A DNA stretch of 64,000 nt from Membranipora membranacea (Eukaryota; Bryozoa; Gymnolaemata; Cheilostomatida; Membraniporidae), in assembly GCA_914767715.1 (NCBI GenBank), contig OU612070.1:10619501-10683500 (forward strand), written 5' to 3'. The position numbers were made by a program, and so were the translations under genes. Below are positions 1 through 64,000 of this stretch, piece by piece. Below the pieces are notes generated by a model. That model saw only the letters and a program-made list of their open reading frames with translations, was not told where the DNA came from and did not search any database. Each line of letters begins with the position of its first letter. Within the stretch, counting starts at the first letter, position 1.

Positions 1-2344
1 CATCGGCCTCTTAGAGTCTTTGGCGACGAGTGGTCTACAAAAGAGTGTTGACTGGTAAGAACAAATATCTATCTGGAGTTTGGCGTAGTGACTTTCATTT
101 AAAGCAATAAAGACTTTGAAAAAACTGTATTAGTAGTCAGAAACCAGCCCATTTACATATTTCTATCCAATTTAAAAAAATAACATTCACTGACTTCTTT
201 CAAATTGTAACAAATAGAGCAAATATGTCAGAATTATTGTCCAAAATTTACATTTATTGAATGATATTTTGACTGTTTTGATATACGGTACATGACTCTT
301 TTTTTTCTTTTTTTTTCAATTTTCCTTGCCCTTAGATTTTTCATCATAATCAGTTTAAAAATGGTTGTGGATTTCATTTAGAAATGGCAATAAACAAACT
401 TCGAACTTGCACTGTTTGCAAATTTAACAGAGAAATTATAAAATGTCAAGAAAAAGAAGAATACTTACTCATGTTCTTGTGGCTCCGCCGATCCCATTTT
501 GTCAGCAGAGGGCATAGTTCTGTTATAGTGTTCCAGTTGTTCCGTAGGCTAATTCTATTAAGCTTCCTGCTCACTGCAACTCTGACTCTGTAAAATATGC
601 TTCAGTGGTTGAAGGGTGATACCATAGACAAAACACACATGGGTGACTTGGGCCCACCTGTAATTATAAGTGCTACACAGATGGATGGTGCACATGGAAA
701 TTCGTGAAGTTTGTAGAATAGCTCAAGATTAATTTCCTAAGCTATCTTTAACGCTACCATGAAAGCTATTATCACAACAGCCAATACTTTCATCAGACTG
801 AAATATTGTTACGTTGTAACAGGTCATGTGACCTGCAGGGAGTCATCAAAACAAGCAAATAAACAAAACCGAGAGGAGCTTTTTTTATCCGGCTATATCT
901 CAGGATGTTGCGCGCAACCATCCTCAAAACTTTACAATAATTAAATTGAGACATTGATGGATATAATAATGTGAAAGTAAGAAGGTCACTGACCAATTAG
1001 CCCAGAAGTTATTAGTGAAAAACCATGCAGAGAAGCTCATGGTTATCATCAATATCTAGGTTGAAGGTTGTGTCCATCTAGTGTTTACCACAAATGTGAA
1101 CAAGCAGATTATGTGGTAGCAGAATAATTGGTCCAAGAACTATATTCGTGAGTATCAATCATATTGCAGTATTTTTAGAGATTCCACTATAAAAGGTTGA
1201 TTACAATTATAATTGATCACACCAAATAATAACATAAAATTTTACATGGAAATCCTACAAGATTTTTGTAACAGATTGAATAATGAGAAAATTATTATCT
1301 TAATTGCCATGATCATTCAGTGTAATCAGGACATGGATCAACTAGTTATAAAATAATTGAATGACCAATGTACAATGTCATGTGCAGAAACATACAGGAT
1401 TCATTTTTACTGAAGAGGTTTCTATTTTTTTATTAATCATTTTAATGCGCAATTTAATCTGGCAGAAATAGGAAAGTAGGGGATTAATAAAATGCCCAAA
1501 CATCTATTCATGGAATGACAGAAGGCATTAATAGAATGTTTCAGCTCAGAACCAAACGATGTACGGTACGATTTACAATTCACAATGTACAATGTTTGCG
1601 ATGCTTGATTCTCATAGCATTCTAATACTACACAAGTAACAGTTTCAACATTATATGTCATAGGTTAATTGTGAACATCAAAGATGAAAAATGAGGGGCC
1701 CTCATCTTCAGTTAGTCTTAAATCATCGAATACATATATAAAACTTTTGTTGAAAAATGTTACTGCATAATGTAGGTTGGATAGCTTTTCATAATCCAGA
1801 CCATGCTAATACCAAAGCCTTCCAATTGATATTTTGTCATATCAATGCGAAAAAATTTGTTAGATTAGGATTACCAAGTATTTATAATCTTTGGGATTAC
1901 TGATGTGGAATAATTTTTATACTCCTGTGAGAAACGGACTGGGCCGTGTACACAACAAGGTGTAGTTAGCTTGCTCCGAGTCTACTCTGATGAGCAAGTG
2001 GGCTTTTCTATTTAGTTTTGGGTTCTATTTAGTTTTAGCACTGAAAGCCTTCGCTTGAGTTACGCAATCATTATATAACCCACAGAAGGGTCTCAAAGAT
2101 ACACTGATAAACGATACACTGATATACGATAGGCTGAATACACGATACACTGTTCTGATAAATTCTAATGGTCATCAATGAGCGATATCAATTAATCTCC
2201 TGACAAAAAGTGTTACACGCACAGAGTTTATCTACTCCACTGAATTTAATGCACTAGACGTCGTCTCAAGTTTGAACTTAGATTTAATTCAAGGTTATTA
2301 TAATACACAGTCTATTTAAATCATCACACGTTATATGTATTGCA
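1..2344. other. No recognisable gene (left flank)
   Basis: AT-rich sequence with only short, unconvincing open frames. I see no protein family, RNA gene or clear repeat apart from weak repetition of a cgatacactgat motif around 2095-2155. It may contain introns of the unidentified gene whose possible exons begin at 2345. Confidence 0.4.
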
Positions 2345-3354
2345 GCTTTTGATATCTGTTGATGATCTGGTACATGAAAGCGCCAACAAGGCCCTCTACA
2401 AGTGCGTGAGGTTTTGGATAGCCCTTGAATACACAATTGTGACTACTAAAGAGTCAAGTGGCTGTGATTACCAATTATTTGTGTCAACCAGACAGGTATA
2501 AAATTAACTTGTTTAGCATAAGATTATTTATTTAATTACCCTGACCATTTAATTCGATGGAGACAAAATACATGTATAAAATATTTATATAAGGTTAAAA
2601 TATTAAAAGGTGTTCTAGATAATCTGACCTGACCGTCTCTGCACTCGTATCCTTATTTTTGTGTATCCTTTGTTATATAGAATGTCAGATGAGTGCTGAT
2701 ATAAGCACTGATAGCAAGAATACTGACTCTGTCATCTCATTTTTGCCACGTTCAAACACGTCAGCAACTTTCACCACTCTAGCTTCTTTTCCATGGATCA
2801 AGCATAGTTATTTGTATGTAGTTGGAAGCGTTGGTTTAGATCTCTCAAAAAATTCTAGTAATACTAAGATCCCTGTATATGATTTTATCATGGTAGCGAC
2901 TACACTCAGAGATGGTGATGAAAACATTTTCTGTGGTTGAGTTTCAACGCAGAAAGTTGTTATTGTCGGTTTTTTTGCCATTCCTCCTGTACAGTAATTC
3001 TGTCTGGTATTCATCCTGTTTGATAACGAATCTCAAGAAATATATCAAGGTGGGGCCATGGTCATGTTTAACTTTCCTCCTTCGTGTCTTGCAATATTAT
3101 TAAAGCAATGTCTAAATAACATGTTTAACTTCGAGTTCACTCAGTCAGTATGATCATTAACATCACATCCCTCTACCAAACAAGATGGATGTCCAGGGAA
3201 CACATGAGGAATGCTATGCAACAAAGATCAGTCTCAATGTCAAATTACCAACAAAAATAGTGAAAAGAGCCGTCATCTGCAGTCTTCCCATGAGAACACT
3301 GTCCGCAGAAACTCACATGATTCAAGTTTATCAGTACGATGGATTGATAGACTA
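2345..3354 (+). CDS. Possible 3' exons of an unidentified gene
   Basis: I do not recognise this gene. Three stretches look coding. (1) 2345-2497 follows a TATTGCAG acceptor, is open in one frame only (50 codons, starting LLISVDDLVHESANK) and ends at CAG|GTATAA. (2) 2690 to about 2937 can join it in phase 0 from a GTCAG|ATGAGT acceptor and encodes a Ser/Thr-rich then hydrophobic stretch (SFPWIKHSYLYVVGSVGLDL) until a TGA. (3) 3185-3354 encodes about 56 residues ending MIQVYQYDGLID and a TAA. How segments 2 and 3 join is not resolved. A canonical AATAAA at 3643 lies about 290 nt after the last stop, which fits a 3' UTR. Splicing, product and even the reality of the gene are uncertain; transcript data would settle it. 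Confidence 0.25.
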
Positions 3355-3642
3355 AAGCGGAAACACTACGCTATGTACATTCTTTTGCTTTTAATATTCT
3401 CAGTGATTGAGCTTCTAACCATGGACTTGTTCGCTGCAGCTCCAGCAATCACAAAAACATGTTGACAAGTTGCCTTGTGACGCGCATGTCTTGGCAGAAT
3501 GGAACAGGATCAAACATGTCTGAACATGTATTACCGTAATTATTCAGACATACTGTGAATGTTCTACGGTAAAGAAGATTGATAATGCTTGCAGGACTGA
3601 TACAATCGTTTTTTTATGTACATGAGTTTCATTGATATTGAA

Positions 3643-3648
3643 AATAAA
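3643..3648 (+). promoter_or_regulatory. Candidate polyadenylation signal
   Basis: AATAAA followed by a T/G-containing stretch, about 290 nt downstream of the TAA at 3352-3354. It is a plausible 3' end of the unidentified gene. Confidence 0.35.
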
Positions 3649-3944
3649 GTTGTATGACAAAACACTTGATTGAAGATCTGATATTATATTGTTCAAAAGC
3701 TGGTATTCATTGTTTTAATAGTACTGGTGTATGCTTTAAAAATTGTCACCCTGACACTCCAGTGGTCAGTTGATAAAATTTGATGGATCGGTGATAAAAT
3801 ACACAGTATGGCTGTTTGTTGAGATATTCCATCAGTATTTAACTTTGTGTCAATAATAGCAACGAATCTGGCATCTTTTACGTTTTGCATTGATTGACGT
3901 CCAGGAAAAACATCTGAAAACTCAGGCAAGCTGTTTTATAAATG

Positions 3945-4140
3945 TTTTACAGTGGCCTTATAACCAGTGGCCTTTTGACCAGTGGCCTTATGACCTGTGG
4001 CCTTATGACCTGTGGCCTTATGACCAGTGGCCTTTTGGCCAGTGGCTTTATGACCAGTGGTCTTTTGGTCGGTGGCTTTATGGCCGGTGGCTTTTTGGCC
4101 AGTGGCTTTTTGGTCAGGGGTTTTTTGGCAGTGGCCTTTT
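3945..4140. repeat. 15-bp minisatellite
   Basis: About 13 degenerate copies of a 15-bp unit (ccagtggccttttga and variants). Because the period is divisible by three and the unit lacks stops in several frames, long open frames run through it on both strands, for example repeated (Y/F)(D/G)QWP pentads on the plus strand. These frames are a by-product of the repeat and not evidence for a protein. Confidence 0.85.
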
Positions 4141-7100
4141 GGGTGATCACCATGCATTCCTATAACCATAATATATTGCCATGTGCTTGCTGCAATGTAG
4201 CGCCATTCCATCCAAGAATGAGAAAGAAAACATTAACGGCATGGCATGAGAGAGCAGGGGGTCCATGGTGGACGGTTAGGGGCAGCCACTCCCGTACCAC
4301 GGCTGGTGCCTTAAGGCAGGAAACTGGGTCAGCCGTCACCATAGTCCCTGGACTATCTAGCTGTTCCCATGCTTTTTATATTATATTTTTTTATCTCTTT
4401 CAATTAATTACAAGCGTCTTTCTTTATATCCGCCCTTTTTTAGCAGAATAATAAAAATGAAAAAATACCCCGAAAAAGTTTAAAAAATGGTATGCTCCCC
4501 AGATATGTTGCCAACCCCGAAAAGGTTGGTCATGCACACCTAATCCTCCATGTAACTACGACCATTAGTTATCCCAGATAGATCAACGCTGCAAATTGTG
4601 GTTTAAATCGTCAACTGAAAGTCCTACAAACATGGGCATGACAAAAGTAAGTGGTTTGTTTGTACTGGCATAGGAAAAACGGTATCACAAAAGCTATTTG
4701 CTGCATTTTTGAGTGTTTTATATAAAGCCAGACTGTTGTCTTATTGTCACATTATAAATGATCCATTGTTGCTGCAACTACCTGATTTGAGGAGAGGCAA
4801 CTTCTCAGTCCTAATCAGACAACTGGTAGGATCTCTGTGTAAAGGTGGTCTGTAGGAGAACAAGTTAGTTTACTCTGTGAATGTCGAGGAATACCTGAAA
4901 AGCTGAGTCTCGATACGCCACTTTTGCAAAAGCACTCTGCTGTATATGACCCGCCGAGGTGAATGACTCGACATGAACGTGAAACTAGGACATTACACAG
5001 TCATGTTTGCCATGGTCCCAATCTTGTTAATCTTGTTAATTGTTAATCTCCTCTGCTTTAACTTTCATATTTTGCACATTTTAGTATATACATCTAAATT
5101 GGTTTGGTCTTCAAATGACTATCATTATCATCACATCTATTTTTATGAACTATTTATACTGATCAGTATAGAGAACAGTGGATTTTGCTCTGTATGATCA
5201 GTAACAACTTGCAGTTACAATTTACCAGTTGCCTGGGGCGCCACAGTGGTAACTCAGTAATAAAATATCTGCCAACAAAAAACAATTTTAATGGGAATGC
5301 TCTGCTTCAAGGATCCAGAGATAATCAGGTCATTGACCTCAAGCGGATAGCTAATAAAAGTACTTTTACTGAAGGAATACCCCGTAGTGTGCTTAAGCCT
5401 TTAATCTTATCTGAGCTCTGTGATTGTAGATGTCACGTTCATCACTTTATGATCTGCCACTGCTACCGCAGAGGGAACAAACTTGTTCTAGGTCTGTAGG
5501 GGTTGTTGAGTGCAAACAGGGTGAGATCAGTTGAGTATGATCAGATGATCAACGCTAGGGTCTCCTAAGATTTGTCATTGACTAACATAGCACACTAGTC
5601 CTCAAGAATGTTACACAACCTCACTGAAGTTGGTTAACTTTAACTTGTTTGCCTCATTTTTCAGAGTTGTGTACCCCTTTCCGAGGAAGTTAGGAGCGTC
5701 CTCCTAAGTCTCAGTTAGAAGTTACTGTACTAACGGGCTCCACTATGAGTCTGCTACTGATTCCTGTATATCTTAGGAATTTGTATTGATCCGTCATGAA
5801 TTTAGTTTAATCAATAGTAACTTTGAATCACATTTCAAGGCCTCTAATTGCGCAAAATGTAATACTGTAGAAATGAGTACTGGATTGATGCCAATTTATT
5901 TAGTTGAAAGACTTGGATGAAGTATATTTGAGGATGACAATTCAGTGTATCTATTGCCTCCATACCATCATGATATATCCATGCATATCAGCAACTTTCA
6001 GGCAATATTAACCGAAATTCATCGACAAAAACTCGATAAGCTTAATTCAGTGAAAGTTTCCAGTTACTAGACTCGATATTTGACGGCTGATGCCCCATAA
6101 GAAAGACAATTACCTAATGATTTTATTTTACTGCAGTATGTTATGTGGTTAAGCACATTAAATGTTTTTTTACATTTTATACATTCGGAATTTGAAAAGA
6201 GAAAACTCAAACAAATTTAATTTGGCTTATATTGTCAAAGTTATCTCTATCAATTACCTGAGTGTTGGGTCTAAATAAAACTCACGTTCATTTATAGTCT
6301 CAATCTCCTGTGAAACCGTCTGAGTAACCATGATGTTGCCAGTTTTTTTTTCCGGTATCAGTACAGGTCTACGGACTGGATCCTGATGGGGCACAGAAGC
6401 ATTTGAGGTCGGATGCTCTTCCTGACACCACTGTGACCCACCCTCAGTGACTTATATGGTTTTCTCGTTATCTCCCCCTACATTTTTTATATTTGATGCA
6501 GAAACCATCACAAATTGATTGAAAGTTATTGTCCAGGCTTGGTGGTTGAATTACTATTTAATCCACGAAATGAAAGCAAAAAATCATGAATTTCATAAAA
6601 AATGATGAAATGTTGGCAAAAAATTATCTTTTAACCAGATGACTCAATTAAAATGCACTTCTACATATGCTAGAAGCGTCAAATTTTTTTGCTAACCACA
6701 TTATGACGATATCAATATATGAATCATTTTGGGTCACTCTATCGGTATTTCCCTTCATTTAATGCAGCATTTCTTAAAATTTATTCTCAGTTTTCTCATA
6801 TAAACTTTTGATGCAAGCTGACATGGTACATTTATCCTCTATTGTATAGAACTAGGCACAGCATATAAAGGATTCCTTTGTTTACCAATGACCCAGGAAT
6901 CGAACATGGGACCTCTCTACTGAAAGTCCCATGCCTTATCCATTGCGCTATGGCGTATTGTTGGGTCTAAATCTAATCCATGACCTATTTAAAATTTCAA
7001 CCACAAGTAGAAGCTGCATGACCATTCTAACTAACTTCAGTTTCACTCACAAGGTACGCCAAAAATGTCTAGTTAATTCCAGTTAGAGCACATGTTAACA

Positions 7101-8044
7101 CATAGTAAGTGAAAGTCACAGGTTGTTAACTCTTCTAGAACTACCTGTTGTTAGCTGCTTCTAGAACCCCTTATCTTGGGACATAAAACGGGTGTTTGCA
7201 AAAATTATTGATTTATTATGATTATGATCTATGATTTAAGATTTATTATAAATTATGATTTCAAGCGCCATGCATATTTATCCTGAGTATCAATTTCTCT
7301 GGGTATAAATAATATTCACTATGTTTAAAAATGCTGACTAAATATTGAGAGCGCCGATAGCTTCATGATAGGTCGCTAAAAAAACACAACCGCCGATCTC
7401 CAGCATGTAGGGTCAATACTTCTTCAAACAGTACAAGTGATGGTTTCTAAGAAGTTAAATATGGGTCTTAGGTTACAATTGGTTTCACAATTACAGTCTT
7501 GCCTAGCCTGCCTTGACAAGCCCTGTTTGGGGGGAGGGGGTTGTCTTGCCATCCCATTTATGTGAGAACCTTATGTGAGTATAAAATTAGATGGTGGTAA
7601 ATGGGGTGCATAGAGAGAAAATTTCAAACAAATTTATTCCCAGGTAACCTGATCAGAACAGGGAGAATTCTCCCTGATCAGAAGCAGAGAAGTTTGTAAA
7701 AAGCTGTTCTATCTCAGTGTTCTCAACGGTGTTATAAATCAGGACAGGCTAACTCCTAAATACCCAGTAATTTCAATCTAAAAAGTTCTTACAAGTGTTT
7801 AATTTTTATTTGTGCTTAGCACTTTCATCCTCCGCAGGTGCGCTCCGTCAAGTTCAGCACAAGAAATCTTCGCCCATCCTGTAGTTTTTGTAGCGCCATC
7901 ATTTTTAAATTATGCAATGGAATCTATAGCACTGTAAAATAGTTTAACTTTTCAATTTCATCATTCATTTTCCTACCAAATCATTCTGCTGATCAGGCTC
8001 ATAAAGAACAACATTTTACATTGTTTCATTTATTATATTTACAG
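4141..8044. other. Non-genic stretch
   Basis: No convincing exon, and no trace of the first four exons expected for the SLC16 pseudogene that begins at 8045. Contents noted: a tRNA-like/SINE fragment near 6890 and a short palindrome (CTGATCAG..CTGATCAG) near 7650-7682. The sequence at about 5235-5340 has weak resemblance to a tRNA-derived SINE head, but I could not support it further. Confidence 0.4.
6885..6957 (-). repeat. tRNA-derived SINE or tRNA pseudogene fragment
   Basis: On the minus strand there is an A-box-like TAGCGCAATGG, then 43 nt later a B-box-like TGTTCGATTCC, the spacing of an RNA polymerase III tRNA promoter. Between them is a strong CATGGGAC...GTCCCATG pairing. The acceptor arm does not pair properly and one T-stem pair is broken, so I read this as a tRNA-derived SINE head or a decayed tRNA gene. 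No functional anticodon is assigned. Confidence 0.35.
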
Positions 8045-10861
8045 GTGGTGTTGCGTTGCAGTTGATTGTGTTGGCTTTGTTATTCCACCCCATGTCATTT
8101 ATTACGAAACTGTCGCTGCTCGGAAAACAAAAGAGCTGGTGTGTTCAATAAATGAAGACCAAAAGCATCCATACTTGCAATCTCTGGTCAGTCAAAATCA
8201 TCATCTTTCGCTTCAATGTCTCGATCTGCTGTGATTGAATAGTTATATATTTCTTAGCTAGTCAGGAGCTGTCTTAGTTGGTTAATTTATCAGTATTTGA
8301 AAACTACCTTGTATTGCATTTTAGTATTATATTCACGGAAGATGTTACTATTTCTTTTCTTCAAATACAAATGTTGAAGTTACCATGCCAATAAGCAATA
8401 ACCAGTCCTTGACATTATAAAACTAACCAATTGGAGACTTTTTTTGAAACTGTGTGAAACTGTGTGTAGCCTAAGGACCAAAACTTGTGATTGAATTATT
8501 TGCTGATTATTTAAACATTATCCCCTCACAGTAGATGATTATCATTTAACCGAGTTGAGATTTGTTCACTGTGGTTTAGTTGCAGATTGATGAGGATCTA
8601 TGTCAGCGCGGTGCATCTGTTGGGGCTGCCAATTAGTTGAGCTTGCCTCCGTTTGATGACGCCCTGTCTTACTTGTCCTCTTCTCATAACCCTATGAGCA
8701 CATCACCACAGCTCAGACAGAGCTCTAAGCACTCTCTCTCTCTCAGTCTATCAGTGCTGGAGCTAGCTAGTATAAAAGAAGTGAACAGAGGGGCTTCTGG
8801 GATTCTGTTTGCATTCAATATCAAGAGATCAAATGTAAACAAAACAAAGTTTTTGACGGCTAACAACAGCCAGAAGGATAGGGTTGAATCGAAATCAGAT
8901 AAGCAGCATGGGAGTTTTAACTGGAGGTTGGCTGCAAACCCTCGCAGCTTGATACTATGATTAGCGATAGTGGTGTACTGCTCTGGTGTGGCTGTGACCT
9001 ATCAATGCCTACTGTCACTAGGCAAGGCATCTGGTAAATATATGTTTGTGTAGGTTTATTTTGTGATTGTCTTCTCCATCTACAAGAAAAGATAAGTCTC
9101 AAGTTTGTCAATCGTAAAATATTATAATAGATAACAATTAATAAATAGATGTCTGACTGATTTAGTTGAACGCCACAATATATCTACCCAATGTATCATC
9201 AGGTGGAGCGTTGATCAAAGCATCATTATTTCTGATAAAGTGCAATTCTTGTTAATAAACTTTCTTATTTTCAAGGCCTTCCGGATGCTTGTATTTTGAC
9301 TACTATGTATCCACATCACACGAGCTTGATAAAATTTTAATAGACTAGAGGGGAGCGACTTCAAATAAAGTAAAAATTACAAAAAATTACTATTTCGACT
9401 CTAAATTTTTTCCTCCTGACAGGAGTGGGTAAGCCTGTTCCATGTCAAAAGTTTTGACATACCCTACCTATAAGAAGAAAATCCTACAGATTAAAATTCA
9501 GCGCCCTGTCAAAGTTTTCAATAATTTATTTGTTTTAATATTACTACTGTGATTCTGGTATGTACTTGATCGGGTTTATTCTATTTGCCTTCATTCAGAA
9601 TTGCCCTGGGCCCCTTACTTATAATAACCAGTAAAGGGGGACGCGATCTCAAATGTCGGTAAACATGAGCAACCTTGATCTAGGTATATCAAGAAATGAT
9701 TTACATCCATTTTGCATAACACCTGAGGTGTAACAGTGACGTCGCCTAATATTTTAGGTATCACCATGATGGTGGTTGGTTTGACCAGCATAGATACCTC
9801 CGTGTACAGTCTTATACCGATAGCCTCCGGAGAGCTGTTAGAAATAGAGAATATGCCAAGTGCCGTGTCAATTAACTGGTTCTCTGAGGGAATAGGCAAC
9901 ATTCAGTGCAGGTGAGCGGGTCTGCTTAGATTTGGGTTCGGGTTTCGACATTATAAGTACAAAATAATTTGCTAATAATAAGTTGACACCCGTTTAATCT
10001 TGTCTATTTAAGCAGCTACTTTTATTGAAGCTTATAGGGTTTTTCAATATAGCATTCTATAGATTCAAGTTAAATGATTTATCCTGTGAACTTTAAATCA
10101 TATCTGTTTCAACAGGGAGTTCGGTCCCAAACTCCCTGGTTTCAATTTGTCGTCACCCGGAGTTGCTCGCTCTCTCTCTCTGCTTGTAAAAAAATAGTGA
10201 AGTTGCCTTGGTTGCAAAAATAAGGTTGAAAAAGAAGGTTAAAAAATAATATTATTAATATAGATGCACATGTGTCTCAAAAAACAGTCTTTTCCCCAGG
10301 CCATACGATATTTAAGGTGTCTGAGCCGGCCTGCGGGGCATCGTTCTGGTAATCATGTATAAAATGTTCATTGTCTGTGTATATCTGCATTACTCGATTC
10401 TTAGTGTGATTGTCAACTAAGATCAAACTTGATCTAGGTTTGCTGATTCAGTTACTAGCTCTCATTATAGTCTAATGTAGAATGAAATTATAAACTTGAT
10501 GCAAGGTTGATTTTTATATTATCATTCATGATCCAGACAGACAAACATCGTGGGATCTTGCTTGCGAAGCTTTACAATGTAAACACTCACAAAGTCTGAC
10601 CGAGCATCAAGAATTGTCTATTTTCTGATTTAAATGCTATTGTTAGCTATTTACGAATTTATTTCTTTTTGTATCGTGGGAGGAGTTTGCGACACGTTTC
10701 ACACCTGGGAAGCAGTATTCTTCTACATTAGTATTTGTTTTATCAGTAGCAGTTTAATAATGTTTACCATGGAGTTCCATTTCTTCTTGATCAACAAACA
10801 AAAATCCTCGCTGACAGCTGACACGTCTTCAGTGTCAGATAGAGATGATCCTGACTTTTAA
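8045..10861 (+). pseudogene. SLC16-like (monocarboxylate transporter) pseudogene
   Basis: A broken paralogue of the two intact SLC16-like genes downstream. The exon-5 equivalent (from 8045; GGVALQLIVLALL, then HPMS) loses the frame right after HPMS, where the intact copies read RPMSYYE. The exon-6 equivalent (8586-9033) aligns through GASVGA, the loop motif LELASIKE, FNWRLAANP and TYQCLLSLGKASG, but has two in-frame stops (TAG after GAAN, TGA after RSLIL). The exon-7 equivalent, which carries the key TM8 acidic/Arg pair, is missing. Exon 8 (9758 to about 9911) keeps IPIASGELL but its end is eroded. The last exon (about 10679-10861) is nearly intact, with TWEAVFFYI, a TAA and an ATTAAA signal at 10885, although its acceptor AG is gone. 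Exons 1-4 were not found. It was probably a third member of the tandem array that died. Confidence 0.88.
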
Positions 10862-10884
10862 GCAATTTTATATGCGATTTGAAA

Positions 10885-10890
10885 ATTAAA
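10885..10890 (+). promoter_or_regulatory. Poly(A) signal relic of the pseudogene
   Basis: ATTAAA 24 nt after the TAA of the pseudogene's last exon. Confidence 0.3.
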
Positions 10891-11257
10891 TGCCATTTTA
10901 CTCAAGCGAATCTTTTAGGTGTAATTGTCTCATGCTTACCATCCATACTTCAACAAGCCAGTGACTTAAATTTATGTCAACATAGATTAAGGTGTTAGTA
11001 ATTGCAGTAATGACCTATTGTTTTATTTAATTACTCCTTCCATGATAGCTTGTCCCTAAGTCATCGCGCCTCAACAGCTACAGTTCTTCCCCACCCCCCC
11101 CCCCTCCATCCACGGACTACTGCAGGGCCTAAATTAGCTCTGACATTAAAGTTTGGAACATCTGCTGGTCAATGGTGTACGTTTTTAAAACAGTTATTTA
11201 TTTTGATTAACCAATGACAATAATGATAATGATCAACCTGAATGTAAGACATGGTAA

Positions 11258-11328
11258 GGAGTGTTCTGTATTTTCGAGAGAAGACTTCTGTTGCCGAAGA
11301 ATTACAGTACCGTGTCTACGTATGTTTA
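11258..11328. repeat. Direct repeat flanking the LINE (left copy)
   Basis: A 71-bp sequence containing TTCTGTTGCCGAAGAATT that recurs at 14075-14145 with about nine mismatches. It sits directly outside the (TTA)n tail of the minus-strand LINE, where a target-site duplication should be. Confidence 0.75.
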
Positions 11329-14070
11329 TAATAATAATAATAATAATTCTGATAAAAATAACTTTTCATGATAGATATCATGAATAGTAAAGCCTCTATT
11401 TGCAGGCATGCTAAAATTTCACAAGTTTTATTTAATTGTTATGTGATAAAAGGGAAAGAAATTATTTTCTTTGAGGTTATTTTAGTGATGATGGATGTGT
11501 ATATTGAGATGTTATTGACAATAAAAACTTCCTATGGAGCATGATGACATAGGCTTATAAAGTTTATTACATTTGTCCAATCCCCTATGGAGGATTGAGC
11601 TGTTCTCTTGGGTTGTTGTTAATGTGGCAGTCAAAGAGAAAATGCTCTGATGTTTCAACCTCTTGCCAGCAGAGGCATAGGGGTGTATGGGTTAGCTTTA
11701 AAAGGAACATATGTGCTTGGAGTCTACTATGGCCTGAGAGAAGGGCACATAGGGATCCGAAGAGTTTTTTATTTTGATCGAGTGGCAGGGGATTTTTAAA
11801 AATAAGGTTTGGTTCATAATCTGAGGTAAATAATACCCCATAATCATGTGTTTTAAAAAATCTTTCCCATGAGGAAAGCCAAAGTTGTTTTACATGTTTA
11901 TTTATCTGAGTTTTGGAAAAATCCTTCGCATTGACATCCTCGTGCTTGAGAGAACGGGTGCCTAGTAACCGGCACACCTCGGCAAGAAAAATTGCAAAAA
12001 GTGTGCTGTTTGTGTGATGCCAAGGTATCTGATTTGTGGTGAACATCCTTTTGAAAAGGTTTAAACGTGCTTTGATATGATCGAGTCTAGTTGGTAGTAT
12101 TTAAGTGGCAACATGTAAAAATTCTTTTGGTGGTTTGTGGGGAGTACCTGTGATTCTTTTTAGAAAATTGTATGTGTTTAGTTGATTGTCAGACTCCCAT
12201 AGATGAGAGCAATAGAATCCTGAGGGTTTGATGACAGAGTTGTATATTGTTCTTAGGGTTTTAGGTGTTAAAGAGTTTATAAAAGGCAGCAACATATTCC
12301 ATTTTCTTTGCATTGAGTATTGTGCATGGGCTTTGTGTGTAGAAAATTTGAGTTTATTGTCAATAGTACTACTACCAAGACTTTAGTCTCGGTGCACGGG
12401 AAATGATATTGTCTGAGATTTTAATTGGAGTTTCATCACCTTCAGGTTTGAAAAAAATAAGAGATGTTTTAGAACAGTTTAGTTTCAGTCGCCATTTCAA
12501 CAACCATTGATGAATTTTAGTAATTGTGTCAATTATTTTTGCGCAGAGAGTTTGACTGTTGTGGGCATTAAAAAGCATAGTTGCATCGTCTGCATACTGC
12601 AGTGGCATTTGATTTGGTTCCGGGGATACAATGACACGAATAGAAATAGAAAAGAAAATTGGTGACAAGACTGATCCTTGTGGTAGACCGATGACATGTG
12701 GTTTCCCCTCGGAGCAGTAGTCATTAATTTGCAACTTCACAGTTCTGTTGCATAGAAAACTTCTAAACACCTTAACAAGTTGAACTGGAATGCCAACCTC
12801 CACCAATCTATACAACATTCCTTCAAGCCAGATGGAATCAAAAGCATTTTGAAAATCGAGAAACAGGGCAGCCACTTTTTGTTTACTCTTTTTGTGATGT
12901 TCAACGAATGATATTAATTAGAATAGATATGTGTCAGTTTAGTAGTTTTTACGAAATCCGTGTTGGAACGGGGGAAGTAGGTTATTAGTTTCAATATGAT
13001 TTGTAATTCTTGTTTCTAATATTCTTTCAAGGAGTTTACCAATATAAGATGTTAGAGTAATTGGTCTGTATACTCCTAGAGTTGTTGTATCTTTGCCTGG
13101 TTTTTTGTTAGGAATGTTACTGTGCCAGATTTCCATGGCCACTCTCCAGTTTTCATTACCAAGTTAAAAAGGTGGAGCAAGAGAATACGGAACAAGGGTT
13201 TTGAACTTTTTATTAATTTGGGATGAAATCCATCCGGATCAGCATTGGATTTATTTTGATCGGTTGATTTAATTGCACAGTCTAATTCCTCTTTTGTTAT
13301 TTTTGAGGAAAGTTCAATGGAAAAAACAGATGACACCTGTGAAGGTTCATCGATATTAGATTTGCCCTCCATGATCTGGTGGTACCAATTCTTATCTAAT
13401 GTATTAATGTCTAGGTGTTGACCTAAAAATAAGCTTTCATAAAGTGCGTTTGCTTTATCGTGATTCTCAGTAAGGATCACGCCTTTCTCACTTTTTAAAC
13501 TGCCTATAGGACTTTTATGATTATTGTAAAAAGTCTTTTTAAAATTGTTCCAAAACTGATTGGACTTGTATCCATTTAGGTTGGATGAGTGATGTTCTAT
13601 AAAATTACTCTGTGCAGTATTTAGAGCCTCTGAAAAACGAAGTTTGGCTTGATCAAGTGTCCTTTTATTAAATTCGTTTGAACCGTATTTATAACGTTTC
13701 CTTGTTTTGCGTACTTCACTTGAAAGGAGAGAAAGGTTTGCATTCCAATATGGTTTACTATGTTTAGATACGGTTTTAATGGGAACATGTTCATTGTTTA
13801 TCCTGCCTAGAGCTGCTTTGACCACTGTCATAACTTTACAGGATCTTCAATTAGGAATAGGTTAGTAATATTAGGTTCTATAAATGATTCTACTCCAGAA
13901 CTATATTCATCCCAGTTTACATTTTTCCAATCACGTTTTTCTTTGATATTATTGGAGCTGATTGGATTATCTAGGTTGATGTCAGTTATCACTGGGATAT
14001 GACCCCTAATTGGTGCTCCAGTAAAAAGTTCTGTGGTGTCATCAAGATGTAAGATGTGGTTAGAAGGAGG
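11329..14070 (-). mobile_element. 5'-truncated, degenerate non-LTR retrotransposon (LINE)
   Basis: Read on the minus strand, the ORF2-like coding remains are: the end of an endonuclease domain (about 14046-13832; TGAPIRGHIPVITD, then RDWKNVNWDEY); a linker and RT N-terminus (13831-13076); YRPITLTSYIGKLLE (in 13142-12939); the RT core with FQNAFDSI, GLPQGSVLSP and the catalytic YADDATM box (12875-12372); the thumb region (12313-12101); and a C-terminal segment with a Cys/His cluster (CLCW...EHFLFDC, 12046-11585). The pieces lie in different frames, so at least four frameshifts or stops have killed the element. The 3' UTR runs to a (TTA)n tail at about 11329-11350. Domain order and the C-terminal Cys/His knuckle suit the jockey/CR1/L2 side of the LINEs, but the clade is not fixed. 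There is no ORF1 and most of the endonuclease is missing. Confidence 0.92.
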
Positions 14071-14074
14071 TTAG

Positions 14075-14145
14075 AGAGTGTTCTGTATTTTGGAGAGAAG
14101 GCTTCTGTTGCCGAAGAATTGAAGTACAGTGCCTACATATGTTTA
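14075..14145. repeat. Direct repeat flanking the LINE (right copy)
   Basis: Partner of 11258-11328, about 87% identical over 71 bp by eye, lying just outside the truncated 5' end of the LINE. Confidence 0.75.
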
Positions 14146-15855
14146 AAGTGTGAGTAAGCTGTGTTGGTCATATGATGACCGAGTTTTTCTCTGGCCCCAT
14201 AGTTTGGCATTTTAAAGGGAATTAAATCGGATTAGCCGCAATCTTTAGGGGTTTTAGGGGACTTTAAGGCTTTGGGCTGTGTACAGATTCCTGAGATTTG
14301 ATATTTTGACATATTTGATATTTTGGTATTTTACCATAGACAGAAGACAAATAAATCATAATTTGAACTGGTGGATGCAAATGCATGTTATGTGGTCAAT
14401 GTCATATCTTATAAAAAACGGGTCGGATATTAATCCGCTCCAACAATGTGAAATGATGTGAAGCATCCGATCCCTAACTCAAATGGCTTCACGTTATTTT
14501 GGCAATATGCTGCTTTCATTCTAAAAGTAATTCTCACTTTCCAGAATTGTGGTAAATTGTCTCCGTGTATATGCAGCTAGTCTGTGCTTGCATTGCATTT
14601 CACCGAAAAATTGTTGCATGAATATGAAATAATGATGATGGAATCTGATCAGATTATTAATTATTCTGCATTGGACAACGAACACACTGGTGTTGTGAAG
14701 AAGATTATATGAGAAAAAGAATGTATCATTGATGGCCGGATAGATTGTCACATTTGTAACTTTGGTGTTGCATTGTGGTCTGTCTAGATATCATAAGAAG
14801 TTCCTCATAAATTTGTGAGGACTGCTCAGGGTTTTCCAGGGGTTTTCCGATGGTTTTCTATGGGCTATCAGTTATGTGCACTGACGTTGTATCTGCTAAG
14901 GTAAAGCACAACAAATTTTCAGCACATTTAATTTGTGCACAGTGAACCATGCTGTCATTGAACCCGATTAAGCCCAACAAGTTTTATAGCTGGCGTCATT
15001 TGTTCATCATTGTATGCCCGGAAGCTGTGGGATGGCATAATGAGCAATCTGTCGATCAAAGCATGGGTGTCGGTCAGAAAACGATGGGTAGCAAAGACAG
15101 GAGCTATTATTCGTTTTGACTGTCTTGTCTGTGTAATCGGCTAGGTTCACACGTAAATCTACAAAAGAATAAAGCCTGATTGCTTCATAGATAAGTGTTT
15201 TGCGTTTTGTGCACAATCGCAAATAATGATGGATAGTGAAAGCTAATTGTGCTGATGACAAAGAATTCACTTTAATCATCTCGTCCAATGAAAAGATTTA
15301 CACCCAAATGAACTAGAATTACTTCAAGCTGTCTTATATTAACCACGATAAGCCATGAGGGTTTTTTTTCTTCGCCTCACACAACCCTATTATATAATAG
15401 ATTCATTTTGTGTTTCTTCCTTCAAGGATGCGCTCTAGGTCTGCATAGCTTAGCATGTATGGAATACTAGCATTGAGACTAGCTTGAATCTGTTTGCTTT
15501 CAAACTTTGGTAAGTATTTTTGCTAAAAAGCAAACTATTATTTGTATAGTATTTATGTGATTCAATATGTATTAGGATTATCAGCTTTTTATTCAATTAA
15601 ATGACCAAGGGAATTTAAAATAAATCCCTGAAACCAATACACATGCATTGATGCAAGTGACTTGTCCTAGCATCTCGAAGGCTTTATGTCTTTTCGCCTG
15701 AGAAAAATATCCTCATACATGTGCTTGGAAAGTATAGATTATTAAATATAATTGTGCCAGGTTGAGGGTTTGGCTTATTGTTCTTGCTTTGTGTCTCCAT
15801 CAATTTCATTTGTTGCCAACAAATGTGTTTTTTTATTTATCTTATTTTTTAAATA
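14146..15855. other. Intergenic; possible 5' untranslated exon of SLC16-like gene A
   Basis: No coding sequence recognised. A good 5' splice site (TTTG|GTAAGT) at about 15509 pairs plausibly with the TTTTTAAATAG acceptor at 15856. A non-coding first exon ending near 15508 is therefore possible, but not proven. Confidence 0.3.
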
Positions 15856-15881
15856 GTGTGAGTGAGTCGGCGGATCGATCA

Positions 15882-18800
15882 ATGACAATGGAACAGATAG
15901 ATCATCTATTACCTATCGATCGTGGATGGGCTTGGGTGATCACGTTGGGTAAGTATATAAGAAAATATTGATATTCTCAAAAATCATTGATTACCAATAC
16001 TATGAAATCCTTTACTACAAGAAAGTTCATAGATTTCCATTAACTCTAGTACTACATTATTGAATGAGAAGGACGGCCCATAATGCACTGTACTTTTGCC
16101 AACCATGTTTGCTAATAACTGTGATAATTTTTATGTCTAATTATAAGCATCATATGCAATGGGAATGTAACTAGAGCCCATTGACCATGTTTCTTACCCA
16201 ACTTTCGGACCAAATTAAGATGTATTCCAAATTTCGATCCTTGGTGTGAATTGTAGTATTCGCAAACCCCAGCAGTGGCAGCATGCAATGGTTTAAGGTT
16301 TATGATGACTGTTTGGGACATTTACTAGGTGGTGTGAGGCTGTAGATGACGTTCTTGAGTCTAGTCTGGACCGGAAATATAGACAAGAGGGTGCTGGGGG
16401 AGGTGCGCGACTTGGACAATCCATTAAGACAGCTCACCCAACTCGACCTCATGACTTATGATGCACAAATCGCCTGGCAGTGAATGGCAAATGCACAAAC
16501 GGATGTGCAATTGTGCCATCTCAGTGAACCACAGTTGAAGATAAATTTTAGCCAATATGTCGGGGACTTTTTTGATCTTAACAGACTGCAATTTTTGCTA
16601 AAGCAAGAGGCGAAGTTTGTTTTGTTACAGCATCTAGATGTGGCAAACCGTTAAAAAATTTTGTGTGTAAAGATTTTAACTGATTCATTTTGTAGCCTCA
16701 ACTGGATTTTTCACATTTGTTGCTGGCGGTTACAAAACTCAAGGAATCATTCTTGTTGAGCTTCAGGAGTTATACCCTAATCACTCGGCTAAGGCGTTGC
16801 TATGGATATTCAGTACTAGCTTCCTACTTACAACATTTGGAGGTGAGATACAAGAATACAGACAAATACGAGAACTAGAAAATCAAACCAAAGTCGCTCA
16901 ATTTAAATCCGTAGATGACCAAAACTTGCAAAGGGTCTCATTCCAAAGTTGACAACTTGGAGCAAATTCTCATTGAAAGACCCCCCCCCCCCCCCGATGT
17001 ATATACCGTTTTAAATAAAAAAATGATATCTCACTTTCACTTCTTGGTCATGGCCTTGAATGGGGTAAAAACCACCGATTTTAATTGCTTTGGACTTTTT
17101 AGATGACTGCTTGGTTTTTGTTTTAAAAAACTTGTACTTTAATTGATGGCAAGTTATCATGAGAAAGCAAGGAGCAACAGTTAGGCAGAATCAATGTGAT
17201 TCCCTGGAATTGCTTCTCTCACCAAGTCAGACCAAGGTCGGACCAGGATCACACTTGCACCCAGCAGAGACAAAATATGTTTGAGTTCTATGATTTTATA
17301 TACATGTAGTTGAAGAATGGGGAATGGGGATTATTTATATTACAGCCACCTTGTTAACGTGATACATATAGTCAAGGGTGTGTGCTTTTAGGGTTGTATA
17401 ACAATTTGATTGAATACATAAGTGAATAAATACTATAAAAATTCAAGTCAACAGCCATTGAGCGGCGCTAGAGTAGAATTATGCCACTTTTTACCACCAG
17501 TAAACTAAGTCTAGATTGTGATCATATTCAAATAGATGAGAAAAAAATTCAGTTCAAAAAATCTAGCATAAAATCCATAAGAAGTATTCTGTACATTGGA
17601 ACAGCATAAGGTATCATCTGATGTCTGAGGCAGAAATAATGATCGATGGCACAGTGACATTGACATTACACTATTAACATGTGTATCTCTCGTCGTAATA
17701 GCCAATTTAATCTTATGCACTTTTCACGTTCTGACTCCAATTTATAGAAAGTGACCGAGAATCTGTACGCAAACTTCCCTCTGAAATGCTCTGTCTATCA
17801 GTGACATACAATAATAAATTACAAGATCAGTGATTGTCAATGGGACTGATTTCACAATTCAACCGTTCCGCTTACAAATGGACCTCAATTGGTTATTTTT
17901 TGTACATTTTTAGGTCCGTTTAATGGTTTATTACTGGTCAAGACCTCCAACAGATTTGTCTCCCTTATCGGAGCAGTCTTACTAGTAGTCAGTCACGTGA
18001 CCTTCGCTTACAGTAATCAGCTTATCTACATGTACATCAGCTATGGCCTGACATATGGTATGTATGATTTAATATATAGTAAATATGATATTAATGTATA
18101 TTACACATGGTAAATATGGTGTGATATGATATGATATCAGCCAAATATTCACTATAGGGCTTCTAATGGACGTAATTTGACTGCATGTTAGTTTGGGGAC
18201 AGGCACAATCCTCATTTTTGTAAATTTTCTTTAAATATTGTACATATATAATAGTTCAAGCTGTATGTCGACTAAAGGCTCGATTTTCAAGAAATATAAA
18301 GTGCTTGATGCACTGATTCTAAGAACTTTGTATAAGGGCACTAAACATGTAATTCTACACTTACGCTAACATTAAAGTACATTTCCAGGCATGCCCCATT
18401 TGGATGTTCCCCGATCATAGTAGATTTTTAAAATACAACACCTGTGATTAATTTTTTGACACTTAGGTCAGCTAGGGTGTGAACAGTGCAGATAATTCAT
18501 TAAAAATACTTTAAATTAAAGAGTTAATCACAACATGCTGTCCTCACTACAATGACTCAATAATATAGATCTGACTAGAATTCTGCACCTAATGATTTAA
18601 TGGGTGGTCTGTTTTATTTAATTTAATCCATCCCTGCATGCTTCAGCTATTATCTGTTGATCTCTGTCCCAGTTTTGGCCCTAGTTCCGTAATTCTGATA
18701 ATGTGTCACTCAAAAGGAAAAATATACACTCTACCAGATTATAGTATGTAACAGTACCTGACTTTGAGGTATTAGAAATGCGGATGTTTCAATAAAGTGT

Positions 18801-21800
18801 TTCTTCGAAAGGTCAACAAAAAAATGGTCAACCTACAAGCTAAGCTGTATGTATGCCTTAGATTCTATCTCAGGATAAAACTAAGAATTTTTTTTGACAA
18901 AATGTCTTAGTTTTTGCCATGGGTTTTCCTGTGGTGGCAGCGATGTTCGAGGTGCCGGATTATATCAATATTATGTTTTCCTTTAATTTATTTTTTCCTC
19001 AGGACTCGGAGCCGGTATGGTAAAGCTATCCGCCTACACAGCCTACAACGAATACTTTAATAAAAAGAAAGCCCTTTCTATTGGACTGGCCACTTCTGGA
19101 TCTGGGATAGGGACGATCGCTATACCTCCCCTACTAAGATGGTTATTTGATAACTTCTCTTTTTCCGGTGCTATTCTTCTTTATGGTGAGGCAATTTTTT
19201 CTGCACAACATCAAAATTGGTTGACTCTCATCGGCTGTTAGCAAACAAAACCAACACGTTGGCTAGTATCATGCAGAGAGCTATAAACCTACTTAACATT
19301 TTGACTCAGAAAGAACCGTTGGAAGTTTCAGTACTGATCTAAGAGATTGCAAATCCTTAGTCATTGAAATTCGGTAACCTCTGCCCTATCAAGATCAAAC
19401 TCCTATCTCGGACAACTGTGTAGCGAGGTAGATTGGATGATGACTTTCAGTTCATCAGACTTGCCACCCAAATATTCTCATTATGTATAGGTACACAGGG
19501 GCCAAACATATTCAATGGCCTTTTATCACTTTCAGTGTCATAGAAAAGTTTAAGTGTGGGGTACATTGACAAGTGTGATGAACAGAATTTAACCTGTCCA
19601 CTTATCATGTCAATGCAGGGGCTAATAGGCATTTCGCTACAAATTAAATAGGCATAACATATTTGGTTATCCCTGTTATGTAACCTTTTAAAGCGAGGCC
19701 TAGCATACAGCTCCTTAGTCTGAGCCCCCAGACTTTGTCCCCTGTCCGACGGCCCCCCGGAGGGGAAAAAGTCTGAGAACAATGCAGGATTTCGCTGGAG
19801 TTGTCTGCTCTTGAGTGTTATAAGTTAATCAAGGGGAGCACTAAAACTGCAATATCTATTGATTTCTGTTCATGCCACCTACTATATTGCTCCAGGTATG
19901 AGAGTATTCCAGTCAGACTCTGGGAAAAGTAGCCTCATGTTTGGGAAATACTCATGAGCAGAGATATTCACTGCCAAGTAGTGAAGAAAATGTCAGCCAG
20001 AATTTCTTTCATTTTGAATAAGGGCGGTCATTCATGACATTGACAAAAGGTCATACAATGTGTTTTATTGGACCCTAGGCTATATGAAGTAAGATTAATG
20101 TAGAAGTAATGAGAGGAAAAATCCAAGCAAATCCTGCACAGTGCGTAGACTAACAGCTCCTATGTGCTAGATCATGAACTCCACTTAAAACTAAACAATT
20201 TAATATGTGTCCGTCTTGGTTTGGATTATTTCTTGGAATGACCTTTATCTCCTCAATCTTCAATCAATTATACAAACCGGCCAAAACTTCAGCAACAAAA
20301 AATTTAACCAAAAACAAATTTCAAGCTCTGACGTATAAATTTTAAATATTTATTATAGGGGGCCTGGCAATGCAGCTGTTAGTGTTAGCTACGTTACTAC
20401 GTCCCATGTCCTACTATGAAGAGTTAGCTGCCAGGAAACTCAACAGGGCATCTTCTGACGATGATGAGACAGGAATCATAGCCAAAGAGAAGGAAGCTCA
20501 ACTTACTCTCGAGGTAAGCTGTGTATACATTTCCCTCGAAGCACCGCGATGCGATGCGGTGCAGTATCGCTGTAAATTGAAATCTCCCACTTTTGAATTT
20601 AGGTTACTTGGCAAGTATGGCTGAAGGAATCGTGGTTTTATGTACCATTGCGGAGGTATTCTTGATTAGATGTACCCATCCGTCGTGGGTGTAACTACGT
20701 CTCAATCACCATCTTATTATTTCTCAGTCTTCGGACAGAGACAGACTTGCGATTTTAACCAATTTTTCTCTTCTCTTATTTAATGAGAAGGCAATTCCTA
20801 AATCACATTGCTCTGCAAGTTCTCTGGCTCAAAGCGCAGTGCTTGGAGCCATATCTCAAACATTTTTTAGTTCGCTTGGGCAAAACCAATGATATTTGCT
20901 ATAAGGCCACTGGTATCACACAAACTGCAGAAGGCCTGTCTAGTATTTGAGGAACCATTGATAAACAAACCATCAAAACTTTTTTTGTGCAATGTTTTAG
21001 GTTGATGACTCAGTGCGACAGAGAAGCATTTCAGTCGGTGCTAAGAACGAACTGAGTCTACCAGCCGCCCAATCTAGACATACTTTTCTCTCCGCCCCTC
21101 ATGGTATAAACAGGCTTCACCCTTACCAAAGCCGGTCTAAGCGTTCCTTGAATGTTTCTATCAAAGAGCTATCGAGCATGAACGATATGAGTGGAGGTCC
21201 TTCTGGACTGTTGTTTGCTTGTAATTTACAACCTGATTCAAGTGATAGTAACGAATCGACGACCTGCACATCCAATACAGAGCTGTCCAGTGAAGAGTCA
21301 GCACAAACTCCTCGCTTCAACTGGAGAATATTTATAAATCCTTGGAGCCTGTTACTCGGCTTTGCTATAATGGTGTACTCATGTGGAATGGCTGTCACGT
21401 ATCAGACAATACCCTCTCTTGGAAAATCTTCAGGTAAGTGTTGTGCCTATGTCAGCACGAATGGAAAGCCAACAACTTAAGGGGAAGTGACTCCAAATTC
21501 AGGCTTTTTGGATAAACTGGGGAGTTTAATTCATTTCTAAATATTGTATAAGTCTAATACACACCTTGATGAATCTACTTGGTAATGTGGTCTCTGCATC
21601 ATAACATTATATATGCTGTAATTGATGTTATTGGACAAGCAAAACTTCTTGTTGTATTCAAAAAAAAATTTTGTCATCACATGCAGGTTGTTGGAAAGGG
21701 TTGATTTTAAATTAATTTTCCGATGAATTATGTTGTCCAATCTTTGCTAGCTTAGGTTGAAGCTTATATAAAGTGATGAGGTTGAGCGAATTTCACTATT

Positions 21801-23174
21801 CAAGCTTGTGCGGAAATGCAAACTTGTTCTGCAAAAATATAAAAGCCTATTTTGTCAATTTGCTCTATTTTGAAACAATCTTCATACCTCGCCAATTTTT
21901 TCAACTTTCACTGAGACAAAACATTATATACTTATTTTATTTCAGGCGTTAGCAAGACCTTGATGGCCATTCTGCTGACAATAGCTGGATGTATTGAAAT
22001 ACCTGGTAGAATAGTCAATGGACTTATTGCTGATAAGGGATACTTTTCATCACTTACCCAGCTAGGGTTATGTATGGGAGTGACGTCTATATGTGCTCTT
22101 GTCTGTGCTAGTGTGTCTGGCACTGCGGGTAAGTTTTGTTTCGTTGTAAGAGGGGAAACATTGTAAAAAAAACTTTATCTTATGGGCTTCAAATCCATTT
22201 TGAGTCAGCACCATGACTGATCATCAGGGGAGAGGGGGCGACTCTGTATAGAGGCAAATCTTGTTATAAATCCATCTATCTATCCTCCTTCTCTAGATGT
22301 AAATCCTTTTCACCAGTTATGAGGTTTTAGACTTTCACAAAGGTTGCTTGACTGCTCGATGAATAAACTTTTAAAGATAACGGTTCCAAGTTAAAAACAG
22401 CAGTACAAGCTCGATGGCAGAACCAATTATCTGATATACATTCTTTTAAGAATGAACTTGTCTTGGTGGATTGCATATGTTAAATGTATCCTGTTATTTA
22501 TAATATATTTACAGGGATACTGACAATGATAGTTGGCTTGTCCTCTGTGGGTACTGCTGTGTACACCCTCATACCCATAGCTTCTGGAGAGCTACTCGGC
22601 AAACAGAACGTGCCGAGTATGATGTCCATCAATTTCCTGTATGAGGGACTCGGATGTGTCATTGCTACTTTCTGTGCCGGTAAGATGAAACTTTGAACAG
22701 ATCGACTATTTTCATGCGAGTGCAAATCATGTCAAATAGACAGTTTTCTGAGCTCTAATTTGAGCCTCTATTCAGAGCTGCCCTCTCTCCAGCTTGGTAC
22801 TTTTAACCAACACTGCATAGTAAAAAGGAGCTGAAAAGAGGGTTATCTTGAAAACCGCTTATGATAGGATAAAAATGATCTGTGATTCAGAATCTACAGC
22901 ATCAAAAACTCGTGAGGACATAGAGATTTATCAGCTTTCAAGTCTCCAATGTTTTAGAAACATTGACATTCTAATAATACAACATTGTTTCTTTATATTT
23001 GTAGGGGAGATCTATGATACCTTTCTGGCGTGGGAGGCAGTGTTTTTCTATATATGTGTATGCTTTATGTGCGGTAGTTTGATCATGTTTGCTACTTCAT
23101 TTGCGTTCTATGTAGTCAACAAGCGTAAGTCGAACCAAGCCTCAGCTGAGAACTCTCTCACTTCTGAGAAATAG
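15882..23174 (+). CDS. SLC16-type (monocarboxylate transporter-like) gene A
   Basis: Nine coding exons: 15882-15948, 16696-16842, 17914-18057, 19003-19185, 20359-20513, 21001-21433, 21946-22128, 22515-22679, 23005-23174. All junctions are GT-AG with compatible phases, giving 548 aa. The product is a 12-segment major facilitator of the SLC16 family, expected in the plasma membrane and, in known relatives, moving monocarboxylates or other small solutes, some with protons. Family marks: DRGWAW at residues 13-18 (usual motif DGGWGW, so the first Gly is Arg here); Lys36 in TM1, matching the essential TM1 Lys of MCT1; YFNKKKALSIGLATSGSG at the TM4-TM5 loop; Glu394 and Arg398 in TM8, the position of the MCT1 Asp/Arg pair. 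A long cytosolic TM6-TM7 loop is encoded by exons 5-6. The start is the first Met after the likely intron end at 15856. Substrate cannot be read from sequence. Confidence 0.93.
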
Positions 23175-24329
23175 GTAACGATTTTATAATCTTAACTTAG
23201 TAATACATTGACGCCTGCCGGTAGCTAATGTGTTTGCTCTGATATGATTGGCTGTTGGGTGAGAAACCAGCCAATCAGAGCCAACACATTGGCTACATTG
23301 ACAATTGTGTCTCGGCAAATCAGAAAAGTGAAACGTCTTCATATTATTAAAAAGCGTTGTGCTGTCTATATTTTGAGTCTATTTTATGTTGATTACACTT
23401 GATTGAGATCATTCAATCCGAAACGATTGCTAAGCTGTTCATAATTATAAAAGCAAAAATATTTGACTCCCTTTGAAATTATATTCGCCTCATAATAATG
23501 CTGACAATTGGACTGACTCATTTTTTGTTCTATAATATATTATCCTTTTTGATATCTACGGCATTTACATTAAAATTATATTGATTAAAAAATAGCGCAG
23601 ATGTCATCTTCCCATACATAATAAGGAGGTAATTCCATATCAAAACAAAGTTTCAAAAGTTTCAAAGTGTAGTGATTAACAGTCGACAGTTGACACCTCT
23701 TCTTGTCAACCGCTTTTTGTCCAAATGAAGTAAAAAACTAAGATATTATCTAACATTCTTTTATGAGTCCATTGTTAGTTCTTTGGCTTAGTTTCAGTGC
23801 TCTAACCACCCGATCTTGCCTATATTTTTGACAGGAACCAAAGGCTCTTTAACATGTCAAATTTATATTACCGGGGTCTCAGCACGCCTTTGGCCTCCGG
23901 AATAATATTCGCGTAGCCTTCAATGCTTGTCATATTGAAGAGCTGGAACTTTTATCAAATCTGTAGATAAGTAGAAATAAACACACCTTACTATAACATT
24001 ATCTGAAAGTGTTGTCCGTCTGATTTTCTTGGAAGATCGCCAAATTAGGTCATCAGACTTAACATAATTTACACGAAGTAACATCTTCAAGAACTAAATA
24101 AGAAAATTTCTATCAGTTATCATTGGCGCATGTTGTTATATCCTTGTGTATATGCTGCAGTAACAAAAATGAATCATGTACTCTGTTTGACTTCAATTTT
24201 TATCATAACAATAACTTGTTGATTCTATAAAACTGATCTGATATAATTTGATTCAGCTTTCTGGTAAACAATGCCAGGCGTTATTATGAATCTTGTACGA
24301 TAGAATAGATAATGACCTTAGAGATCAAC
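23175..24329. other. 3' flank of gene A and intergenic DNA
   Basis: No coding signal. It contains a hairpin-type MITE (23221-23296) and AT-rich sequence; ATTAAA near 23346 could be a poly(A) signal for gene A. Confidence 0.35.
23221..23296. mobile_element. Palindromic MITE, family 'TAGCCAATGTGTTGGCT', copy 1
   Basis: GTAGCTAATGTGTTTGCTCT...AGAGCCAACACATTGGCTAC: an imperfect hairpin with about 30-bp arms. The same termini recur at 50230-50271, 52937-53009 and 60841-60913, so this is a dispersed short inverted-repeat family. Confidence 0.7.
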
Positions 24330-25300
24330 TGCCTGCTTGCATTACCTTAGGAGTCAACAAAAAAAATTTATACTGGCAAAGATTATGAATACAAGCATTG
24401 AAAGCTTTCAATTTTCTAAAACTAACTATGAAAAGCTAAGTGATAATCTCCAATTCTTGAATTGGAGTGTCATTACAAAATGGAGCCGCCTCAATGCAGC
24501 TTTGGAAGTGATTTCCAATACACCATAAGATGTCACAAAAATTTCAGGCGTAATAAGATGCATCCAAAGCCTGGGGGCAAAAAAAGCTGCAAGAACCTCC
24601 AACAAAGGCTGGGAAAGTACATGTTTTATCTCAAAATCGCACGTGTTGTTCCTGGTTTAAAATAGATGAGAAATAATTACCGCCCCATCTCTCACCATTT
24701 AAAAGTGGTATAGATATTTCTAACTTCACAAATTTATAAACTACTATAAAGTACTATCTGAGTATAAAGGAACTATTGGTGCAGCAGAAAATTTTAACAC
24801 AAAAACTGTGACCCAGAGTATTTATTGACTTTTTTAAATATTTTGATACTATTGTCCATGATATAAATTATCTGACTAACTGGTAAAGTTTTATACAGGT
24901 ACAAAGAAAAATCGAATCTCAAACCTAAAGCAATTGTCGCAGCATAACACAGTGCTCAATTTTGGGTTCTTCGTTACTTTTAATCTACATAACAGTTTAT
25001 TGAAGACTGCTACATCCCGATATTATATCCTTTGCCGATGATACAACCATTTTCTCAACAGACAACAAAATTTATTATAAACTGTTTTATTTTTAACTAT
25101 TTTATCTTAAACTATTTAAAAGCCTTCTGGATTATTTTAAACTGAGTTGCCAGGCTGAAAAATTAAACTTAGCTGCAAAACAATGGGAAATTAAAAATGA
25201 CACAATTCTTTTTTACTCCAATATAAATTTTTTAAATTATCTCAGAGACCTCTGCCGAAATCTTAACTAAACCTAATTTTGGCCATTATATACTTTCGCT
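24330..25300 (+). mobile_element. Highly degenerate LINE reverse transcriptase remnant
   Basis: Scattered RT landmarks in order on the plus strand: NYRPIS (about 24676), a GSILG..LLLIYI-like stretch (about 24958-24995), and SFADDTTIFST at about 25030-25062, the catalytic FADD box. Downstream, a KLSCQAEKLNLA-like segment fits the RT tail. Many stops and frameshifts separate them. It is a different lineage or age class from the minus-strand LINE at 11.3-14.1 kb. Confidence 0.6.
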
Positions 25301-26647
25301 CTTATTTTGATAACACAACTATGGTAGTCCTTTATTACTCCTTTTATTGGTACCCATGTCTACAGCATTATATAAAAAGGAAAGTAGCACAACAACAACA
25401 ACAATGCAATACAGGATAGGAGTGTCAATATCCTGCAAATAAAGCAATGGCTACTAAAACAGTATAATATGTAATGATGATGTCACTGGATGCCCTATTG
25501 TATATTATATAGAATCATTGTAGGCTTATGTAAAATAATGAGAGGTTGCGTAACCCTAAGTAATCAATTTTGAGGCTGCTTCTGTGTAGCACCCCTATTA
25601 TAACTGTGGCTTTGTTATAGAATCACAGGGAATGTGGAATTTTCCCAGCTTGGTATTTGAAACATGTGCGCAATATATAATAAGTATTGATCAATCAGCT
25701 GATCACTTTGAATGAGTGCAGTCTATATATTTAGTCAGTAACATTTACAATACATAATAGTTTGAATTCAGCATTTCTGTAGGCAACATGCTAGTCATTG
25801 TCACAGCAGCTAATTGTGCAGAATGGAGCGCATAGAACTTGCTGTCAAATCAATAACGTGAGTAGACATTGTATAGCATTCCCATTACCTGCATTTGCAA
25901 GTTGAATTATAATTAGTAAGACTGTTGGCTGTACAAAAGTTAGTACACAACTTTGTACATATACTGAGAAATAATGGTGTGGTAAGGGCTGTTGCTGCCT
26001 TGTGTAACTCTAACGATGAGTTGCCTCAATTTGCAAACCAGAGTGCACATTTGGAATGCCACTATGGCCCAGAAGCTCGAAGATTGCTGTTGCATTTGAA
26101 CCCATATGTTGATAAATGGAAGGCCCTCTAACCAACTGAGCTACCTTAGTCTTGTCACACTAATATCTCTGATTCTCATGTTTCGAAACCTCCAGCGTCA
26201 CCAACTGTGGTATAAAGCTTCCTATCCAACAGTGAATTATGAATACTGCCTGCAGGTTATTGCAGCCAAGGGCGATATTCAGCTTGTGGCATTCCATATG
26301 TAACCCCAAAGTAGTGTAATTAATTATGAAAAGCTGTTTGACATTATGATAGAGACACTTTTGTTGGTGAGCCACCAAATTTCTCACACATAGTAACTGT
26401 CGTTCACATACTTGTTGCAATTGTGAAAATACCACTAATGCCCTGCAGCAACATGTCGTGCAGTCACCTCCAGTTTTTTGGTCAAAATCTTGCTGCAAGC
26501 TGGAATATGTGTATGTGTCCATTCCGTTTGCCGGTCTGCATGTGATGTTCCTCTCTACTCAACAGGGTCACAACTCCCACGTCGATTATCAAAATATCTA
26601 CTGAGGACAAAAGCAAGCTCGTCATCCAAGAAGGACAGCTCTCTTGA
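25301..26647. other. Intergenic upstream of SLC16-like gene B
   Basis: No confident exon. A (CAA)n stretch lies near 25389-25404. The sequence just before 26648 probably contains gene B's 5' UTR, since an in-frame TGA at 26645-26647 abuts the chosen start. Confidence 0.35.
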
Positions 26648-29600
26648 ATGGTTATCATGGAGACTAAAAACAGACTGCCTATCGACAGAGGATGGGCTTG
26701 GGTAATAACATTCTGTGAGTGGTAATCATAATTACAACCTTCTGCCAGTTGTAGGATTTTTAATGCTCATATGCGAAACTGATCGTAAATACCAAGCAGC
26801 GGAATCCTCCGGGATTTGCTTGCTGCCATTGATAAACCACTCACAATGCTCACAATTCTAGCTTTTTTCGTACATCTCAATGGTGTAGCCAATGGACACT
26901 AATGAGACTAATCGTAATTTATATAGAACACTAAAGGCATGTACGAACAGATTTCTCGATAGTTTTGTACCTTTTAATATTTGTGTATTAAGTAACTGAT
27001 GTTCATTTATTTTTGAATTCACAGAGAGCGTCTCAATTGTAATGTGTCCATGACATTATTACCGAAATAAACTCATTCATTCATTCATTGATGACCGCTT
27101 GGGAGTGGGACATTCTATGTTATATATTATTTTTAGCCTCATTGGGATTGTTTGCCTTTATTGCTGGCAGCTTTAAAAGCCAAGGAGTCATATTGGTGGA
27201 ACTTCAAGAACTCTTTCCCGATCACTCGCCAAAATCTATTCTCTGGGTATTTAGTCTGAGCAGTCTTCTTAATAAATGTCTTGGTAAGTAAGCTATATTC
27301 CATTTATTTCAATATATTTTATCATAAAAGAGGCACATAAGTTGTTGTTTAAAGTGACAGTAAGCGTAGGAAATTTGGGCATTCAGCTAGGATGTTGTAA
27401 AACTCTATTCCCTATCATTCCATCAAAGATCAACTCGCCAGTTGTATTTGGGATATAACTTTAAATATAACTGTCAAATTTCAGGCTAGCAGTTCAGGAA
27501 ACCCAGTGCAAAGAGGTTTGGTGGCACATTCTGGTAATTTACAGCTTAAATGTATTTATATTTCAGGTCCAGTGAATGGATTACTGCTAGCGAAGACATC
27601 GAATAGATTTCTAGCATGTTGTGGTGTTGGCATAATGACGGTTAGTCTAGTAGCCTTTGCCTACTCTCCATTAATAGAGATCATGTACTTTACTTATGGA
27701 GTACTTTATGGTAAGCGTATGGTAAGAAAATGTCTTACATAATCGGACTAACATTGAGTTGTAGACAGTCTGAAATTGTAATCTCTTTATTATCTATTAA
27801 TCAGGTTTGTTGGCTCTGAGGGGTCAATATATCTGTTACGTACTAGTATCCTTTGGATTTCATTTACCATCGTATTTAGCTTGAGGCCCAAGCTTTACTT
27901 TTCGGGGTTGTGATGGAATGTCCCTGTACAGGGACCAAAACAGCATAGAAAATCAAGCTACATTCATTCAATATCTCCTTTTCAATCAGATCAATCTTGG
28001 TCAGACTTGAGATAGCTCATATTAGCAGCATCGTCACTGCAGGACCGTAGTTTAGAAAAAATGGTAGGGGAGGCCAAAATCTGAGGCAAATCTGAGCAAA
28101 CCAAGAAATTTATGGTATATAATTTGTAAAATGTTAATCCTAGTGGCGCCAATTCTGACATAGATTATTCTATTATATTTAGCTTTCTTGGGAAGGCAGT
28201 GCCTCCCTGCCTCCCCTAGAACTACGGGCCTGCGACTGGGCACTTTTTTGTCATAAAAGGCTAACATTTAGATACAATTGCAACCATGGCAAGTCTATAT
28301 TAAATGTTCAGTGGCTGTTACTAAATTCAGCTTTATCAGAATGATATGTCTTGACTTGACTATTATATTATTTTGAAGGAGTTGGAGTAGGGATGGTGAG
28401 TCTCTCAGTATATACAGCCTACAATGGTTATTTTGACAAGTGGAAAGCTTTGTCTATTGGCCTAACAACAGCTGGATCCGGTATTGGTACGATCATCATC
28501 CCAGTCTTACTCAGGCTTCTGTTCGATAACTACTCTTTTAGAGGTGCTATACTTTTATACGGTAGGTCGCGATCACTATGTTTTGATGCATCGAATGTGT
28601 TGTCCGCTCCCGAACTGAATCAAACTTCAACAAAGAAATCCCGCGGCCGGAATTTCCTGGGCCTCCCGCATTGAAGTCATTTTCACTATCTGTTCATCTA
28701 GGCCGCCGATTGGATGCAATGCGGTTCCCCAATTCGGATGAAGAAATGCGAACCAATGGTGGATTGAAGTTGACCTAAATGCTAATCCCTTGTATTATAG
28801 CCCTCAAATCGATGTCACATCGACATGTGGAAACATTGTGTGACTAAGTACACTTCTATAACTGTGATAAGGCTAGAGATACCTTTTTGCAAAGTGCCTA
28901 CAGGTGTACGAGGCATTCCATTATGGCTGAGGTTGCCTGGGTAAAGTTCACGGACTCAAACAAATAAAATCCTAGCTCATAGTGAATTAATTTGTTATGA
29001 AACAAGCAATAAAATTTTGTGCCCCAGTTTGTGTACCGGAAAGTTTGGCAGCGGAAACTAAACAGGATGTATTTCTGGTCCTTAAAATTTGAATTTGGAC
29101 ATCAAATTGGTTGAGATTAAAATGTCATTAAACTAAAGGTCACGACCTGGGTCCCTAGCGTCTGGGCAACAGCCCTTTTTGGCTGAGGCTATGAAACCTA
29201 ATGGGGTAACCTCTGACCCGGCCCCAACACATTTCTGCATCAAATTTGTTGAGATTGGGGCTGAGATAACTCGTCATTAAAATAATGGTCATGACCTTGG
29301 ATCTGGGCAACAGCCCTATTTTGTTCAGTCTATGAAACCAAATGGGGTGGCCTCTGACCCGGCCCCAACACATATCTGCTGCTGCTGACGACATTAAACA
29401 AAACAAAGTTCATGATTATATTGTTGTCTATAATAGCACCACCATGTGGTTTCTTGTGAAATTTTTCAATTAAACATGTTAAAAAGAAAAGTGCAAGTCA
29501 ATGGACTTTGATTTCTAACACCAACGAGACTGGTTAGATCAAGATTGAAGACTGTCACTGATTTTGACCTCTTCCTAGTTGCGTCATCGAATCAGACACT

Positions 29601-32600
29601 AAACCGGCAATGGAACATCTGGTTGTTTTTTTACAAAATGAGCCCCCTCGTCGAAATTACAATTGAACATGATTTGAACAAGAATTCAATTGAACATGAA
29701 TTCAATTGAATTGAACATGAACTTGAACATTAATCACTTGGTAGTCTCAATCATTAACATCTTGTCTTTCTTTATAATAGTTTTATCATTTCTTTCACTG
29801 GAAAATGATATTTTGGTTGTGAAATAAACACACACATACATAAACAAGTAAAAAAATCTGATTTCTATTTTTGAAATATTATCATCTTTCCCCCACATGT
29901 GCTCATTCCAGCAGTTTTTGAATCCTGATTTTAACTTTGTTTTTAATTTTAATTCATGACATCATGTCCTTGTCAAGATCACTGCTGTGAAATAGTGGGG
30001 CACGGGGCGACTCCCAATGGATATAAATCTGAGAACAATTGATCTATTGATTGTCTGTATATCATTTTTAAAACAGGATTTGCCAGTTGCTTGGATCGCT
30101 AAAAATAAAAACAACATTATAATCAATGATAATAAATTACCACCAATATTCTTGCAGGTCGATCTAGATAAGCAAACCTGTCTTGAGAAAAAAACTGTAG
30201 AAGCCCTAGAGAAGGAAATATAAGCCAGAGTAAAGATTGGGGCTGGTTTACGGTTAGCAATTGCAGTTCATAAAAAAGCGAAGACTTTGAGTAAATATTG
30301 GCTGGTCACAATTTTTGTTAGCTCAAGTTGATGGGGAGTGGCAAGCATTTCATCCTGCAAATACTTTACACAATCCACTTGTCTTTTACAGGTGCTGTGG
30401 CTCTACAGCTGATGGTATTGGCCTCTCTGTTGCGCCCGATGTCTTATTACGAAGCAATAGCTGATTGGAAATCCAGACAGCAGATCAAAGAAGGCTGTAA
30501 GGTTGAGTCTGAAGGTGGTTTGATGAATAACAATGACGCTGATGGATTACAAGATGTAAGTATTGTGCTTCATCCTTCACATTTCGAATACAGATATTTA
30601 AACTTCCAATTGCTCGATCATCGATACCGTTGCGCCCATTTCAGGTTTCATGTATCAGCCACTGGAAAATTACTGGTTTGAACTGCCAACATGAATGGAA
30701 TACGTCCAAAACTGAAATACATAGCCTATGGATCACAACAGGGAGTTTGGGAATGTGTCCCAGACTCCCAAGTTATACCAACAACTATCTGAAATACTAT
30801 ATTGCGTGAACTTGATTCTGCTGTTCAAGGTGGATGATGATATAAGGGCGAGGAGTGTCTCTGTTGGAGCCAAGCATCAGCTCTTACTACCTCTAGATAC
30901 ATCAGAGCAGACATGCATGTACCTGTCAGCTCCACATGGTATCAATCACCTGTCGGCCAATGTCAGGTATCGTCATAGTAACAGTAAACACTCTATAAAC
31001 AAATCAGTTAGAGAACTCGCAAGCATTCAAGATATTAGCGGCGGTTCTGGGATGCTATTCGATGGCAAGGCTGACATCATTGTCGAGGATGACTCCAGCA
31101 ATTCTGATGAGGAATCTAGTAAGCTAAGCTCTGAGAAGAAGAAAAAGCCTGGATACAACTGGAGACTAGCCTTAGAACCAAACTGTATCCTCTTAGGAAT
31201 GGTTATGCTGCTGTATACATGCGGTTTGGGTGTGGCCTATCAATGTATCCCTCCACTCGGAAAGTCAGCAGGTATGTGATTATAATTGAACTGTGATTTT
31301 AACCCTGACTGGTGTTGAATGTGTGCAGGTTTCAATTGAAAAGAGCCAACCACATAATATATATCATCAGCTCTCAAACGTAAACATCACCCAAACCTAA
31401 AAAATCAGTAGGCCTATAATCTCACATGGGCACATCTCTAGTGTAGAGTAGAGTCATATCCAATCGATATTGAGAATGTATCCTATCGGTTTTGATCAAA
31501 ATAGTCTTGCAGTCTTGGAGGAATGTTGAGGTCAATCATCTGTTTTACTACCTTTCCTAGACAAGAACTGAGAAATGTGAAGTAATCATGAGAAGAAACC
31601 TCACTACAAGTTATACTCTCATCCTTTAGTAGCAGACAACTCCTAATATTAACAAATCACAAAATATCCTTGCCACAGCTGTTTTCAGTCACTTTCTTCG
31701 CCAACCACCGCCTGTGTCTTGTCTTCCAAGGCTAAAAGAATTAACTGATCCAATTTGGCTCCTGGTTATTAGGACTCATATAACTAAGGAGTAACAGTGA
31801 CAGTACTCCTTGATATAACCTAAGTGGTCCTCGATGTAAGAATTCAACCGTATGAAAAGTGATACAAAACTTTATACTTCATGATGCCATGTCTCAACCT
31901 GGATATCACTATTCAGTCGACACGACAAAACTCAAAGCTGACCATCTTTATATATCTGTATTCAGGTGTGAGCAAGACTCTTATAGCCACATTATTCACA
32001 GCCGCAGGCAGCACAGAAATACCATGTAGAATATTCAATGGCTGGTTGGCCGATAGAGGATTCATCTCAGCATTGAACCAGTTGGGGGTATGCATGATGG
32101 CGACAGGGATATTTGCCTTTGTATGTGCTACAGTTTCCTCAACTGCAGGTAATATAAGTCACCTTACCCCAATATAATATCATTTGCATGCAGGAAGTAC
32201 AAAGAGTTCTAATTCTGTATATATTTTCGTGTACTTTGCTGTCTAATAATGTTGGACAATACTTCAAGACTTATACCTCCATCATCAAATTTGTGAACTG
32301 GCATACTTATAATACTACCTACTTTGAAAACTGTGTACTTAGATTAGTCTAGATTTCAAAGGCGCATTGTTACCTGGTTAGCCCACGTCAGTTTAACTTT
32401 AACATTATACTGCAAAATGTTTGAACCTGCTCAATAAACATATTGATTGTTAAAATAAAATTTAAAATAAAATTTGTCGAAAAAAAATTAAATTTGTTGT
32501 TTAAATGCATAAGCTCTCTTCTTTTAAGCATTTGTTTTTTTTACAGGCATAACAGTGATGATTATAGGGTTGTCCAGCACTGGCACATCCGTGTTCAGCT

Positions 32601-33416
32601 TAGTACCTATAGCATCTAGTGAGCTACTCGGTAAAAGTAATGTCCCTACAGCTGTTGGGCTCAACTTTTTCTACCAAGGAATCGGCACAATCATCTCAGC
32701 CTTCAGCGCTGGTAAGGCTAGTCAATAACGTTCCCATGATGCAACTTCAAACCTGGATAACTGAAAAATTGCATTATTGGATAATATTTACCATTCCAAA
32801 TAGGTGATGTAGGTTCTTGATCCAGGCCGATACTGATCACTCCCCTTCATTCAATTTGGAAAACTAGAAATGCACAGACTGAATTTGAGTATTCTTGTGA
32901 TGCAGCACCATCAAACAACTTAGATTCCATGATGCAGGTGAAATCACATGGCATTGGTGATGGCAAATCAATCATATGCATCTCATCCAGTCCAGGTTCC
33001 TCCAGGGAGATTGGGACTGGTTCCTGGTTCCTCCATATATGGCGAAAAAGATTTGAGAAATCAGAGTTATTTATCCTTTGGCAATGAGAAGACAACTTTC
33101 AAACCAATATCTATTGCCTTTTAACCAACCCACTTAATTTTGTAATGTCATGAAGATCTCCAGCCCTTCTGAAATTCAACTAATACATTAAAATTTGAGC
33201 AATATTCAGCTGTTAACTTTTTTTAAATCTTATTTTTTAGGTGCTGTTTATGAGGCCACAGAGAGATGGGAGTCTGTGTATTATTATATCAGTGCTTGCT
33301 GTTTTTGCGCAAGTACACTCGTATTCATCACATCGGTGACTTTACGCTTCAGAGGAAAATGCAAATCACAAAATGACTCAAAGGACAATACTAAATTAGC
33401 AACAGTAAAGATATGA
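26648..33416 (+). CDS. SLC16-type (monocarboxylate transporter-like) gene B
   Basis: Nine coding exons: 26648-26714, 27137-27283, 27567-27710, 28379-28561, 30392-30555, 30830-31271, 31966-32148, 32547-32711, 33241-33416. They encode 556 aa. Exon sizes and phases match gene A exactly except in the loop exons 5-6 and the last exon, so A and B are tandem duplicates. Shared marks: DRGWAW at 13-18, Lys36 in TM1, YFDKWKALSIGLTTAGSG, and Glu400/Arg404 in TM8 (the MCT1 Asp/Arg position). The TM6-TM7 loop carries an acidic/Ser patch (VEDDSSNSDEESSK) before a KKKK run. The start is the first Met after an in-frame TGA; a second Met lies three codons on. Expected role is plasma-membrane transport of small solutes. 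Divergence from A is greatest in the loop and C-terminal tail, which suggests differences in partners or trafficking (inference). Confidence 0.93.
29097..29380. repeat. Two-copy tandem repeat in gene B intron 4
   Basis: Two imperfect copies, each about 126 bp, sharing GGGCAACAGCCC and CTCTGACCCGGCCCCAACAC. A minus-strand open frame across it repeats CWGRVRG twice simply because the DNA is repeated. Confidence 0.7.
29660..29735. repeat. Short AATTGAACATGA tandem repeat
   Basis: Several degenerate copies of a 12-16 bp unit containing TTGAACATGA, inside gene B intron 4. Confidence 0.6.
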
Positions 33417-33442
33417 TGTAGATCTTTATCTAATATCTTGTC

Positions 33443-33448
33443 ATTAAA
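33443..33448 (+). promoter_or_regulatory. Candidate poly(A) signal of gene B
   Basis: ATTAAA 27 nt after the stop codon at 33414-33416. Confidence 0.35.
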
Positions 33449-34926
33449 GTTTCTATAATGTTGAAACCTATGCATATATTTAAATTTATGTCCCTCATGT
33501 TTCGGTGCTTGTTTTTAAATCACAACGATTAACATATTCAATGATCATTTTTAGCATTTTTTCCAGTGCCAAACCGCAGGCATGTCAGTTTAGAATAAGG
33601 CATCTCAATTTTATTGCCTTGTTGCGAATGGTCGTTTGTTTTTATTCACTGCGCAGGCTGATTCATAGTTTGAGCCAAAAGTATGAGTGCACATGACTTT
33701 GAAAAGGATCTCATATCAGGTTTTGGGCCTGTAAGATTATCCTTTCTTCCAGCATGTCCACTCAAATTTTTTGTCTTATTGTACCAATTTTGGTCAGCTT
33801 AGCACTGAGCGTTGGTTCTATGAACACTTAGTAGAAAGTCTCATGTCATGCATATTAATAGCTAATAAACAGGTTATCCATATTAAATGGTAAATGATTT
33901 CATTGCTTGTCAGATTATTGAAGATACAAAAAAAACAGTGGTTAATCATTGGCTATCATTTTGTTTGATTTTTCTCATACAGATAATACCTAGCTATGTA
34001 TACGGCCACAATAAAAAATTGCCGCTGACCAAGGAGTTAGAGACTCCTTGCGGTGCTATAGCTACAGGTCCAAGCAAAATGTAATTATCACCTCTTTTAT
34101 TTAGGCGGGCGGGGTCACAACCCCTTATGTATAGATAATATGTAGACAGTGATTGATTTGGGCACAAATATTTAATATTTTCCCAGGAGAGGAATGCTCT
34201 GGTTTTAATAGCAATATTAGAATCCAGGTGGAAAATAATTTCAGAAAATCCATATTTTTGTGATTAAAATTTATATTTCTGCTTATGGACTTTGTATGAT
34301 TTGGTAAAATTTAGATCATGAATGTTTGAATGAAGGAAATTTAATTTCTTCGATGATAAGCTATGTACGAGAATATTTTGATGACATGGATGCTAGTTAG
34401 TCCTGCAAATAATTTAGTTCCGCAAATGTAATTCTGTTCAAACATAGCTGGCCTGGTGTTGATACAACAAGAAATTTTAACTAGGTATGAAAAGCCATGA
34501 AAAATTTGAGTAATCTGTTTTAAAGATTCACTCTCTGGGTGCAACGTAGTTTGAGCCCCCCAGACATTTGCCCCCCCCCCCGCCAACGGCCCCCGCCCCG
34601 GCGGGTTGCAGCGCTTGACTTTATGCACTGGACAGATCAGTCAAGAATTCTGTCAGACTTGCTGTCAAGTATTTCAGTGTAGGCTATCTCACGGCTGCCG
34701 AATTCAAACACGTTAGCCTCGGTCAGTTCAGTTCGGTCGGTCAGGGCAGCATTAAACAGCTGTCACATTTTGTGGCATCGTTACATAATTAGTTAACATT
34801 AAGTTAAGGGTTCACATAAATGGCACTTTGTAAAGACCGTTCATGTCTTGACATAAAGTCATTACTACCCTGTAAGTTATATCGATGATACTGAAATGGA
34901 TGGATTCCCGATAATTATTTGATGGC

Positions 34927-35060
34927 TGATCAACTAGTTTAAGTGCTCAAACGGTGCAAGATGCTGGTAGAGGCATTTCATTATCAACCACTTTTTCCCC
35001 TTGATAATGAAATGCCTCTACCAGCATCTTGCATCGTTTGAGCACTTAAACTACTGATCA
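34927..35060. mobile_element. Near-perfect hairpin element 1
   Basis: Two arms of about 52-58 bp separated by about 13 bp (CCACTTTTTCCCC). The arms begin AGTTTAAGTGCTCAAAC and differ at only one base over 52 bp. The terminal sequence and the ATTATCAACCAC next to the loop also occur in the hairpin at 43643-43774, so this is a family of palindromic MITEs. Transcripts would fold into long double-stranded RNA. Confidence 0.8.
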
Positions 35061-35738
35061 ACAGTACAAGTATGAGCGTTGGTGTCTATCATCACTGGTG
35101 GGATGCCATTTTTTATACACTTTTTATTGCATGACGTAAAAGGCTGGAAAAATTGTCTCATCAAAAATTATTGCAACTTGTAAATTATGGAGTGTAAACC
35201 CCATCATTAGCCAATTGCACAATGCCAATCATTAGCCTACAAATTTTGCAGCTAAATATTGGTGGGGGACTCCTAAATTATATGTTCCTGGCCACTGGCT
35301 ACAGTCTCTTAGTGGGTGCCTTATAGTTTACTTTGATTCATCAATTCAACTACTGCAGAGCCGCACTTATAAGTAAATTTGGATTCTTATGCTTGGCGTA
35401 CAAATTCATTACCAAGTAAAGCAGCTTACTACTTTCACAGCCACTAAAAGCAGCAACACCTAATTACAGTCAGCATTTATTGAGGATATTGGATCTGCAT
35501 CGACGCAGGTGTTGGTTGTAGGACACCAAACTTCTTCGTTTATGGAACATCTCAACATAACAGGTAAAATATATCCAAACTGATGACTTTACGCTGAGAT
35601 ATACCTTCCACCAATCAGTTATTGAGAGAACTTAATTTTGGCAAACAAATAAGAGCTCCGTTTTTCTACGCAGTGGCATTGGTTGACCTGTGGTCTCAGA
35701 CTTAGGATTGAGGACTGAGGTGTGATTAAAATCGCTAA

Positions 35739-35825
35739 CTCCTTCCGGATCTGAGCACTTAGACTTACTCCTCCCGAGTCTGAGCACTTAGACTAACTCC
35801 ACCACAGTCTAGGCCCTAAGCTTAG
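35739..35825. repeat. 30-bp tandem repeat sharing hairpin-element ends
   Basis: Three imperfect 28-30 bp units, two of which contain TCTGAGCACTTAGACT, the reverse complement of the hairpin element termini at 34927 and 43643. Confidence 0.6.
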
Positions 35826-36058
35826 TAAGCAGCTGAGAAATTGCTGTATTACACACATACCGCCAATAAAATGATAATAATTGATACATTTTACAGTGAA
35901 GCCCTGTTTTGTCTTTACTGCATAATTCATGTAGTTGTACAGAGCTAGAATCTTGTATTGAGTGTCTATTGATTTCAGTACGACCAACTCTCAGTTAGAT
36001 GCCTACAGTTAAGACATTCCATTGATTCATACATACTTATAGTATACATGCCACAGTG

Positions 36059-36264
36059 CACTGGCGATTATCAGAAAGCGAATCGCCAAGGCAAAACGTT
36101 TGCAATAGATGAAAAACCATTGTGTCACTGGCAAATACGCTCAGTATCTAAATATTTTAATATTTGGACGAAATAGCCCAGCGTCAAATGATAACAACCT
36201 CGTTTGCTTAGATTCCCTAACGTTTTGCTTTGCTTGCTTGCTTGCTTTGTAATAATCGCCAGTG
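36059..36264. mobile_element. Short terminal-inverted-repeat element (MITE)
   Basis: Starts CACTGGCGATTATCAGAAAGC and ends with its inverted copy (GCTTTGTAATAATCGCCAGTG), 18 of 21 matching. The pairing continues weakly through AAAACGTT, giving arms of about 45 bp around an AT-rich core. No coding capacity. Confidence 0.65.
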
Positions 36265-36991
36265 TGTTTCTACCTTTAGCCATTCATATATACTGACTAT
36301 AATTATTCTTCAGAATCCATGTATTAGCCATTCATATTTACTGGGTATTGTGTTTGCTCTAACGACTACAACAATTGATTGGACCAACGTCGGCACTCAA
36401 TGCATACAGTATCCAGTATACAGGATTTATTTACTAGTTGTTTTATAGTTGATTGTGTTTGGAGAGTGGCTAGTAGAAGAAGGGAAGTTGTATCTTATTA
36501 CAAGTCTGCTTTCTTGTCAACTTAGGAATGACTGATAGTTTGCTAGCAGAAATTAACAGTGAGCGTACAGCAAATCAGACAACATTTAAAACAGGTACTT
36601 TTTCTAACATCCATTTTATTAAAGCTATCTGAGGTTTGATTTGGCAATACAAAATAGTGACAGATTGTGGAAAAATAGTAACAAAAAAGCTGATTTTGGA
36701 AAGTGACTTAGTTTAGGATGGAAAAAGAAGCTGATAGTTAAATGATTACAGTTTCAAGTTTTACTGAAAATAACCGCCTGTGGCTAGCTTAGTCTACAGT
36801 GTAGCTGTCTAGGTCTAGGCTAGCTAGTCTCTTTATTATAACATGACAGACCAGAGCCTGGCCCCGGAGGCTTGCTCATATCACAGCCAGCCCTAAATGG
36901 TGTTAAGGTTGGCGATCGCGGACATAGGTGGTCGTTAACGACCACCTACGGCTACAATTGCAATCTGAACACCACTGCTCTAAGGAAATTT

Positions 36992-37384
36992 GCGTGTATC
37001 TGGATATCTGTGGGGTGTTATTATAGTGCCGAAGTGCTCTTCATGTATTGTATTGTATGTCAAGTTGTGTTTTTGATCTTATAGTTAGCGTGAAAGAGTG
37101 CTTGTGAGTTGGATCGTAAGATGGTGAGATGGAAATAAGGGAAAGAGCGAGCTGTTGTTAATGCTTCTATTCTTCTCTATTCCACGTTCACAACTGGCAG
37201 TTAAAATGATGTGGCCAAAAAAACATGAATGATGAATCATCTATTAGTTAGAAATGCTGGGTGCCTGGTCTTTGATTGAAATTGAATGGTTACCATAGCA
37301 ATTTATCTCATCACGACCAGTGTAATTAAAATGTCAATGTGGTTACATTTAGGAAACCAATAATGCTATTTTACAGATATAACA
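36992..37384. repeat. 393-bp direct repeat, copy 1
   Basis: Matches 38101-38493 without a difference that I could find by eye; the two copies are 1,109 bp apart. Confidence 0.85.
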
Positions 37385-38100
37385 TACACCCAGCTTTTAA
37401 AACATGAGCGTCCTCGCTCATCCAAATCTTAAAATTACCAATGCGCAAAATATTCATATTCTTTATATGTAAAGGTACGATAGTTTAAAAAAAAAAGTCC
37501 ATCAAATCGACATAAAGACAAAAAAATAACAACACAATATAAATCTCCGAGTATACTCTATTCCTCAGCTCAGTATGTATAGTCGCTCAAGGCTATGAAG
37601 TCGTATTCATCAATATCCGTTATTCGCTCCACAAGATGACAACCATAGTACAACGGATGGCGTCACTGACTGGTTTTTGTCCACACCTGGGACCGCAGCA
37701 ATATTATTCACCCTTGCGCTTGGGCAACCAGTTTAAATCATGCTGTTTCTTTCAGATGGCCAGCATATCATTATACCATCCCTCCGGATCTGAAGCAGTG
37801 AGCGGTTGCTTACAGATTGAGGATTCCGTGGCAGCGTAATAATTATTTAAATAGTCACTATCCAGACAGTTTAGGTAATAGCAGTAGTGTCGCAAGATTA
37901 ATTGTGTGAAGATAATATTGTCATGATGTGTTGTCTGGCTGTTAGAGTCAAGTTTAACTTACTTCTTCAGTGTAGATATTATTTATTTAATATGAAGGCG
38001 CATAATCCATCCGGCACTTTAGATGATCGTCCTCGATTATCGCTTGGCTGAGAGTAGCGAAGATCGTCGCAGTCCTCCACCATTTGCTCTAAGGATTTTA

Positions 38101-38493
38101 GCGTGTATCTGGATATCTGTGGGGTGTTATTATAGTGCCGAAGTGCTCTTCATGTATTGTATTGTATGTCAAGTTGTGTTTTTGATCTTATAGTTAGCGT
38201 GAAAGAGTGCTTGTGAGTTGGATCGTAAGATGGTGAGATGGAAATAAGGGAAAGAGCGAGCTGTTGTTAATGCTTCTATTCTTCTCTATTCCACGTTCAC
38301 AACTGGCAGTTAAAATGATGTGGCCAAAAAAACATGAATGATGAATCATCTATTAGTTAGAAATGCTGGGTGCCTGGTCTTTGATTGAAATTGAATGGTT
38401 ACCATAGCAATTTATCTCATCACGACCAGTGTAATTAAAATGTCAATGTGGTTACATTTAGGAAACCAATAATGCTATTTTACAGATATAACA
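38101..38493. repeat. 393-bp direct repeat, copy 2
   Basis: Partner of 36992-37384. Its right end runs directly into the element's right inverted repeat. Confidence 0.85.
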
Positions 38494-39903
38494 CCACTAA
38501 GGGCTGGCTGTGGCTCTTATCAGGGAAAAACCGATAACTAGTAGTAGGAAGCGTGTAAGGTGATAGGAGTCTAATGTAGTTTGAGGTCTCAAGTAGCTGC
38601 AATTTTGTTATTGTAACCTACAAGTACAATTATAAAACCTCATTTCACGACAAATAATCCCTCTTGCAGATATTAGGGCCTTCAGACCTAATGGGCAAAG
38701 TCCTTTCCAGTTTGGGATAAATTTTCGTTTCAATCCCCATCCATCGTAAGAGCCCTTGTGTACCAATGTTCTAGGGGATTTTTTTAGTAGTATGATGCAT
38801 TGTTTCTGGGTTTTCCAATGAGATCAGGGAGATTATACTTTATACCCTGATCTTCTCGGAAATTCCAATTCTAGCTTTATTATACCAGAACACACTTAGT
38901 GGGTGCAACCTCAGCGGTCAGCTCAATGTCACCATTGTGAACAATGTGCTGAGAGCAAATTCAGCTGACCCTGAGAGGTTCGACTAGCAGTCAAATCCTT
39001 AGAGTGCAGACCGGTTTGCATGACATCACAGTGTTACAATATTAGCCCCTCTTGGTCCACAGGGTATTGATGTCAATATGAAATTCATTGAGGATCTGCT
39101 GAGATTAAAATCATTGTCAGTGCGTTTAGACCTAAGCTGAGTTAAAACACAGAATGAGCAGCTTTCAGTTCATCAAACCTTTCATTACATTATGGGATAT
39201 ATACTTTTATTGGCAACCAAAGTCATCTCATCGGAAATGTTTTGCACTCAGTGCCAGAAAAAAAATGAAGCGAAATATTTTAAACCCGAAGCCTCCTCCA
39301 CTTCAATTCGGCACTATAAGGGAGAGGGATTGGTGCATATTTCACTGAGGTGATGTCCTAACTTGTCCTTCCTAATGGTAATGACTCGAAAAGTTCTGTG
39401 AATGTTACTGACTATTTGGTGTTGTAGGTTGACGCCGCAAGCCTGGCAAATGAACATGAAAGAATGAACACATATCAATTGATAATTGATCTCAAAAGGC
39501 CTTGAACTTTTTCCAGGTATGTATAGCAATAAAAAGACTCTGCATCTTGTGTTAAGACAAAAGTTGACATTACTCTACCTTACTTATATCAAGCATGATG
39601 CAATTTGCCTGCATTTAAGTTTTGAGCTGCTGCCGGCTCACCGGAAGAATGGGAATGACTCCGAGCAAATTGGATCAAACTTGATCTAACCTTACTAAAG
39701 ACATTGCAAAGCCACCCATACTTATGGATCACTACTGTTTAGAGTGTCACCTAGCCTAGCCTAGCCTAGCACATGACAAGGCGTAGTGTCACCAGCTAAA
39801 ATAAAGTATTTCTTAATTCACAATCTCAAGATTCCAAATCAGGCCTAACAATGAAAACAGCATTGTATTCATGTAGATTCTAAAATCATTTTGCATTAAG
39901 AAC

Positions 39904-40442
39904 GGTAACTGTAAATTGCTGAACAGGCTGAACAGACTGAACAGCTGAACAGAACTTCTCAGACTACAATTTGCTTGATTCTCTTTATGATTAGCTATTT
40001 TTGCGCAAGCGTGGACAATCCCTTATATTCTGCTCATTAATTTATTTATTTTGAGTACGCATTGGCTTGGTTTCTTTCAATTTTATTCACGGTAAATCTT
40101 TCTGCATTACACTAGTGACTGGATGGAAAGAAGCTTGACTTGACTTTGTTGTGAGGGAGGGGGCTTTGGGTTCCTCCCCAACAAAGCTTGTCATGACTAA
40201 CTAGATGGAAGGTTGTGCTGGATAATGTTTCCTGAACAACATCAGATTATGTCAGAATTGGCACATTGATCGCTAGATTTGCTTGCCCTAAATCAGTTAT
40301 ATTAGGTGCCAACAGGAATCATTTGGCTAGGAGGAATGTGTTTGAGAAGTGATAGTCAGCCAGAGAAAAGAATACAAATAATAATTCTAGTCTGAGAAAT
40401 TCTGTTCAGCTGTTCAGCCTGTTCAGCAATTTACAGTTACCC
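39904..40442. mobile_element. Inverted-repeat element with about 55-bp termini
   Basis: Left end 39904-39966 (GGTAACTGTAAATTGCTGAA, then repeated CTGAACAG units and TTCTCAGACTA) is mirrored by 40390-40442. The left arm has one extra CTGAACAGA unit. The internal 420 bp has no coding signal. I could not find a convincing target-site duplication. Confidence 0.65.
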
Positions 40443-40829
40443 AATTAAAAATGCCATAGAGTCAAATACCCTTTGTTGCCTAAGCTGTTCTTTGTATGGA
40501 AAAAATAAGATTTGTCCAATCCATCTAATTTGATTGATTTTTCTGTAGTGTATCTATAGTAGGGAGGGGGAGGGGGGAGATATGTAGCAAAGGCGATTGG
40601 AAGAGTTTTAGTATCTTTGGCAAATATACTAGAATACCAATTGCTTCCACTTATAACTTGTTATAGGCATCTGATTAGTGTAAGTGCTAAAATTCTGACC
40701 GGGTTCTTGGTAGTGGCATTCCAATATCCACCCATCCAAACCAGCGACTTTGTCGCATATTCGACCCACTTGGGGCCAAATACCCAAGCAGAACAGACAC
40801 CACTATTTCATTCATTTTGCTCATGTTTA

Positions 40830-40883
40830 TTTTGTATGGAGTTAACTTCTTCCTGTTGAGGAAGAAGGCAACTCCATACAAAA
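40830..40883. repeat. Short hairpin
   Basis: TTTTGTATGGAGTTAACTTC paired with its inverted copy across a tiny loop; 25-bp arms with about two mismatches. Confidence 0.7.
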
Positions 40884-41204
40884 AGTGGTTTGTTTACCTA
40901 ATCAAATTTATCCACAACATTGTTCTTTAGAATTTTGTTACAAGTAGGTATTAATTCAATCTACTAATGACTCATAGTTGAGATGCCTTTTCGACATTAA
41001 AATCAATTTTTATTCTTGAATAATAAACTAAGTTAGATACCAGAAAAGCAATCTATACTTTACCAGAAAAACATGCTCCAAGGGCTCTCCAACCAGAACT
41101 GCCCTGCCCTGATGTACCCCCGGTTTTTATATGCACCGGGGTTCATCACGGCGGGTGAGCATGGCCAAAAAACCGGAGGTTGCATTTGCCCATCCTCTTG
41201 ACAA

Positions 41205-41440
41205 AAGCGGAGATTTGATTTAGGTTTTGTGTCTGATAAAAAGGTTTTAATTATATATATCATTTAAATGTTTGCGTTTAAACCCTCCAAAAAGACGGAG
41301 ATTGGACTTTAATTTATGTCTGATAAAAAGATTTTAATTATATATATTATTCAAATGTTTGCGTTTGAACCCTCCAAAAAGACGGAGATTGGACTTTAAT
41401 TTATGTCTGATAAAAAGGTTTTAATTATATACATTATTTT
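41205..41440. repeat. Tandem repeat with period near 98 bp
   Basis: Two full and one partial copy of an AT-rich unit containing TGTCTGATAAAAAGGTTTTA and CCCTCCAAAAAGACGGAG. Confidence 0.75.
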
Positions 41441-42253
41441 GAAGTGGTTGACGCCGTCTGGTATCACCTGGCTCCATTCTCTTTATCTGAAATCTCCTGA
41501 GCTGTGAGAACTTGAGATCTCACAACTTGGCTGTGGTCGCCAACGAAATCCCACTACATCCAACCAAATCAGAATTAGAGCCCTTTAAACTAGCATCTAA
41601 TAGAGTTCGTACACATTCTGAAGGACTCTTATTATTTATTATGATAAAGCAAAATTCGATTTCAGCTAAAAGTAATTCTCAGAGTGTATTATATAATACA
41701 CACCAAGTAGGCAATAATTAGTGTATTATATTATATAATATGTTATTGTTCTATAATCCTATATGTTATATAATTAAATTCCACTGCTAATGTTGCTCAA
41801 TGATTGAGATTCATTACTTCAAATAGGAAGTAGAAGGTCCCAAGGCTATACACTGTCAGACAGGAAGGGATGTCTTGAAAGCAATCATTGTTATAATGAA
41901 TCTGAGAATTATGGAACTATGGATAATCATATAGACAATCCTATCCATTAGATTAATTGGATTGGCTGGCCGTAGCCTGCAGATATATAATCATGGATAG
42001 TCTGTGCCCCTGACTCTTGCCTCCCCCCTAAGGCCATAGACAAAACTATGTCTATGCATATAATTATCAACTACAAGTAGTTCAGTGTCAACACAGCATC
42101 ATCAATCTATCATCTATCCCTTAGGCATCATGCCTAAGTTATGCATCATCCCTCATGGTACAAGTACATGTATATCTCTTTGGCGCAGATGCATTTTTAG
42201 TTGAATCTTTGTCTTTTATTGTTTTGTTTTCTTCTCCCAGATCCTCTAAAGGA

Positions 42254-45219
42254 ATGGAGCGGAGGCGGAAAGTTGCTTTATTTTCCTGCCTGGTTGGGTT
42301 ATCCTTACTTGGTATACTTGGTACCAACTTCAACTGGAGAAGCGCAGTACACTTGATTCGACAACAACATACTGACACTACAAACATCCGAGTTATTGGT
42401 AAGTAAAATCGGTTACCGGGTCCCCCCTTTGGTAAACAGGTTTTAAAGGATTCTGACAGCTTCTATCGGAACCTTGTCGAACTCAAATGTCAAAGACCCT
42501 TTTTGAGAATGGATAATGGAATACCACAAAGGTTCAAGCAGGGTGACCCACCCTCCCTGGTTTAAGCAGGGTGACCCACCTTCCCTGGTTCAAGCAAGGT
42601 GACCCACCCTCCCTGGTTTAAGCAGGGTGACCCACCCTCCCTGGTTCAAGCAGGGTGACCCACCCTCCCTGGTTCAAGCAGGGAGGTTGGGATACCTCCC
42701 TGGTTCAAGTTTGACTATTCATTTGCCTGAATTTTGAGTTGCTCCCCCTACACTGGTCAAGCTTGCGTCTTGACCAGTGGAAGAGGTGTTTACCGGAATG
42801 TAGGCAAAATGGATCAGACTTGACCTAGAGCTATTCCAAGAAAGCAAGGCATAATGATATATTAGGCAATATCATAATTATGCCGTATAGTTTTGGTTAA
42901 CCCCATACCTGACATGAAGATGAAGATATTCACTATTTTTGGTGATACACAGTTAAATCTTAGCTAACACAAATAAGACCATGTGTTTCTAACAGGTGAA
43001 AGCATACTTAAAATACAACAACATCCATTGTTGAATAAGATTATAAGAAGTGGTCATCGAAGAATTATTACGGGTCAGGTCAAAATGAAGATGCGAAGTA
43101 GGCTATTCATATAAAAAACCAACCACTGGACTTGCACCAACTACAGAAGGCCTGTGTAAAAAAGGCTTTTACCATAACCAAGGAGTTAGAGGCCCTAACT
43201 CCTTGCCATAACATACTGACAGTTCTGCGCTTAGCAGCTACCATATGATCACTGTGGGTGGTCTGTCTTGTGATAAGTATAGCCACGGGCTATGTCTGCT
43301 CCTCATTATCCTGGTAATATTGTAATGTCTAGATAACAGTTAAGTTGGTTGACACCTAGTTGTGTTAGATGTTCAACTAAGAGGTCAATGTATGAGCACA
43401 TCACACAAAGACATAGCCTTTGGTATTTCTCTCATCTTTCTTTGTCGGACGAAAAATTAATGAAATGATTAGAAAACATTGCCTGAAGGCAATAGATGTT
43501 TAATTTGGTTGTTTGTTACGATTTGGAAAACTAATCAGACAATTCCGTAAGGCCATTATGGTCACTACAGTAACTGTAATATAATACAATACTGTTATTA
43601 GGTCTATGTTTGATTGAGCAGGGAGGGTGTCCCACCTTCCCTAGTCTAAGTGCTCAGACGGCTCCATTGAGAGTTAGTGGCATTACATTATCAACCACCC
43701 AATCCAAAAATTGGCTGGCTGGTTGATGATGTAACGCCACTAACTCGCAATGGAGCCTTCTGAGCATTTAGTCTACACCCTCCCTGGTTTGAGACATTTT
43801 TTAAGAACAAACAAAAAGTTATCTTCTCCTGCTGCTAAGGAATGAATATCATAATTAATATTTTCTTTTGAAGATGATTTAGAAGCACTTGTTGCTGAGC
43901 TCGCATTTTTGTTAGAAGAAATTTTAAGTAATGGGGTTATGAAATAAATAAACTAAAGCCACAAGTTTTGGGCAAAATTATGTTTTTGTCTGAATGTCCT
44001 TTCAGCTCTGGATCTGAGAGCTTGTCAGGGCTAGATCTGAGCTTAAACTATACACCGAATTTCAAATTAAGTCTGTATTTTCTGTCGATTATTATTTATA
44101 GATATAGAGACATCTACACCTGAGAACACTGCTGTACCCCCAGTCAATCCTAAAGAACCATATACTACTAAAGACTCCTATCTTCATACTATACTGTTCA
44201 ATAAGAGGCCTTTCAATCACAGTCATATCGTCTATATTAAAACACACAAAGCTGCAAGCTCTACCACTCAATCCATTCTTATGCGATATGGCATGAGGAA
44301 CAAGTTGACATTTGCGATAGCGCCCAGAACTTCGAAACGTAACCAGCTGGGATGGCCAGCAAAGTTTAACCACAAAGTGCATATAAGCAACGAGGTCACT
44401 CAACCTGACATTCTGTGTCATCATTCGGTGCTAAGTACTGATCTCATTGACACGATGCCAAAAGACAGCTTCTACTTGACAACAATGCATGACCCTTTCA
44501 CTCAAATCATCTCATCCTATAACTATTATGGCGTAGGAGTCGCCAGCAAACAATCGCTAATGGCCCTTCTGGATACTAATGTCTCCAGAAAAAATGGAGC
44601 CGTACTTAAAAATCCACAAATGTTCGATTCGGGAATGAGCGTCAACTTAATGAAAACAGATAAAGACATCATGGACAGGTTGAAAGCTCTTGATGTTCTT
44701 TTTCATTTCGTGATCATTGTCGAATATTTTGAAGAGTGCTTAATTCTATTGAGAGATATGATGAAATGGACTAATGATGACATACTGTATGTTAAAGTAA
44801 ACTTTAAAGGGGCCAAGTCAGTTTCTTCGCAGCCAAAACCAGACCCTATGGTGCCTGCAGATACTCCAGAAAATCGCAAAGCTGTCTATGAACATCTCAG
44901 GGCAGATTACATTGTGTACAATTTTTTTAAACTTAAAGTCGAGAAAATCATAAAACAAAACCGACAGTATTTAGACACAGAAATAGCAAAACTTCACGAC
45001 ATTCAATCAACTTGGACAAACTTCTGTATCAAGGAGTCGAGAATCTCATCACAGATCAAAGACCGAAGGTTTCGAACCTACGGTAGAGGATCATATGGAT
45101 ATATATTGACAGAACAAGGCTATAACAATCAGACTTGTATAGAGCTAGCTTGTGCTGAGATTTATCACTCTGAACTACTTAGGAAGTATCAGGCAGATCT
45201 GCTCGGCCTCAAACTGTAG
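42254..45219 (+). CDS. Galactose-3-O-sulfotransferase (galactosylceramide sulfotransferase-like)
   Basis: Two coding exons, 42254-42398 and 44102-45219, joined in phase 1, giving 420 aa, close to the roughly 423 aa of vertebrate galactosylceramide sulfotransferase. Expected to be a Golgi type II membrane enzyme that moves sulfate from PAPS to the 3-hydroxyl of galactose on glycolipids or glycans. Visible: a basic start MERRRK followed by a hydrophobic anchor (about residues 7-23); the PAPS 5'-phosphosulfate loop IKTHKAASSTTQSIL at about 94-108; a 3'-phosphate-binding region around 174-187 (FYLTTMHDPFTQIISS), with HDP where many relatives have R(D/E)P; and N-glycosylation sequons NVS and NQT. 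The Met chosen follows a TTCTCCCAG acceptor (at 42240) by 13 nt, so an upstream non-coding exon is likely. AATAAA at 45315. The acceptor specificity within the Gal3ST family is not determined. Confidence 0.9.
42531..42720. repeat. 28-bp minisatellite in the sulfotransferase intron
   Basis: Six or so copies of a 28-bp unit (GGTTCAAGCAGGGTGACCCA plus CCCTCCCT). The same core borders the hairpin at 43643-43774 in the same intron. Confidence 0.85.
43643..43774. mobile_element. Hairpin element 2
   Basis: Arms begin AGTCTAAGTGCTCAGA and include GGCTCCATTG and TTAGTGGC; the loop holds CAACCACCCAATCC. Ends and the CATTATCAACCAC motif match hairpin element 1. More diverged between arms (several mismatches), so older. 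Confidence 0.7.
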
Positions 45220-45314
45220 TCAAGATCCACAGCAATTGTATATAAGCTTAAACTGTGATTACCTAGCCTTGTCTCAGAGGCACCTTTTTTGTTTTATTTC
45301 ATTTTCTCAAAAGC

Positions 45315-45320
45315 AATAAA
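45315..45320 (+). promoter_or_regulatory. Candidate poly(A) signal of the sulfotransferase
   Basis: AATAAA about 96 nt after the TAG at 45217-45219. Confidence 0.5.
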
Positions 45321-46772
45321 AAAAGGGACATAAGAATAGTGATAACCTATCTAGCTGTTCCCTAGAGGGGTATCTGACAACTCTCTTGTCTGCTAGAGAG
45401 CCGAGTCATGTTTGAAAACACCTTTATTTTATGCAGATTCAGATTTCTGCTTTTACATTTACACCAAATGTTGCAGCGTTTTACCCTATCACTTTTATTG
45501 TAAAGGATATTCTTACCTCTATATAGATGAAAACTATTGTATTTATTTATTTATCCTGTTGGCAGCGATGTTGAAGTTGGAATACATTCACAAATGACAC
45601 AAAAATCTTGGGGTCTTTCAAGTCAGGGGTGTTCATTAAGGAACACAAAAAAATCAAAGTTTAAGCCTTTAGGTTCTACTAGTCAGTTTAAACTAGAAGG
45701 TTTCTAAAGCTGGGACCACCAATCAATTCAAGATGACATTCAAATTGTGCTACAATCAGAAAAACCCTCCAACCTGGGAGTTATCATGACTTGTTTGAAG
45801 AGCAGATAACTACATTGATGGCTCATGGTCTCATCAGGGAGTTTGAATATACCCATAGCTCTGATATACTAAGTTTACTAAATAGAATACTGAATAGTAT
45901 ATTGAGAGCAAACTGAAAATAAATAATCAATATTAACAATCTAAATAGAAATTGAAATCTATATTGAAACCATTTTCTCGCGTTGGTAGTGTCTCAGTGG
46001 GTTCTCAAACAAAAACCAACTACTCACAGATCTGCCAAGGCATTTTTTGTGTATATGAATGCCACTGAAAGTAGACAATTTGGTGATTTTTTTCTGAGCT
46101 TTGAGGATAAGTCTATGTACATTGATGAATTCATAAAACAGTGGTAAAATATATGTATGGTAATTATGTAAAGTTCCATCAGTAAAAAGATTTGTGTCAG
46201 TAATTAAATCTAGCTAAAAATCTGGGATATTTTTTATGGTATTAATTGAAGTCCAATAACAGCTATCTAAAGCTTGACACTCTGTGCATGTGCTCTCTGA
46301 GGTATAAGCTGATCTCTGCAAAATCGAGTCTTGGAATTCTAAAGCCAGCTGATTGGTTACCTGCTTCTGATGCCTGTGTGTCTGTGGGCCAGTTTGTTAA
46401 CTCAGGCAAACTGCTTTATGAAAGTTTTCCAAGTGGTCAACTAAGCATTACTGAATTTTTGCATCATTCAAATAGGATAAATGCCTTCTTTTAACCTTAC
46501 ATAGAATTTTATGCCCTTGTTGAGGGTCAGATATGTCCCCCTAATCCATGGCTATATATCAGAGCCTATCGGTAAACCTGACCTCCGATAGAATCCTTGC
46601 CTGAAGTTGTACAACATATATTTCCTGAACAAAGCATATTCAATAAATGCAAATAAAGGTAATCATGTGAAACTTTCCCACACCCACCAAAAACAAAGAT
46701 TGTACGGGAGTCACAAGCAAATGGTCTGAAAATTGGAAAAGGACAGATCGCATCAAAATTTCTAGACTTTCC
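45321..46772. other. Intergenic, nothing recognised
   Basis: AT-rich sequence with short open frames only; no family, RNA gene or repeat that I can support. Confidence 0.4.
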
Positions 46773-48360
46773 GTCTTAAAGTGTTTAGGAAAGCAAAAAA
46801 GCAACCACTGTTCATTTCAAAGCCTTGCCATAACAATGAACAAAAACCAAAAAAAAAAGTAATTTTTGTCGCAGAAGGGCATCATTGAATGATGTAATCT
46901 ATTTAAAAGTGCGAAAACCCAGGGTTAGAAGGGTCTAGAACAGCTGTGGGCAACCTGCGGCCTTTTTGCCAGTGAGGCGTGATGGGTAATCTTTTGCGAC
47001 CTAATGGTGGCCTTATTGCTTGTGAAAATTTTACACTCAAGTTTTGACTCCTGTCTTGTGGATGTCAAAGTATGCATAACCCTCTGCAATCACAATTCAA
47101 TGTTGAGATATCAAAATATTGGCATTCTGTTTCAACCATGTGCTAAGCTACTTACACTCCCAAGCCATTCTACACAAAAGCATCATAACTACACTTGTGC
47201 CAACTACTTTTTTACGAGCTTCTATTTAAATAATGACGCCAAACAGTGAACATGTTGTTGCAACATTGTGAGAGAAAAGGAATTTTATCATTTCTTTCAC
47301 TTTTGGATATTGCAACTAGTAACGTTTTTTTTGAAAAGCTGTCATTTTGAACCAGAAAGGCAGTTATTTCAAAAATTGGACATGTTACAAGTGCTCCAGA
47401 ATTTTGGCTGAAATGTTCCGGATTAAATCTCATTGACAAGTAAACAAATGTTTACGCACCTCTTGAGCTCCCATCTTGCCCTTTGCCCTACTGCTTGAAA
47501 CACTGGGATACAGCCATGTACACAACCCTTTCCCAAAACTCAGTGGATTAGATAAACAAGATGAGTAGTTCTGTTAAACAGATGCCAGTTGACAAATTTG
47601 ATGCTTATTGCAACATAACATGGCCTTTCGTATTGATTCTGCATAAAACGCGGCCTTCTTCAAAAAAAGGTTGCCCACCCATGGTCTTGCTGTTTGCTAA
47701 GAAACAGAAGATTGGGCTGCCCCTAAAGAGGGACGCAAGGTGCCCTAATCCTCATACTGAAAATGTGATACATCCTAGAAAACTAGAATGCATCCTAGAG
47801 GTGAGGCCATAGAGAACCTCCTAATCATCAGTGTGCAGCGAGTTGCCAAAACTGAACTGGCACTAATCGGCCATTGGCAGTGACACTTTGATCTTAGCCA
47901 ATAGGCCGAGAAGCGATCGGTTGCCCACCCATGGTCTAGAGTATATTATCTCCCCTGTAACAGATTCAAACTAAAATGATGATCCACCATAGACTTAATA
48001 ATATTATTCAGTCTATGCGATTTACTTACAATATAGACATAAGCCTAACTCGGGCTTGCCTTGAACAGTTACAAGGCTGCTCTACTTACACTAGAAAAGA
48101 TCAAAAATCAGTATTGGACAAAGGTAGCGTAGTCAGAGATATTTTAGTGCTAATCCGTAACAGGGGAGATAACGAACTCTAGACCCTTCTAGACCCTGGG
48201 TTTTCGAACTTTAAATTAGGTTAAATCATTCAATAATGCCCTTCCGCGAAAGAATTTACTTTTTTTGTTCATTGTTATGACAATGATTTGATATGAACAG
48301 TGGTTGATTTTTGTTTTCCTAACCACTTAAAGGTTTTTTGTTTTCCTAACCACTTGAAGG
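46773..48360. mobile_element. Long inverted-repeat (foldback) element, interrupted
   Basis: The left arm (about 46773-46940, continuing at 47934-47970) is the imperfect inverse of the right arm (about 48155-48330). Shared landmarks are CCACTGTTCAT, AATGAACAAAAA, AGAAGGGCAT..TTGAATGAT, AAACCCAGGGT, AGAAGGGTCTAGA and TATCTCCCCTGT. Total arm length is about 200 bp. The left arm is split by the hAT-like insertion at 46941-47933. The right end carries an extra copy of TTTTCCTAACCACTT. Confidence 0.7.
46941..47933. mobile_element. hAT-like element inserted in the foldback arm
   Basis: Left end CAGCTGTGGGCAACCTGCGG and right end GGTTGCCCACCCATG are inverted repeats of the kind seen in hAT transposons (CAG..GTGGGCAACC). 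They are flanked by 8-bp duplications GTCTAGAA (46933-46940) and GTCTAGAG (47934-47941). A second internal copy of the right end (GGTTGCCCACCCATG, about 47668-47682) suggests a nested or duplicated terminus. No transposase was recognised. Confidence 0.65.
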
Positions 48361-49959
48361 TTCTTATGAGTCAAACTATTGCGTATGTGGAACAAATGGT
48401 CATCAGGATATAATCCAAGAGAGTATCAACTCAAATTCCAGGAGACAATACAGAGTAAAAGTTGTGGAAATACAATGGATTGGCCGCCCTGTTACCTTTT
48501 CATATGACAAGATTCATTTTTTATGACTGTGATTTATTTGCTTTATAATGATTAGAATAACAATAACCTATAAGATAATAATGATAATAATTATATATAA
48601 CCATGCATAAAATAATAATACTTTACATAAAGTAGAATAGAAAAAAAAAGTTTTCATATTCAGTACACACATTTGAGAGGTCGTACAGTAGTAACCTTAC
48701 CATAGCTATGGCAATTTAAGACTTAGACTGTAGTCTACTATGCATCCGACAAGGCCATGTAGTTCATCACCTGTAAGGTGTGAAAGCGCGACGCAACTGT
48801 ATTTACATCTTTAGATATTGGCATCAGTTTCTGTGTGACCCCGTGATTGTGAACTTTAATATGGACTAGGTCGGCCATGTTTGGGGTTTAGTGACCAACT
48901 AGTCTGCACAGAATTGACATTATTATCAGTTGCTACTGTAAGTACACGAATTATTGTATGGTATCAAGTTCAATTATGCTGGCATGGCTTTTTAAAAGGC
49001 GTCTCAGCTGGAAGACAATGGGTGACATTTAGCTGTAGTACCCAAGCTGCCTAGATCGGGAGAGCGAGTGGCGCCCACTACTGCCCCCTATCAAAACAAC
49101 TTGTGCACTCAGGCTGGGTGTCATTTAAAAAATAAGCCTACCATCTATAAAAAGTACACAAGTAAATATTTATCATATTATGTTAGTGTGTATGTGATTG
49201 TTCCTAAGCGTATGATAAGAAAACTCCCAAGAAAACCTACTGAGGCATTATGGGAATCTAAATCAGTCAGATGTTGGGAAAGTTAGTGTTAAAAATTTGG
49301 TGCATCAACATTATATTAGCGCTGTATTTGTGGTTGTTGGTGTAAAACGACATCAGTTAAGTCACAATTATTGGATATTGAGCAAAGTAAATTTAGGAAG
49401 TATCTATTGAATTAGAAAATAATGACCTTATCGGCAGCAGCGCAATTGACAATTACTAAATATGTAAAAACACCAAACAATTAGCCCAGTCAAGCTTCCA
49501 AAACTTTATGACATCTACGTTGATAAAAAAAATTACCTATCTGCCCATTGTTGTGCTAAACAGGAATTCGGTTTGTGCATACAAAACTTTGCAGTGCTAC
49601 TCATAGCTGCAAAGTTGAGTGTATCTAATTCATTGGTGTACATAGACTAAAACTTGCGGGAAAAAAATATTTTTTGGGTAAATATGTATATATAATTATA
49701 TATATATGGGTGCAGATGTAAGGGAATATTATTTAATTGCATAATTAAAAACTAGGGCGTCTTCCAGCTCACTAAACACTCTGTGCTGATTGGATTCAAC
49801 ACAGCAAATAAACCTGGGAATCCAACAGCAAGCAACTCCGTCATGAGCAAGGCCAAGGTCATAACTAGTAAGTTGTTGGGTTTCTTTTGGTGTTGGTTGA
49901 CGTAGCCTGTGTTTCTATATTCTTGATTGGTTGTCCTCTTTATCTTCCTTTGTTACCCG
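48361..49959. other. Downstream flank and possible 3' UTR of the sodium channel
   Basis: No coding signal recognised on either strand. On the minus strand this is the region after the channel's stop codon, so it may hold its 3' UTR. Contains AT-rich runs such as the TA repeat near 49690-49707. Confidence 0.35.
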
Positions 49960-50154
49960 TCAACTCTGGTCTTTGAGCTGTTTTTTAGACTTGGATTTTT
50001 TCATTCCATTTTTAGATTGGGTCGAGTCGGGCTCATCAGATATTTTCTCCTCGTTTTCCACGTGAACAGTGGCTACCACATTGTCTCCGGACTCAGAAGG
50101 AGCTGGTTGCACGATTTCTCCACCATTTAGTTTTTGATTTTTTGCTTCTTTGTA
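49960..50154 (-). CDS. Nav1: Nav1 last exon: C-terminal tail and stop
   Basis: 64 codons plus TGA, following a TATTTTAG acceptor. The tail is polar, ending in the basic stretch [15 protein letters not shown]. It does not carry the long Ala/Gly tail of the fly channel. Confidence 0.8.
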   Translation of the reverse strand, partial: YKEAKNQKLNGGEIVQPAPSESGDNVVATVHVENEEKISDEPDSTQSKNGMKKSKSKKQLKDQS

Positions 50155-53100
50155 CTAAAATATTAGCAGAAAATCATATAAATGACCGAATACCTAGTTA
50201 TGAGACAACTCCAATGTTTAGCCTACATCTAGCCAATGTGTTGGCTCTGATCAGAGTCAACACCTTAGCTAGCCTATATCTAGATTTCAGGATAATGTGA
50301 AATTAGTATAAGGAATGAGCTTTAGTTTTGTTTAGACATCTTAGAATAGTGTAGTTGTAAGAACACAAGATAGAATATTGATTGAGGTTGTCAATTCAGG
50401 CGGAGTGAATCAATGAAGTCATCTGATTGAAGATCTTTGCTGTTTTCAAGGTGGTGTAAGTTCACTATAATTAGTCTTGACATAATATGAATGCAATAGT
50501 ATGTACTGCATAATATCTATGCATATGCATCTGTTGGGAGAAAGAAAATGAAATAAAATTTAGACAGCTATTGTTGAGCTTTCACACCAAACACTTTATA
50601 TAAAATACTGAAGAGGATGGAAGCCAATCGCAAATAAACTAAAAGAATTCCCAAGCACCGTGAAATCAATCTGAGCACAATGTTCCATTTTCTGTAGATT
50701 ACATCTCAATGGACAGAAGACACATAAAAAGTGAACACATTCTGTTTTTTCTGCAGTTGATCGCCACAAATGTGTATTTGATCTGTGCAATCTTGAAAGC
50801 CTTTATGTTGATGTGACGGTGAACAAACATTTCTTTACCTTGCGTGCTCTACGATGCTATAATGATAGTTTGCAATGTTAACAATGAGATAATGTTAAAC
50901 CCTCGTTACGCAGTGGTTTGATATATACATAACTTTCAATATATATTTAGTTTATGATATATGTTTTATGTGCAGCACATAACATATATCATAAACTAAA
51001 TATATTGAGACTATAGCTGCTGTAGTCTGAATTAATTTTGTTGTAGTAACAAACATGTCCGCAGTAAATGGCGCCGTTGGCAACTTGTGTCTAATTGCTG
51101 TTGCTTTAAAAAGACATTATCCTTTTTTATCTCTAAATTTAATCTTCACCTTTCAAAGCAAAACTGACAAAGGCCCTAAAGGTTAACTGTGAATGAAACC
51201 TTCATACATGAAAGTTTTTAGAAATTACTCTTAGTGTTTGGTACTAGTCAGCAGAAGTCACTCACAAACTAGCAAAACTAAACTAATATTTACTTAATCA
51301 ATTTTCATATTTTGACCACTGAACTGCATGGAAAAATAAAACTTGTGACATCTAAAAATCTGAAAAATTTGAATTTTTGTTCTGCAATATAAGCACTCCT
51401 ACTGAACGAAAAAGCATAAAATAACACTTTTATGTCATTGAATATAAACTTACTGCAAGATAGCGCCTCCATATAAACCTGGCAGCCCATTTGTGTCGCT
51501 GCCTTTCCAGTAGTCCGTATATAGGCTTATAGTCTTCACCATATTTCTCTTTTACATCTGCCTGAGGCATATTCTCGTCCGCAGCCGGATCTACAATCAT
51601 TGCCATGAATCAGCATAAATAACATTTTGCATTGCACTTTTGCATTGAGTTTTATATTGCATATTTTATTGCATTCTACATTAAATTGGGATAAACATTT
51701 TGCAAACACAGGCATTTTTTCCAATATTGGTTTGGTGTGAATTCCATATTTGTTTATAATAATGTATTTTCGTTTACACTTTATTGAGGTGTAAAACTCA
51801 GCTGCGCTTATAAGTCACTTAAAGTTCACAAGCAACCCGGAGGGAGGGTTGGTGATTTGGTCAGGGGTCAGAGTTTTCAATCTTTAAATAACAACTGAGG
51901 CCAATCAAATCTATGGAAGTTTTGGTTTTATTTTACGGTGTTAAACGATACTGATTGTATTGCTGTGACTTCCCCGTTTTTACGGTGTACAGCTTTGGTT
52001 CTTACAATGTTACACCAATGGGCGCAAAAAACAGACTACTAAAATGATAACCTTCAATAATATCTTATACACACTGTTTTTAATTTATGATCAAGTGTAA
52101 ATTGGTGCCTGCTAGTAAAGAAGCTAGTGTAGCCTCGTGGAGATCAGGAATGATCCATTTTGCCTCCATCTTAGGTCCCTACACCCCTTTACAGCTAAGT
52201 TCATTATTGCCAAATTATTAAACAGCCGATTTCTTGGATAGATTTCATCAAATTTACGAGCCATAAACAAACAGAAAATTTATCTATGCTTTGTGACAAT
52301 ATCTGTCCGATCAATTGGCAATATTAACTCAGGTAAATGGTTGTCAGCCCACAGCAGGCATACTGCTGAAGTGGGCTAATCGAGGGGACAACGAGGCAAA
52401 GGGGATCAGCCTTGACCAACATCTGATGATGGTGAAGTTTAGATTTACAACATGGAGGTCAGTATTTACAGAAACATTTTCTGAAGTGCACTGAATAATA
52501 CTCAATCTAAATATTACAAACTAGTAGCCTGAGGACCCAAACAGTCTAAGTCGGACAATACGGTGGTGCCACTGCTCCAACCTCTATAGAAGAGTCTGGG
52601 TGCTCAAGCTAACAGACTAGAAAAGTTGTGCACAACTCCTACATGTAGAATCTAAAGACGATCAACCAAAAGAAATTTGCTGTTTTATTATTTTTTGAAA
52701 GAGGTGTAGTAAAGCACAATGTCAAAAAGCTGGTGAATTTTAAATTTCAGTCAACGAAAAATAATTTTCACGAGTTTGTTATAAATCTTTCCAACCACAG
52801 TACTGCACGATCATTACTTCATTATAAAGAGAGTGTATCACTCGGAAAGTAAGGCTATATGTGTGTTCTTCGAATGAACTTATGGGAAATAAAGCGATGA
52901 AATATCCATATAGATCCGATGAGGGACACACAGTATTAGCCAATGTGTTGGCTCTGATTGGCCGTTTCCCATCCAACAGCCAATCATATCGGAGCAAACC
53001 CATTGGTTAACACAGTATTGAACTTATGATATGAAGTACTCCCTATCAATCGTCAGCGGATTTTACAGCAGGAAAGGAGGGAAGGGGTATCGTCATTCCA

Positions 53101-56100
53101 AGCTATCATAGTATTCAAATAAATTTCAATGTCATGCCAGGCAGAATGTCAATTGGTCACTTTTCTTTTCAGGATTTGGGATTTAGAGATGAATTTTTAG
53201 GGAGGCCATTGCTCACATTTGACACTAAGAATTTACCTGTAGGTCCACCTCCACTGGGTTCTGGAAATGACATCATCATTTAGCAATGATCATGAAAATG
53301 TATTTTGAGCAGAGGCAAAGGCATATTTAAAGTTCTTACAGCTCAATCATCAGTCGTAACATAAAAATCCATCCTGATTCACTGACGGTAGCACCACTGC
53401 GAGCAACTGAATGCTCACAATGAGAAACAGTTATAATGAGAATGTTAGGAAATGGCAAAACTATATATAATATTTAAAATATTATATTATATATTTATAA
53501 TATATAATATATGATATATACTTTATAACATATGATATATGACATGTAATATATAACATATGATATATATTACATGATATATGATATAAAATGTATAATA
53601 CATAATGTCTATACCGTTTTCCTGGCCGAGGAAGAGCCTGGTCAGCATGTCCAGTATATCACTGCAGTGGATTTTATCTCCTTCACACACAGGGATGTCG
53701 GTCATCACCAGCCTGAAGTAATTAGGTTTGGCCACTCTCAATGGGTCCTCTAACTCATCGACCAAGTCAAACAGTTTGTCAACTGGTATATATTTGGTTG
53801 CCTTCGGATCATACGTTGCCCAAAGCTCATAATACATTTCAATATCATCCTGCGTTATACCTGAAAAGAAGAATAAATACTTTGTGGATATAAGACCGAT
53901 TTCGCGTGGATATGAAAGATACTCCGTTGATTGTCACCTATCACCGCCGTGGTCCTGCGCGCATGGCGGGTTTCTGCTTGATCCCAAGTTCTACCAAACT
54001 CCTCCATCACACTCGGTATTCAGCATCTGAACCATCTAGATCAAGCCATCAAAGGTCCGAGTTTACCGTATCGCACCGTTGATATTAGAGGGATATTTTG
54101 TGGACATCGAATGAATATTTCGTGGATACAACAGATATTTTGCGGGTATTACGGGGATGTTTGTGGATACTCTGTCGATGTTTCATTGGTTTTTGTGTTG
54201 ATAGCGCATGTATGGTATGTTGGAAACAATACACATATAAATATATTTTTATATGTTTATGGTTGAAACTATAAACTATACGGGGATGTGAGGTGGTTGA
54301 TGTCATCCAGATCAAATCCAGGTTTGGGCATAGAAAATATCTAACAGGTTTAATCAGGAGTTTCGGTATTTTAGAGTTGGGCATTGTTAAGTAAAATCAT
54401 GGGTCCGAACATGACCTTGACATACATGTGAATTTTTGTTACCTTGCTGGACGTCTTCCGTAGCTTGACTGAAGTTTTCTAAGATGACAGCGATGTACAT
54501 GTTGATTATAACTAGGAAAGTGAATAGTAGATATGATACCATATAAGCAACACCCAATGATGGGTTCCCGCATTCCGTCTCTACGCCTGAAAAAAGTCAA
54601 TAAGGTGTCCATCATCCCACAGTAAACTTAAATATTCGTCTCAAAAGAATATAATTAACAAACTCGTTTTTTACATTGTAGCTGACATAATTTCTTTTGC
54701 TCGCAGGCAGTCAACTCATTAGTCAGTAAATTATCTTTTACCTATAATCTGTGAGTTACAATAACTTTATGCATTATTAGCCTATTATTCGATTCAGTGT
54801 TTAACAAAGTGGAGGCAACGACAAAAAGATGAACGCCACTGACAGTATGCTATTTCTATATGCTTCGCTCATTGTTTGGGTGGTGCAATAACAAACCCAT
54901 CATGAACAAATTGTGGAATCTCAGTCTCAGTTGACTCTTGTGCTTATAAACAAAATTGAACTTATAACCGTTAAAATCATCTCCTAACAAAAAAATCTTA
55001 TTGTAGATTTGTGAGGTGGCAACATAGAGTTATTATATAACTCTATGGGTGGCAACTACAAGAAAACTGTGAATTTAGAAGCCAATGGGACTTGCATCTT
55101 GCGTGGTGTTCTTATTATGCCCAAGCTTGTGAACTAAGGCAATCAAATTATATACAACACAAATTCGATCTTGTGAGTGAAATCATTTCTGTGCGCCACG
55201 GTCAGACTCCTTGACCTTGACCTATTACCCGACTTACAATCTTCAGTGTTAGTGATGGCGGTGAGCACACCATTCCACCCAGCAGATGTGGTGCACTGGA
55301 ATAGCACCATCAATGCTCGCATGAATGTCGTGAAGTTAAATACCTGTAATTATTAAAGGCATGTTGATCAAATATTGAAAGAGTCTGTTATTCAAAAACT
55401 TATTTATGCATAGACTTACAATCTTCGGTGTTAGTTATACCCGTAAGCACACCACTCCAGCCAGCGGACGTGGTACACTGGAATAAGGTGATCAATGATC
55501 GGAAGAATGTGGAGAAGTTAAAAACCTGTAAAAAAAGACTCATGTCAAATACTGCTCAAGCATATGCAACACGCAAGGTGTCATCTCAAAAGGGGTGGGG
55601 GGGGGAGGGGGAGTTGAGGATGAATGTGGGAAAATCTTTTACATATAAAGGGCAAAAAAGAGCCAATTCTGACTTATTTTTGTCCAAAAGTGACAGAGCA
55701 GTCAAAGGTTGGGAGGTGGAATAGGGAAAGGTGGAATATAATATACAATCATGAACGGTGGGTTGAAAAGTTGTTTAGACGAAATAGGCCACTTACTCAA
55801 TATGCAAAGGCCAATGGGTTTGGATGTTTTATGGTCAAGGAATTATAACTGACTATTGTCAGATAGAAGGACAGGGTAAGATATGATAAAGGCAGGTGGT
55901 ATGGGGTAAGGGCATCTGTAAACTACCCACAGTCACTTTGACAATTATAATTTCCAATACTCCCACAACGCAACTTTTCCCTAGAAGTCTTGAATATATA
56001 GAGACATGGTGTCCAAGTCTGTCACGCTTTCATAAACATGTTCTCCCTTAGAATTTCATGCTGCAGATGCATTGTGGGGTGTGGTGAGCTAGAGTAGGAG

Positions 56101-59100
56101 AATCATCATCAGGCAAGAACTTTCAAGGTAGAACTGGTGCAGTCTATACAAAGGGTATACGTCACATTTTACAGCGACATGAAGAGCAGTAAAATTGAGT
56201 CATGAGTTCTTTTAAGAAAAGTTTAGATACAACCTAGATATTACCTAGATACAACCTAGATACAACCTAGACTCACTTACCTCATCGATACCGCCCAAAT
56301 ATTTGACCTTGGAAAAGAAGGCCATACCAAACGTGGCATAGATAAACATCACTAAGAATAGTAGCAGTCCAATGTTGAACAGAGCTGGTAATGACACAAG
56401 TAGAGAGAATAGCAGCGTTCTTATTCCTTTCGCTGATTTGACGAGACGTAAGACACGCCCCACTCTGAACACCCTTACAACTCTGAGAACTGTAGGTGAC
56501 AGATTCAAATACTGCTCTATTGCATCCTGGAAGGCAAGTCCTGCAATGGGAACATCATGACAGAAATTATAAAAATGTGTTGTACCAGTAGTGCGCAATA
56601 TTTCAGTTCAGACCAGATCAACTATTATAGTCTAATCATCGTGTAGATTACTTCCACAATGAACCTTTACAATTTTAGATCGTATACATTTTCCTTTCTC
56701 ACTATTTGGAATCATCATTCAAACATTTCTGCTTACTTAGGTAGCTAGGAAAACCCACAAGGTTCCAATAAAGGGTCATCTCACCCCAACAAAAGAGCAG
56801 TCAACTGAAAATTACTGCAACTTTTTTAGGAATCCACAAAGTTGCAATAAAGGGTCATCTCACCCCAACAAAAGAGCAGTCAACTGAAAATTACTGCAAC
56901 TTTTTTAGGAATCTTTGTGCAGTGAGATTGCCACGTGCATTCCCATTACTAAATCTATGAGGGAGTTATCCCACAACTAAATTTTCTGGAATTCACAATG
57001 AGATTAGGTTGATGATAACATATAGAAGATTGGTCTGAATTTAAATTTAGTTATAGACAAACATACCAAGTATGGAGAATAATACGACCACAAAGTCGAA
57101 CACATTCCACGGGAACGTAAAGTAATAATGGCGTAACGCTATAAGCTTCAGCACGGCTTCCAACGTGAACACAACTATAAACACTATGTTTACATATTTT
57201 AACACCTAAAAAGTAAAAAAAATCAGCAATCAGCCCGAGATACATATTATGGAGAATAGAGGGATGGAACCATCACAATGAAATTCAAATGTATCAGATG
57301 TCGCATTTGTACGGTGTTAAAATACCATGTAGGAAGATTTATCCATTCGCTAAACCGTAACGGTGTTTCTGTGATTGTTTCCGCCCACATGCTACTAACA
57401 TTTGTAGGGATTAACTTACCTCCATAGCAAACATTTGTAGTGATTAACTTACTTCTATAGCAAAAATTTGTAGTGATTAAATTACCTCCCTAGCTAACAT
57501 TTGTCGTGATTAACTTACCTCCATAGCAAACATTTGTAGTGATTAACTTACCTCCATAGCAAACATTTGTAGTGATTAACTTACCTCCCTATCTAGCATT
57601 TGTAATGATAAACTCACCTCAGTATAGTCATCTGGTTGTGAGGCGTACTCGGCACACATAGTTATCATGTTCAACAAAATAAACAACATGATCGCTACGT
57701 CAAACTTCTGATTCATCGTGAAATCGAACACGGCTGCCTGAGGCTTCCACTGTAAACAAAAACAGCCAAAACAGGTGAACTACCATAGACTTAACAATAA
57801 ACCTAGACAGGACACTATAAATGGAGAATTAGCATTGAGGCACTGAGGCACTTAAAGCGGTAGACAACCAAAAAAGTTATATTTTGATATTTGATGCGTA
57901 ATGATGTACTCCTTCTAAACTCGGGTGTTATAAATAAATGTTAAAATTGAAAATTTTAATTATTTCAATTACAAACTCTCTTCCACCATTTTGTTTAAGT
58001 TACGCAAATACCCGTACTCTCCAAATAAATATATTATTGGAAAAAAATTATGTATAAAATAATTTTTTTCTAGAATCGAAGCAGCTATCTTTTGTTGTGT
58101 CAATCTTAGTATATAAACAGTATCTTAGTTACAAAATCATATACAAAAACAAGATTATTGCTTTAATAACAAAAATTAAGCATTTTATTTGAGATTATGA
58201 TAGCTTCTCAACTTAATTCAGTTTATTGCAGCCATGGGGTAGAGGGGCTACTGACTGCCCTGTGGTGCAGATCCAGAGCTTATATCTTGGATTTCTATTG
58301 TTGAGTATGTTGCCTACTGGTGAAGGTTAATTGCATCTTGATACGTATTTAGTGGTGCCAGTGTTGTCTTCTACTTTAAATGTGGGCGACGTAACGACAT
58401 TGGAAGGTGTAGTAGCATTGGTGTTATCATTGACTTGCAGCTCATATACCAGGTGTTTGGTTGATAACTATAAACCTTTATAATTAAGTGTATGTGAACT
58501 ACTTTTGAAATAGGAGTGTTTCACTTATAGTTTACTTGTGGAAAGCTAATATATGGTTGTGACAATAAAATGATCTCACAAAGCGGTTTAATCTGCAGCT
58601 TGGCTGAGAGACACCAGGGTGATGAGAGTATATAAACTCAAAGTTTCAGGCAGTTTCAGGCATTTTTGAATAGCTTGTAGTATGCTAAACGAATATTCAA
58701 TTCGCCATCCCTGTGAGTTGCATAGTGTAGGCTGGTTTGTAATTTGATTACCTTTGGTCTTGGTGTTGCTTTGGCGGGTCCAGAAGCGGACAACTTCTTC
58801 ATGGCATTATAATACTTTTTCTGATCATCCGTCATAAACATCTCCAGTGAACCACCAGCCTGAAAATAACATTATAGGCACTTAGCTTTGATGCTATCAT
58901 ATTTGGTAAACCCATTGGCTGTAGCGGCATATTCGAAGAAAGTCCATAGACTAGACTAAGGATTGTACTCCCTTTAGTTTTATATCAAGGCCAAATCCGT
59001 AAGTCAATGGATAATGACGTACAGTGCAAACGCCTTCTTATAATTGCAATGTTACGACGTCTGCGACATAACATTAATTCACCATTGTAGCAACTAACCA

Positions 59101-62100
59101 TGTCAAAAATTGAGCCTCTCACAAAACGAATTCACAAAAAAACATTGAAACAAATATCCCCTGATTCATCAGCATGAAAATCTCAGTAGATTTTAATTTA
59201 GGTTTTGCAATGCGATCACAACAATTATAAAAAAAGTCACGTATCAATTCGGAATTTTGAAAACTTCTAATTTCAGAAATATAATGCACGAAATCATCGG
59301 ATATTTTTTCGAAATGCTTAATTGTGTTAACTAAACAGCTTTTAGCTTAACCAACATAAATCTGAAAGAGAGGTATTAGGTCAAAAAGCTGGAACATAAA
59401 ATGGAGCTTACTAAAGTTTCACTTTAGCTTCCCAAAACCCAACAAAAGCAGATATTTCAACTGTGCGTTAATACCTTTTTCTGTTAATTTGAAAAACAAG
59501 ACTCTATTATATTATAGTGTAACGTCATCGTAAGCCTAGTGAGAATTCTAATAATAATAAAGGCAGTATAAGTGGTTAGGTTTTCCCTATGCAAAGTGCA
59601 GATGACTTCTAGTCTTCCACTATGACATATATGATAATGGTAAGCTTGCAATGTTTAGGGATATGATTGGTTTGAAATATGCAGTAGCAAGCTGAATGAT
59701 CATTTAGTTTCGATTTAAATAAAAAGGTCCCCAGCTATTTACTACTTCAATTGAGTCTCTCGAAGATCCGAAAGGCACCAGTGCTTTAGTTGTCACCTGA
59801 CTGGCTAGCTTAAGACATGGCTAAGCAAATTCACAAAAGTTCAATCATATCCCTTTAGTCTACAACTTTTAGTGGATTATTGGCAATAATTTTGTGGAAA
59901 GCATCAAACAAAAACATTGAGGCCAAAAATAATTATAGTGTATAATATGATGTAACCAGCAGCAGTTTTTAATATTGCTGTTATGGTGATTTTAGCGTGC
60001 ACATTGCTTTCTGATAACATAAAAACTTAATAATGGATATCTGATCAATGTCATTGTTTCAGATTGATAAAACCTTTCTCGGTATACACTCACATCTGAG
60101 TCCTGAAATGAAGAACGTTATGTCATTGATAAATGAAGAACAAGATTTTGCGAACTGAAAAACGATCAAGTAGGCAACAACTAACAAATTGAATCGTGTT
60201 TGAGTAACTTTTGAGTAAAATTTCATGCAAATTGAAATGCACTCGAAGTCAATTCACAAACTGTCCAATGAGTGACTAGCAATCATTGTTAACAAACATT
60301 TTATTTTTTTTACGTATACACGCATGCCTCTAAAATATGGCAATCGATAATGGTCAAGGCTTTATGCTACAGAAGCAGTCTACAAAGCAACCATAGAACA
60401 ATCGTCAGTTATATCTATCCACCTTGGATGCACAGATAGACCAGCTGTTATAATTGACAGTAAAGACACTGGAGCATTATGATTTTTGGTGTTGTTATAC
60501 AGGGCAGTGAAATGGAGTTGTCTGCGTGTGTCTACTAGCTACATCTGGTGATAAAAACCTATCCATGCCCCATACATTGATTTTCTGCATTGCTTATTTC
60601 TTATAGGATAACATGTTCTTAGTATACCCAATGTGGATATTTTAAATTCTAATGAAACTCAATGTGACAGAGACCCTACAATATTGCAACAAGTGAAAAA
60701 AATCATCTCTTTACATAGATCATTGAGTGTTTGGTTTGATTCACTCAGTGGAAGGATAGACAAACAAAGTTTGTTAATGACGTATCCCTCATTGTTAAGT
60801 TGTAAGCCATGGAGCAATGTGGTACAAGACTAGTCTACGGTAGCCAATGTGTTGGCTCTGATTGGTTGATGAGTGAATCAGCCAACAGCCAATCAGGGCC
60901 AATACATTGGCTAGGTCTACAGCGACATGAAATAAAAATATGGCGTCTGATCTGCACACTTAGGGCTTAGGCACACATATATACATCTGGTGATATTTAT
61001 ACTAACCGCTGACTAGAAATGAACAAACCAGACTTATATTAATTCAATAATAAATTTTTTGTTTTGGAAACCATATTAAGGCCACAACAGTTCCATAAAA
61101 GTAAGGTTTCGACTTTCATAGAAGGTCCAGTGGATTTGATTGTATAGTGCACTGGACAGTTGGTTGCAACATCCCATAAGTTCTGCTAATCTTGAAAATC
61201 AGGGTCATCTGGACTTGACCCCAGATGGGGAGCAGCTCCAAATAAGAGAAAGTTGGTCTTTAACCTCGGCTATTTCGTATAAGTTCATTAGTTAGAATCT
61301 CAAATTTTGTGCAAATGACTCAGTGGATATTCTCGGAATCTATACTAAAAAACAAAACTGATTGTCTTTACCTAACAACAAATGTTCTGGAACTTCAAAT
61401 ACCTACTATAGAGGAGTAAATTTTAGCACTAGGTCTTAGCTTTGCAATATGTGGATGAATCAATGCTAGCCAGCGCCAATATTGCTAACTGAGGGGGTTG
61501 GTTGTAAATGTAAATTATTGAGTTCGATTTAATATTCGCTAGCAATGAATTTCATTTTTCCAAGCTTGTGTGAAATAGCAAAGCCTTTCGGCGGTGCATA
61601 TTTTACTCCTCTAGGGTAGAAGGGAAGATATGGGGATCTGGGACAGAAAACGATTTACCTGCAAACCCTCTATGTTGAACAATCAAATACTGATAAGAAA
61701 GGCAATGTAATACCAATCACGGAAGCTAGCAAAAAAAAAAGGTAATGCAACCTTGGTGTTTAACTGGCATGCTATGTCTTGACACATTATACCCTGTTTG
61801 CACTTTCAGTTAATATGCTTTGTTGGGTAGAGTTTGATGCACACTGTCTGAAGTCAAATATCCATTTAAATGATTCAGGTAATTGCACCTAGCTAACTGT
61901 ATGCCATCCAGATGTAGGTTGACTAGATTACTATGGGTGTCGGGAATGTCATAGTAACAGCCTGTCACTACTATTGTATCATGCTAGGTATAATTTGGGT
62001 GTGCGAAAAACTTTTTTTTTTCAACTTGTGCACCAAATATGATATATTGACCTGCGAAATGAGATCTCCGAACAATTATACAGATTTGAATGAAATTAAT

Positions 62101-63927
62101 AGGTGATAGGTCAGATTAGTGAAGATGAATCAATGTTTGTGTTACGCCTACCTTTTTCTTCTGAGCGTTGAAATTCTCAATGATGACACCAATGAACAGG
62201 TTTAGAGTGAAGAAAGACCCAAATACAATGAATAGCACAAAGTAGCCATAATACCCCACTGATTTCTCAAATATTGGATTTTCTCCTACTGCTGTCGAGT
62301 CTGTTGCATCTGCCATGATCTCAATCCAACCTTTGTAGGTCGCCTATGAAAACATCAAACAAATCAAGGTCACATATCACAATCAACAATATGGCGATGA
62401 GGTATTGCAATAATTAGTTTTGAGAGACCCTCAGTGATTCAGGAGTGTGGCAGCAAGCAAAGACTTGCTGATGGACCCAAAAGAGTCATGCACAAATCAC
62501 CATTGACTGAGTTTGTGGTCTGTGAATTAGTGCACAGCGAATAAGTGCACAGTGAATAAGTGCACAGTGAAAAATTGATCAGTTAATAAGTGATCAGTGA
62601 ATAAGGGCACAGTGAATAAGTGATCAGTTAATAAGTGCACAGTGAATTAGTGCACAGTGAATAAGTGCACAGTGAATACTTGATCAGCGGAGACTTGATC
62701 AGTGACTAAGTGCTCCCAATCTAGATAGTCAGTGACTCAATATCCATCGACTAAACCAGTGACAAAGTAGTGGGTTAGTGATCAGTGACAAATTGAGCAA
62801 CCAACATTCAAGTACATAAACTGTCAATTGGATGTTAGAACTTACAACTTGAAACAATGATAAGTAAGCTGCTGGAACATTGTCAAAGTTGATTTTTGAA
62901 TTCAACCAATGATATCCTGCATCAGTACATGTTTTATTGTCGTATATTCCCATTATATCTCGTACGTAGTCAAAGCTCTTATTCTTGTCGGCTATATTAT
63001 ATATGGGGTGTTCTCTGCAATTAAATAGAGTAAAAGTTACAATATCGGAATAACAAGAGATTTGCAAAATCTTTCAGCATATTTATTGATTGAGTTTGCT
63101 CCTTTTTGCTTGTATTTTCAGGAAGGTGCCCTTCTCCCCTTTAACGTCATGCCTCTTTTAATTTTGGGTTAAGAGTTTTTTGATCATGTGGATTGAGAAA
63201 CCCCAAAAAAAAAGATTTTGGCAAGGCATGACCTTAACTGACCTAGACATAGGAAAAAACTTAATATACAGTAGAATCAATCAAATTTAACTACGTAATT
63301 ATCAAATCTTAAATGTCTCTCCAACATCTTACCTGTAATACACATGTAGGAAGTTTCCTTCATCGTCGACGCATTTGTAGAATTTCCCTTTGAAGAAGTT
63401 TACACCCATGATAGCAAATATGAGCCAGAATATAAGAATGACAAGCATGACGTTACTGATGGAGGGCACAGCTTGTATCAAGGCGTTCACAACCACCTGT
63501 TCAAAAATAACATTGAATGATTAGCGCACTGAATACCGTATAGTATTTCAAATGTTCATGAATGAGCACCAAAGATCGCTTTTTGAAAAAGAATTCTGTG
63601 AAGACTACCCAAAGACCAATGCATGTTATAGTCCAGCAGTTACTTATGATAAAGTTATACCAGATAAGTAGATTTGCCAAGTAGAGCATTGAATGTTTTT
63701 ATCATGCAAATCTGACACAACTTAATCGTAACTAACTGCCTGACTGACTATACCATACATTGGTCTTTGGGTTGTCTTTAAGTAGATTGCGCAGTTATTC
63801 TTACCCTCATTCCTTCCCATCTAGACACGGCTCTCAGTGGACGTAATGCTCGCAGTGTTCTCATGGCTTTGAATGCACTCATTCCTTCCAAGCCCATACT
63901 CTCCATTACCAATCCTGTTATTGATAT
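49960..63927 (-). CDS. Nav1: Voltage-gated sodium channel alpha subunit (Nav1 type), C-terminal 712 residues
   Basis: Minus-strand exons in order: 63927-63805, 63496-63333, 63014-62846, 62343-62152, 58859-58752, 57749-57618, 57205-57067, 56540-56281, one of 55525-55420 or 55343-55238, 54586-54443, 53860-53615, 53260-53237, 51590-51454, 50154-49960. All have GT-AG borders and phases join cleanly to a TGA at 49960-49962. Content: domain III S4 ([15 protein letters not shown]), S5, pore loop with the filter Lys (FQV|ATYKGW) and S6; inactivation gate GGSLEMFMT; domain IV S1-S3, S4 ([16 protein letters not shown]), S5, pore loop with the filter Ala (TTSAGW), S6; EF-hand-like and IQ-like C-terminus ([14 protein letters not shown]) and a Lys/Ser-rich tail. 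Lys in domain III marks the DEKA, Na+-selective Nav1 class rather than DEEA Nav2. Domains I-II and the start lie beyond the right edge. Confidence 0.95.
50230..50271. mobile_element. Palindromic MITE, family 'TAGCCAATGTGTTGGCT', copy 2 (short)
   Basis: TAGCCAATGTGTTGGCTCTG followed at once by its inverted arm; the central part seen in other copies is missing. Lies in the last Nav1 intron. Confidence 0.6.
50938..51007. repeat. AT-rich hairpin in the last Nav1 intron
   Basis: CAATATATATTTAGTTTATG...CATAAACTAAATATATTG: arms of about 33-36 bp around a very short loop (TGCAGCA). Resembles a MITE hairpin more than a microRNA precursor because the stem is almost perfect and the loop tiny. Confidence 0.75.
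52937..53009. mobile_element. Palindromic MITE, family 'TAGCCAATGTGTTGGCT', copy 3
   Basis: TAGCCAATGTGTTGGCTCTG start, imperfect inverted end (..GGAGCAAACCCATTGGTTA); located in a Nav1 intron. Confidence 0.65.
53237..53260 (-). CDS. Nav1: Nav1 24-nt exon in the C-terminal region
   Basis: Bounded by TTTCCAG and GTAAAT on the minus strand, phase 1 at both ends. It encodes about EPSGGGPT between the EF-hand-like segment and the IQ-like segment. Skipping it would keep the frame, so it may be a cassette exon; this is inferred from phase only. Confidence 0.65.
53461..53605. repeat. AT dinucleotide-rich repeat next to a Nav1 exon
   Basis: About 145 bp of ATATGATATAT-type repeats lying in the intron immediately after the donor at 53614 (minus strand). 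Confidence 0.75.
55238..55343 (-). CDS. Nav1: Nav1 domain IV pore-loop exon, version b
   Basis: 106 nt between TAATTACAG and GTAAGT on the minus strand, entering in phase 0 and leaving in phase 1. It encodes the P-loop with [13 protein letters not shown]. It differs from version a at seven of 35 residues (T/S, M/F, A/S, M/I, V/T, N/S, A/G). The Asn follows AGW where most Nav channels have Asp. Confidence 0.92.
55420..55525 (-). CDS. Nav1: Nav1 domain IV pore-loop exon, version a
   Basis: 106 nt between TTTTTTTACAG and GTAAGT, same phases as version b, lying upstream of it in transcript order with a 76-nt intron between. It encodes [13 protein letters not shown]. Both versions keep the selectivity-filter Ala, the FQC before it and the following NTED, so both look functional. 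Confidence 0.92.
56755..56912. repeat. 79-bp tandem duplication in a Nav1 intron
   Basis: Two nearly identical copies of a unit containing CAATAAAGGGTCATCTCACC and AAATTACTGCAACTTTTTTA. Confidence 0.85.
57398..57628 (-). repeat. 33-bp minisatellite built from a 5' splice site
   Basis: Six tandem 33-bp units (57398-57595) plus a diverged seventh unit (57596-57628) that contains the real donor of the Nav1 domain IV S1 exon (GAG|GTGAGT at 57617). On the minus strand most units carry a consensus-like donor, GGAG|GTAAGT. The array has evidently grown by duplicating the exon-intron boundary into the intron. Confidence 0.85.
58752..58859 (-). CDS. Nav1: Nav1 inactivation-gate exon (III-IV linker)
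   Basis: 36 codons starting [24 protein letters not shown] is the invertebrate form of the fast-inactivation IFMT particle. Acceptor TTTTCAG, donor GTAATC, phase 0 at both ends. Confidence 0.93.
60094..60102 (-). other. Nav1: Candidate 9-nt microexon (DSD) in the III-IV linker
   Basis: In the 3.3-kb intron between the III S6 exon and the gate exon, the minus strand reads TTCATTTCAG|GACTCAGAT|GTGAGTG. Its use would insert Asp-Ser-Asp in frame between QKKK and [10 protein letters not shown]. Both splice sites look good, but so short an exon can occur by chance. Confidence 0.3.
60841..60913. mobile_element. Palindromic MITE, family 'TAGCCAATGTGTTGGCT', copy 4
   Basis: TAGCCAATGTGTTGGCTCTG...AGGGCCAATACATTGGCTA, a clean hairpin with 25-30 bp arms, in a Nav1 intron. 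Confidence 0.75.
62152..62343 (-). CDS. Nav1: Nav1 domain III filter and S6 exon
   Basis: 64 codons beginning [10 protein letters not shown] and ending NAQKKK. The Lys in ATYKGW is the K of the DEKA filter. The outer-ring residues that follow are Ile-Glu, where vertebrate channels usually have Met-Asp. The S6 segment [18 protein letters not shown] is typical. Confidence 0.93.
62530..62715. repeat. 15-bp minisatellite in a Nav1 intron
   Basis: About twelve units of TGCACAGTGAATAAG, alternating with TGATCAGTGAATAAG, between the domain III pore-loop exon and the S6 exon. Confidence 0.85.
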
Positions 63928-64000
63928 CTGTTAACAAAGAAAAGAAAACGTGAAGGTGATTCAGGTGATACAGATAAATTAAAAGCACTTTAATCAAGCA

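Follow-up and report, generated by a model that had tools for sequence, protein, structure and literature searches.

A predicted choice between two tandem exons for the domain IV pore loop of the Nav1 sodium channel of Membranipora membranacea

Vertebrates vary the mouth of the sodium-channel pore mostly through many genes, and we know of no Nav1 that switches its pore mouth by alternative splicing. In Nav genes, the mutually exclusive exons of domain III, as well as the pair of insect para, lie in S3–S4. Domains I and III are described as having conserved mutually exclusive Nav exons in matching places, those of domain I in the S3–S4 linker (PMC13011093). Like the pair presented here, the 5N/5A, 6N/6A, and 18N/18A exons of mammals and the para exons of insects are tandem duplicates in Nav genes (PMC13011093, PMC9741552), but they swap segments of the DI and DIII voltage sensors, whereas the new pair would swap part of the pore. 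The tandem-duplicate Nav pairs located in these sources lie in S3–S4, as the original prediction for this locus had stated. In a survey of tandem exons in humans and flies, the section on voltage-gated channels mentions a pair in cockroach para whose gating differs, giving no position, and it names no Nav pore pair (PMC9741552). In oyster Nav1, two likely mutually exclusive exons are placed in the I–II linker and, in the accessible parts of that paper, are not described as duplicates (PMC5295241). Among the titles listed from the open literature on splicing, none announces a domain IV pore exon pair in Nav1, in line with the original prediction, which knew of none; the result is provisional, with subscription papers mostly outside this literature.

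The closest likenesses are found in other four-domain cation channels. In NALCN, 15a/15b and 31a/31b are mutually exclusive pore-loop exons, and the filter residue is swapped between them (PMC3557258, PMC4436565). As in these pairs, the exon duplicated in tandem in Membranipora encodes the re-entrant pore loop; one exon is used per NALCN mRNA, and the same is predicted here from the reading frame. The NALCN pairs, however, belong to domains II or III with an E/K swap in the filter, whereas the present pair belongs to domain IV of a Nav1 and keeps the filter Ala. In Cav3 (T-type) channels, the alternative pore exons 12a/12b lie above the filter, contribute to the domain II S5-P turret, and alter permeation (PMC4436565). 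These differ from the present pair in domain, in having unequal lengths and cysteines, in ending before the filter, and in belonging to a calcium-channel gene. The change of selectivity residue, length, or cysteines that marks the NALCN and Cav3 types is absent, since the two Membranipora exons share the Ala, the length, and the cysteines.

The window is the whole stretch of DNA analyzed, 64,000 nt of the assembly of the cheilostome bryozoan M. membranacea (contig OU612070.1, here C6, 10,619,501 to 10,683,500). In the same assembly, the 14,741-base mitochondrial genome (C18) appears by eye to use the invertebrate mitochondrial code (code 5), judged from AAA, ATA, and AGR at conserved COX1/COX3 positions. 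On the minus strand of the window, a model of 11 exons reaches from S4 of domain III as far as the C-terminal region, and it is open with either exon of the pair, 9A or 9B, giving 578 residues each time. The features used below are as follows (window positions).

62152..62343, minus strand: exon 4, with the domain III filter Lys ([10 protein letters not shown]) and S6
58752..58859, minus strand: exon 5, III–IV linker with the MFM motif
57618..57749, minus strand: exon 6, DIV S1–S2, with a further donor in the same frame at 57585, 33 nt downstream
57067..57205, minus strand: exon 7, DIV S2–S3
56281..56540, minus strand: exon 8, upstream of the pair, end of DIV S3 to S5; ends in phase 0 (GAG|GTAAGT)
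55420..55525, minus strand: exon 9A, 106 nt, entered in phase 0 and left in phase 1; encodes pore helices 1 and 2 of domain IV with the filter TTSAGW between them, and Ser as outer-ring residue
55344..55419, minus strand: intron between 9A and 9B, 76 nt
55238..55343, minus strand: exon 9B, 106 nt, phases as in 9A; alternative form of the same helix 1/filter TTSAGW/helix 2 segment, with Asn as outer-ring residue
54443..54586, minus strand: exon 10, downstream of the pair, turret and DIV S6; starts in phase 1
53617..53860, minus strand: exon 11, C-terminal EF-like/GPHH region; 3′ end provisional

The translated model matches Ion_trans of Pfam (E 6e-107), the related PKD_channel (1.7e-8), and GPHH (1.6e-6). 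The inactivation motif of the III–IV linker is MFM ([22 protein letters not shown]). With the DI and DII loops read on the minus strand of the adjoining 40 kb, the filter motifs are TQDYWEN in DI, CGEWIES in DII, ATYKGW in DIII, and TTSAGW in DIV; the filter ring is therefore DEKA, that of a Nav1. Judged by this ring and the MFM motif, the gene that carries 9A and 9B is a Nav1 sodium channel, as originally proposed. Its span, estimated by eye, is roughly 32 kb, with approximate ends. The assignment to the domain IV pore loop also holds for both segments: joined to exon 10 (83 aa each), they match the domain IV of Nav channels in the PDB about equally, with best values of E 1.1e-23 (85.8 bits) for 9A and E 4.7e-24 (87.1 bits) for 9B. 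A search of the two pore segments against NCBIfam returned no family, as expected from a prokaryotic library.

The two exons have the marks of a tandem pair: they are adjacent and homologous, they are entered and left in equal phases, and the splice sites of each are intact, with AG in front and GTAAGT behind. They differ at 22 of 106 nt, of which 14 are at third codon positions, five at first, and three at second; 10 codons change silently and seven residues are replaced. On recounting, the places, lengths, spacing, splice sites, and difference counts of the original prediction proved exact, and the filter Ala is present in both copies, as it had said. The likeness of 9A and 9B (blastn E=5e-22, tblastn E=2e-16) is not due to chance, given these values and the behavior of a degenerate pore-motif pattern, which matches twice in the window and never in 100 shuffles of it. 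When the 33.5-kb gene region was compared with itself (tblastn, E up to 0.01, stop-to-stop peptides of at least 20 aa, a length that very short exons could escape), no coding exon apart from 9A/9B was seen duplicated in tandem. The other same-strand matches reflect the homology of the four domains to one another, repeats in introns, and short stretches without evident coding meaning, and one further match is 9B/9A in another frame.

The frame restricts how the pair can be used. With 9A and 9B both spliced in, translation reads ...EDCI-stop just inside 9B, which bears out, in the 11-exon model, the original claim that the two together break the frame. With both skipped, it reads ...GIDEA-stop, exon 10 then being read GCG TAG. 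A stop thus comes within two codons in either case, and a productive mRNA is expected to hold exactly one of the two exons. We therefore read 9A and 9B as mutually exclusive tandem exons of the Nav1 of M. membranacea, one per mRNA, with a probability of about 0.85. Both look functional and are probably used. Each mRNA would take 9A or 9B, and a transcript with both or with neither would meet an early stop, leading to its removal or to a truncated channel. The sequence, its frames, its conservation, and the places of the changes are observed; use of one exon at a time, its regulation, and its physiological effect are predictions.

How joint splicing would be prevented may be related to the intron of 76 nt, an outlier beside the other 10 introns of the model (308–3,292 nt). 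In a consensus scan, its nearest branch-point-like A lies 52 nt from the donor. Steric exclusion by a short distance between donor and branch point is not a feature of all exclusive pairs. For other exon pairs, the steric threshold for this distance is given as about 50 nt (PMC7969005), so that steric exclusion of joint 9A/9B splicing is possible. The acceptors are unequal, with pyrimidines making up 65% of the 20 nt before 9A (including a run of seven T), 55% before the poorer 9B, and 70% before exon 10. Competing pairing between introns was considered as a regulator of the choice and rejected: for the three introns, duplex energies were no better than those of 40 mononucleotide shuffles (z of −0.48, −0.35, and +1.11). 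TGCATG (Rbfox), CTCTCT, and TTCTCT are absent from all three introns; GCATG occurs once, in the upstream one, and YCAY, counted without a control, occurs 19, 0, and 16 times. An Rfam search of the window gave no matches. For M. membranacea, the poly-A RNA-seq run ERR6464929 is listed (PMC10290214).

From 9A to 9B, the replacements are, in exon numbering, S5T, F8M, S10A, I12M, T13V, S24N, and G29A. Alignment of 9A to solved Nav chains places the filter Ala at exon position 21 and the outer-ring residue at position 24, so that five changes precede the filter, one follows it, and one falls on the outer ring itself. We assume the helix boundaries of general Nav structures, helix 1 before the filter and helix 2 after. 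Exon choice would then swap five residues of pore helix 1, one of helix 2, and the outer-ring residue, and the filter would remain DEKA whichever exon is taken. In the other domains, an aromatic Tyr follows the filter Asp in DI, the outer residue in DII is Glu, and DIII has Ile-Glu. Taking the usual ring positions in DI–DIII, the outer ring is presumably E-E-E-S with 9A and E-E-E-N with 9B. At position 24, the human Nav chains shown in the alignment have Asp, in place of the Ser of 9A or the Asn of 9B, and this is the tetrodotoxin site D1532 of rat Nav1.4. Exon position 12 (I/M) corresponds to rat 1520, another resistance site of snakes. The rat numbers 1529 and 1532 for exon positions 21 and 24 follow the snake/rat numbering of PMC10723449. 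All seven changes had been called mild at the outset; their number stands, but at the outer-ring/tetrodotoxin position the description understates the change. The idea of two pore vestibules, for its part, is upheld as a sequence difference in the loop and can be sharpened to Ser versus Asn at this position.

The residue at rat D1532 is also replaced in the toxin-resistant Nav channels of garter snakes, newts, nemerteans, Varroa, and the blue-ringed octopus, mostly by Asn or Ser and by His in Hapalochlaena (PMC12732450, PMC8472881, PMC10723449, PMC7656900). In mutagenesis, Asn for this Asp lowered the affinity for tetrodotoxin about 40- to 300-fold, and in newts a Ser-Asp pair goes with very high resistance (PMC12732450). 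Asn or Ser at the site is tied to resistance in snakes and newts and, through comparison alone, in nemerteans; for Varroa, a channel that was tested is reported to carry the Ser change (PMC10723449, PMC12732450, PMC7656900). Snake-type combinations that include Asn at the site had unitary conductances lower by 29% and 54% (PMC10723449). The changes in these animals are fixed or allelic, whereas 9A and 9B coexist as exons of one gene. In the nemertean Nav paper, the Asn and Ser variants occur between species, and its main text contains neither "splic" nor "exon".

Where other channels have the DIV Asp, both Membranipora exons encode a neutral residue, as toxin-resistant channels do. A switch by splicing between channels of different affinity for guanidinium toxins (tetrodotoxin, saxitoxin), which is a special case of the mutually exclusive reading and compatible with it, could be built on the two residues that stand for Asp at the domain IV toxin site and on the I/M difference at rat 1520. 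We consider such a switch rather unlikely. The acidic residue is absent from both exons, and both may then have low affinity; the DI aromatic Tyr and the DII Glu are retained; and none of the titles listed from the open literature deals with these toxins in bryozoans. Enrichment of the 9A/9B differences at the snake resistance sites was also rejected, the two of four sites reached by seven differences being at chance level (p=0.17). Since 9A and 9B are both neutral in DIV, graded tuning is likelier than a simple alternation of sensitive and resistant channels.

For the mutually exclusive pair, the most likely effect would then be a tuning of the outer vestibule between tissues or life stages, with unitary conductance, block by cations or protons, affinity for guanidinium toxins, and slow inactivation as candidate properties. 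More specifically, and tentatively, tissues or stages with a single Nav1 might choose by splicing between a DIV loop with a Ser ring and one with an Asn ring; nerve, retractor muscle, and the planktonic larva would be candidate sites of the choice, and the trade-off would be between unitary conductance and block by divalent ions or toxins. If so, this would be the first Nav1 known to us to change its pore mouth through splicing, one gene doing what vertebrates do with paralogues. The choice of pore-loop exons is itself known from NALCN and Cav3, and a domain IV pair would extend splicing-controlled pores to Nav1. Animals exposed to toxins alter the pore mouth by mutation, at the cost in conductance given above (PMC10723449); two domain IV loops side by side would offer a natural and testable way around this trade-off. 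The seven substitutions are also a ready-made set for asking which pore-helix residues accompany the loss of the outer-ring carboxylate.

By the method of Nei and Gojobori, dS between 9A and 9B is 0.88 and dN 0.12 (25 silent and 80 replacement sites), a ratio of 0.14, and silent and replacement changes are unevenly distributed (Fisher test, p=5.5e-5). When 22 changes were placed at random (20,000 draws), seven or fewer residue changes resulted in 0.005% of draws from 9A and in 0% from 9B, and a stop was gained in 42%–49%. Beyond 6 nt of identity on each side of the exons, the introns are unlike: over 76 nt, the flanks are 22% identical upstream and 36% downstream, which indicates that neutral sequence has largely diverged while the exons have not. 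In a gapped local comparison, the upstream likeness was matched by 18 of 500 shuffles (marginal) and the downstream one by 401 of 500 (nil). With the low dN/dS and exact likeness ending 6 nt outside the exons, the duplication appears old, and each of the copies seems to have been maintained. Gene conversion restricted to the exons may also have kept them alike, though no identical run in them exceeds 10 nt.

A further reading is that normal mRNA takes only one exon and that the other is preserved but silent or very rarely used. The weaker pyrimidine tract of the 9B acceptor would fit it, and the measured dS leans on only 25 silent sites. In simulations where one copy drifted and the other was fixed (5,000 runs), a short drift agrees with the data, seven or fewer residue changes being kept in about 20% of runs at 0.15 per site on the drifting branch, as if divergence were about one-third of that measured. 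At 0.225 the proportion was 2% and at 0.3 it was 0.15%; at 0.438, which is half of the measured dS, no run from either exon did so. Depending on drift time, the drifting copy lost AG or GT in 43%–80% of runs and gained a stop in 29%–61%, whereas in Membranipora both frames are open, both pairs of splice sites are intact, the ratio is 0.14, and the introns have little in common. Single-exon use is thus improbable, and the ratio, the drift simulation, and the random placement agree with selection on both exons, as had been suggested. That the pair is an assembly artefact or merged alleles, a general possibility in a project where 17 haplotypic duplications were removed by the assemblers (PMC10290214), is very improbable, as exons 21% divergent between dissimilar introns are unlike two alleles or a collapsed repeat and the assembly is described as built on 66-fold HiFi, 10X reads, and Hi-C (PMC10290214).

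The genome was searched with the domain IV and the domain III pieces of the gene, and the best candidates were scored. Among the matches listed, the 12 for domain IV comprise four in the gene itself, three in two genes on C2 and C1, and five at other loci; the eight for domain III comprise two, three, and three, respectively. The genes on C2 (L012) and C1 (L013) have ATFEGW, with Glu, in domain III and Glu in domain II, and they are of the Nav2 type because of these residues. The loci at C4:5.56 Mb (TGTGW), C4:7.11 Mb (domain III EGW), C11, and C1:6.73 Mb are not Nav1-like in the parts read. Among the best-scored candidates, no second DEKA gene was found, the pore loop at C1:165–169 kb not being readable, and M. 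membranacea apparently has no Nav1 gene other than the one with 9A and 9B.

In the Nav2-type gene on C1 (G000:C1:1,005,413-1,008,775), the DIV filter is STSGGW, with Gly instead of the usual Ala. L012 and L013 contain DIV (from S4 and from S1, respectively) and the C-terminus in single open frames of 449 and 509 aa, uninterrupted where the Nav1 gene has introns; intron loss or retroposition could account for such frames. The locus at C1:165–169 kb (L015, G000:C1:163,637-166,912; L034) is fragmentary and channel-like, gives way to a simple repeat at the expected place of the domain IV pore, and is possibly a decaying gene.

Within the Nav1 gene, the two in-frame donors of exon 6 (GTGAGT and GTAAGT, window 57585-57618) make an 11-residue extension of the domain IV S1–S2 loop possible. 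Its introns contain a tandem array with a 33-nt period (window 57362-57592) and a 79-nt tandem duplication, 96% identical (window 56752-56909). Elsewhere in the window, pieces that by eye look like monocarboxylate-transporter (SLC16-like) genes in an array extend over about 7,900-33,400 on the plus strand, and two other features were noted.

44071-45219, plus strand: Gal-3-O-sulfotransferase gene (Pfam E 1.6e-42)
12372-12917, minus strand: reverse-transcriptase fragment (E 1.4e-21)
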